Shown one piece after another: positions 1 to 33,339 of a stretch of DNA of 33,339 nt (positions are counted from its first letter, which is position 1; every line of letters starts with the position of its first letter). This stretch comes from Synechococcus sp. M44_DOE_062 (lineage in GTDB: Bacteria; Cyanobacteriota; Cyanobacteriia; Thermostichales; Thermostichaceae): positions 1 to 33,339 of the forward strand of contig DVDX01000034.1 in NCBI GenBank assembly GCA_015295985.1, given 5' to 3'. The notes beneath the pieces were generated by a model. The model worked only from the letters and a program-made list of their open reading frames with translations, was not told the DNA's origin and ran no database searches. A program made the position numbers and the translations under genes.

Positions 1-102
1 GGCGTCGGCGTCGGAGTGGGTGTTGGGGTGGGCGTCGGCGTCGGAGTGGGTGTTGGTGTCGGAGTGGGTGTGGGCGTTGGGGTGGGTGTCGGTGTTGGGG
101 TG
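1..102. repeat. Tandem 6-base repeat encoding Thr-Pro
   Basis: A hexanucleotide repeat reads as alternating Thr-Pro on the minus strand, within the DUF4347/CshA gene. The first two 30-base blocks (1-30 and 31-60) are almost identical, so there is also a higher-order 30-base period. It encodes an extended, probably wall-spanning or stalk-like linker. The left boundary is not visible. Confidence 0.85.
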
Positions 103-1859
103 GCGGCGGGAGTGACTGTAATAGTAATGGTTGCTTGGTTGGAAATCAGCCCTCCCGTATCCTTTACTGTATATTTGATTGGAGTGGTAGAGCCTGTGAA
201 GCCCGGCACTGGAGTGAAGGTGACTCCCCAAGTGGTCGAATCGAGGGTATATGTGCCTTCCCCGGCAACTGTCAGAGTGGTTTGCTGTCCAGGAGTGAGC
301 GGGTCTAGGTCGATAGTACTGGGATCCAAGTTAAAGGCATAAGCTGTGTCATTGGACAGCACATTAATGGTGACCGGTGTGTTGGTTGGAGTAGTGGCCG
401 AGTCATCTTTAGCAACGGGGTTGTAAGCAACAATGCCCCCTCCTGCCGTCATGTCCCAGCCGCCGCTACCCTCTGGCGTATTTGTTGGAAACACGCTGGA
501 GTCTTTGAAGTCCTTGATTGAGCCATTCACATCCTTCCCAACTACTGAGTAACCGAAGAACTTTTGATTAGGCTTTATGCCCAGATCCTGATAACTTACG
601 AAAATGCCTGACAACTTCTGGTTATTTGGCTTAGCTGTAATGTTCGTATCCAGAACTTTACTTCCACACTCGTCGTTATGAACATTTGTAAATGGTATTA
701 GCGTTCCCTTCCCCCAAGTAGCACCGGCTGCAATGACAGAGCCATAACCAAATTGTGTGGGGTCTGGATCAAAAGCCGTAATAGCAGCAATCCTAAAAAA
801 GTCGTTTCCTCCTCTATCTAGAAGTAAAAAGCCAATCTTATCAAGGTTTGTAGAAGGAGCAGTTATTCCGCCTGGGGTTATAAAGTCTACCCTCTCAATA
901 TTGTTACTGTTCGTACCGGTATTTGCAAATAGATTATCCGCGCCAGCCTTGATAACTGGGTTTGATGGGTTGATTAAGAGAACCTGCTCCATGGATGTAA
1001 TTCCCAGAGTGCCAGGCTTGTCTGGCGGAATGACCCAGATAACGTTGCATACACCAGATCTATTGGAGTTATTAACTCTCCTCAGAACAACTTGATCGGT
1101 TGCACCGATTAGAGACAGCTTTTGACCACCCACCTCAATGTTTGTCAGTACAGATCCAGCATCTAAGGTGGGAATAGCAGCCGCTTGAAGTGTGTGCTGA
1201 TAGCTGTGATCAATTACTCCTTCAACCACAATCGTAGGGGTAGTAACGCTGCCAGCCGTGGCTTCCAAAACCCAATCTGCTCCGGCTTTGGCATGGCCTG
1301 TGCGGTTTGTAGAAGCAGCAATATCAGCTCCTGTCAGGTGGGCCATTTGCTCTATGAAGAGTCTGCCCTCCGGCTCTGCTGCCACCTCGCAGCCGTAGAT
1401 TAAAATGTCCGCATCATCCGCAAGGCTGGATTTCCAATCTGCCAGTAAGTCCGCGTATTCAGGCAAGTTTTCTCGGCTGAGAATTCTTCCACCCAAGGAG
1501 AGGGAACCTGCTTTCCCGTGAGACAGGATGTGTAGGGCTTTGATGCCTTTCCGTCCTCGCAGTGTCTCTGTGATCTGCTTAATCCCATCTTTATTGGGAT
1601 CCAGAAAAACAACTTCCGTGCCAGGACGAATGCCTGCCAATAAGATTGCCAATTCCGGCAAGGTTTGATCGATAAAAACCAGCTCATCCTGCCTAGGGTG
1701 TTGCAGAGACGCTTCTTTGGATGCAGGGAAGCCAGCCTGCTCTACCCCCAAGAGAACCATCAGCACGGCTGTGGAAACGGCACCCAAGCTGCGACTAAAG
1801 AAGCAAAGCAATCTTTCCGATTGAGCAGGACGAGAGGAAGACAGTTTTGGGGTCAGCAT
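1..1859 (-). CDS. DUF4347 / CshA-repeat surface protein, C-terminus beyond window
   Basis: A continuous minus-strand frame of 619 codons starts at ATG 1859 and is still open at the left edge. A GAGGAG ribosome-binding site lies 6 bases before the ATG. Order of parts: a hydrophobic signal-like segment (about residues 25-45); a DUF4347 domain (about 60-220) with the family-like segments [21 protein letters not shown] and [11 protein letters not shown]; an unrecognised region (about 225-460); then a CshA-type fibril / cadherin-like repeat (about 465-575, with GEGTYTLD and [10 protein letters not shown]). A Thr-Pro repeat follows. DUF4347 proteins in cyanobacteria are usually large, exported and calcium-rich or adhesin-like. 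It is the third gene of a minus-strand set with two lipoproteins. It is visibly more AT-rich than its neighbours and poor in GGGATCCC, which suggests transfer or fast evolution. Substrate or ligand is unknown. Confidence 0.82.
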
Positions 1860-1941
1860 TCAACACTCCTCGGCTCTCTCAGCGCGTTCTCTTGAAGCAC
1901 AAAATCAGCTCACATCAAGCTTGACTAAAACGAGGCAATCA

Positions 1942-2916
1942 TCAATTATCTACCCTCACCGAAACCGTGTTGCTAAAGAGCAACGATCCCGATGCTGAAC
2001 GAACCACGGCCCTGTTGGTAATGATGGTGGGAAGAGCAGGAGCTTCAGGGGTAGGCACCCCTGTGGGCGGAGCAGTTGGAAACTCCACCTGTGGAGTGGG
2101 TCGAGGTGTTGGAAAGTCCGTCGGCGCAGGGGGTAGGGGTACGGGAATGCGGAGGCGGCAGGGCTGATCCGATTGATTGCCTTCTGGGGCATAGCAAACG
2201 CGAATGAGATCCTCCACAAAGCGAAGCTGATTAAAACTAAGTTGATCCGCTTGTCGAATGATGTCCGTAATGATTTCCTCCAGGTCTCGGGCTGTTCTGG
2301 AAAGAGGTACGCTGACAAACAAAATGTTCTCCAGATCCCTAACCTCAGGAGGGGCTAGGTTGGAAAAAGGCACTCTATCCCGCTCCCGCAGCAAGATGCG
2401 ATAAAGGGCTTCGCTCCAAGGGGAAACATCCACAGCAGCACTGAAAGCAAATCCCCGCAGGGGTGTAGGCTGGCCGGACTGACGCCCTTGGCCCAATAGG
2501 TTGGACTGAACCGATACCAATCTCCCTGGCGGCTGAGTGATCGATCCGGAAAAGGGGATGGTGAACCGCAAGTTGCCATCCAAGGCAGTGGTTGACAGGG
2601 CAGGCAACAAAATGTCCCCTCTTGAGCTTAGGTTGAACAACTCAACCTTGTTGCCTCTTGAAAAGAGAGGCCCTCCCAGGCAAAGGGCGGCTGTTGAGCC
2701 TGGCGGGCAAAGCTGAGCAAAGGGATCCACCACCAACCCCAAAATGGCAGAAGCAAAGCCGGAGCCGGGATCCCTTGGCGGCGACCCCACAGTCGAGGGG
2801 CTGCTGGAGGTGCCACCGCAACTTTTCAACAGAGGGGCTAGGCAGCCTGCCAGAGCAGCTAGGGCAAGGGCAGCCCGTTGATAAAACCGTTTGGAGAGTC
2901 TTGGTCGTTGAAGCAT
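1942..2916 (-). CDS. Putative lipoprotein of unknown function, Pro/Thr-rich
   Basis: Predicted 324 residues, family not recognised. The N-terminus is basic, then hydrophobic, and ends in a lipobox LAGC (residues 22-25), so export and lipid anchoring are likely. A Ser/Gly/Pro-rich linker follows. The central region (about 60-240) looks globular and mixes beta-like segments with a helical, acidic stretch. Residues about 245-295 are rich in Pro and Thr (for example PTPRPTPQ), resembling the linker of the next gene downstream. The C-terminus (about 295-324, NTVSVRVDN at the end) is beta-like. It begins 68 bases after the VWA lipoprotein gene and ends 82 bases before the DUF4347 gene, all on the same strand, so the three are probably co-transcribed and act together at the cell surface. 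Confidence 0.7.
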   Translation of the reverse strand: MLQRPRLSKRFYQRAALALAALAGCLAPLLKSCGGTSSSPSTVGSPPRDPGSGFASAILGLVVDPFAQLCPPGSTAALCLGGPLFSRGNKVELFNLSSRGDILLPALSTTALDGNLRFTIPFSGSITQPPGRLVSVQSNLLGQGRQSGQPTPLRGFAFSAAVDVSPWSEALYRILLRERDRVPFSNLAPPEVRDLENILFVSVPLSRTARDLEEIITDIIRQADQLSFNQLRFVEDLIRVCYAPEGNQSDQPCRLRIPVPLPPAPTDFPTPRPTPQVEFPTAPPTGVPTPEAPALPTIITNRAVVRSASGSLLFSNTVSVRVDN

Positions 2917-2984
2917 CTTCTTATCGCCCCGCTTTTTTTAGTCAGTAGGGTGGATATGTGAGGTCAAAAGCGTGCCAAGTTGCT

Positions 2985-4112
2985 CTAGCGGGATCCCACC
3001 GTGAGAACGGCGTCGTTGAAGGGCACTACAAAACGGCTTCCTTCTCTCTCAACCCGCAGCTCGCCGCTGAGAAGATAAGAACCAGCAGGTAGCGGAACAC
3101 TGCTTTGCACCCTCACCTGCAGGCGGTGCTCCCCAATGGCGGCAGGGAACAAATTGGCAAAGGGAGCTTCCAACACTTCAGAAAACCGTGCCAGCACGAA
3201 AGTCCCCTCTGTAGCTGCGGCCAGACTTTGTAACTCCAGAAGATTCAAATCGACCCCTAACCCAACCACATACACGGTGAGCTTTTGTCCCCGCTCCCTG
3301 GCCAGGGCTGTCAGCTCCTGGGTAGCTTGGTTGATGGAACGGGTGCTTTCGTTATCAATACCATCGGTAAACACCACCAAACGGCGGTTGAAACGCTCGT
3401 TGGGCCGAAAATCGCTTAAGAAACGCCCCGCTTCCACCGTGGCATCGTAGAGGGCAGTGTTCCCCCCCGGAACAGCGCGCAAGACGCCTCGTCTTAGTAG
3501 CTCTTTGTCGCCGGTGAAGTCCTGTAGGAGCTGAGCTGTGCGCAGGGGCTGCCCCAAAGCTGTAAGGCCAAAACCTGCCCCCCGGTTGTCAAAGCGCAGA
3601 ATAGCGCCCAAATCCAGAGGTGCAGGGCGAAATTGATCCAAGAGCCGAAAAACAGCCAGGAAGCGCCGAGATTGGGGATCCAAAACCAGCAGGCTGCCTG
3701 AGCCATCCATCAGCACAGCCATGAGCAAAGGCCGCTGAGCCAGATCCGACGGAGGGTTCTCGATCCGAGTGGGCGTTAGGGTCAAGGCTACCGGCTGCGG
3801 GATCCCCAGCAAATCGGTTACTCGGTTGACCTGCAAGCTGACCTGGCTGACGGAGAGCTGGGTTACTGGTTGGGGCGGATCCCCGCCTTGCAAGAGGGCA
3901 AGGTTGAACTCCATTTCCCCTTGCGTACCAGAAAAGGAGCGGGTTAGAGCGCCATTGAACGTCAGGCGAGCTTGGGATCCCACAGCAGACGGATCAATGC
4001 CTGTACCGCCAGAAGAGCCACAGCCGGCAAGGCAGCTTCCCACGAGAACCAGGAGAAACAGCCAACCGGTCTTTCGGTTTTTCACTCGACGAGGCTGCAT
4101 CTTCAGACTCAT
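2985..4112 (-). CDS. VWA-domain lipoprotein
   Basis: Predicted 375 residues. A twin-basic N-terminus and hydrophobic stretch end in a lipobox LAGC (28-31) and a Gly/Ser linker, so it is an exported lipoprotein. A beta-rich domain (about 45-125) precedes a von Willebrand factor A domain (about 129-320). The metal-ion-dependent adhesion site is visible as DGSGS (136-140), and VVFTDGIDNES (about 245-255) supplies the later MIDAS Asp. The last 50 residues are beta-like. VWA domains bind protein partners through a metal ion. First gene of the surface set with the lipoprotein at 1942-2916 and the DUF4347 protein. The ATG at 4112 was chosen; a second Met four codons later is possible. The 251 bases upstream have no gene and must hold the promoters for this set and for the divergent gene at 4364. 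Confidence 0.82.
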   Translation of the reverse strand: MSLKMQPRRVKNRKTGWLFLLVLVGSCLAGCGSSGGTGIDPSAVGSQARLTFNGALTRSFSGTQGEMEFNLALLQGGDPPQPVTQLSVSQVSLQVNRVTDLLGIPQPVALTLTPTRIENPPSDLAQRPLLMAVLMDGSGSLLVLDPQSRRFLAVFRLLDQFRPAPLDLGAILRFDNRGAGFGLTALGQPLRTAQLLQDFTGDKELLRRGVLRAVPGGNTALYDATVEAGRFLSDFRPNERFNRRLVVFTDGIDNESTRSINQATQELTALARERGQKLTVYVVGLGVDLNLLELQSLAAATEGTFVLARFSEVLEAPFANLFPAAIGEHRLQVRVQSSVPLPAGSYLLSGELRVEREGSRFVVPFNDAVLTVGSR

Positions 4113-4363
4113 TTCGGGTGTCGGTGTAAGTGTAGAGAGGGGTAGGAAGATCGGACATTACCACTCAGTAATTCCAAAAGCTACCGTAGCGCTGGGTATA
4201 AAATGTAAAGATCTTTTTACCACTCATGGGGAGCATTCTCGCCGACCAAATGAGGCCAGCGCTCTCTTCCATGACCTACAGTGCATAACAACTAGTGCAT
4301 CACGGCCTGTCAATGGGGGTGTAAGCTCTAAAGGGATCCCCTGGGTGAGGAGGATGGCCGGAT

Positions 4364-5038
4364 ATGGCAGCAAAGCAACTGAAGTTCTACTGGAGCCCTC
4401 AATTCCAGCTCTTTAGCTGCGATGGAGCCAAGCTGGAGGGGCATGGTTTCATTCAAACCAACCCTTCCCACGATCTGGTGCATCTGTTCATTGCCGCCAA
4501 CGGCAACCTGCCCTGGCAGCCGGTGGAAAGCCGCGAGCAAACTTGCTTTGCCGAGTACAACGCGGTGATGCTGGAGCACCTGTTGGTGAACTGTTTTAAC
4601 GCAGGAGCCCTGGGATCCCTGCCCACCCAGCAGATCATTCCAGAGGCGCGGAAATTCTTGCGGTGGTTTGTTTCAGAACACTACGCCCCCTTTCCAGTTT
4701 CTGAAGAAGAGGCTTTTCGCCGCTTTGCCGAGCACCTGGATATTGAGCGCATTGTGCGTTTGTTCCCCTATTTTTACAGTCTGCGGGCTTGGGAATGCTT
4801 CAGCCCCAATTACCGCGCCGAGACCTACGATCTGGAGTTCACCTCCGAGGATGATCCCGTTCGAGAGGCCCCGGAATGGGCGGCGGATCCCAACATTTTG
4901 CAAACCCAAGAACTGGTGAGACAAAAACTGGCTGAAGCGGTGGCCGAGGCAAGATCAGGCTGGCCCAAGCCAGAGCCCGTTTTCTCGCCAACCCCCTCAA
5001 CTTCACCGCCGTTCCATCCCCGAGCCAAGTCTGAATAA
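4364..5038 (+). CDS. Conserved-looking hypothetical protein
   Basis: Predicted 224 residues, family not recognised. The start at 4364 follows a GAGGAGG ribosome-binding sequence with about 10 bases of spacing. The body (about 1-185) is a soluble, mixed alpha/beta-looking domain with many aromatic residues, no signal peptide and no membrane segment. The last 40 residues are low complexity, rich in Pro, Ser and Thr, so probably disordered. It is transcribed away from the VWA lipoprotein and toward tyrS. Two AGTGCAT direct repeats (4280-4286 and 4294-4300) lie about 65 bases upstream and could be a regulator site. Codon usage and the GGGATCCC content match the neighbouring housekeeping genes, so it looks native. 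No function is proposed. Confidence 0.7.
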   Translation: MAAKQLKFYWSPQFQLFSCDGAKLEGHGFIQTNPSHDLVHLFIAANGNLPWQPVESREQTCFAEYNAVMLEHLLVNCFNAGALGSLPTQQIIPEARKFLRWFVSEHYAPFPVSEEEAFRRFAEHLDIERIVRLFPYFYSLRAWECFSPNYRAETYDLEFTSEDDPVREAPEWAADPNILQTQELVRQKLAEAVAEARSGWPKPEPVFSPTPSTSPPFHPRAKSE

Positions 5039-5046
5039 ATCCGGGT

Positions 5047-5163
5047 AAGGACTCCGTCCCGCTGACGCGAACGGCTGCAAACTCGCTCGCCCTCGTTGGT
5101 CGCAAAAGCGTCGCGTAGCGATATGGATCTCCCTCACCTCTAGCCCATCTCCTGGAGGGAGCA
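5047..5163. repeat. Dispersed intergenic repeat (elements A and B)
   Basis: The short gap between two convergent genes holds element A (5047-5073, beginning AAGGACTCCGTCCCGCTGA) and element B (5131-5163, beginning CCCTCACC and containing a CTCC/GGAG stem). Both recur at 16281-16347, and A recurs inverted near 29726-29748. Between them, 5094-5125 carries a CGTTGGTCGC motif also present inverted near 29848-29857. No coding potential. Possibly a REP or miniature-element family. Confidence 0.6.
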
Positions 5164-5174
5164 TGGATTTGAGG

Positions 5175-6416
5175 CTAGTCTGCACCCTCCACCAGCCGGC
5201 GAAAGGCTTTTTTGCCCACCTGCAAAACCCGTCCCGCCAGCTCCGAGGCATGGGCAAACTCCAGGTCGGGATCCTCCACCTTTTGCCCATCCAGCCGCAC
5301 AGCGCCCCCTTGGATCTGCCGACGGGCTTCCGCAGCACTCTTGCACAGGCCGGACTCTCGCAGGATGTAGCTGAGCTTAGCAGGGTAGGACAGCCGATCG
5401 ATGGCAAAGACGGGAATGGATCCCGTTTCCGCAAAGCTGCCTTCTAGCACCAACGCTTGAGCGGTGCGCTGGGCCTCTTCTGCCGCTGCAGGGGAGTGAA
5501 ACTGGGCCACAAGAGTCTTGGCCAAGAGGATCTGCCGCTGGCGGGGATCCTCCGGCAGCTCCGACAGGGGCACCGAGGTCAACAACTCAAAATAGCGCTG
5601 CACCAAGTGATCCGGCACCTTTTCCAGCTTGGAGTACATGGTGAGGGGATCCTCGGTTAACCCCACGTAGTTGTTTTTGGACTTGGACATTTTCTGGTAC
5701 CCGTCCAGCCCCTCCAAAAGCGGCACCGTCAGGCAAAACTGCGGCGTTTGGCCCTTCCAGATTTGCAGATCTCGCCCGGTGAGCAGGTTGAAGCGCTGGT
5801 CGGTTCCCCCCAGTTCCACATCGGCTGCGAGGGCCACCGAGTCGTAACCCTGCAAGAGGGGGTAGAGAAATTCGTGCAAGTACACCGGCGTCCCGGCTTG
5901 GTAGCGCTGGGCAAAGTCTTCCTTGGCCAACATCTGCCCCACCGTCATCTGGGCCTGGAGTTCGATGAGCTCACTGAGAGTCAGGCGGGCCAACCACTCG
6001 CTGTTGCGGCGCACCTCCAGTCGACCGGGGGTCTCAAAATCCAAAATCTTGCCGGCTTGCTCCAGATAGGTGCGGGCGTTTTCCTCCACTTCTGCCGGGG
6101 TGAGGCGGGGACGGGCCTCCGATTGGCCGGTGGGATCCCCTACCAGAGCTGTGAAGTCGCCGATAAGCAAAATGGCCACATGGCCCGCATCCTGAAACTG
6201 CCGCAGCTTGCGCAACACCACCGAATGGCCCAGGTGCAGATCCGGTCGGGTGGGATCGATGCCCAGCTTTACCCGCAAGGGACGATCCGCTTTCGCCAAG
6301 CGCTCCGCCAGGGCAGCAGCTCCTCCCGGAAAGATCTCGGCCACCCCCCGCTCAACAATTTGGGCTATCAACGGATCCCGGTACGTTGGCGAAACCGAGG
6401 CTGAAGATAGACTCAA
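5175..6416 (-). CDS. tyrS: Tyrosyl-tRNA synthetase
   Basis: Predicted 413 residues, normal for a bacterial TyrRS. The enzyme activates tyrosine with ATP and charges tRNA-Tyr. Visible class I signatures: DLHLGH (the HIGH motif, about residue 60) and KMSKS (about residue 245) in the Rossmann catalytic domain. The tyrosine-pocket segment is present, with LGGTDQRFN near residue 205. The C-terminus (about 345-413) is an S4 RNA-binding domain, with [19 protein letters not shown] at its start. HLGH rather than HVGH suggests the TyrZ-like branch. It is divergent from the penicillin-binding protein gene with 173 bases between them, and convergent with the unknown gene on its left. I saw no T-box leader. 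Confidence 0.96.
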
Positions 6417-6563
6417 ATCCTGCTCCTCCGGCTGAACCCATGAGCCATTCTAATCCCACGCAAAAGATGCTCGGTTCTCAACTCAAGATCTTCTCCACCT
6501 GAACCTGGTTCGAGTTGTCGATGGGTGGGGTTGGCCATCCTGCCGCGCCGATAGACGCCGCCC

Positions 6564-6569
6564 TATAAT
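6564..6569 (+). promoter_or_regulatory. Possible -10 element before the penicillin-binding protein gene
   Basis: A perfect TATAAT lies 20 bases before the TTG start and 50 bases before an in-frame GTG at 6620. No convincing -35 is seen at 16-18 bases. If the -10 is used, the GTG start would have a more normal leader. Confidence 0.35.
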
Positions 6570-6589
6570 AAGTCTGGCTTGTTGTTGCT

Positions 6590-8608
6590 TTGCAACACGG
6601 ACGTGACAGGGTTTTTGACGTGACCTACGGTCGCAGACCATTGGCCCACCGGGCGAGAAAGCCAAGGGTAGAGCGTTTCTCCAGTTCCCCTTTTTCCCGA
6701 TCGGGGTTTGACGAGCAGGCCGACTATGCCCCACCCACTCGCCCCTCGCGGATTGGCCAGGTTGCCGGTGTGGTAGGCAATCTGTTGCTGGGATCCCTGC
6801 TTCTGGGATCCACGGCGACGGCTGCCGGATTGGTGGGGTTGGCCATCAGCTTCCGCAACTTGCCGGATGTGCATCAACTGCGGGATTACGTGCCCATTGC
6901 CACCACCCACATCGTCGATATTCGGGGCGAGCCCATTGCCAGCCTACACGGGGAGGCCAACCGGGAAGTGATCTCTCTTGAACAGGTCTCACCGGAAATG
7001 AAAAAGGCTTTGCTGGCCATTGAAGACAGCCACTTCTACACCCATCCAGGGATTAATCCGGTCAGCTTGGGCCGGGCAATCCTGGGCAGTGTAGGGGGGG
7101 GTATAGGCTCGGCGGGAGGGGGATCCACCCTGACGATGCAATTGGTGAAGAACCTGTTTTTGAGGCCGGAGCGCACCCTCAGCCGCAAAGTTGCCGAGAT
7201 CGTGTTGGCGGTGCGCCTAGAGCAGGTCTTCAGCAAAGATGAGATCCTGGAGATGTACCTCAACCAGGTGTATTGGGGGCACAACCTCTACGGCATTCAG
7301 GCGGCGGCCCGCAGCTACTTCAACAAGGATGCGGCTGAACTGAACTTGGCTGAAGCGGCGATGTTGGCCGGGATCCTGCCGGCCCCGGAAACCCTGAGCC
7401 CCTTTCGCAACCCGGAGGGAGCCAAACGGCGACAACACCTGGTGCTGGATCGTCTGGTGGAGCTGAACTGGATCACCCCAGCAGAAGCCCAGGTGGCCCG
7501 CGAACAAAAATTGACCTTGGGCCGTATCACCTCCTTTCAAAGCAACGCTCCGGCGGTTACCGATGCCATTGAGGCGGAGCTGCAGCGTCGCTATGGGGAA
7601 CAAGCTCTCATGCAGGGAGGGCTGCGGGTTCAGTCCACCATCGATCTGCGTCTGCAACGCCTTGCCCAGCGCATTGTCAACGAAGATGGCCCTCGCATTG
7701 GGGCAGCTCGTCGTGCCGATCAAATGGCTTTAGCGGCGGTGGATCCCCGTACTGGCTACGTGAAGGCCATTGTAGGCGGGATCAATGCTCAGCGGGGCCA
7801 ATTTAACCGCGCCACCCAGGCGTTTCGCCAAACGGGATCCACCTTCAAGCCTTACGTGTATTACGCAGCTCTGGCCAGCGGGCGCTATTCACCCGGCAGC
7901 ATTTTGGAAGATACCCCCGTCACCTATCCCGGCTCGCCGCCCTACAGCCCGAAAAACTACGACAACACCTTTTATGGCCCCCTCACCTTTGCCCGGGCTT
8001 TGGAACTCTCCCGCAATGTGCCCACCGTCAAGTTAGCCGATGATGTCGGGATCCGCAACGTCATTGCAGCGGCTCAGGCCACGGGTATTACTGCCGAGAT
8101 GTCCCCCAACTTGGCCACAGCTCTGGGCTCGGCCAGCATCAGCCCCCTGGAGATGGCGGCCAGCTATGCGGTGTTTGCCAACGGCGGGTATCGGGTGGAG
8201 CCGACCCTTTTGGCCCAGGTGGTGGATCGCAACGGCCAAATCCTCTTCGAGGCCAGGCCCCAGCCAGAGCGGGTTTTGGATCCCTGGGCGGTGGCGGTGC
8301 TCAATCAAATCCTCAAAGGGGTAGTGACCCAAGGCACCGGGACGGCGGCTCGTCTGGATGATGGGCGACCCGTGGCTGGCAAAACCGGCACCACCTCCGA
8401 TTTCCGCGACGCTTGGTTCATCGGCTATGTGCCGCAACTGTCGACCGCCATTTGGATTGGCAACGACAACAACTCCCCCATGCTGCCCGGCACCGCCGGC
8501 GGGGCTTTTGTCGCCCCCACCTGGAAGCGCTTCATGACCGAGGCTCTACAAGGGATCCCACCCCAGGACTTCCCCAGCCCGTATCAATTTCCCCCTCCCC
8601 GACCATGA
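6590..8608 (+). CDS. Class A penicillin-binding protein (PBP1A-like)
   Basis: Bifunctional peptidoglycan synthase: it polymerises lipid II and cross-links the peptides in the periplasm. About 672 residues from a TTG start; the in-frame GTG at 6620 is an alternative. The cytoplasmic N-terminus is basic, followed by one membrane anchor (about 55-85). The glycosyltransferase 51 domain shows IEDSHFYTHPG (catalytic Glu, about 145), GGSTLTMQLVKNLF and YLNQVYWG. The transpeptidase domain shows the SxxK box TGSTFK (about 420), the SxN box SRN and the KTGT box (about 590). All catalytic motifs are intact. Its stop overlaps the start of the coiled-coil gene (ATGA), so the two are translated together. 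The upstream spacer may also hold the divergent tyrS promoter. Confidence 0.93.
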   Translation: MQHGRDRVFDVTYGRRPLAHRARKPRVERFSSSPFSRSGFDEQADYAPPTRPSRIGQVAGVVGNLLLGSLLLGSTATAAGLVGLAISFRNLPDVHQLRDYVPIATTHIVDIRGEPIASLHGEANREVISLEQVSPEMKKALLAIEDSHFYTHPGINPVSLGRAILGSVGGGIGSAGGGSTLTMQLVKNLFLRPERTLSRKVAEIVLAVRLEQVFSKDEILEMYLNQVYWGHNLYGIQAAARSYFNKDAAELNLAEAAMLAGILPAPETLSPFRNPEGAKRRQHLVLDRLVELNWITPAEAQVAREQKLTLGRITSFQSNAPAVTDAIEAELQRRYGEQALMQGGLRVQSTIDLRLQRLAQRIVNEDGPRIGAARRADQMALAAVDPRTGYVKAIVGGINAQRGQFNRATQAFRQTGSTFKPYVYYAALASGRYSPGSILEDTPVTYPGSPPYSPKNYDNTFYGPLTFARALELSRNVPTVKLADDVGIRNVIAAAQATGITAEMSPNLATALGSASISPLEMAASYAVFANGGYRVEPTLLAQVVDRNGQILFEARPQPERVLDPWAVAVLNQILKGVVTQGTGTAARLDDGRPVAGKTGTTSDFRDAWFIGYVPQLSTAIWIGNDNNSPMLPGTAGGAFVAPTWKRFMTEALQGIPPQDFPSPYQFPPPRP

Positions 8609-8964
8609 GCTATAGCGAGGAGCGGCTGGTGCGCATCGAGCGCACCGTCGAGGCCAATGCTCAGGCCATCGCCCAACTGGCCCGACAGAACCAAGAGGTG
8701 CTGCAGACCATTGCCGGCACCGAGGAGCGCATTGCTAGGGCTGAGGAACGCATTGCCAAAGCCGAGGAACGCATTGCCAAAGCGGAGGAACGCATCGAGG
8801 CCGAGATCAAACGGTGGGACGAGCGGTTTTTCCAGCTCAGCCGTGATACCCTCAACTTCACCCGCAATGTGGTTACCATTGCCGCCATCACGGCAGTTTT
8901 AATCCCCCTGCTTAGGGATGTCGCTCCCCTGCTGATTGAGCTGCTGCGGGAGGGATCCCGTTAG
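8605..8964 (+). CDS. Small coiled-coil protein with C-terminal membrane segment
   Basis: Predicted 119 residues, family not recognised. The start ATG at 8605 overlaps the stop of the penicillin-binding protein gene as ATGA, which implies translational coupling and a likely shared function. Residues about 5-75 are strongly heptad-like and charged, with near-perfect seven-residue repeats of the type EERIAKA encoded by 21-base tandem repeats (about 8721-8800). Residues about 88-112 (VVTIAAITAVLIPLLRDVA) form one hydrophobic segment, so a C-terminally anchored protein with a cytoplasmic coiled coil is likely. The repeat suggests recent length change. A scaffold or regulator for the peptidoglycan synthase is a reasonable inference, but nothing in the sequence proves it. 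Confidence 0.78.
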   Translation: MSYSEERLVRIERTVEANAQAIAQLARQNQEVLQTIAGTEERIARAEERIAKAEERIAKAEERIEAEIKRWDERFFQLSRDTLNFTRNVVTIAAITAVLIPLLRDVAPLLIELLREGSR

Positions 8965-9228
8965 CCCCCTGTAGCCGGGACGATCTTGCTTTTCCGACGG
9001 CTGGCGAACGAGTGGTTATCGGCAATTGCGCTGAGACTACCGCGGTTCCACCTCTCTGGGGTCAAGCAGGGCTCCAGCCGGAATCGAGGTGTCCAAGGGA
9101 TCCCAGCGCGTACTGATTCTGAGTTAAACTAAGACTGCAAAGAAAGGTAACGCCTTTTTCTGGTTATCCTGACCCTTCGCCGCGTTCTTTCTTGCATTCC
9201 TTGCACAAGACACAGAGGACAGACAATT

Positions 9229-9828
9229 ATGGCTTTTGAACTCCCAGCTCTGCCCTATCCTGCTGACGCGCTGAAGCCCTACATGTCGGCAGAAACGTTT
9301 TCCTTCCACCACGGCAAGCATCACGCGGCCTACGTAGCCAACCTGAACAAGCTTATCGAGGGTACCGATCTGGCCAACCAGTCTCTGGAGGAGATCATCA
9401 AGACCACCTTTGGGGATCCCAACAAGACAGGTATCTTCAACAATGCCGCCCAAGTTTGGAATCACACCTTTTTCTGGGAATCCATGAAGCCAGGCGGGGG
9501 AGGCGCACCTACCGGGCCTATTGCCGACAAGATCAACGCTGATTTCGGCGGCTACGACAAGTTCGTTGAGGCTTTCAAGACGGCGGCTGCCACCCAGTTT
9601 GGCAGCGGTTGGGCTTGGCTGGTGCTGGACAACGGCACCCTGAAGGTCACCAAAACCCCCAATGCCGAAAATCCCCTGGTTCACGGTCAAACGCCCCTGC
9701 TCACCTTGGATGTGTGGGAGCACGCCTACTACCTGGATTACCAAAACCGGCGGCCTGACTTCATCACTGCCTACCTAGAGCACTTGGTGAACTGGGATGC
9801 CGCCAATGCCCGGCTGGCTGCCGCCTGA
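9229..9828 (+). CDS. sodB: Superoxide dismutase, iron type
   Basis: Converts superoxide to peroxide and oxygen in the cytoplasm. Predicted 199 residues, standard for the Fe/Mn family. Metal ligands visible: His27 (FSFHHGKHH), His79 ([10 protein letters not shown]), and the Asp and His of LDVWEHAYY near residues 162-166. The segments [12 protein letters not shown] and [10 protein letters not shown] fit the iron-specific subgroup rather than manganese. No signal peptide. A GAGGA ribosome-binding site precedes the ATG by about 9 bases. It stands alone, 264 bases after the coiled-coil gene (no other gene seen in that gap), and is followed by a terminator. Confidence 0.95.
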
Positions 9829-9900
9829 CTCTACCTATTCTGGGATCCCTGGACGGGGGATCCCATTGAAGACTAGCCTTCTATCTTCTATCACTGTTGG

Positions 9901-9928
9901 CAAGGGGATCCTTAGGGATCCCTTTTTT
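9901..9928 (+). terminator. Rho-independent terminator after sodB
   Basis: An inverted repeat built from two GGATCC palindromes (AAGGGGATCC, loop TTA, GGGATCCCTT) is followed by a run of T (TTTTTT). Two internal positions are wobble or mismatched. It lies between the convergent sodB and kinase genes and shows the iterated palindrome serving as a terminator stem. Confidence 0.7.
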
Positions 9929-9932
9929 GCGC

Positions 9933-11537
9933 CTAGTCTCTCCCCAAGCGTTCCCGCTCCTCGCGCAACCGCTCCAGAAAGCCGGGGGTAGGGGGTTGGG
10001 TTGGGGGTGCTGCAGAGGGAGCAGAAGTTGGAGCAACCCGGTTCATTTGGGGAAACAAGGGTTGATTGATGGGCTGCGGCGGGAGAGGTTGGGCTGGGAC
10101 AGGGGCTGGAGAAGGTGGAGGAGCGGGTGTGGGCACAGCAACCGGTCGGGGCGGCGGCGCAGCAGGGGCTGGAGGGGGAGGTGACACCCGCGGAGTTGTG
10201 GCGGGGGGTTGAGGGGTAGGGGACACTGCCTCTGGCCTGGGTGTGGGCTCGCCAATTCCCAGATCTGGGGCAGGATCATCCTCAAACACCGGTTCGCCCC
10301 CCGGATCCCGCAGCAGCCAGTCCAGCAGAGGTTCAGGAGTTGCTGAGGGACCCCGCTCAGAGGACTCTGCACCGCCGACGCGCTGGGTGTCAGGTCGTTC
10401 AGGGACAGTTTCCCTGCCTGGGCCTGGATCCAACAGCAGACGCACGCCCCAGAAGGTGCTCCCCGCGATGGCAGCAAAAAGGGCTACCCCAACCCAGAGG
10501 GGAAACAGCTTGGCCTTGGGCTCTGCCTGGGTACTGAGCAGGTGCCCTGCATCTACCGCCGCTAGGGTATGCTCAGAGAAGATGGGTGCGGTCAGAGGCA
10601 TCAGGAAGGAAGAGCTGGCAGCGCCCTGGGAGCACAGGGATCCCTCCAATTGGGCGCTGAGAATCTTCATATCTTGGGGCCGCCGGTCGGGATCTTTAGC
10701 CAGACAGGAGAGCACCACCTGTTCCAGCTCCGGCGGAATCTCATAGGGCAAATTTGAGCGATCGAAAGGCTGGGGCTGCTGGTAATTGTGGGCCTCGTAC
10801 CAACCGGGGAAAGAATCACTCTTGGGTCGCAGAGGTTGTTGCCCGGTCAACATGCGGTAGAGCACCACGCCAAACGAGTAGATATCCGAGCGGGCATCCA
10901 AGGCTTCCCCGCGCACCTGTTCGGGAGAGGCATAGCGCACCGTACCCAAAAAGCCGGTGGTCTGGGTGCCGAGGGCAAGGGAAACGTCGCTGAGCAGCTT
11001 GGCAATGCCGAAATCCAGGATTTTGACCGTTTCCCCCAGCGTTTCATCTTTCAGGACGAAGAGGTTGCTGGGTTTGATGTCGCGATGGATCACCCCCTTG
11101 ATGAGATGGCCATCCTGCTCGGTCTCCAGGTTATGGGCGTAATAGAGACCAGCACATACTTGGCGGGCAATCCTCACCACCTGTTGCGGCGGCAGCACCG
11201 GCTGCTTGAGCATCAGCTCCCCCAAACTGCGCCCTTTCAGGTATTCCATCACTAGGTAAGGTTGGTCGTTCTCTAGACCGTAATCCAGCACCTTGACAAT
11301 GGCAGGGTGCTCCCCCAACAGCGTGCTGATGCGAATTTCCTGCTGAAAACGTTTGTGCAACTGGCGTCGGGTGTTGTCATCGCCTGCTAAGTTTTGGTGC
11401 AACAGCTTGACCGCCACCGGACGGTTGAACAGGCGCGTATCGACAGCCTTGAACACCCGCCCCATGCCACCTGCTGCAATGCTGTGAACCAGTTGATAGC
11501 GCTGGCCGATCACTTTTCCAGGAGCAAGCTGGTTCAT
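9933..11537 (-). CDS. Membrane-anchored Ser/Thr protein kinase (Hanks/PknB type)
   Basis: Predicted 534 residues. The N-terminal kinase domain (about 12-300) has the glycine loop IAAGGMGRVFKA, the ATP-binding Lys in VAVKLL, the catalytic loop HRDIKPSNLF, the DFG motif in ILDFGIAKLL and the SPE form of the APE motif. All catalytic residues are intact, so it should be an active kinase. After a linker comes one membrane segment (about 345-365). The rest (about 370-534) is an extracytoplasmic tail very rich in Pro, Ala and Thr, with no recognisable sensor domain such as PASTA. Its last 15 residues are charged and helical (LERLREERERLG). It is divergent from the antiporter gene; the 261 bases between hold no gene that I can support. 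Targets are unknown. Confidence 0.93.
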   Translation of the reverse strand: MNQLAPGKVIGQRYQLVHSIAAGGMGRVFKAVDTRLFNRPVAVKLLHQNLAGDDNTRRQLHKRFQQEIRISTLLGEHPAIVKVLDYGLENDQPYLVMEYLKGRSLGELMLKQPVLPPQQVVRIARQVCAGLYYAHNLETEQDGHLIKGVIHRDIKPSNLFVLKDETLGETVKILDFGIAKLLSDVSLALGTQTTGFLGTVRYASPEQVRGEALDARSDIYSFGVVLYRMLTGQQPLRPKSDSFPGWYEAHNYQQPQPFDRSNLPYEIPPELEQVVLSCLAKDPDRRPQDMKILSAQLEGSLCSQGAASSSFLMPLTAPIFSEHTLAAVDAGHLLSTQAEPKAKLFPLWVGVALFAAIAGSTFWGVRLLLDPGPGRETVPERPDTQRVGGAESSERGPSATPEPLLDWLLRDPGGEPVFEDDPAPDLGIGEPTPRPEAVSPTPQPPATTPRVSPPPPAPAAPPPRPVAVPTPAPPPSPAPVPAQPLPPQPINQPLFPQMNRVAPTSAPSAAPPTQPPTPGFLERLREERERLGRD

Positions 11538-11798
11538 AGGCAGCCCAGGAGCATGTACCTTCCGATTTTAATGCGTGTTTCTCTCGCCTTTCTCCGGCCC
11601 CCCGGCCCAGCAGTCTTCATTCCCAATGTATTTGATGTGGTTTTGATGTGCTTTTGAATACTTGTTAAACGCCCTGCCAGCAATTGAAGGCCGGACAAAG
11701 GCTGTGGGGCATCGAGAGCTACTTGGATCTGGAGGGATCTGATAGACTCATGCGGGCGCTTTGCCGGGTCTGTTCATTAGCTGTCTGTCGGGTGATTT

Positions 11799-13883
11799 AT
11801 GCTGGCTAACTGGCTGCAAATTTCGGGGATCCCTCTGGCCATGATTGGCCCTGCTGAGAATCCGGTGCTGGTGTTTTTGATCATCCTGACCATCATGCTG
11901 GTGGCTCCCTTACTGTTTGAGCGGCTACGCCTGCCGGGGATCATCGGGTTAATCTTAGCCGGGCTGGTGGTGGGGCCCTATGGCTTGGGCATCCTGCAGC
12001 GGGACGAGACCATCATCCTGCTAGGCACAGTGGGACTGTTGTTTCTCATGTTCATGGCGGGGCTGGAGACCAGCCTGGAGGATTTGAAGCTTAATGCCGG
12101 GAAGGCCACCATCTTCGGGGCGCTCACCTTTCTGTTGCCGATGCTCATTGGCACAGCAGCGATGTTGGCCATTGGGTATGGCTTTCTGGCGGCGGTGCTG
12201 GTGGCCTCTAGTTTTGCCTCTCATACCCTGATTGGCCTGCCCATCATCTCAAAGCTGGGGTTGATGCGCCTGCAGACGGTAACGGCAACTTTGGGGGCCA
12301 CCCTCATCACGAATGTCTTGGCTTTGTTGGTGCTGGCGGTGGTGGTGCGCGCCCACCAAGGGGAGCTGACGCTGCAATTTTGGTTGACCTTGATCCCTTC
12401 CATTGCCGTCTACACCTTTGCCACCCTCTGGGGAGTCCCGAAGCTAGGGGGCTGGTTCTTTCAACGCTTTGGCCATGACGAGGGAGCAGAGTTCACCTTT
12501 GTCATTGCCACGTTGTTTGTGGTGGCCTATGGAGCAGGGTTGATTGGCATTGAGCCGGTGGTGGGAGCTTTTCTGGCTGGGACGGCCATCACCCCCATCA
12601 TCCCGCAGCTCAGCCCGCTCATGAACCGGATTCAGTTCATCGGCAATACCTTGTTTGTGCCCTTTTTTCTGATCTCGGTGGGGATGCTGATCAATCCCGG
12701 CATTCTCCTGGGGGAGCCGCGCACCCTGCTGGTGGGAGGGGTGATGATTGCAGCGGAGGTGGTGAGCAAGTTTCTGGCCGCTTGGATCCCGGCCCAACTG
12801 TTTGGCTGGCGCTTTGCCAGCACGATGATCATGTTCGGTTTGTCGATGGCTCAGGCGGCGGCTACCCTGGCGGCAATCACGGTGGCCTTTCAGGTGGAAT
12901 TGGTGGATGAGCTGACGGTGAACGGCACCATTGCCATGATCCTGGTGACCTGTGTTGCCTCGCCTTGGATTGTGGCCCGCTGGGGAGAGCAAATGCAGCC
13001 AGCCGAAGTGGCGGCAGAGTCCACCGAATTGCCCAAGCCGGATTGGGGAGCTCGCGTCTTGGTGCCGGTGGCCAACCCGGATACCGAAAGCAACCTGCTG
13101 CAGTTGGCGTTGATTTTGGCCAAAAAGGGTGGAGGAACGCTGCTGCCGCTGCATGTTTTGTCTGACCGCGCCGGGATCTCACCGGCAGCCCTAGCCCGGC
13201 AAGAGCAGTTGTTGACCTTTGCAGAAGCTCTGGCCCACAGCGCCGTGACCCGAGTAGAGCCGATTCGGCGGGTGGATGACTCGGTGGAAAAAGGGATCAT
13301 TCGCTCGGCGGCGGAACGGCAGGCAACCTTGGTGATCCTGGGCTGGAAGGGCTACTCCACCTATACAGAGAACTTTTTCGGCAGCATCATCGACGCGGTG
13401 GTGCGGCAGGTGGGGATCCCAGTCTTGATTACGCGGTTTCCGGTACCCATCGAGACAGCACGCCGCATCCTCTTGGTTGCACCGGAGCTGGAGGTCTCTC
13501 CCGGATCCCTGCAGCAGACCATTGGGCTGGCGCAAACGCTGGCCGGCGAATTGAAAGCAGGTTTGCAGATTCTGCTGGTGCAAACCCGACCCAGGCGGGA
13601 ACGCTCCCCAGCCTTGGTGGCAGAAAGCTATGCCCACCTGCCGGTTCAGCGGGTGCAGGGGGGGGTGGTGGCGGAAGTCTTCAAAGCCCTGCAGCCAGGA
13701 GATGTGTTGGTGTTGATTCCCAGTGAAACCGGCAACCGGTCGCGTCTAGGCCGAGAGCCGGAGACCATTGCCCGCAACCGACCCAGCCTTCCCATCATCG
13801 TGGTGCATCTGCCGCGGGATTCAGCCTATCCCTTGCGCCAAGGAGATGGGGTTCTTGCGGCTACAGAGTCAACTTGGCAGTGA
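11799..13883 (+). CDS. CPA2-type cation/proton antiporter with universal-stress domains
   Basis: Predicted 694 residues in the inner membrane. Residues about 20-400 form some 11-12 membrane segments typical of the KefB/NapA/NhaS3 group, with LPGIIGLILAGLVVGP and MFMAGLETSLEDLK. The cytoplasmic C-terminus has two universal-stress-protein-like domains (about 425-555 and 560-680), the first with VILGWKGYSTYTENFFGS. The family exchanges sodium or potassium for protons. One oddity: the segment LITNVLALLVLA carries Asn172 (codon AAT at 12312) where I expect the ion-binding Asp (TD or ND) of this family, so transport may be altered. Universal-stress domains suggest nucleotide-linked control. Divergent from the kinase. 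I cannot say which ion it carries. Confidence 0.88.
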   Translation: MLANWLQISGIPLAMIGPAENPVLVFLIILTIMLVAPLLFERLRLPGIIGLILAGLVVGPYGLGILQRDETIILLGTVGLLFLMFMAGLETSLEDLKLNAGKATIFGALTFLLPMLIGTAAMLAIGYGFLAAVLVASSFASHTLIGLPIISKLGLMRLQTVTATLGATLITNVLALLVLAVVVRAHQGELTLQFWLTLIPSIAVYTFATLWGVPKLGGWFFQRFGHDEGAEFTFVIATLFVVAYGAGLIGIEPVVGAFLAGTAITPIIPQLSPLMNRIQFIGNTLFVPFFLISVGMLINPGILLGEPRTLLVGGVMIAAEVVSKFLAAWIPAQLFGWRFASTMIMFGLSMAQAAATLAAITVAFQVELVDELTVNGTIAMILVTCVASPWIVARWGEQMQPAEVAAESTELPKPDWGARVLVPVANPDTESNLLQLALILAKKGGGTLLPLHVLSDRAGISPAALARQEQLLTFAEALAHSAVTRVEPIRRVDDSVEKGIIRSAAERQATLVILGWKGYSTYTENFFGSIIDAVVRQVGIPVLITRFPVPIETARRILLVAPELEVSPGSLQQTIGLAQTLAGELKAGLQILLVQTRPRRERSPALVAESYAHLPVQRVQGGVVAEVFKALQPGDVLVLIPSETGNRSRLGREPETIARNRPSLPIIVVHLPRDSAYPLRQGDGVLAATESTWQ

Positions 13884-14054
13884 TGGCAGTGGGGTATTGT
13901 CTGGCGGATTTGAGCTTTTGTCTCAACTCCGCCCAGCTCTTTGGTAAACTGGGATACCTCAGGTTCAGAACAGTCGTCAGCCAGAAGGAAGGCTTAGGGC
14001 CATAGATTATGTTGATTGAGGAAGTGGGGATAGCACCCTACGGAGCACAGGAGT

Positions 14055-16247
14055 ATGGTTGCCTATTTACTGGAAGTTGGCTGTGAGGAACTCCCGGCCA
14101 GTTTTGTGGATTCGGCTCTGGAGCAGTGGCGAGCCGGGATCCCAGCCTCTTTGGCAGAGGCTCATCTGCAAGCAGAGCAGATGCAACTTTTCGGTACGCC
14201 GCGCCGCCTGGCGGTTCTGTTGCGGGGGTTGCCCACCCAGCAGCCGGATCGCACCCTGGAGGTGAAGGGGCCACCGGTTCAGGTCGCCTACCAAGATGGC
14301 CGGCTCACTCCTGCCGGGGAAAAATTTGCCCAAAAACAAGGGGTGGATCCCGGCAGCCTGGAAATCCGGCAAGTGGGCAAGGGATCCTTCGTGTTTGCAG
14401 TGCAGCGGGTGCGGGGCCGACCGACGGCGGCTGTGCTCCAAGAATTGGCGCCCGCCTGGATTACCAACTTGAGTGGGGAACGGCTGATGCGCTGGGCCTG
14501 CGGGGATCTGAAGTTTCCGCGTCCTATTCGCTGGCTGGTTTCCCTTTGGGATGATCAGGTGCTGCCTTTGCTGCTACCGACCCACGAGGGCAATACCATG
14601 CCGGGCTTGGTGGCAGGGCGGGTTAGCCGGGGGCACCGCATTTTGGGATCCCAGCAGGTCACTCTGGAGCGGGCCGAGAGCTACGTTCAGCAAATGCAAG
14701 AGGCTGGGGTCAGCCCCGATCCGGCAGCGCGGGAGGCGTACATTCAGGCCGAGGTAACCAAGCTGGCCAAGCAGGTGAATGGGGAAGCGCAGATCCCTGC
14801 CCCTTTGCTGCGGGAGGTGGTGCAGTTGGTGGAGTGGCCGACGGCGGTTTTGGGGCGCTTTGAGCCGGAATTTTTGCGCCTGCCGCCGGCGGTGATCGAG
14901 ACGGTGATGATCACCCACCAACGCTATTTCCCGGTACGGGATGGCCGGGATCCCCAGAAATTGCTGCCCTACTTCATCACCATTTCCAATGGCCACCCTG
15001 AGCAGTCGGAGCGGATCGGGGCGGGCAACAGCCGGGTGGTACGGGCGCGCCTGTCGGATGCCCGCTTTTTCTACGAAGAGGATCGGCGGATCCCTTTGGC
15101 GGAGCGGGTGGAGCGCCTGCAGGCAGTCACCTTTGCCGAGGGGCTGGGATCCATGCGGGACAAGGTGGAGCGCATCCGCCACATCAGCCGCCTCATTGCC
15201 GCTGCCTTGAACTTGGATGCCCAGGAGCAGGCGCTGGTGGATCGCACCGCCCAACTGTGCAAAGCGGATCTGGTGACCCAAATGGTGTACGAGTTCCCAG
15301 AGCTGCAGGGGATCATGGGGGCCGACTACGCCCGGCAGGATGGGGAACCGGAGGCTGTGGTGGCAGGGATTGAGCAGCACTACTGGCCTTTGGGGGCGGG
15401 GGACGCTTTGCCCACAGCGCTGACGGGGCGGGTGGTGGGCTGGGCAGATCGCCTGGATACTTTGGTGGGCATGTTTCGCTTGGGGCGGATCCCCACCGGC
15501 TCCTCGGATCGCTTTGCCCTGCGGCGGGCTGCCAACAGCTTGGTGCTGGTTGCCTGGGATGCCGGCTGGACTTTTGACTTCAACGTGCTGTTGCAGAGCG
15601 TGGTGCGGGACTATGCCTTTGGCGATGTCCACACTTTGCGAGCCTTGCAGGAGTTTTTGGCCCAACGGATACAGACCCTTTTGCAGGAGGAAAAACGGAT
15701 TGATTACGACTTGGTCAGGGCCGTGGTGGGGGATCCGGAGTCGGTCAAAACCGAGGATCCCCAGAAAGCCGAACTTACCTTGCGGGCCTTGGGCAACCTG
15801 CCCTTGACTTTGCTGCGGGCGGAGTACCTGCAACACCTGCGGGCCACCGGGGAATTGGCGGATCTCTATCCCACCCTCAATCGCTGTGCCCGCCTGGCGG
15901 TTCAAGGGGACTTGGACTACGCCGTGGTGGATCCGGCAGCCGCCGTGGATCCCGGCCAGTTGCAGGAGGCGGCAGAAAGGGAGTTGTACGAGGCTTGCCA
16001 GAAGATCTATCGCCTGGGGGTAGAGCCGGCCTTGCGGGGAGACTTTGTTCCCTTGGTGGAAGCCCTACAAGCGGCATCCCCTCAGGTAGCCCAGTTTTTT
16101 GAAGCCGTTTTGGTGATGGATCCCGATCCGGTGCGACGGGCCAGCCGGCTCAATTTGCTGGGAGTATTGCGCAACCAGTCGCGCCTGTTGGGGGACATGG
16201 GGGCTGTGGTCATGGCAGGGGAATCCTCGCCGGAGAAGACCCCCTAG
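14055..16247 (+). CDS. glyS: Glycyl-tRNA synthetase beta subunit
   Basis: Predicted 730 residues, usual size for the beta chain of the alpha2-beta2 bacterial enzyme, which charges tRNA-Gly. The N-terminus MVAYLLEVGCEELPA is characteristic. Further family segments include MRWACGDLKFPRPIRWLV (about 145), ITHQRYFPVRDG (about 290) and ARLSDARFFYEEDRRIPL (about 335). The C-terminal third is the helical, DALR-like anticodon-binding region. No alpha subunit (glyQ) is present in the window, so the pair is split, as is common in cyanobacteria. AGGAG lies immediately before the ATG, and a GGAG about 10 bases upstream may be the better ribosome-binding site. The 171 bases before it hold no gene. It is followed by a dispersed repeat and is convergent with the fructosamine-kinase-like gene. 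Confidence 0.95.
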   Translation: MVAYLLEVGCEELPASFVDSALEQWRAGIPASLAEAHLQAEQMQLFGTPRRLAVLLRGLPTQQPDRTLEVKGPPVQVAYQDGRLTPAGEKFAQKQGVDPGSLEIRQVGKGSFVFAVQRVRGRPTAAVLQELAPAWITNLSGERLMRWACGDLKFPRPIRWLVSLWDDQVLPLLLPTHEGNTMPGLVAGRVSRGHRILGSQQVTLERAESYVQQMQEAGVSPDPAAREAYIQAEVTKLAKQVNGEAQIPAPLLREVVQLVEWPTAVLGRFEPEFLRLPPAVIETVMITHQRYFPVRDGRDPQKLLPYFITISNGHPEQSERIGAGNSRVVRARLSDARFFYEEDRRIPLAERVERLQAVTFAEGLGSMRDKVERIRHISRLIAAALNLDAQEQALVDRTAQLCKADLVTQMVYEFPELQGIMGADYARQDGEPEAVVAGIEQHYWPLGAGDALPTALTGRVVGWADRLDTLVGMFRLGRIPTGSSDRFALRRAANSLVLVAWDAGWTFDFNVLLQSVVRDYAFGDVHTLRALQEFLAQRIQTLLQEEKRIDYDLVRAVVGDPESVKTEDPQKAELTLRALGNLPLTLLRAEYLQHLRATGELADLYPTLNRCARLAVQGDLDYAVVDPAAAVDPGQLQEAAERELYEACQKIYRLGVEPALRGDFVPLVEALQAASPQVAQFFEAVLVMDPDPVRRASRLNLLGVLRNQSRLLGDMGAVVMAGESSPEKTP

Positions 16248-16280
16248 CCGCTTCCGATCAGTTTACTTCGAGACAGATCC

Positions 16281-16347
16281 CCCTCACCCCCAGCTTCTCT
16301 CCCAGAGGGAGCTACCCCCCAAGGACTCTGTCCCACTGGCGCGAACG
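16281..16347. repeat. Dispersed intergenic repeat (elements B and A)
   Basis: Element B (16281-16313, beginning CCCTCACC, with a CTCTCCC/AGAGGGAG-type stem) is followed by element A (16321-16347, beginning AAGGACTCTGTCCCACTGG). Both are close copies of the sequences at 5131-5163 and 5047-5073, but in the opposite order. It sits between the convergent glyS and kinase genes. Confidence 0.6.
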
Positions 16348-16369
16348 ACTTGGGAATGGACATAAGGAT

Positions 16370-17293
16370 TTATCCAAGAAATTGCAAACACTGCTGCAAA
16401 GCCCGCTGCACCGAGCCTAGGTAGCCCTCTCCAAACAGGTTGAGATGGTTGAGCCAGTGGTAGAGCTGGTAGAGGGGCTTGCGGTGGGGATATCCCTTGT
16501 CCAAAGGATAGGCCCGCTGATAAGCCCGATAGAACTCCGGCGGGAAGCCACCAAACAGTTCTGTCATCGCCAGATCCGTCTCCCGATCCCCGTAGTAGGT
16601 GGCCGGATCGAAAATCACCGGGGATCCATCCGCTAAGGCCCCGTAGTTGCCACCCCACAGATCTCCATGCAACAGAGCGGGCTCTGGCCTGTAGTCCTGA
16701 AAAAAGGTTTCTAGCTCCGCCATCACCCGTTCGGCTTGGGCCACCCATGCACCGCGATACCCCTGTTGGCAGGCCAACTTCACCTGGTAGAGCAGCCGCT
16801 GTTCCCGATAAAAGTCCGGCCAATTCTGCCGCCAACTGTTGATCTGAGGCGTAGAGCCGATGGTGTTGTCGCGCTCCCAACCGTAGCTGCCATTGGGGGA
16901 TAGGGTGCGGTGCAACTGGGCCAATTGGGATCCCAATAAACCCGCAGTGTGCGGACGGGGTGAGGTTAGCTCCAGGTATTCCAGCACCAAATAAGCCTGC
17001 TCTCCCGCGGATCCCCAGACAATGGGCCGAGGCACGCGAATAGCCTGGGCAGCTGCTAGGGTTTGCAAGCCTGCAGCTTCCGCCGCAAACATCTCCAGCG
17101 CTCTTTCTCCCCCACGGGACAACTTGACAAAGTAGTCTCTTGCCCCCTCTGCGAGAGAGTTTTGGGAAGCGCAGGAAAACCGATAGGTGGCGTTGATGCT
17201 GCCCCCACCCACAGAACGATACTGCAGGGGCCGTAAGGGATCCCCTGTCGCTTCTGAAAGGTGCTGGGCAATGGTCTGCCAAAGAGTTTGCAT
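16370..17293 (-). CDS. Fructosamine/ketosamine-3-kinase family protein
   Basis: Predicted 307 residues, typical for the family. These kinases phosphorylate sugar adducts on amines (ketosamines), so that the adduct falls off, and repair glycated proteins or metabolites in the cytoplasm. The aminoglycoside-phosphotransferase-like fold is visible: a VGGGSINATYRF nucleotide loop near residue 28, Lys in DYFVKLSR, the catalytic loop LLHGDLWGGN (about 208) and the metal-binding DPATYYGDRE (about 228). Motifs are intact. It is the last gene of the minus-strand cluster, 77 bases after the FemAB-like gene. That gap contains a perfect TTGACA (17369-17374, minus) that may serve as its own -35, although the matching -10 is poor. 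The role within the cluster is unclear. Confidence 0.9.
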   Translation of the reverse strand: MQTLWQTIAQHLSEATGDPLRPLQYRSVGGGSINATYRFSCASQNSLAEGARDYFVKLSRGGERALEMFAAEAAGLQTLAAAQAIRVPRPIVWGSAGEQAYLVLEYLELTSPRPHTAGLLGSQLAQLHRTLSPNGSYGWERDNTIGSTPQINSWRQNWPDFYREQRLLYQVKLACQQGYRGAWVAQAERVMAELETFFQDYRPEPALLHGDLWGGNYGALADGSPVIFDPATYYGDRETDLAMTELFGGFPPEFYRAYQRAYPLDKGYPHRKPLYQLYHWLNHLNLFGEGYLGSVQRALQQCLQFLG

Positions 17294-17370
17294 CAGCAGC
17301 GAAAGTCAATTGTCGAAGAAAAACAGGTACTTAATCAGACCCGTAAGCACACCACCCACTGGGGAGTATG

Positions 17371-18558
17371 TCAACCCTTGGTCAAAGCAGACAGAGAAGG
17401 TAGAACATCTTCTCGAAAAGGAACCTCGTTTTGATTCACATTCTCCAGCTCGGCCAACATGAGAGGGTTAACCCGGTTCAGGTAGGGCACCAAAACCTGT
17501 TGCAGCCTTCGGCTATAAAAACGGTGGTAGCTGTACACAGGCGTAGCCGGAAATCCCCGTCGAATCTTATGGGATCCCCCAGCACCGGGATCAAAGTTGC
17601 GGATCCCTTCCCGAATGGCGAGGGCAATGGGTTCGTAATAGCAAACGTTAAAGTGTAAAAACTTCACCTCCTCCCGACAACCCCAGTAGCGCCCGAAGAG
17701 GCGATCCCCCTTACGAATACAAAAAGACATCCCCACAATTTCTGCATTCCGTTCCCCAGCCACCAACACCACCCGCTCCCGATAGTTGGGATAGAGAGAC
17801 TCGAAAAAGCGACGATTGAGATATTTGCTCCAGTTCCAAAATTGAGCACAGGTGTTGCTGTAAAAGTCGTACATCAAAGACAACAGGCGGGGCGTGATCT
17901 CCTCTCCTGTATAAATCTTGAGTTCTAGGCCGCTTTTTTCCATTGCAGCCCGCTCTCGCTTGATGTTGCGCCGCTGGTTGGCATTAAACTGGCTCAAAAA
18001 GTCTTCGTAAGAGCGGTAGCCGGGGTTATGCCACTGGTAGTTGTGGGTGATTCTGGGCGTAAGTCCATCCGCTTCCAATTGGGCTCGCCAGTCCAGATCT
18101 ACATAAAGCAAGCTAAACACCGAAATATCCTTTTCTTGGCAAAACCGGTCAATGGCTGCCAGCATCAACGGCCACACCTCCGCCTCTGAATACTCAGGAT
18201 GGACGAGAATGCGATAGCCCGTGGCCGGGGTAAAGGGGGCCATGCCGATTAACTTCGGGTAGTAGCGTTCCCCCAGTTGGCCGGCGACTGCAGCCCATTC
18301 TTGGTCAAAGACAAACTCCCCCTGACTGTGGCTTTTCAAATACAAGGGGGCAGCAGCAACCAACTGACCGTTTGCCTCCACCAGTAAGTGACAGGGCAGC
18401 CACCCTGTCTTGCGGCTGGCACAACCTGAACTTTCTAGGCTGTGCAACCATTCGTATTCCAAAAAAGGAGAGGTGCGCTCCGTTTGCAAAGCGTGCCAGG
18501 CCACTGCCGGGATCTCGCGAATATCGTGGCACCAGCGCCATTTCAAACCGGTTGACAT
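17371..18558 (-). CDS. FemAB-like / GNAT-fold acyltransferase (PF04339, DUF482 type)
   Basis: Predicted 395 residues. The family has an acetyltransferase-like fold related to FemAB enzymes that add amino acids to peptidoglycan; its own substrate is not established. Characteristic segments: FNANQRRNIKRER (about 190), GMSFCIRKGDRLFGRYWG (about 275), LHFNVCYYEPIALAIREG (about 300) and the GAGGSHKIRRGF signature (about 325). No signal peptide, so it is probably cytoplasmic. Its ATG lies 16 bases inside the end of the upstream 78-residue gene, which implies translational coupling and a shared operon with the ATP-grasp ligase. An aminoacyl or acyl transfer step acting on the ligase product is an inference. 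Confidence 0.86.
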   Translation of the reverse strand: MSTGLKWRWCHDIREIPAVAWHALQTERTSPFLEYEWLHSLESSGCASRKTGWLPCHLLVEANGQLVAAAPLYLKSHSQGEFVFDQEWAAVAGQLGERYYPKLIGMAPFTPATGYRILVHPEYSEAEVWPLMLAAIDRFCQEKDISVFSLLYVDLDWRAQLEADGLTPRITHNYQWHNPGYRSYEDFLSQFNANQRRNIKRERAAMEKSGLELKIYTGEEITPRLLSLMYDFYSNTCAQFWNWSKYLNRRFFESLYPNYRERVVLVAGERNAEIVGMSFCIRKGDRLFGRYWGCREEVKFLHFNVCYYEPIALAIREGIRNFDPGAGGSHKIRRGFPATPVYSYHRFYSRRLQQVLVPYLNRVNPLMLAELENVNQNEVPFREDVLPSLSALTKG

Positions 18559-18779
18559 TTGCCTGCCCGGATTAGACCAACCCGCCGCGCAATCGCCTCA
18601 GCTTGACTGGGAAAAGGCCCCCAATGCTCTTGCTGGCTCAAGAGGGGATCCCCCGCCGCCAAACACAGCACTTGGCAGGATCCCTGCACCTGCTTGATCA
18701 CATACCACCCTGAAACGGGAGCCGAAACCACGCTGCTGCTCCTTTGCCCGTCCACAACTTTTCCGGCGAAAAACTGCAT
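18543..18779 (-). CDS. Small conserved-looking protein, 78 residues
   Basis: Family not recognised. The protein from the ATG at 18779 has 78 residues; the frame is open further upstream, but that part is the shadow of the ATP-grasp gene. It begins 20 bases after the ATP-grasp stop and overlaps the FemAB-like gene by 16 bases, so it is embedded in the operon. The central GWYVIKQVQG and the basic C-terminal segment EAIARRVGLIRAGKCQP look constrained: alternating hydrophobics followed by an amphipathic helix. No signal or membrane segment. Two Cys residues near 35-40 and one near the C-terminus could bind metal. It might be a small partner or adaptor of the neighbouring enzymes. Confidence 0.65.
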   Translation of the reverse strand: MQFFAGKVVDGQRSSSVVSAPVSGWYVIKQVQGSCQVLCLAAGDPLLSQQEHWGPFPSQAEAIARRVGLIRAGKCQPV

Positions 18780-18799
18780 TTTTGGGCTCTGGTTTGATT

Positions 18800-19858
18800 T
18801 TAATCGGGATCCCTGGGCTCGTAGTAGTGGTTGGCCAATTCCAGAGCCATCTGAAACTTCTGCTCGCGGGTGAGATCGGCCCGTCGGGCAATCTGGGCAA
18901 AGCGGTTGATATCTGGGGGCAGAAAGTCGAAAGGCCGCTGTTCCCGCACGATGTCCAAGACCAAATCGCAAAGGGCCTGCTGGTAATCGTTGTAGAAGAT
19001 CTCTCCCAAAGCCTTGAGCCGTCCATCGGGCACCGGATTATTAAAGTCGATGGCCTGGAGCTCTCCCTGCTCGTCAATGAACAGCTCCACTGAGTTCATT
19101 TCATAGCCCAGAACCCGATTGATAATCCGACAGGTATTGATGACTTTCTGGCCCATTTCTGGGGTGAGAAATTCTGGATCGAACAGATATTCGCTGGCAT
19201 CGAATTTGCGGAAGATGTACTTAATCGGGATGATTTTCCGGCCAATGCAGAGAGCGCGAATCTGCCAAGGGTAAGGGGTTTTGACCTTCTCTTGGATCAT
19301 CATCACCTGGGATCCAGAGCGGTCGTAAAAATAGAGGAGCTGTTCCATGTTATGGGCTATTTCTACCCCAATGGCCTCTCGTCCCTCCGCTGGCTTAATC
19401 ACAATTGGCCAGCCCAGATCTTCTGCCATCCCCTGCCAATCGAAAAACTTATGATACTTAAAGTCTTCTGCTTTCAATGCGGGGGCTTCTTTAGGGGGCA
19501 GGATGTAAGTTTTGGGGATGGAGATCCCCAACTCTTTGACCACCATGTAGGCAGCATCTTTGTTGCGCAGGTAGTAGTAAAAGCTAAAGGGGTTGTTGAT
19601 GATATACACTCCCCGAAAGGCAAAGCCCATGAACAGGCCGATGGCTTGGGGGTAGAGATAGCTGAAGCGATCCAGGATCAGGCGATACTTGGTGCGGTAA
19701 TCCAGGTTCACCTCGTGAATGGTGACATGTTCGGCCCGGATCTTGTAAGTTTGGCCGTTGCGAGCTTGAACAGGGGGAAGGGCATTGAGGCGGACCAGAG
19801 TATCGTCCCCGAAAGGCTCGCTGAAGTGCAGGCTGCCAACCCAATAGTCTTCAATCAT
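18800..19858 (-). CDS. ATP-grasp ligase, RimK-like
   Basis: Predicted 352 residues from the ATG at 19858, preceded by a GAGAG ribosome-binding-like sequence; an upstream extension of the frame runs into the esterase gene and is unlikely. ATP-grasp enzymes form amide or ester bonds through an acyl-phosphate. Visible features: a pre-ATP-grasp region (1-100), the lid and nucleotide strand IVIKPAEGREAIGVEIA (about 170), and the metal-binding end motif with ELFIDEQGELQAIDFNNP (about 280) carrying the Asp and Asn ligands. Helical C-terminus. Cytoplasmic. It lies 38 bases after the esterase and 20 bases before the 78-residue gene. The acceptor and donor substrates cannot be read from the sequence. 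Confidence 0.85.
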   Translation of the reverse strand: MIEDYWVGSLHFSEPFGDDTLVRLNALPPVQARNGQTYKIRAEHVTIHEVNLDYRTKYRLILDRFSYLYPQAIGLFMGFAFRGVYIINNPFSFYYYLRNKDAAYMVVKELGISIPKTYILPPKEAPALKAEDFKYHKFFDWQGMAEDLGWPIVIKPAEGREAIGVEIAHNMEQLLYFYDRSGSQVMMIQEKVKTPYPWQIRALCIGRKIIPIKYIFRKFDASEYLFDPEFLTPEMGQKVINTCRIINRVLGYEMNSVELFIDEQGELQAIDFNNPVPDGRLKALGEIFYNDYQQALCDLVLDIVREQRPFDFLPPDINRFAQIARRADLTREQKFQMALELANHYYEPRDPD

Positions 19859-19896
19859 CAGGGCTCTCTCGTTAAAGCTATTCCCTGCAAGGGATC

Positions 19897-20628
19897 CTAC
19901 GCGAAGGCACGGATTTGCGCTTGCCAAGTGGGCCAGTCGTGATCCCCCTCCCATACCTCCAGTTGATGGGGGATGTCGTTGCGGCTAAGCACTTCCGCCA
20001 GACGCAGATTGTCGCTGAGGCAGTGGTCGCGGTGAGCGGTGAGCAGTTTCAGCTCGGTGTTGTGCCCGCCCAAGTGATCCCAGAGTTGCCGACTCATGTT
20101 GGACATATAGGCCAGCGGGTTGATGAAATACAGCTCCTGCTCTGCCTGTTGGGGATCCCAGCCGGTGATGGAGCCGAGAGCCGCCACATCGTAAGGCCCT
20201 CCCAGAGCCAAACAACGGCGCACTAGGCCGGGGTGCCGACAGGTGAGGTTGACTGCATGGGTGGCCCCCAGAGAAAACCCAGCCACCACCAAAAACTCAT
20301 TTTGCGCTTCCGCTTTGGCATAGGGGATCAGCTCTTCTACCCAGTGCTGCTCCAGCAACAGCCAACGATCCCGCCGTTGAGGTAAGTCCAGATCGCGGTT
20401 AAAAAAGGTCTCCCAATCCAGGGTTTCCACGCAAAAAGCCTGCAAATAACCCTGTTCCAGATGATGGCTGAGACTGGCGATAATGCCGCGATCTTCCAAG
20501 TCAAAAAAACGCCCATTGCTGGTGGGCAGACAGATCAGCGGGTAGCCGTGATGCCCAAAGTGGAGCATCTCCATTTCCCGGCTCAAGATCTGAGAGGGAA
20601 AGCGCAAGTAGCGGCGAGCGTAGGGCAT
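19897..20628 (-). CDS. Alpha/beta-hydrolase, esterase D / PF00756 family
   Basis: Predicted 243 residues from the ATG at 20628. This start gives the family's usual beginning (R-Y-L-R-F-P-S then REMEMLHFGHHG). A GTG 69 bases upstream is possible but adds residues unlike the family. The nucleophile elbow is AGFSLGATHA (Ser near residue 122). The His of the triad is probably in GDHDWPTW near the C-terminus and the acid in the TAHRDHC region. No signal peptide, so it is probably cytoplasmic. It is the first gene of the minus-strand cluster and is followed after 38 bases by the ATP-grasp ligase. A hydrolase paired with a ligase suggests processing or editing of an amide or ester product. Confidence 0.84.
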   Translation of the reverse strand: MPYARRYLRFPSQILSREMEMLHFGHHGYPLICLPTSNGRFFDLEDRGIIASLSHHLEQGYLQAFCVETLDWETFFNRDLDLPQRRDRWLLLEQHWVEELIPYAKAEAQNEFLVVAGFSLGATHAVNLTCRHPGLVRRCLALGGPYDVAALGSITGWDPQQAEQELYFINPLAYMSNMSRQLWDHLGGHNTELKLLTAHRDHCLSDNLRLAEVLSRNDIPHQLEVWEGDHDWPTWQAQIRAFA

Positions 20629-21329
20629 GAAAAACAGGGAAGGGATCCTCAAGAAACACCCAACTTTCTCTTCTCCAGGGGAAGCCTTTTGGCCCACCTA
20701 GCTGAGAAGGCTAAACTGCACCTTCTGGAAAGACCCATGCAGCCCTGAACAAAGCTGTTCGCGTCAGCGGGCTGTCCCTCAGCCCCCAGCCGGTACTTCT
20801 CAGCTAGGTAGGCATTCAACTTGCACAGGTTGTCTTTACCCAGTGTGTGGTAGCCGCTTGTGAGCTTTGCGTAGCAACAACAAGAGGTACCAGCAACCGG
20901 CTTGCCATCCAATCGCCATGTTCTTGGGCGCCATGGCTGGTAAGAATTGTGCACAGCGCCCCCAGCCCAGGATGGGAACCTTGTTCGCGCCGTCGGCACG
21001 GAGTGCTCTGGCTGTGGGGAGCCTTTGCTTAGCTTGCGGAGATCGTTGGCAAACTTCTAGCCCCCAGTTATGGGCAGGGCGGGCCACACCGGAGTGCTGG
21101 GCAGCCAAGGTTCTCTGTTTGTTGTAGAGGCTTTGTCCCCCTATCGAGAACAGACTGAGCTCTGCCCCAAACTCCAGCAGCATGCTTCCCCCCGTTTCCA
21201 CAGCCGCTTCACACAGTTTACAGAAGAAGCTCAAAAACCCAAAGACCTAGTCCTGCCCCTCCAATCAACCAAAGGCAAGCGGGGTATCGTATGTATTGAA
21301 GTGTGGTCGCGTCTAGAACCCATCTCATC
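20629..21329. other. Gene-poor interval of about 700 bases
   Basis: I see no gene that I can support. Open frames exist on both strands, but their translations are rich in Cys, Trp, Arg and Ser without family motifs, and none has a good ribosome-binding site. It must hold the promoters of the divergent esterase cluster and the FHA-cyclase. A decayed gene or mobile-element remnant is possible. Confidence 0.5.
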
Positions 21330-22346
21330 ATGAGCGTCACCAGCGAATCTGCTGCCACCGCCGCACCCTATGTGATTTTAAAAGAGCCGGATGGCAGCCA
21401 GAGGAAACACATCCTTTCGGGAGCGACCGCTTGGACCCTAGGCCGCGATGAGGACAACGCCATCGTCTTGAGCGATCCCAGCGTTTCCCGCCAGCATGCC
21501 CTGCTGCAATACCTCGACAACAACAGCATCTATCTCATCGATCTCGGTAGCCGCAACGGCTCGTTTGTCAACAATCGCCGTGTCAGCATCCCCACCCTCC
21601 TGCAGGATGGGGATCGCCTTACCCTTGGACAATCCCAGCTTGAGTTCCACAGCGGATCCCCGGCCAGCTCAGAACCCAGCGCTGCGGCCAAACCTTCGGA
21701 CACCCTGGTTCTACAAACCCGCTGGCTGATCTCGGTGGCAGTGGTGGATGTGCGAGGGTACGGACAACTGACTCAACAACTGGACGAGCGCCTGCTTTCC
21801 CAGGTGATGGGAGATTGGTTCCGGCGGGGTGGGGATATCATTCAGCAGCATGGGGGCACTGTCGATAAGTACATTGGCGATGCAATCATGGCCGTTTGGT
21901 TCCATGTGCCCCAAGCCAACACCACTCCTCTAGGAGTTGAAGCGCCGGGAATTCACCTCGATGTGAAGTCGGTTCTGCAGGCCATAGCGAAGCTGTTTCA
22001 GATGACCGAGCAACTGAACGGTGAGTTTCCGCTGCCTTCTCCCATTCGTCTAGGGGCAGGGGTTAACACAGGCTCGGCGATCGTGCGCCAGGTGGGCAAC
22101 AACACCCGCCAAGAATATACGGCCCTGGGAGATACAGTGAATTTGGCCTTCCGCATTGAGAGCGCTACCCGCACCCTCAACGCCGACTTGGCGATTAGCC
22201 AGGACACCTACACCTGCTTGGCCAAACAACTGGGGCAGGCAGCCACCTGCTTCTCGCATCAGGCCGTAGAGCTGAAGGGGTACGCCCACCGTCATCAGGT
22301 GTACTACTGCGATGTGCGTTCTTTGCAAGCCGTTCTCAGTCTCTAG
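21330..22346 (+). CDS. FHA-domain class III adenylate cyclase
   Basis: Predicted 338 residues from the ATG at 21330; a GTG at 21303 would add nine residues. An N-terminal forkhead-associated domain (about 15-105) shows WTLGRDEDNAIVL, DPSVSRQHALL and LIDLGSRNGSFVN, the phosphothreonine-binding residues. The C-terminal class III cyclase domain (about 130-320) shows the metal Asp in VAVVDVRGYG, the second Asp in DKYIGDAIMAVW (with an adjacent Lys as an adenine-type base contact) and ALGDTVNLAFRIE. Catalytic residues appear intact, so cyclic AMP synthesis is expected. Binding of a phosphorylated partner through the FHA domain would couple it to Ser/Thr kinases such as the one at 9933-11537; that link is an inference. 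Cytoplasmic. Confidence 0.9.
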   Translation: MSVTSESAATAAPYVILKEPDGSQRKHILSGATAWTLGRDEDNAIVLSDPSVSRQHALLQYLDNNSIYLIDLGSRNGSFVNNRRVSIPTLLQDGDRLTLGQSQLEFHSGSPASSEPSAAAKPSDTLVLQTRWLISVAVVDVRGYGQLTQQLDERLLSQVMGDWFRRGGDIIQQHGGTVDKYIGDAIMAVWFHVPQANTTPLGVEAPGIHLDVKSVLQAIAKLFQMTEQLNGEFPLPSPIRLGAGVNTGSAIVRQVGNNTRQEYTALGDTVNLAFRIESATRTLNADLAISQDTYTCLAKQLGQAATCFSHQAVELKGYAHRHQVYYCDVRSLQAVLSL

Positions 22347-22470
22347 ATCCTAGGGATGTCTTGCCGCGCGATGGGATCCCTTGTCTGGCAGAGCAAGCTG
22401 GGGGATCCCCCCTCCTGCTGCCCCTTGAGCCGATAGAATGGCAAGGCCCATTTGCACAAGAGCCCGGCCC

Positions 22471-22908
22471 ATGAGTGTGGTGAATCGCCCTGAGGTGGTG
22501 GCAGAGCTAACCGAACTCTACCATCAGTACGAAGCTGCCCTGACGAGCAATGATGTGCCCACCCTGACTCGCCTGTTTTGGGATGGCCCCCAGGTGGTGC
22601 GCTTTGGTGTGGGGGAAAATCTCTACGGGGGAGAGGAGATCAAGGCTTTTCGCCAACAGCGCCCTCCCACGGATTTGCGCCGCGAGATGCTGCGTTTACA
22701 GGTAGTCACCTTTGGGGAAGATTGCGGCTCGGTCACCCTAGAGTTTCGCCGCCTGGTGAACGGGATCCCTCGCTTGGGCCGCCAAAGCCAGATGTGGTAC
22801 AGGTTCCCCGATATCGGCTGGAAGATCGTCTCTGCCCACGTGTCCTTTTTGCCGGAAGATCAGGGGGAAATGCTGCGCAAAAGCTGGGGATCCACCTCGC
22901 CCACGTAG
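22471..22908 (+). CDS. NTF2-like / AtzH-like (DUF3225) protein
   Basis: Predicted 145 residues. The start at 22471 was preferred over the upstream ATG at 22438, which lies inside a TAGAAT -10-like sequence (22434-22439). The protein fits the SnoaL/NTF2-like cone fold of the AtzH/HpxZ group: an N-terminal helix, the segment FWDGPQVVRFGVGENLYGGEEIKAF split around residue 45, and strands ending in RQSQMWYRFPDIGWKIVSAHVS near residue 115. Related proteins sit beside amide hydrolases, but no such partner is here. Its last 49 bases overlap the end of pfkA on the other strand. Function unknown. Confidence 0.8.
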   Translation: MSVVNRPEVVAELTELYHQYEAALTSNDVPTLTRLFWDGPQVVRFGVGENLYGGEEIKAFRQQRPPTDLRREMLRLQVVTFGEDCGSVTLEFRRLVNGIPRLGRQSQMWYRFPDIGWKIVSAHVSFLPEDQGEMLRKSWGSTSPT

Positions 22909-23972
22909 GTATTCAGCCCAATGGCCGTGGCGATCAAAGCCCCATCCACCTCCACCCGCCGATACTGGGAGATGGCCTCTGCCAGGGGCACATCCACCAC
23001 CCGCCGATTTTGCCAGGCCACCATGCGGTCGTATTTGCCTTGGGCGATCAAATCCACAGCAGCCACCCCAAAGGCTGCTCCCAGCAGGCGATCCAGAGGA
23101 GAGGGCGTACCTCCCCGCTGCAGGTGGCCCAAAACCATAACCCGAGTTTCGATGCCGGTGCGCAGGGCAATCTCATTGCCGATGTAATGGCCGATGCCGC
23201 CGTAGAGAGACTGCCCCAGGCTGTTGGTGTAGGTCACCGGCTCCCCCGACTCCGTGCGAACCGCCTCCGCCACCACCACAATGCTGAAGTTGTTGCCCCG
23301 CTCTTTGCGGTCGCGGATTCTTTTGCAGACATTCTCCAACTTGTAGGGAATTTCCGGGATCAAAATCACATGCGCCCCCCCGGCAATGCCAGCGCTGATG
23401 GCAATGTGACCGGCATCCCGCCCCATGACTTCCATGACCATGACTCGGCTGTGGCTGATGGCCGTGTAGGTGAGCTGATCCAGGGCTTCCACAGCCACGC
23501 TCAAAGCTGTGTTGAATCCCACCGAGTACTCGGTGGCACCGACATCGTTGTCGATGGTCTTGGGGATCCCGACAAAGTTCCAATCTCCCTGCAGAGCCAG
23601 TTGCCGGAGAATGGCCAGGCTGCCATCCCCCCCCACCCCAATGAGGGCATCCAACCCAAGCCGGTGGTAGCCGGTGATCACTTCTGCTGAGCGATCCACC
23701 AAGCTGCCGTCGGGCATAGGGTAGGCGAAGGGGTTGCCTTTGTTCACGGTACCCAAGATGGTGCCGCCATAGCGCAAAATGCCGGAAACCCGCTTCACAT
23801 CCAGCAGCTCCGCCTCCACCGGTCGAGCCATCAGCCCTGCCGTCGCATCTTTGATGCCATAAACTTCCATGTCGTAGTCGCGGGCCCGCCGCACCACCGC
23901 TCGAATCACGGCGTTGAGGCCGCCACAATCGCCGCCACTGGTGAGGATCCCGATTCGCTTCCGTTTGGGCAT
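22860..23972 (-). CDS. pfkA: 6-phosphofructokinase
   Basis: Phosphorylates fructose 6-phosphate in glycolysis. Predicted 370 residues from the ATG at 23972, which begins with the expected KRKRIGILTSGGDCGGLNAV. Visible motifs: GGDGS (about 105), PKTIDNDVGATEYSVGF (about 130), MGRDAGHIA (about 175) and GHLQRGGTPSPLDR (about 295). The GGDGS box is of the ATP-dependent kind, while PKTIDND (Lys instead of Gly) is of the kind seen in PPi-dependent enzymes and in the long group of actinobacterial and cyanobacterial PFKs. The donor is therefore probably ATP, but this should be tested. No clear ribosome-binding site. The 3' end overlaps the AtzH-like gene by 49 bases. Confidence 0.94.
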   Translation of the reverse strand: MPKRKRIGILTSGGDCGGLNAVIRAVVRRARDYDMEVYGIKDATAGLMARPVEAELLDVKRVSGILRYGGTILGTVNKGNPFAYPMPDGSLVDRSAEVITGYHRLGLDALIGVGGDGSLAILRQLALQGDWNFVGIPKTIDNDVGATEYSVGFNTALSVAVEALDQLTYTAISHSRVMVMEVMGRDAGHIAISAGIAGGAHVILIPEIPYKLENVCKRIRDRKERGNNFSIVVVAEAVRTESGEPVTYTNSLGQSLYGGIGHYIGNEIALRTGIETRVMVLGHLQRGGTPSPLDRLLGAAFGVAAVDLIAQGKYDRMVAWQNRRVVDVPLAEAISQYRRVEVDGALIATAIGLNTYVGEVDPQLLRSISP

Positions 23973-24475
23973 AGAGCTTGGGTTGGAGAAAGGTGAACAT
24001 CCTAAACAGAGATATAAGAGTCTGTATCGATTGCAGAGACTCCCTACTCGACACAAACGACGGATGTGATCCAGTGGATCATTATCCCGATTATCTCGGT
24101 GCAATCGGCTCTGGAGAAACACCCCCCGGCTGAGGGACTGCTGAAATGAGGGACTGCTGAAAAAGGAGAAATTGAGGGATCCATACAACCCAGCAAGATT
24201 AAGTTAGCTTGCATCCCCGCTGGGGTTCGCAGTTGGCGATCAAGCCCAGCCGTTAAGTATTCTTCACAAAAAAATTAAGAAACATTGCCGCGCCAGCCGC
24301 TGATTGGAAAGGACTTCAGTATCTCTGAGGATAGATCTTTCCAAAAAGACTTGGGGGCAACGATCCACTCAAAAACTGAAATCATTTGTTAAGCAGGGAT
24401 GATCAAAACCCGGTCAACCCGATGATAGAGATGAGGATAGAGATAAGGCATCCAGTCTGATTTGGGAGCAGCACT
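23973..24475. other. Intergenic region between divergent pfkA and pentapeptide gene, with a 2x16-base tandem repeat
   Basis: No gene is supported in these 500 bases, which are more AT-rich than their surroundings and must hold both promoters. At 24131-24162 the 16-mer TGAGGGACTGCTGAAA is present twice in exact tandem. Near 24421-24450 there is a short GATAGAGAT-type repeat just upstream of the pentapeptide gene. Confidence 0.5.
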
Positions 24476-24835
24476 ATGACTCAAACCATTGCCCAGTGTG
24501 CTCTGCAAGGAGCCTCAGAGTTGCTCAGCCGCTACCAGCGGGGAGAGCGCCATTTTCCCCAGTCCTGCTTGGAGTATGCCTTTTTGAGGGGGGCGGATCT
24601 GCGACGCGCCAATCTCGAGGGATCCGATTTGCATGGGGCCAACCTGCGCTACGCCAACCTGCGGGGCAGCAATCTGACCAATGCCGACCTGCGCTGTGCC
24701 GACCTGCGCTGTGCTGACCTTGAGGGAGCTTGTCTGGAAGGAGCCAATTTGAGGGGCTCCCTCTACAATCACAACACCTGTTTCCCGGTGGGGTTTGATC
24801 CGGTAACAGCAGGGATGCAGCCCTTTGAGTTTTGA
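24476..24835 (+). CDS. Pentapeptide-repeat protein
   Basis: Predicted 119 residues. Residues about 37-97 consist of about 12 pentapeptide units of the form A(D/N)LxX, for example [20 protein letters not shown] and CADLR, which fold as a right-handed beta-helix. The N-terminal 35 residues are helical and the C-terminal 20 are unique ([12 protein letters not shown]). No signal or membrane segment. Part of the array (about 24684-24713) is an exact 15-base tandem duplication encoding A-D-L-R-C twice, a sign of recent expansion. Such proteins are abundant in cyanobacteria; most have no known function. It is convergent with coaD. Confidence 0.88.
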
Positions 24836-24864
24836 CTGCGGAAAGAGAGGGGATCCCTGATCCC

Positions 24865-25344
24865 TCAGGCCAGGGGAAAGCGCTCCCGCAAATCTCGAAT
24901 CACCGGAGCGGGCACCAAATGATCGATGGGGCCACCTAACTTGGCGACTTCCTTCACCAGACTGCTGCTGACAAAACTGTGCTCGCTGGCAGTGGCCAGA
25001 AAGAGGGTTTCCAGTTCGGGAGCCAAAAGCTTGTTGGTGTGGGCCATTTGCAGCTCCACATCGAAGTCCGACAGGACTCGCAAGCCGCGCACGATTACCT
25101 TTGCCCCCCGTTGACGGGCATAGGCCACCGTCAGACCGGAAAACGTATCAACCTCAACATTTTTGAGATGGGCTGTGGATAGTCTAATCTGAGCTTGCCG
25201 CTGCTCTGGGCTGAACAGAGGGGTTTTGTTGGGGTTTTTCAAGACGGCAACGATCACTTTGGCAAAGAGACGGCTGGCCCGCTCGATAACATCAAGATGC
25301 CCAAGGGTAATGGGATCGAAGCTGCCGGGGTAGAGGGCAATCAT
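24865..25344 (-). CDS. coaD: Phosphopantetheine adenylyltransferase
   Basis: Transfers AMP to 4'-phosphopantetheine to make dephospho-CoA, the penultimate step of coenzyme A synthesis. Predicted 159 residues, standard length, from the ATG at 25344 ([18 protein letters not shown]). Nucleotidyltransferase motifs: [12 protein letters not shown] with the TxGH box (about 17), VIVRGLR with the substrate-contacting Arg (about 88), and the C-terminal [19 protein letters not shown] corresponding to the ISSTxVR-type box (about 128). All key residues are visible. It lies 20 bases downstream of cutA on the same strand, and the two are followed upstream by galE and chlB, so all four may share a transcript. 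Cytoplasmic. Confidence 0.96.
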
Positions 25345-25364
25345 GGTCAACCTCGTGCTATTCC

Positions 25365-25700
25365 TCACCCTACCTGGTCTCGAGCCCAAGCCAAATAGGT
25401 TGGGCTCACTTGGGTGGCTGCCAGAGCCAGGATCTCGGGCTCAGCGTAGGGGTGCAGCTCTCGCAGCCGTTGTTCCAGGCGGGGATAGGCGGTTGCGGGC
25501 AATTTGAGCAGGATGAGGAACTCGGCATCGGTCTGCAGGGATCCCTGCCAGTGATAGTAGGACGTGATCCCGGGCAGGACCTGGGCACAGGCTACATAGC
25601 GTTCGGCTACCAGGGTATGGGCTAAGCGATGGGCTTCGGCTTCAGACCCCACTGTGGTCATGACAACCGCGAGGGTATCGGGTGTGGTCTTATCGTCCAT
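25365..25700 (-). CDS. cutA: CutA1 divalent-cation tolerance protein
   Basis: Predicted 111 residues, usual for CutA1, a very stable small trimer linked to copper and divalent-cation tolerance and, in plants and cyanobacteria, to signalling. Family segments visible: [41 protein letters not shown] with the conserved CxxV loop, and the C-terminal [24 protein letters not shown] split around residues 80-105. No signal peptide. It lies between galE (36 bases upstream) and coaD (20 bases downstream) on the same strand. Exact biochemical role is still uncertain for the whole family. Confidence 0.93.
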
Positions 25701-25736
25701 GGGGGGCGGGGCAGTGGTTAACCAAGCGGTTCCTCC

Positions 25737-26771
25737 CTATCCTATCGCCCGCCGAGTTAGACCCTCCTGGCTCAACGGGGGCCCAGATTTGCCAAAATAG
25801 GGCCGCTTCTGGTGCCAGCGCCAGGCAGTTTGAATGATCTCGGCCAAGTCGGTGTAGAGAGGTTTCCAGTTGAGATCCCGAAAGATAGCATCGGCATCGC
25901 CCACCAAGCGTGGAGGATCCCCAGGGCGGCGTGCTCCCATTTGCATGGGGATCTGTCTTCCGGTCACGGCTGCTGCAGTAGCGATGACTTCTTTGACGGA
26001 AAAGCCCTGGCCATTGCCCAGGTTGTAGGCTGCTTGTACGGGCCGACCAGAGGCCAGCGCTTCTATTGCCAACACGTGGGCCTGCGCCAGGTCGGTGACA
26101 TGAATGTAGTCTCGGATACAGGTACCATCGGGGGTATCGTAGTCCTCTCCAAAAACCGTGATGTGGGGACGTTGGCCGCTGGCAGCCTCCAACACCAAGG
26201 GGATCAAGTGGGTTTCCGGATCATGGGCCTCCCCAATTTCCCCATCGGGATCGGCTCCGGCAGCATTGAAGTAGCGCAGGCTAATGGATTGGATCCCGTG
26301 GGCAACCTGGAAATCTCGCAAGATCTGCTCCACCATCAGCTTGCTCTGGCCGTAGGGGTTGATGGGACGTTGCGGATGACTTTCGGGGATGGGGATCCGC
26401 TCTGGCACCCCATAGGTGGCGCAGGTGCTGGAGAACACCAGGTAGGGGATCCCGTGATCTCGCATGGCCTCCAACAAACTCAGGGATCCGGCCACGTTGT
26501 TGCGGTAGTATTTGCCGGGATCCTTGACTGACTCGCCCACATAGGCATAGGCGGCAAAGTGGATCACCCCTTCCGGTCGATAGTGCTGGATGACTTGATC
26601 AAGCCGCTGGCGGTCGGCGAGATCCCCAATCTCCAAGGGTCCCCAGCGAACCGCCCAGGGGTGTCCGTAAACCAAGTTGTCGTAAGCAATGGGGAGATGG
26701 CCAGAGGCCGCCAGAGCTTTGCAGGTGTGGCTGCCGATGTAGCCCGCCCCGCCGGTAACCAGGAGACGCAT
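25737..26771 (-). CDS. galE: UDP-glucose 4-epimerase
   Basis: Interconverts UDP-glucose and UDP-galactose for polysaccharide and glycolipid synthesis; galactolipids are major thylakoid lipids. Predicted 344 residues, normal length. The short-chain dehydrogenase fold shows the NAD motif VTGGAGYIGSHT at the N-terminus. The catalytic Ser/Thr is in FSSTCATYG (about 122) and the Tyr-Lys pair in NPYGQSK (about 146). The substrate loop NLGNGQGFSVKEVI (about 250) and GARRPGDPP (about 282) are GalE-like. It lies 54 bases downstream of chlB and 36 upstream of cutA on the same strand. No strong ribosome-binding site is visible before the ATG. Confidence 0.95.
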   Translation of the reverse strand: MRLLVTGGAGYIGSHTCKALAASGHLPIAYDNLVYGHPWAVRWGPLEIGDLADRQRLDQVIQHYRPEGVIHFAAYAYVGESVKDPGKYYRNNVAGSLSLLEAMRDHGIPYLVFSSTCATYGVPERIPIPESHPQRPINPYGQSKLMVEQILRDFQVAHGIQSISLRYFNAAGADPDGEIGEAHDPETHLIPLVLEAASGQRPHITVFGEDYDTPDGTCIRDYIHVTDLAQAHVLAIEALASGRPVQAAYNLGNGQGFSVKEVIATAAAVTGRQIPMQMGARRPGDPPRLVGDADAIFRDLNWKPLYTDLAEIIQTAWRWHQKRPYFGKSGPPLSQEGLTRRAIG

Positions 26772-26825
26772 ACGCCAGCTTAAATAGGGATCGCACCCAG
26801 GATAAAGGTTGCCAACGGGATCCCT

Positions 26826-28358
26826 TCAAGCTCCAAAAGCTTCTTTGGCGGCGTACATGACCTCCACACTGATCTCGGTCAAGCCCCGTTCGCGGGCAAA
26901 TTTTTCCGTGTTGCGCTTAACCTTGCCGCGCACAAAGCCGGGCACCTTGTTCAGTTCGGCTTGGGCTTCCCGCGTCCAGATAAGGTCGGAATCGGCGCTT
27001 AGGCTCTTGTGGATTGCCTCTTTGGTATCGTGGCCACCGAAGATCTCCAGCAGATGATCCTCCATGCCTAGGGTAAAGGAGTTGTAGATCAAATCAACAA
27101 TCTGGTTGGCGCCCTCGTAGCCCAAAAAGGGCTTGTAGCCGATGGGAAAATCCTGCACGTGGATGGGAGCAGAGATGACCCCACAAGGGATCCGCAGCCG
27201 TTTGCCCACATGGCGCTCCATCTGAGTGCCGAAAATCGCTGCAGGTTCTGCCTGGGCAATGGCGTCCGCCACGCGGGTGTGATCCTCCGTCATCAAGACC
27301 TGATCGCAATACCCTCCCACCTCTGCCTGGAACCACTCCCCATCGTAGGTGCAATAGCTGCCCGCCCACACCACGTGGATCCCCATCTCACGGGCCAAGA
27401 TCTTGGTGATTGCCGCCGCGTGGGTGGCATCCCCGAAGACCACGGCTTTTTTGCCGGTTAGGTTTTGGCAATCGATGGAGCGGGAAAACCAGGCCGCTTG
27501 GGAAATGTGCAGCGTTTGCTCCTGGATGTAGGCTTCATAATCGACAGGGATCCCTTGCTCATTCAGGATCTTCTGGATCTGGCGGATGAAGCGGGCCGTT
27601 TCCACCACCCCCATCGGGGTGATCTCGATGGAAGGCGTGCCAAACTCCTCCTGCAAGTAGCGAGCTGTCATCAGCCCCAGCTCCCGATAGGGCACTACAT
27701 TAAACCAAGCCCGCCCCAGGTGCTTGAGATCGTGAACGCTGGCCCCCTGGGGGATCACCAGGTTGAGATCGATATCCAGATCTCGCAGCAGCGCCTTCAG
27801 CTCCCGCAGATCGTGGGCATGGTGAAACCCCAGGCTGGAGATGCCAAGGATGTTGCAGGAAGGACGCTCCGTCTTCTGGGGCGAGTCGTTCAGCTCCCCC
27901 TGTTTGCGAGCTTTGGTGATGTAGAACTCCACAATTTGGTGCAGGGTGCGATCTGCGGCCTGCAATTCGTTAACCCGGTAGTGGTTGACATCTGCCAGCA
28001 TTACGTCGCAGTGACTGGCCAACTGGGCCTGCCGGACAAAGTGGTGCAGATCTTCCTGCAAAATGCTGGAAGTGCAGGTGGGGGTGACCACGATCAAATC
28101 CGGGTGCTCCTCCCCGTCTTTGCGGACGATGTTGCGAATCACCTTTTCGTCGGATCCCCGCGCCAACACCTGCCGATCGACAACGCTGGTGGTCACCGGA
28201 GTAAAGTCCCGCTCTCGCTCCAACATGGAACGCATCACGTTGAAGTAATCGTCCCCAAGGGGAGCGTGCATAATGCTGTGAACGTTTTTGAAGGAACTGG
28301 CCACCCGCAGCGTGCCGATATGGGCAGGGCCAGCGTACATCCAATAGGCCAACTTCAT
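26826..28358 (-). CDS. chlB: Light-independent protochlorophyllide reductase subunit B
   Basis: Part of the dark-operative, nitrogenase-like enzyme that reduces protochlorophyllide to chlorophyllide, together with ChlL and ChlN, which are not in this window. Predicted 510 residues, full length. The N-terminus [20 protein letters not shown] is highly typical. LGDD carries Asp36, the unusual Asp ligand of the [4Fe-4S] cluster in the NB protein, and [10 protein letters not shown] carries the conserved Cys near 95. The nitrogenase-component-1-like domain covers about 1-430 and the proto-chlorophyllide-reductase C-terminal domain the last 50. GAGAGG lies 6 bases before the ATG. It is divergent from the PF06967-type gene, with a 600-base regulatory gap. 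Presence supports chlorophyll synthesis in the dark or at low oxygen, fitting a microbial mat. Confidence 0.97.
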
Positions 28359-28719
28359 GGGCAGCCTCTCAAATTAGAGACATTAAAGACAAAGACAAGA
28401 TCAGTGATCCCAATCCACACCCAGATGCGTACCCCCTGGGCATCTCTCCTGGAATTGTAGAACGCTCAGCAGCCGGGATCTGTTGACCGTTATTGTCTGT
28501 AACTCCCAACCGAGATCCTCCCAAGCCAAACTCGATCAAAAGAAAAACAACCCGGTCAAGGTAACTGGGATTACGGGGATCCCCCTACTCGGCCCCAAAG
28601 GCTTGTTCCATCCTAGAAATAGGGGCGATGGATACCCATCTGGCCCCGGAGCCCAAGCGGAGAAACCTCAGGGATCGTGACAGGCGAAGCGGCGGGAAGG
28701 CAAAAGCAGGGGAGTTTTT

Positions 28720-28733
28720 GTAGTTTTTGTTAC
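28720..28733. promoter_or_regulatory. Candidate NtcA-binding site
   Basis: Exact match to GTA-N8-TAC (GTAGTTTTTGTTAC), the consensus of the cyanobacterial nitrogen regulator NtcA, 227 bases upstream of the PF06967-type gene. A good -10 at the expected 22-base distance is not seen. About eight chance matches are expected in this window, so support comes only from its position in an AT-rich promoter region of a nitrogenase-related gene. Confidence 0.35.
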
Positions 28734-28761
28734 ATGTTAACTTTTGGAGACAAAACATGTA
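28731..28761. repeat. Perfect inverted repeat TACATGTT-N15-AACATGTA
   Basis: Two perfect 8-base arms (28731-28738 and 28754-28761) flank 15 bases. The left arm overlaps the last three bases of the candidate NtcA site. It could be a second operator or a hairpin. Confidence 0.5.
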
Positions 28762-28884
28762 GCTCTACAACATTGAGCAGAGATTCTTGTTTACAGAAGC
28801 AAGCTTTCCGTTGGGAAAGGCAGACTAACAGAGGGAAGAGAGATGGCTGATGTTTCCCTCAATACAAACTCGACACAAAGAATG

Positions 28885-28919
28885 GTCGATCATTGACGAT
28901 TTTGCGCGCCGCGATCGAC
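28885..28919 (+). promoter_or_regulatory. Leader hairpin before the PF06967-type gene
   Basis: Perfect 7-base arms GTCGATC (28885-28891) and GATCGAC (28913-28919) lie about 40 bases before the ATG at 28960. If transcribed, this forms a stem in the leader. Confidence 0.4.
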
Positions 28920-28959
28920 GAAAGGTTGCTCCTTCTTCAAAGGTGTGAGGTGAAAGCTT

Positions 28960-29325
28960 ATGGGTTCCACAACCATTTCCTGGCAACGTGCTCGCAAAGC
29001 TCCTCAGGAGCTGACCGGTTCCATGACTTCTGTGCACTTCAAATCTACAGCTCGCCTGCGCGACTGGTTGCAGGCTCCGTTGCGACCCATTCAATCGGCT
29101 ATCGATAACTTCAGCATCCGCGATCCCCGTCTGGCCCATTTCCTTTGCCGGTGGATCCCGGCCCGCTGTCCCTTCGAGCGAGATGTGGTGTTGTTTGGCC
29201 ACAAGGTGATGCACATTCCGCCCATGTGTAAGCTCAACCCCCTCTACGACCAAGTGACAGGGCTGCGCTTCCGGGCCTTGTCGTTTCTGGCAGAACGAGG
29301 AGAAGACATCAGCCGTTATGTGTAG
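28960..29325 (+). CDS. Mo-dependent nitrogenase C-terminus family protein (PF06967 type)
   Basis: Predicted 121 residues. A GAGGTG ribosome-binding site lies 7 bases before the ATG. Residues about 30-121 match the cyanobacterial family found near nitrogen-fixation genes: LRDWLQAPLRPIQSAIDNFS, the conserved WIPARCPFERDV (two of the invariant Cys/Arg positions), and HIPPMCKLNPLYDQVTGLRFRAL. The N-terminal 25 residues are variable and Ser/Thr-rich. Two Cys in CPFER and PPMCK might bind a metal or cluster. No signal or membrane segment. Family function is not established. A candidate NtcA site and two inverted repeats lie in its upstream region, so nitrogen control is plausible but inferred. No nif genes are in the window. 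Confidence 0.85.
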   Translation: MGSTTISWQRARKAPQELTGSMTSVHFKSTARLRDWLQAPLRPIQSAIDNFSIRDPRLAHFLCRWIPARCPFERDVVLFGHKVMHIPPMCKLNPLYDQVTGLRFRALSFLAERGEDISRYV

Positions 29326-29385
29326 GATAGGGAAGCACAGTCAATTCTGGCAGGGATCAGGATTGGGAAAACCACATTTTAGTTT

Positions 29386-29414
29386 TTGTAATTGCTGAGC
29401 AACTGGGGTATATA
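29386..29414 (+). promoter_or_regulatory. Candidate sigma-70 promoter
   Basis: TTGTAA (29386-29391) and TATATA (29409-29414) are separated by 17 bases. It points into a stretch without a protein gene. Confidence 0.4.
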
Positions 29415-29419
29415 CAAGC

Positions 29420-29468
29420 AGGAATGAAGCCGTTCCATTGCACTACTTCCTAGCTCCTGTCTTTTTTT
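29420..29468 (+). ncRNA. Possible small RNA of about 50 nucleotides
   Basis: Downstream of the candidate promoter, a transcript starting near 29420 would contain GGAA/TTCC (about 29421-29435) and an outer pairing CAGGA (29419-29423) with TCCTG (29455-29459), followed by seven T (29462-29468). The two pairings share bases, so they are alternatives. No Yfr1-type ACTCCTCACAC core is present. It could equally be leftover terminator sequence of the gene before it. Confidence 0.22.
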
Positions 29469-29725
29469 GGGAGAGAGGTTAGGGGTGATCGTGGAAGCGG
29501 TGCCGAGCGTTTCGGCGGTACTGCAGGGCAGTGGGGAAGGGTCTCAACCTAGTTTGAAGAGGTACAGAGCAGTAATGCAACTGCAACAGCCTCTGAGGTG
29601 GGGATCCCTCCTGACTAGCCGCACAAATCAAACATCAGATCAGCACAGCGGTTGAGATCTGAGCAGTCTTGATCTAGTTGTTTCATAGTTGCTTCAGTTT
29701 AGGATGAGACGCCTGGGCTATTGAT

Positions 29726-29860
29726 CGCGCCAGCGGGACGGAGTCCTTGAAAAGCCTTTGGCCACGTACATTATTGCTCCGCAACGCTATTGCTATGCCT
29801 ACGGCAGGGGAACCGCAACGCTAACGCGAGGACGCGAAGACGCGACAACGCGACCAACGT
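29726..29860. repeat. Dispersed intergenic repeat (inverted element A plus CGCGAC-rich tract)
   Basis: 29726-29748 is an inverted copy of element A seen at 5047 and 16321. It is followed by a tract of short imperfect repeats (GCAACGCTATTGCTAT, then CGCGACAACGCGACCAACG-type units to about 29860) that shares CGTTGGTCGC, inverted, with 5094-5103. Non-coding and low complexity. Confidence 0.6.
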
Positions 29861-29922
29861 TCTAGGTATGGGTGCAGTGTCCTAGTTTAGATCGAAATGA
29901 CTGTAATCCAAATAAGTTTGCC

Positions 29923-30324
29923 TCAACAAATCTCAAAAGCTGCTTGCAGGTAGTCAACCAAAGCATAGCTTACTCCTTCCTCAGAGGCCCGACATTCTAC
30001 CAACGCGACATCAAAACGGCAGGACAACTCGCAGAGGTGGGGATGCTGGCTCAAGAACACTTGGGCAGCCCGGATCAAGCGTTGCTGCTTGGGGATCCCA
30101 ACCGCCAAAAGCCCGCCTCGATCCCAGCTACCGGGGCTACGAGTTTTCACCTCTACGAAAATCAGCACATCCGCTTTGCGGGCAACCAGATCCAACTCAC
30201 CCCAACGGCAGCGCCACTGCTGGGCCAGGATCTGCCAGCCTTGCTGACACAGATATTGCCGCACCCAGCCCTCTCCGACGTTGCCTGTATTCTGGAGAGA
30301 AGCTCCTCTGGACGAAGGATCCAT
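29923..30324 (-). CDS. YraN / UPF0102 family protein (endonuclease-like)
   Basis: Predicted 133 residues. The family has a Holliday-junction-resolvase/restriction-endonuclease-like fold; in vivo role is not settled. Signatures visible: [19 protein letters not shown] (GExxA-like helix, about 15-33), the core [26 protein letters not shown] with Gly-Glu-x-Asp and Glu-x-Lys metal and catalytic residues (split about 37-62), and FDVALVE (about 103). The usual GxxAE is here GEGWV, a small deviation. It begins 23 bases after the 40-residue membrane protein stop on the same strand, so the two may be co-transcribed. Soluble, no signal. Confidence 0.88.
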
Positions 30325-30347
30325 GAAAAAATCACCGGTGCCTGGCT

Positions 30348-30470
30348 CTAATGGGCAGAGCCATTGCCGTGATACTTATCGGTGTCGTAGAAGCCGTTGC
30401 GGGTACCGAAGTAAAAGCTCGCCAAAGAGAGGGCAAGAACAACCCCCACCAAGACTAACTTTGCATCCAC
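30348..30470 (-). CDS. Single-pass membrane miniprotein, 40 residues (NDH-1 NdhP-like?)
   Basis: A GTG start at 30470 with AGGGG 8 bases upstream gives 40 residues ending at 30348. Residues 5-21 form one membrane helix ([17 protein letters not shown]); the tail reads [18 protein letters not shown]. Such a short helix with a conserved polar tail is typical of small subunits of cyanobacterial photosynthetic or NDH-1 complexes. The [14 protein letters not shown] ending reminds me of NdhP of the NDH-1 complex, but I am not sure enough to name it. It lies 23 bases upstream of the YraN-like gene. Easily missed because of its size and GTG start. Confidence 0.72.
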
Positions 30471-30691
30471 GTGGTTTTCCCCTGATTTTCTTCTGAACCG
30501 AGACTATGATAGCTTGCTGCTCCTTCGCAATCCTCTGGCGAAGGGAGGTGCGGCACGAATATCGGCCAAGGCACAGCAGATGTTGGTGGCACGCTGCCAG
30601 GGATCCCAAAGACCTGCGGCCCGCTGGTGCGATCGGAGGGCTTTTCTTGATTAACTGCTCCCCTGTGGGGCCGATCATGCTACCATTCAAG

Positions 30692-30903
30692 AGGAAAGGG
30701 AGTAGTCAGGCGGCTTACCGCCCTCTGCATCGACATACTGGCTAAAAACAGCCCGGTGCAAGAGACGAAGCAGGCCCGTTGGGTTGCTTTGGTGACGAGA
30801 CTTTCACTGAGTTCACGCAGAGGTGAGCTTGGTGAGTCCGTCTGACTTCTCCAGCCTTCACCTCCAAGCGTTAGCCAATTTCCCACGCAAGAGAGGTTGG
30901 AGG
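30692..30903 (+). promoter_or_regulatory. yybP-ykoY-like manganese riboswitch and expression platform
   Basis: The leader of the Gdt1-family gene shows the hallmark segments of the yybP-ykoY aptamer: AAAGGGAGTAG (30695-30705), CGACATACTGG (30731-30741) and TGACGAGACTTTC (30793-30805). GAAAG (30694-30698) can pair with CTTTC (30801-30805) to close it. Internal stems: GGCGG/CCGCC (30709-30722), GGCT/AGCC (30740-30753) and a long hairpin at 30768-30789. Downstream, CCTCCAA (30861-30867) can pair with the ribosome-binding segment TTGGAGG (30897-30903), while TCACCTC (30858-30864) can instead pair with GAGGTGA (30820-30826). This gives two mutually exclusive folds and suggests translational control by Mn2+. 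Known in other bacteria before Mn exporters; the switching model is inferred. Confidence 0.72.
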
Positions 30904-30910
30904 CTAGACA

Positions 30911-31561
30911 ATGTGGGCCGGTTTTGCATCAAGTTTGCTGTTGGTTACGGTAGCGGAGTTTGGGGACAAAACCTTTTTTACCCCCCTAATTCTGGCTATG
31001 CGGCACCCGCGCCGCTGGGTTTTCTTGGGAACGTGGCTAGCTTTGGCCGTGATGACCTTGCTGGCGGTGGTGGTCGGGAAGATGCTTTTCAAGCTGCTGC
31101 CGCCGCTGAGCATGCGAGTGTTATCGGCTGGGGTTTTTGCAACTTTTGGGCTAAGAATGCTCTGGCAAGCTTACAAGATGACTCCCCAGCAGGAAAAAGA
31201 AGAAGAGGAAGAAGCCCTCAGACTGGTGGAGCAGGCGGAAGAAAAAGGTGCGGGCCGCGGCGGTGCTTGGGCCATTGTGTGGGAAGCCTTTAGCTTGACG
31301 GCCTTGGCCGAGTTCGGGGATAAAACCCAGATTGCCACCGTTTCTTTAGCGGCCACCCACCCGGAATTCAGTGTATGGGCAGGGGCTACCCTCGGCCATG
31401 GGTTGATGGTGGGGTTGGCGGTGGTAGGAGGTCGCTTTCTAGCAGCTCACATCTCTGAACGCGCCGTGCATTGGGTGGGAGGCGGCTTGTTTCTGGTGTT
31501 TGCTCTGATGATCGGTTGGGAGCTACTGGGATCCGGGATCATCCAAATTCCTGTTCGATGA
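30911..31561 (+). CDS. Gdt1 / UPF0016 family Mn2+/Ca2+ exporter
   Basis: Predicted 216 residues, an inner- or thylakoid-membrane transporter with about six helices arranged as two repeats. Each repeat carries the family signature E-x-G-D-K-(T/S): AEFGDKTFF (about 15) and AEFGDKTQIA (about 136), which bind the ion. A highly charged cytoplasmic loop with a run of Glu (about 95-105) separates the halves. In cyanobacteria a member of this family exports manganese from the cytoplasm (Mnx). A GGAGG ribosome-binding site lies 7 bases before the ATG and can be masked by the upstream riboswitch. The 3' end overlaps mgtC by 23 bases. Neighbouring MgtC and MgtE genes point to divalent-metal homeostasis. 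Confidence 0.92.
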   Translation: MWAGFASSLLLVTVAEFGDKTFFTPLILAMRHPRRWVFLGTWLALAVMTLLAVVVGKMLFKLLPPLSMRVLSAGVFATFGLRMLWQAYKMTPQQEKEEEEEALRLVEQAEEKGAGRGGAWAIVWEAFSLTALAEFGDKTQIATVSLAATHPEFSVWAGATLGHGLMVGLAVVGGRFLAAHISERAVHWVGGGLFLVFALMIGWELLGSGIIQIPVR

Positions 31562-32240
31562 TCCGCCATCTAGCAGTGATCACGCCTGGCTCTAGGCTGA
31601 GGCGGCTGACGACAAGTTCTAGGGCTTGGTCATCGCGGGTCTGGGTGACCAGCTCTGCTTCGACTTTGACCAAATCAGGCTTGTCCTCCAGGTCTTCGCT
31701 GTAGAGGGCGCGCAGTTTGAGATGGGTGGGAGCTATGCCCTGCAGGAGCAAGGCGCGGATATGGGTCTCTGCTTGGCTTCTGCAGATGAACGAACACTCG
31801 TAGACCAGTTCCAGTTCTGTGCCTTTCAAAGGCTGTTGGTTGATGCGGTAGCCCAGTGGACGCAGTAGGACGTTGGAAATCAGCACAGCTCCTGCCCCAA
31901 TGACAGCTTGGGGAATGTACCCCGATCCGGCAAAGGCTCCCACCGCGGCTGCACACCAGATGGTGGCGGCGGTGTTCAGGCCACGGACGCTGGCTCCTTC
32001 CTTGAGGATCACGCCACCGGCCAAAAAGCCAATCCCCGATACCACCTGGGCGGCAATACGGGTCGGGCTGCTTTCATCAGGGGTGAGAACCGAGAGCATG
32101 ACAAACAAAGCTGCACCCGTGGCCACCAAGGTGTTGGTGCGTAAGCCGGCCATACGTTGCCGCCACTGTCGCTCCAGCCCAATGAGGGATCCCAGAACAA
32201 AGGCAACGGCCAAACGCAAGGTGAAGTCAATCCAGGTCAT
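31539..32240 (-). CDS. MgtC/SapB family membrane protein
   Basis: Predicted 233 residues. The N-terminal MgtC domain (about 1-135) has five membrane helices and the family signatures GSLIGLERQWRQR, GLRTNTLVATGAALF, RIAAQVVSGIGFLAGGVIL and GLNTAATIWCAAAVGAFAG. The C-terminal cytoplasmic part (about 140-233) is an ACT-like regulatory domain ending in GVITARWRIIEQEFG. MgtC is linked to growth at low magnesium and, in pathogens, to inhibition of the ATP synthase; the role in cyanobacteria is not settled. It overlaps the Gdt1-family gene tail-to-tail by 23 bases and follows the 67-residue gene by 27 bases. Confidence 0.92.
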   Translation of the reverse strand: MTWIDFTLRLAVAFVLGSLIGLERQWRQRMAGLRTNTLVATGAALFVMLSVLTPDESSPTRIAAQVVSGIGFLAGGVILKEGASVRGLNTAATIWCAAAVGAFAGSGYIPQAVIGAGAVLISNVLLRPLGYRINQQPLKGTELELVYECSFICRSQAETHIRALLLQGIAPTHLKLRALYSEDLEDKPDLVKVEAELVTQTRDDQALELVVSRLSLEPGVITARWRIIEQEFG

Positions 32241-32267
32241 GCTTCGGTTCTCGTGAAAGGCTAAGGT

Positions 32268-32471
32268 TTAGCCGTCCTCCTCTGGGATCCCAAAAGCTGC
32301 AGCCTCTTGTTCCAGGGTTTGCCACAGGGCTTCCAGTTGAGCAAAGGCAACTTCTGGGGCCAGCTTACCACCTGTTTCTAAGGCACAGGTTATGCCCACC
32401 CGATGAGCGTACTGCTGCAGCCAAGACCGAAACTGAGCAGCAGCCAAGGGAGATAGAACTTTCAAGGTCAT
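32268..32471 (-). CDS. Small hypothetical protein, 67 residues
   Basis: Family not recognised. A near-perfect ribosome-binding site AGGAGGTG lies 5 bases before the ATG at 32471, strong evidence that this short frame is translated. The protein is helical and soluble: a basic N-terminal half (SPLAAAQFRSWLQQYAHRVG), one Cys near residue 30, and an acidic C-terminal helix (LEALWQTLEQEAAAFG). No signal or membrane segment. It sits between mgtE and mgtC, 27 bases before mgtC, so it is probably co-transcribed with mgtC and may be a small regulator of metal transport; that is inference only. Confidence 0.72.
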   Translation of the reverse strand: MTLKVLSPLAAAQFRSWLQQYAHRVGITCALETGGKLAPEVAFAQLEALWQTLEQEAAAFGIPEEDG

Positions 32472-32666
32472 GGCACACCTCCTAAATGTTTGCTGTAACC
32501 CTTCGTGGGTTAAAGGACACCCCTGAAAGGGCTCCGCACCGCCGTCGCGATGGCCTTGTGGCGAGACTCTAAAAGGCTGATTTCTCGATAAGAGCTGGAT
32601 TGTTCCTTCCTGGAACGCGCTTTGCCGATGAGGGGCCTCCCCTGGGTAACTAGCGCCGGCGCAGCC
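32472..32666 (-). promoter_or_regulatory. Structured leader between mgtE and the 67-residue gene
   Basis: Read on the minus strand this holds TAACCC/GGGTTA with a 5-base loop (32496-32512), CCCT/AGGG (32521-32531) and a GGGGAGGCCCCT stem near 32635 that may end mgtE transcription. The first hairpin lies about 17 bases before the strong ribosome-binding site. No known magnesium riboswitch (M-box, ykoK) motif was recognised. Confidence 0.35.
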
Positions 32667-33339
32667 TTAAAACTCGACTTCAACCCCGACCAGCCAACTC
32701 ACCAGCGTGAAATACACCCAAAGTCCGGTGAAGTCTTTGATGGTGGTGATGAAAGGGTCTGCTCCAGGGGCATGGTCAAAACCCAGCTTTAGCATCACCC
32801 AAGGCAAAATGGCGCCCAAGACAGCTCCCAGCGTGATCACCACAGCCAGAGCCAAGCCCACCGCCAGACCCAGTTGCGGGATCCCATTGGGCACCCCCTG
32901 CCAGAAGTAGGCAATCACCCCAGCCGTGGCCCCCAGGAGCACCCCAATAATCGCGCCGATGCTGGCCTCCCGCAGCAAATAGGGGAAAAACTGCCGCACG
33001 TTGATGTGGTTCCAAGCCAGGCCGCGGGCAAAGATCGTCGTGGATTGGGTGCCGACATTGCCGCCCATATCCATGACCAAGGGGATGAAGATGGCCGCTG
33101 CCGTCACCGCCTCCAACACCTCCTCAAAGGTTTCGATCACCCCCCCACCAACATGCCGCCGATCAGGGTGATGATCAGAAACAAGATGCGCAGACGGACG
33201 GCATACCAACGGGAGCCTTTGACCAGGCGCTCGCTCCAGACCTTGTCTCGGCTGAGCAAGCTGCCCACCCCTGCTTGGGCCAGAGCGGCGTCGGTGGCTT
33301 CTTCTTCCACCAAGTTGATGACATCTTCAAAGGTAATAT
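32667..33339 (-). pseudogene. mgtE: Magnesium transporter MgtE, C-terminal part, reading frame broken
   Basis: Partial, running off the right edge. The right-hand segment (33339 to 33140) encodes the end of the CBS region and first helix: ITFEDVINLVEEEATD, then LRILFLIITLIGGMLVGG, and then meets TGA. The MgtE sequence continues in another frame from 33140 leftwards as VIETFEEVLEAVTAAA, MGGNVGTQSTTIFARG (the family signature) and three more helices ending WLVGVEVEF. The break coincides with seven Cs (33140-33146); an eighth would restore MLVGGVIETFEE. It may be an authentic mutation, a phase-variable tract, ribosomal slippage or a sequencing error. MgtE is a magnesium channel gated by cytoplasmic magnesium. 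Confidence 0.8.

What the first reader, a model, noticed from the sequence alone, without database searches (positions are those of the whole stretch)
1..4112. Three-gene surface operon: VWA lipoprotein, Pro/Thr lipoprotein, DUF4347/CshA fibril protein
All three are exported, on the same strand, and spaced 68 and 82 bases apart. They combine a MIDAS-type binding domain, lipid anchors and a fibril repeat with a Thr-Pro stalk. This looks like an adhesion or cell-cell contact system, useful in a mat, and I do not recognise it as a described operon.
Basis: partly seen in the sequence, partly recalled or inferred. Interest (0 to 1): 0.58.

Follow-up and report, generated by a model that had tools for sequence, protein, structure and literature searches.

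The report
Surface fibre cassette with caspase-like domain
Three neighbouring genes of a cyanobacterium make two probably membrane-anchored proteins and a long surface-type protein that carries a caspase-like domain; the first two were found only in one cyanobacterial family, always side by side, and the job of the set is not yet known by experiment.

Summary
P1 (VWA lipoprotein, 2985-4112), P2 (Pro-rich lipoprotein, 1942-2916) and P3 (DUF4347/CshA-type protein, from 1859 leftward) lie on the minus strand, 68 and 82 bases apart. P3 leaves the window because its contig ends inside the Thr-Pro repeat; its likely C-terminus is at the end of contig C48.

The cassette is real and lineage-restricted. 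P1 and P2 occur in the same 7 of 388 class genomes, all one family, adjacent and in the same order while the surroundings differ. P3 adjoins them in 5 of 7, is frame-broken in one and missing from one. Selection is purifying (dN/dS 0.12-0.19).

DUF4347 is a caspase-fold domain: the model's best PDB match is Tce1 (Z 13.5), a putative cysteine protease, and the His/Cys pair is intact in 5 of 5 family copies. P3 has a Sec-type signal segment that 29 of 30 sampled DUF4347 loci of other cyanobacteria lack, and ends in an unnamed module that is strictly C-terminal in 30 of 30 loci examined.

Best reading: a Sec-exported surface fibre with a caspase-like head and two lipoprotein partners. Adhesion is plausible but untested.

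The parts
2985..4112 (-). P1: VWA lipoprotein, 375 aa
   Evidence: ORF; VWA weak here, above cut-off in two relatives; lipobox LAGC at residues 28-31; family-restricted
3693..3707 (-). P1 MIDAS motif D-G-S-G-S (residues 136-140); T and D partners in GNTALYDA (from 217) and VVFTDG (from 246)
   Evidence: pattern present in 7 of 7 copies (G003 reads DSSGS)
1942..2916 (-). P2: probable lipoprotein of a family without Pfam name, 324 aa; conserved core, Pro-rich linker, short beta-like C-terminal end
   Evidence: ORF; no Pfam or PHROG match and no NCBIfam match above cut-off; in 7 family genomes of 388, 6 further hits weak and partial
2818..2820 (-). P2 probable lipidated Cys33
   Evidence: Cys followed by a Gly/Ser-rich stretch in 5 of 5 copies read
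3..1859 (-). P3: DUF4347 / CshA-type protein, N-terminal 619 aa; probably continues on contig C48
1704..1859 (-). P3 N-terminal region with Sec-type hydrophobic segment (residues 1-52)
   Evidence: 16-residue Kyte-Doolittle maximum 1.77-2.15 in 5 of 5 family copies; 1 of 30 other cyanobacterial DUF4347 loci reaches 1.7
1188..1682 (-). P3 DUF4347 domain, caspase fold (residues 60-224)
   Evidence: Pfam; model block pLDDT 62-90 over model residues 1-130; PDB matches
1518..1520 (-). His114 of the putative catalytic pair (LSHG)
   Evidence: kept in 19 of 20 and 30 of 31 aligned domains (the sets overlap)
1389..1391 (-). Cys157 of the putative catalytic pair (YGC)
   Evidence: kept in 20 of 20 and 31 of 31 aligned domains (the sets overlap)
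423..1187 (-). P3 middle region (residues 225-479), partly shared with P3-like proteins of some other cyanobacteria
   Evidence: fold unknown, model pLDDT under 45
117..422 (-). P3 CshA / Big_9 repeat (residues 480-581)
3..116 (-). P3 Thr-Pro stalk, cut by the contig end
2917..2984 (.). 68-base gap P1/P2 (one-base overlap in G002, G003 and G007)
1860..1941 (.). 82-base gap P2/P3

Best explanation
A three-gene, probably co-transcribed cassette that builds a surface structure. P1 and P2 are lipoproteins that stay on a membrane; P1 offers a metal-dependent (MIDAS) binding face, and P2 a small core on a Pro-rich tether. P3 is exported by the Sec pathway rather than as a signal-less (type I style) protein. 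It carries a caspase-fold, cysteine-peptidase-like head (DUF4347), a middle region, one to several CshA/Big_9 repeats, a stalk that is rich in Thr-Pro in most copies, and a strictly C-terminal module. I propose that the C-terminal module places or anchors P3 at the outer surface, that P1 and P2 hold or assemble it there, and that the caspase-like head processes the fibre itself or a surface partner, so that contact is regulated by proteolysis. SHOWN: gene order, family restriction, co-occurrence, purifying selection, domain make-up, caspase fold (by model and by relation to a solved structure), intact His/Cys and MIDAS residues. INFERRED: co-transcription, Sec export, lipidation, peptidase activity, P1/P2/P3 contact, surface location, adhesion.
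For: Co-occurrence of P1 (E up to 1e-10) and P2 in the same 7 of 388 genomes. Adjacency kept in differing surroundings: TyrRS side (G000, G001, G004), clpC-clpP-clpR-like side (G002, G003), and G006 and G007, whose neighbours matched none of the other loci compared (G007's contig covers one side only). P3 adjacent in G000, G002, G003, G006, G007. One-base P1/P2 overlap in G002, G003, G007. dN/dS where dS is under 1: P1 0.118 (G000/G001), 0.121 (G000/G004), 0.167 (G001/G004); P2 0.173 (G000/G001); P3 N-part 0.180 (G002/G003); P3 C-part 0.193 (G000/G001). Caspase fold: best VIA-align match 9qpe_G Z 13.5, 3.2 A over 153 residues; SAVED-CHAT 8tl0 Z 10.1; a caspase-3 chain Z 8.0; TcdB protease domain Z 7.2. 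Foldseek's first rows are CED-3 and legumain. Profile match to 9qpe_G, E 0.0014, through HG and YGC. PA0256 = Tce1 is described as a DUF4347 protein (PMC8262886, one passage) and as a putative cysteine protease whose His/Cys align with the pair of TcdB (PMC13323088, passages and section 10). His/Cys 43 residues apart in 5 of 5 family copies. Signal-segment contrast. C-terminal module ends 0-3 residues before the stop in 30 of 30 loci, 22 of them not rows of the profile.
Against: P3 is broken in G001 and absent in G004, while P1 and P2 frames remain open in G001, so P1/P2 either work without P3 or the decay is recent. G005 of the same genus lacks P1 and has at most a marginal P2-like match. G003 has frame changes in P1, P2 and P3, and G006 a run of N with a frame change in P3, so only G000, G002 and G007 look intact, G000 and G007 with P3 split over contigs. 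The structural model rests on 3 sequences and is confident only over DUF4347 (mean pLDDT 43.1). Foldseek found no match at E under 0.001 and lists unrelated folds (for example a short-chain dehydrogenase-like entry, BdcA, E 0.0071) among the caspases; the tool warns that Z under 8 can mean only a common arrangement, so the case leans on 9qpe_G and CHAT. Profile comparison with metacaspases was weak (probability 0.9 on hhalign's percent scale, E 0.06). The cited paper saw no yeast growth effect of Tce1; the active-site-dependent effect was for Tce2. P3-like proteins of 3 other cyanobacteria stand without P1/P2. No data on transcription, location, binding or protease activity.
Confidence: 0.5

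Rival explanations
1. Plain adhesion system: P3 is a fibrillar adhesin, P1 a MIDAS adhesin, P2 a structural lipoprotein; DUF4347 is a dead caspase fold used only as a binding or packing domain.
For: CshA-type repeat and Thr-Pro stalk; MIDAS in 7 of 7 P1 copies. A VWA surface lipoprotein adhesin exists in a Gram-negative bacterium (CglB of Myxococcus; PMC12288465, passages and a reference title seen).
Against: The His/Cys pair is near-invariant in two overlapping sets of aligned DUF4347 domains (His 19 of 20 and 30 of 31, Cys 20 of 20 and 31 of 31), which is not expected of a dead enzyme; one member of each set lacks the His.
Confidence: 0.3
2. Envelope control system: P1 and P2 are lipoproteins that sense or bind a cell-wall or divalent-metal signal and control a P3 protease; the fibre repeats are only a spacer through the wall.
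For: P1 and P2 outlast P3 in G001; lipobox-like cysteines; Pro-rich spacers could span peptidoglycan (inference from sequence).
Against: Repeat region, long stalk and a C-terminal module shared with large cyanobacterial proteins point outward.
Confidence: 0.15
3. No functional unit: three exported genes stay neighbours by descent in a small family.
For: Only one family, 7 genomes, and some decay.
Against: The block keeps its order while its surroundings differ, with one-base gene overlap in 3 of 7 genomes and the two restricted genes found in identical genomes.
Confidence: 0.05

Closest known systems
Tce1 (PA0256) of Pseudomonas aeruginosa, PDB 9qpe chain G, labelled DUF4347 domain-containing protein
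   Same: DUF4347 relation by profile (E 0.0014), same fold (Z 13.5), His/Cys at matching motifs HG and YGC
   Different: Tce1 is a 310-residue cargo effector of a type VI secretion system (PMC13323088); P3 is a larger Sec-type protein with repeats, stalk and C-terminal module in a cyanobacterium
CshA fibrillar adhesin (PF19076, TIGR04225)
   Same: CshA-type repeat: one in the window (above Pfam's cut-off, below NCBIfam's), three in G002 (103.9 bits, cut-off 60)
   Different: No LPxTG-type end in the C-terminus read; N-terminal domain is a caspase fold; host is a cyanobacterium
DUF4347 proteins of other cyanobacteria
   Same: DUF4347 in 116 of 194 class genomes; some share the middle region
   Different: 29 of 30 sampled loci have no strong hydrophobic segment before the domain; the 3 P3-like loci inspected show no P1 or P2 homologue within the 12-16 kb read and no C-terminal module
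CglB, VWA surface lipoprotein adhesin of Myxococcus xanthus
   Same: VWA domain plus lipoprotein, cell-surface adhesin (PMC12288465, passages)
   Different: Homology was not tested, and no gliding machinery was looked for here
Metacaspases / orthocaspases (PF00656)
   Same: Same overall caspase fold
   Different: No PF00656 match in P3 at E up to 1; weak profile comparison; PF00656 proteins are separate genes here, found in 29 of 30 genomes searched including this one

Membership tests
Clan CD (caspase-fold) cysteine peptidases | caspase-type alpha/beta fold | tested here: met
   AlphaFold2 model of the domain; 9qpe_G Z 13.5, CHAT Z 10.1, caspases about Z 7-8
Clan CD (caspase-fold) cysteine peptidases | His and Cys catalytic pair after two core strands | tested here: met
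   LSHG and YGC, 43 residues apart in 5 of 5 family copies; near-invariant in two overlapping sets
Clan CD (caspase-fold) cysteine peptidases | proteolytic activity | not testable with these tools
   needs biochemistry
Peptidase family C14 (metacaspase/orthocaspase) | sequence match to PF00656 | tested here: not met
   no PF00656 match at E up to 1; hhalign probability 0.9 on a percent scale
CshA-type fibrillar adhesins | CshA repeats | tested here: met
   PF19076 43.2 bits in the window (cut-off 27); TIGR04225 50.9 in the window, below its cut-off of 60, and 103.9 in G002
CshA-type fibrillar adhesins | LPxTG wall anchor (recalled as part of the family) | tested here: not met
   C-terminal piece on contig C48 read to the stop, none seen
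RTX / type I secreted adhesins | calcium-binding nonapeptide repeats and no Sec signal | tested here: not met
   no RTX repeat family in Pfam scans of three P3 copies (window, G002, G003); signal segment present; the stretch missing between C5 and C48 could not be scanned
VWA (MIDAS) proteins | VWA domain with complete MIDAS | tested here: met
   PF00092 above cut-off in relatives G002 and G007; window copy below cut-off; MIDAS pattern 7 of 7
Bacterial lipoproteins | signal segment plus lipobox cysteine | tested here: inconclusive
   pattern only: P1 6 of 7 copies (the seventh read without its N-terminus), P2 5 of 5 read but atypical box; no signal-peptide predictor was available

The most novel reading that the evidence does not exclude
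A lineage-specific surface proteolysis system: a Sec-exported fibre with an active caspase-like head, held by a MIDAS lipoprotein and a new lipoprotein family, and delivered or anchored by an unnamed strictly C-terminal module that many cyanobacteria use on large proteins. It would extend caspase-fold biology in cyanobacteria from orthocaspases to the cell surface.
Probability: 0.3. Interest if true: 0.68.

Novelty: new variant of a known kind. Interest (0 to 1): 0.5.

Why it matters
DUF4347 is still a domain of unknown function in Pfam and appears in 116 of 194 cyanobacterial-class genomes searched, often in long open frames. A caspase fold with a near-invariant His/Cys pair gives a testable activity to this large, little-studied set. 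The cassette is a compact place to test it: a Sec-exported version beside two dedicated lipoprotein genes, with natural loss in sister genomes as controls. The strictly C-terminal module is a candidate targeting or anchoring signal for cyanobacterial surface proteins.

Tried and rejected
Structure of P2: AlphaFold2 on two sequences failed (mean pLDDT 32.6), so nothing is claimed about its fold. The P3 middle region was not modelled with confidence either. Relatives of DUF4347 in viral contigs for a deeper alignment: one 20-residue match and one useful locus, L123. The idea that P2's last strands complete P3's C-terminal domain by strand donation rests only on the look of the sequences; not tested, not claimed. 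Filing DUF4347 under metacaspases: rejected. P1's hits outside the family (13 of 39 genomes, E 4.4e-7 to 9.2e-4, 18.6-30 bits against 380-806 in the family) were read as general VWA similarity; at E 1e-10 only the one family remains. The 6 non-family P2 hits (E 4.9e-5 to 6.9e-4) and the marginal G005 and G023 hits were not counted as P2. PHROGs gave only weak hits to P1.

Literature, open-licence library only. DUF4347: 4 papers, listing seen, none on cyanobacterial function by title; one passage read in PMC8262886. Synechococcus + hot spring + von Willebrand + microbial mat: 0 papers. Searches listed 5 of 5, 8 of 12, 10 of 277, 8 of 83 and 8 of 26 papers; no listed title or abstract start describes this cassette, but most of the longer lists were not seen. 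PMC4477158 holds none of six searched terms.

In one search the rows come from Foldseek's top 1000 chains, so families not listed are not excluded. A search of the window's DUF4347 domain alone against PDB sequences found nothing.

Full report
OBSERVATION. The window is the first 33,339 bases of contig 5 of a 90-contig genome. Pfam finds DUF4347, CshA repeat and Big_9 in P3 above cut-offs, only sub-threshold VWA in P1 and nothing in P2. P1 of two relatives passes the VWA cut-off, and the MIDAS pattern is complete in 7 of 7 copies. Lipobox-like cysteines were judged by pattern only. A consensus scan gave 1 promoter-like and 3 terminator-like sites in 1700-4500, as many as in shuffles; none on the minus strand lies in the two gaps.

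THE MISSING END OF P3. The contig ends inside the Thr-Pro repeat. A search of the same genome with the C-terminal piece from G001 finds one match, at the end of contig C48. That contig also ends in Thr-Pro repeat, and the next gene downstream (family F08) is the one that follows the cassette in G001 and G004. The simplest reading is one gene split by the assembly; the pieces were not joined here.

DISTRIBUTION. In a set of 39 genomes (own included), strong P1 and P2 matches are confined to one family, f1. In a class-wide sample of 388 genomes, P2 is found in 7 f1 genomes, with 6 weak partial matches elsewhere; P1 at E up to 1e-10 is found in exactly the same 7. The one order-level relative, G008, shows neither. 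G005, in the same genus, has no P1 match and only a marginal P2-like one (E 7.3e-4). P3 lies next to P1/P2 in G000, G002, G003, G006 and G007 (G006 has a run of N and a frame change, and G007's copy runs into a contig end). In G001 the two ends of P3 are present but in different frames, with the middle missing. In G004 P1 is truncated, P2 is a fragment and no P3 was found. In G003, P1, P2 and P3 carry frame changes that may be real or assembly errors.

LINKAGE. The block keeps its order while its surroundings differ: beside tyrosyl-tRNA synthetase and a 224-236-aa gene in G000, G001 and G004; beside clpC, clpP and clpR-like genes in G002 and G003; and in G006 and G007 with neighbours that matched none of the other loci compared (clp names come from reading the sequences, recalled, not from a family search; G007's contig shows one side only). 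P1 and P2 overlap by one base in G002, G003 and G007. Selection is purifying: in pairs with dS under 1, dN/dS is 0.118, 0.121 and 0.167 for P1, 0.173 for P2, 0.180 for the P3 N-part and 0.193 for the P3 C-part. All other pairs had dS above 1.8 or not computable.

DUF4347 IS A CASPASE FOLD. A first hint was a sub-threshold Peptidase_C80 match in G003's P3 (E 0.17). In 20 aligned domains His114 is kept in 19 and Cys157 in 20; in a second, overlapping set of 30 loci plus the window, 30 of 31 and 31 of 31. A search with the window domain alone found no PDB sequence, but a profile of 15 domains finds 9qpe_G, named DUF4347 domain-containing protein, at E 0.0014, aligned through HG and YGC; the only other row up to E 10 was a pilin at E 0.86. 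That entry is the Hcp3-Tce1 complex. The paper calls Tce1 a putative cysteine protease and aligns its His186/Cys240 with the catalytic pair of a known protease domain (PMC13323088, passages and section 10). It also reports no measurable effect of Tce1 on yeast growth; the effect that depended on the predicted active site was for Tce2. So activity of a DUF4347 member has not been shown there. An AlphaFold2 model of P3 residues 55-480 from three sequences is good only over DUF4347 (block pLDDT 62-90 for model residues 1-130; mean 43.1). Its best VIA-align matches are 9qpe_G (Z 13.5), SAVED-CHAT (Z 10.1), then caspase, legumain and Craspase chains at about Z 7-8. Foldseek's best E was 0.0018 (CED-3), with some unrelated folds among its first 50 rows. 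A profile comparison with metacaspases was weak, although it paired His with His and Cys with Cys, so P3 is not filed as a metacaspase.

WHAT IS UNUSUAL ABOUT P3. DUF4347 is common: 116 of 194 class genomes. Among the 30 loci returned by that search, which favours the best-scoring ones, 1 has a hydrophobic 16-residue stretch of 2.0 or more between the first possible start and the domain; the next highest value is 1.48. Family-f1 copies read 1.77, 1.91, 2.11, 2.11 and 2.15 (one of the 30 loci, L132, is cut at its N-terminal side). Three P3-like genes outside the family (in G011, G012, G031) have no P1 or P2 homologue in the 12-16 kb read and no C-terminal module. P3 therefore looks like a DUF4347/CshA protein re-equipped for Sec export; export itself was not tested.

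THE C-TERMINAL MODULE. About 150 residues; the G001 piece has no Pfam match at E up to 1 and no NCBIfam match at E up to 0.1; the G006 piece has a sub-threshold DUF11 match (E 0.11). A profile of 8 rows (A6) finds it in 77 of 194 class genomes at E up to 1e-6. In the 30 loci returned, the best match ends 0-3 residues before the stop in 30 of 30 (0 in 26, 2-3 in 4), typically in a strand such as YGFIRFRVRVN. Eight of the 30 are rows of the profile, which were chosen from C-terminal examples; the other 22 of 22 also end there. Lower-scoring matches were not examined, and some proteins show a second, weaker match elsewhere in the same frame. A strictly terminal, conserved domain suggests a targeting, anchoring or capping role; that is inference.

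MECHANISM. I favour a surface structure in which P1 and P2 are lipid-anchored helpers and P3 is an exported fibre with a caspase-like head. Whether the head cuts P3 itself, a partner or nothing is open. Loss of P3 in two same-genus genomes argues for an accessory trait.

VERDICT. It is a new variant built from known kinds of parts in a lineage-specific arrangement, not a categorically new system on present evidence.

Noticed in passing
L072 (end of G000 contig C48) and loci L154-L183: A domain of about 150 aa without Pfam name closes cyanobacterial proteins within 0-3 residues of the stop codon in 30 of 30 loci examined, in 77 of 194 genomes; candidate sorting or anchoring module.
   Followed up: partly
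whole window: GGGATCCC occurs 43 times against 1.43 expected from shuffles, while GCGATCGC, recalled as the usual cyanobacterial HIP1 octamer, occurs 0 times against 0.50 expected; looks like a lineage-specific highly iterated palindrome.
   Followed up: no
L064:7230-7965 (G001) and L067:8200-9600 (G004): Decay of the cassette in two same-genus genomes: P3 lost its middle and its frame in G001; in G004 P1 is truncated, P2 a fragment and P3 not found.
   Followed up: partly
P1 and P2, window against G001 and G004: Synonymous divergence from G001 differs between the two neighbours (dS 0.721 for P1, 0.286 for P2), while P1 is close to G004 (dS 0.294); may reflect recombination within the cassette.
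   Followed up: no
L123:540-4706: A contig of the viral collection carries three tail-collar-like genes in a row (by eye, recalled resemblance) followed by a DUF4347 protein with repeats.
   Followed up: no
window 4364-5038: A divergently transcribed 224-aa gene without Pfam match sits next to the cassette in G000, G001 and G004.
   Followed up: no

Follow-up and report, generated by a model that had tools for sequence, protein, structure and literature searches.

In Synechococcus sp. M44_DOE_062, translation of a GDT1-family (Mnx-type) Mn exporter is very probably switched on by a yybP-ykoY Mn2+ riboswitch in the leader of its gene. The window (the whole stretch of DNA that was analysed, 33,339 nucleotides of contig DVDX01000034.1) carries the aptamer at positions 30694-30805, which is assigned to the yybP-ykoY (Mn2+) class on its sequence and predicted structure. 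A broader reading is less certain but is still considered more likely than not: the leader would belong to a widespread, undescribed cyanobacterial subclass of Mn2+ riboswitches with its own three-step relay, in which an element B and an element D bearing the ribosome-binding site (RBS) compete for an element C under kinetic control. Such a subclass would fill a gap as a sensor of Mn excess in oxygenic phototrophs, with exporter translation as its target, and in one genome or more the whole cassette would have been transferred to mntP. Photosynthetic water splitting requires manganese, and Mn excess is toxic to cyanobacteria. If the broader reading is true, about half of the sampled cyanobacterial genomes would have a sensor for Mn excess in the form of a riboswitch controlling exporter translation; this would also offer a simple testable prediction and an existing genetic part with which Mn could be sensed in phototrophs.

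Aptamer and manganese site

All features are on the forward strand. The switch helix P1.1 is formed by GAAAG (30694-30698) and CTTTC (30801-30805), the last three bases of which (30803-30805) also belong to element A of the expression platform. Between P1.1 and P1.2 lies the loop L1, with GGAGTA on its 5′ side (30699-30704) and GAGA on its 3′ side (30797-30800); both sides are invariant among 24 aligned leaders, the flanking helices covary, and the E. coli mntP leader has the identical GGAGTA. P1.2 pairs GTC (30705-30707) with GAC (30794-30796), and all three of its pairs show compensatory changes in the aligned leaders. The four-way junction is completed by three hairpins found in predicted folds: P2 (GGCGG-CTTA-CCGCC, 30709-30722), all five pairs of which covary in other genera; P3 (30726-30760), supported by the RF00080 match and by covariation, also outside the genus; and P4 (30764-30791, limits approximate), which is supported by the fold alone and varies in length and sequence among relatives. 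The two hallmark motifs named in the preliminary description, GGGAGTAG (30698-30705) and GACGAGACTTT (30794-30804), are present at these positions, as are all the pairing segments that it listed.

In crystal structures, Mn2+ lies between loops L1 and L3, where the N7 atom of an adenosine that never varies contacts it; the L3 of Xanthomonas oryzae reads ACA48UACU (PMC6754395). The L3 of the window, ACATACT (30733-30739, within P3), is its letter-for-letter counterpart, and position 30735 corresponds to the Mn-contacting A48. Both Mn-site loops, including the Mn-discriminating adenosine, are invariant in the aligned leaders.

The aptamer helices are paired in 98.1% of the cells of the 24-leader alignment, and 11 of the 20 pairs have changes on both sides. 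Double changes separate the source genus from the remaining leaders (one P1.1 pair from G-C to A-U; P1.2 from GCU:AGC to GUC:GAC). When the partner strand was slid by 1 to 3 columns as a control, aptamer pairing fell to 24-46%. Covariation scores 0.344 in the alignment and 0.157 in shuffles; as the sequences are related, the shuffles do not count as independent events. The fold of the leader has a z-score of -4.2 relative to shuffled sequences.

A TATAAT-like hexamer ends 7-15 nt 5′ of P1.1 in 81 of 113 cyanobacterial leaders. At a similar place, the window has a -10-like element, TACCAT (30681-30686), preceded by TGC; a generic promoter scan found no full sigma-70 site. The probable transcription start is therefore close to the 5′ end of P1.1.

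Model searches and class assignment

The Infernal model R2, trained on other cyanobacterial genera only and with the source genus left out, matches positions 30692-30844 (84.5 bits, E 2.6e-19). With the loops that match those of crystallised aptamers and the covarying helices, this match bears out the earlier assignment to a yybP-ykoY-like class. The Rfam search at the gathering threshold gave no match anywhere in the window. Against the leader, RF00080 scored 22.2 bits of the 45 that constitute its gathering score, in hairpin P3 only (E 2.5e-4 in a 361-base search). The absence of an Rfam hit had been proposed as a refutation. Such a criterion asks too much, for an experimentally proven riboswitch, that of the E. 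coli mntP leader, reaches 41.6 bits and is likewise below 45. Since a proven member is also excluded, the cut-off is a database threshold and not a defining feature of the class.

The cyanobacterial model R1 recognises the E. coli mntP leader (44.9 bits, 3.6e-10), in the aptamer alone (positions 7-114 of 157). A motif scan yielded 80 named loci, of which 11 are cyanobacterial; these have scores of 98.8 bits or more, and no other locus exceeds 66.4 bits. Together, these scores and the match to the E. coli aptamer indicate that the aptamer is common to several phyla and that the full unit, with the A:B hairpin, is a cyanobacterial subclass. The model also matches the minus strand at 30795-30861 (16 bits), which is explained by the near-palindromic A:B hairpin.

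Expression platform

Four elements are shared by cyanobacterial leaders 3′ of L1: A (CACTGAGTTCAC type), B (GTGAGCTTGGTG), C (CATCAAGCTCAC) and D (GAGGAGCTTGATG, with the Shine-Dalgarno sequence). They form a relay of alternative helices, A:B, B:C and C:D. In the window, A is TTCACTGAGTTCAC (30803-30816) and is predicted to pair with B in the ligand-free state; B is GTGAGCTTGGTGAG (30823-30836), the partner of A or C; C is TCTCCAGCCTTCACC (30848-30862), the partner of B or D; and D is GAGGTTGGAGG (30893-30903), with the Shine-Dalgarno GGAGG at 30899-30903. Because C pairs with either of them, B and D are look-alikes that compete for it. The key element missing from the preliminary description is the A:B hairpin, through which aptamer and switch are connected. 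The bases with which it begins double as the 3′ strand of the ligand-stabilised P1.1: this helix uses 30801-30805 and A begins at 30803, so P1.1 and A compete.

The three helices are supported to different degrees in the alignments. A:B is 97.9% paired (24 leaders), with one pair changed on both sides. B:C is 89.2% paired (49 leaders), with compensatory changes at 6 of 12 pairs; in the source genus this helix is weaker (about -8 to -16 kcal/mol, against a mean of -19.6 kcal/mol elsewhere). C:D is 79.3% paired, a count lowered by an alignment of D that is one base off in the source genus, and compensatory changes occur at 7 of 8 pairs. The C:D pairing was also assessed by a swap test. The mean energy is -19.1 kcal/mol with the leader's own D, -14.7 with the D of other species and -11.5 with shuffled C; in 101 of the 114 leaders, the own duplex is stronger than the average swapped one.

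The preliminary description had built the switch from three other pairings, whose conservation was examined among the seven leaders of the genus. One is largely conserved, one is lineage-local and one is unsupported. The pairing of GAGGTGA (30820-30826) with TCACCTC (30858-30864) holds nearly throughout the genus; it belongs to the B:C helix, which it prolongs into the loop of A:B. The pairing of CCTCCAA (30861-30867) with TTGGAGG (30897-30903) fails as a general lock on the RBS: it occurs only in the four closest leaders, and 3-5 of its 7 pairs are lost in L016, L017 and L018. By sequence comparison it is a lineage-local register. The genus-wide register is TCTCCAGCCTT (30848-30858) with GAGGTTGGAGG, which keeps at least 9 of 11 pairs in all seven leaders, a gap in C being counted as a miss. 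The pairing of CCTCTGC (30722-30728) with GCAGAGG (30817-30823) breaks down in three of the seven (two pairs in L016, two in L018, one in L017), and CCTCTGC overlaps the stem of P3; the pairing was rejected on these grounds.

Proposed mechanism and alternative explanations

Mn2+ stabilises P1.1 (PMC6754395), and the E. coli mntP member is a Mn-induced translational ON switch (PMC11647493). From the structure it can be inferred that Mn also acts as the ON signal here and that the leader of the source lineage depends on Mn. The earlier proposal of a start site freed by Mn2+ is thus retained as to its sense, and the pairings that it invoked are replaced. At low Mn2+, P1.1 would be weak and its 3′ strand would join A in the A:B hairpin; C would be left free and would later pair with D, closing the Shine-Dalgarno sequence. 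With Mn2+ bound between L1 and L3, P1.1 would be held and A shortened; B could then pair with C before D is transcribed, D would be free for a time and a ribosome could start.

Leaders ended before D were folded with and without an enforced P1.1, a stand-in for bound Mn2+ (energies at 37 °C, which include neither metal nor tertiary contacts). Without enforcement, B is paired with A at 76% and with C at 11%; with P1.1 enforced, the values are 4% and 84%. B:C is then ahead in 98 of 102 leaders, against 11 of 102 with shuffled C. For the leader of the window, the pairing of B with A and with C passes from 0.79 and 0.00 to 0.00 and 0.86. At full length, C:D wins at equilibrium either way (mean unpaired Shine-Dalgarno 0.15 without and 0.19 with P1.1). 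Since a closed D is the predicted state of lowest energy for the complete RNA, whether or not P1.1 is enforced, the switch needs timing and is probably kinetic (co-transcriptional). A purely thermodynamic switch was rejected on the predicted energies. The barrier from ON to OFF, from a saddle search that is a rough heuristic, is 15.6 kcal/mol in the window and 9.2 kcal/mol on average.

No terminator-like site and no U tract were found in the leader of the window, so control is most likely translational. This bears on the explanation that the same aptamer works mainly by transcription attenuation, with A:B as a terminator at low Mn and C:D as a by-product. Terminators are used by the yybP-ykoY members of Bacillus subtilis and Lactococcus lactis, according to the literature, and a U-rich tract (e.g. 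GGGGTCTTTT) follows B in 42 of 102 leaders; these relatives may add attenuation. Attenuation needs neither C nor D, yet both are conserved and covary with or without the tract, and as the main mode of control it is considered unlikely.

Even less probable is a cyanobacterial ligand other than Mn2+, i.e. another cation of GDT1 proteins such as Ca2+, or a loss of ligand control. Eukaryote GDT1 proteins do also move Ca2+ and H+ (PMC7380456), but the invariance of both Mn-site loops, the discriminating adenosine included, and the presence of one copy 5′ of MntP, a dedicated Mn efflux pump, argue for Mn2+. The least probable of the explanations considered is that the RBS hairpin is an RNA thermometer, or the leader a constitutive low-expression one with no functioning switch. 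The great stability of C:D, and the small effect of an enforced P1.1 on full-length folding, would fit either. Neither accounts for the occurrence of the same aptamer plus A:B in 72 of 130 sampled cyanobacterial genera, and a thermometer would leave the covariation of B:C and the overlap of P1.1 with A without a role. The Mn2+-dependent translational switch is preferred.

Distribution and partner genes

A scan of 59 relatives with RF00080 found no genome at the gathering score and sub-threshold matches in 24. In the first 20 sub-threshold loci fetched, a GDT1 gene lies directly downstream on the same strand (20/20). This association is independent evidence, as the search for leaders made no use of the gene. 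Of the 291 genomes of the class, 142 (about half) have a match to the cyanobacterial model, as do 72 of the 130 sampled genera. GDT1 is present at 106 of the 110 loci of leaders fetched from these matches; when the motif was required strictly, 104 instances were counted, 99 of them 5′ of GDT1, on the same strand and at the expected spacing. In the genus of G258, one of five genomes has a model match, which indicates that the unit is patchy and was gained or lost within genera.

A few leaders have other partners. L129 (genome G126) carries the whole cyanobacterial unit, including the RBS look-alike, 5′ of the Mn efflux pump MntP (PF02659, 3.2e-50). The partner of L160 is a GDT1 gene with a single domain. 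L071, one of the three copies in genome G070, is a well-preserved riboswitch 5′ of a dehydrogenase-like ORF; no partner gene could be recognised for L099; and an extra copy at L103 lies 5′ of a cytochrome b561-like ORF; the names of both ORFs come from reading their translations and not from a family search. L071, L099 and the extra copy at L103 look like strays, and L071 is perhaps a stray duplicate. Genome G001, of the source genus, has two two-domain GDT1 genes about 28 kb apart, each with its own riboswitch (L022, L020).

Exporter gene and neighbouring genes

The Gdt1-family exporter gene placed downstream by the preliminary description is confirmed as to its family: positions 30911-31561 (+) encode a two-domain GDT1/Mnx-type transporter of 216 aa (PF01169, 155.5 bits, 4.7e-46, two domain copies). 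EFGDKT, a form of the GDT1 family motif E-x-G-D-(K/R)-(S/T), occurs twice in the chain. By homology to Mnx, the product is predicted to be a Mn exporter. On C83, the source genome has two further GDT1 matches, each in a short frame of its own. The Hmx importers of Synechocystis are arranged in this way (2024 study), and the C83 pair may correspond to them. The only riboswitch model match in the source genome is the one 5′ of the two-domain GDT1 gene.

Divalent-cation genes are abundant around GDT1: an MgtC family gene and, nearby, an MgtE-type gene. The MgtC family gene (31539-32240, -) is convergent with the GDT1 gene, with a 23-base overlap at its 3′ end. The MgtE-type divalent cation transporter gene (32667-33209, -; PF01769, 8.3e-33) has, around 33140, its upstream part in another frame and a stop where the conserved part starts. 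It appears frameshifted: either a disrupted gene or an assembly error. Elsewhere in the window, 21303-22343 (+) encodes an FHA domain fused to an adenylate/guanylate cyclase catalytic domain, and 26829-28358 encodes a protochlorophyllide reductase-type subunit.

Comparison with known systems

The literature consulted gave no description of a yybP-ykoY riboswitch in cyanobacteria, although the data of Dambach 2015 and Zeinert 2018 may mention members. A 2019 review of cyanobacterial Mn homeostasis does not mention riboswitches. A 2024 study gives ManSR as the only known regulator, reports mnx mRNA to be unchanged under Mn excess and assigns no riboswitch. According to a GDT1 review, 328 of 333 bacterial UPF0016 genes are under a yybP-ykoY riboswitch; the data set behind this figure may include cyanobacteria.

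Relative to the RF00080 members known from crystals (X. oryzae, L. lactis), the leader has the same four-way junction (P1.1, L1, P1.2, P2, P3 with L3, P4), an L1 of the GGAGUA type and an L3, ACAUACU, identical to that of X. oryzae. It differs in its score below the gathering score, in a P1.1 of just 5-6 pairs and in a platform unlike the terminator type. With the E. coli mntP riboswitch it shares the aptamer (match of 44.9 bits), and there too the RBS of an exporter gene for Mn becomes accessible in response to the metal; in E. coli, however, no A:B part is recognised by R1 and the exporter is MntP, not GDT1. The likeness to Mnx/SynPAM71 (UPF0016/GDT1 of Synechocystis) is in the GDT1 family and in cyanobacterial Mn export, whereas the published Mn regulation of cyanobacteria is by ManSR only. 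The aptamer class and the Mn-ON logic are already known; its wide use in cyanobacteria and the relay switch appear to be undescribed so far.
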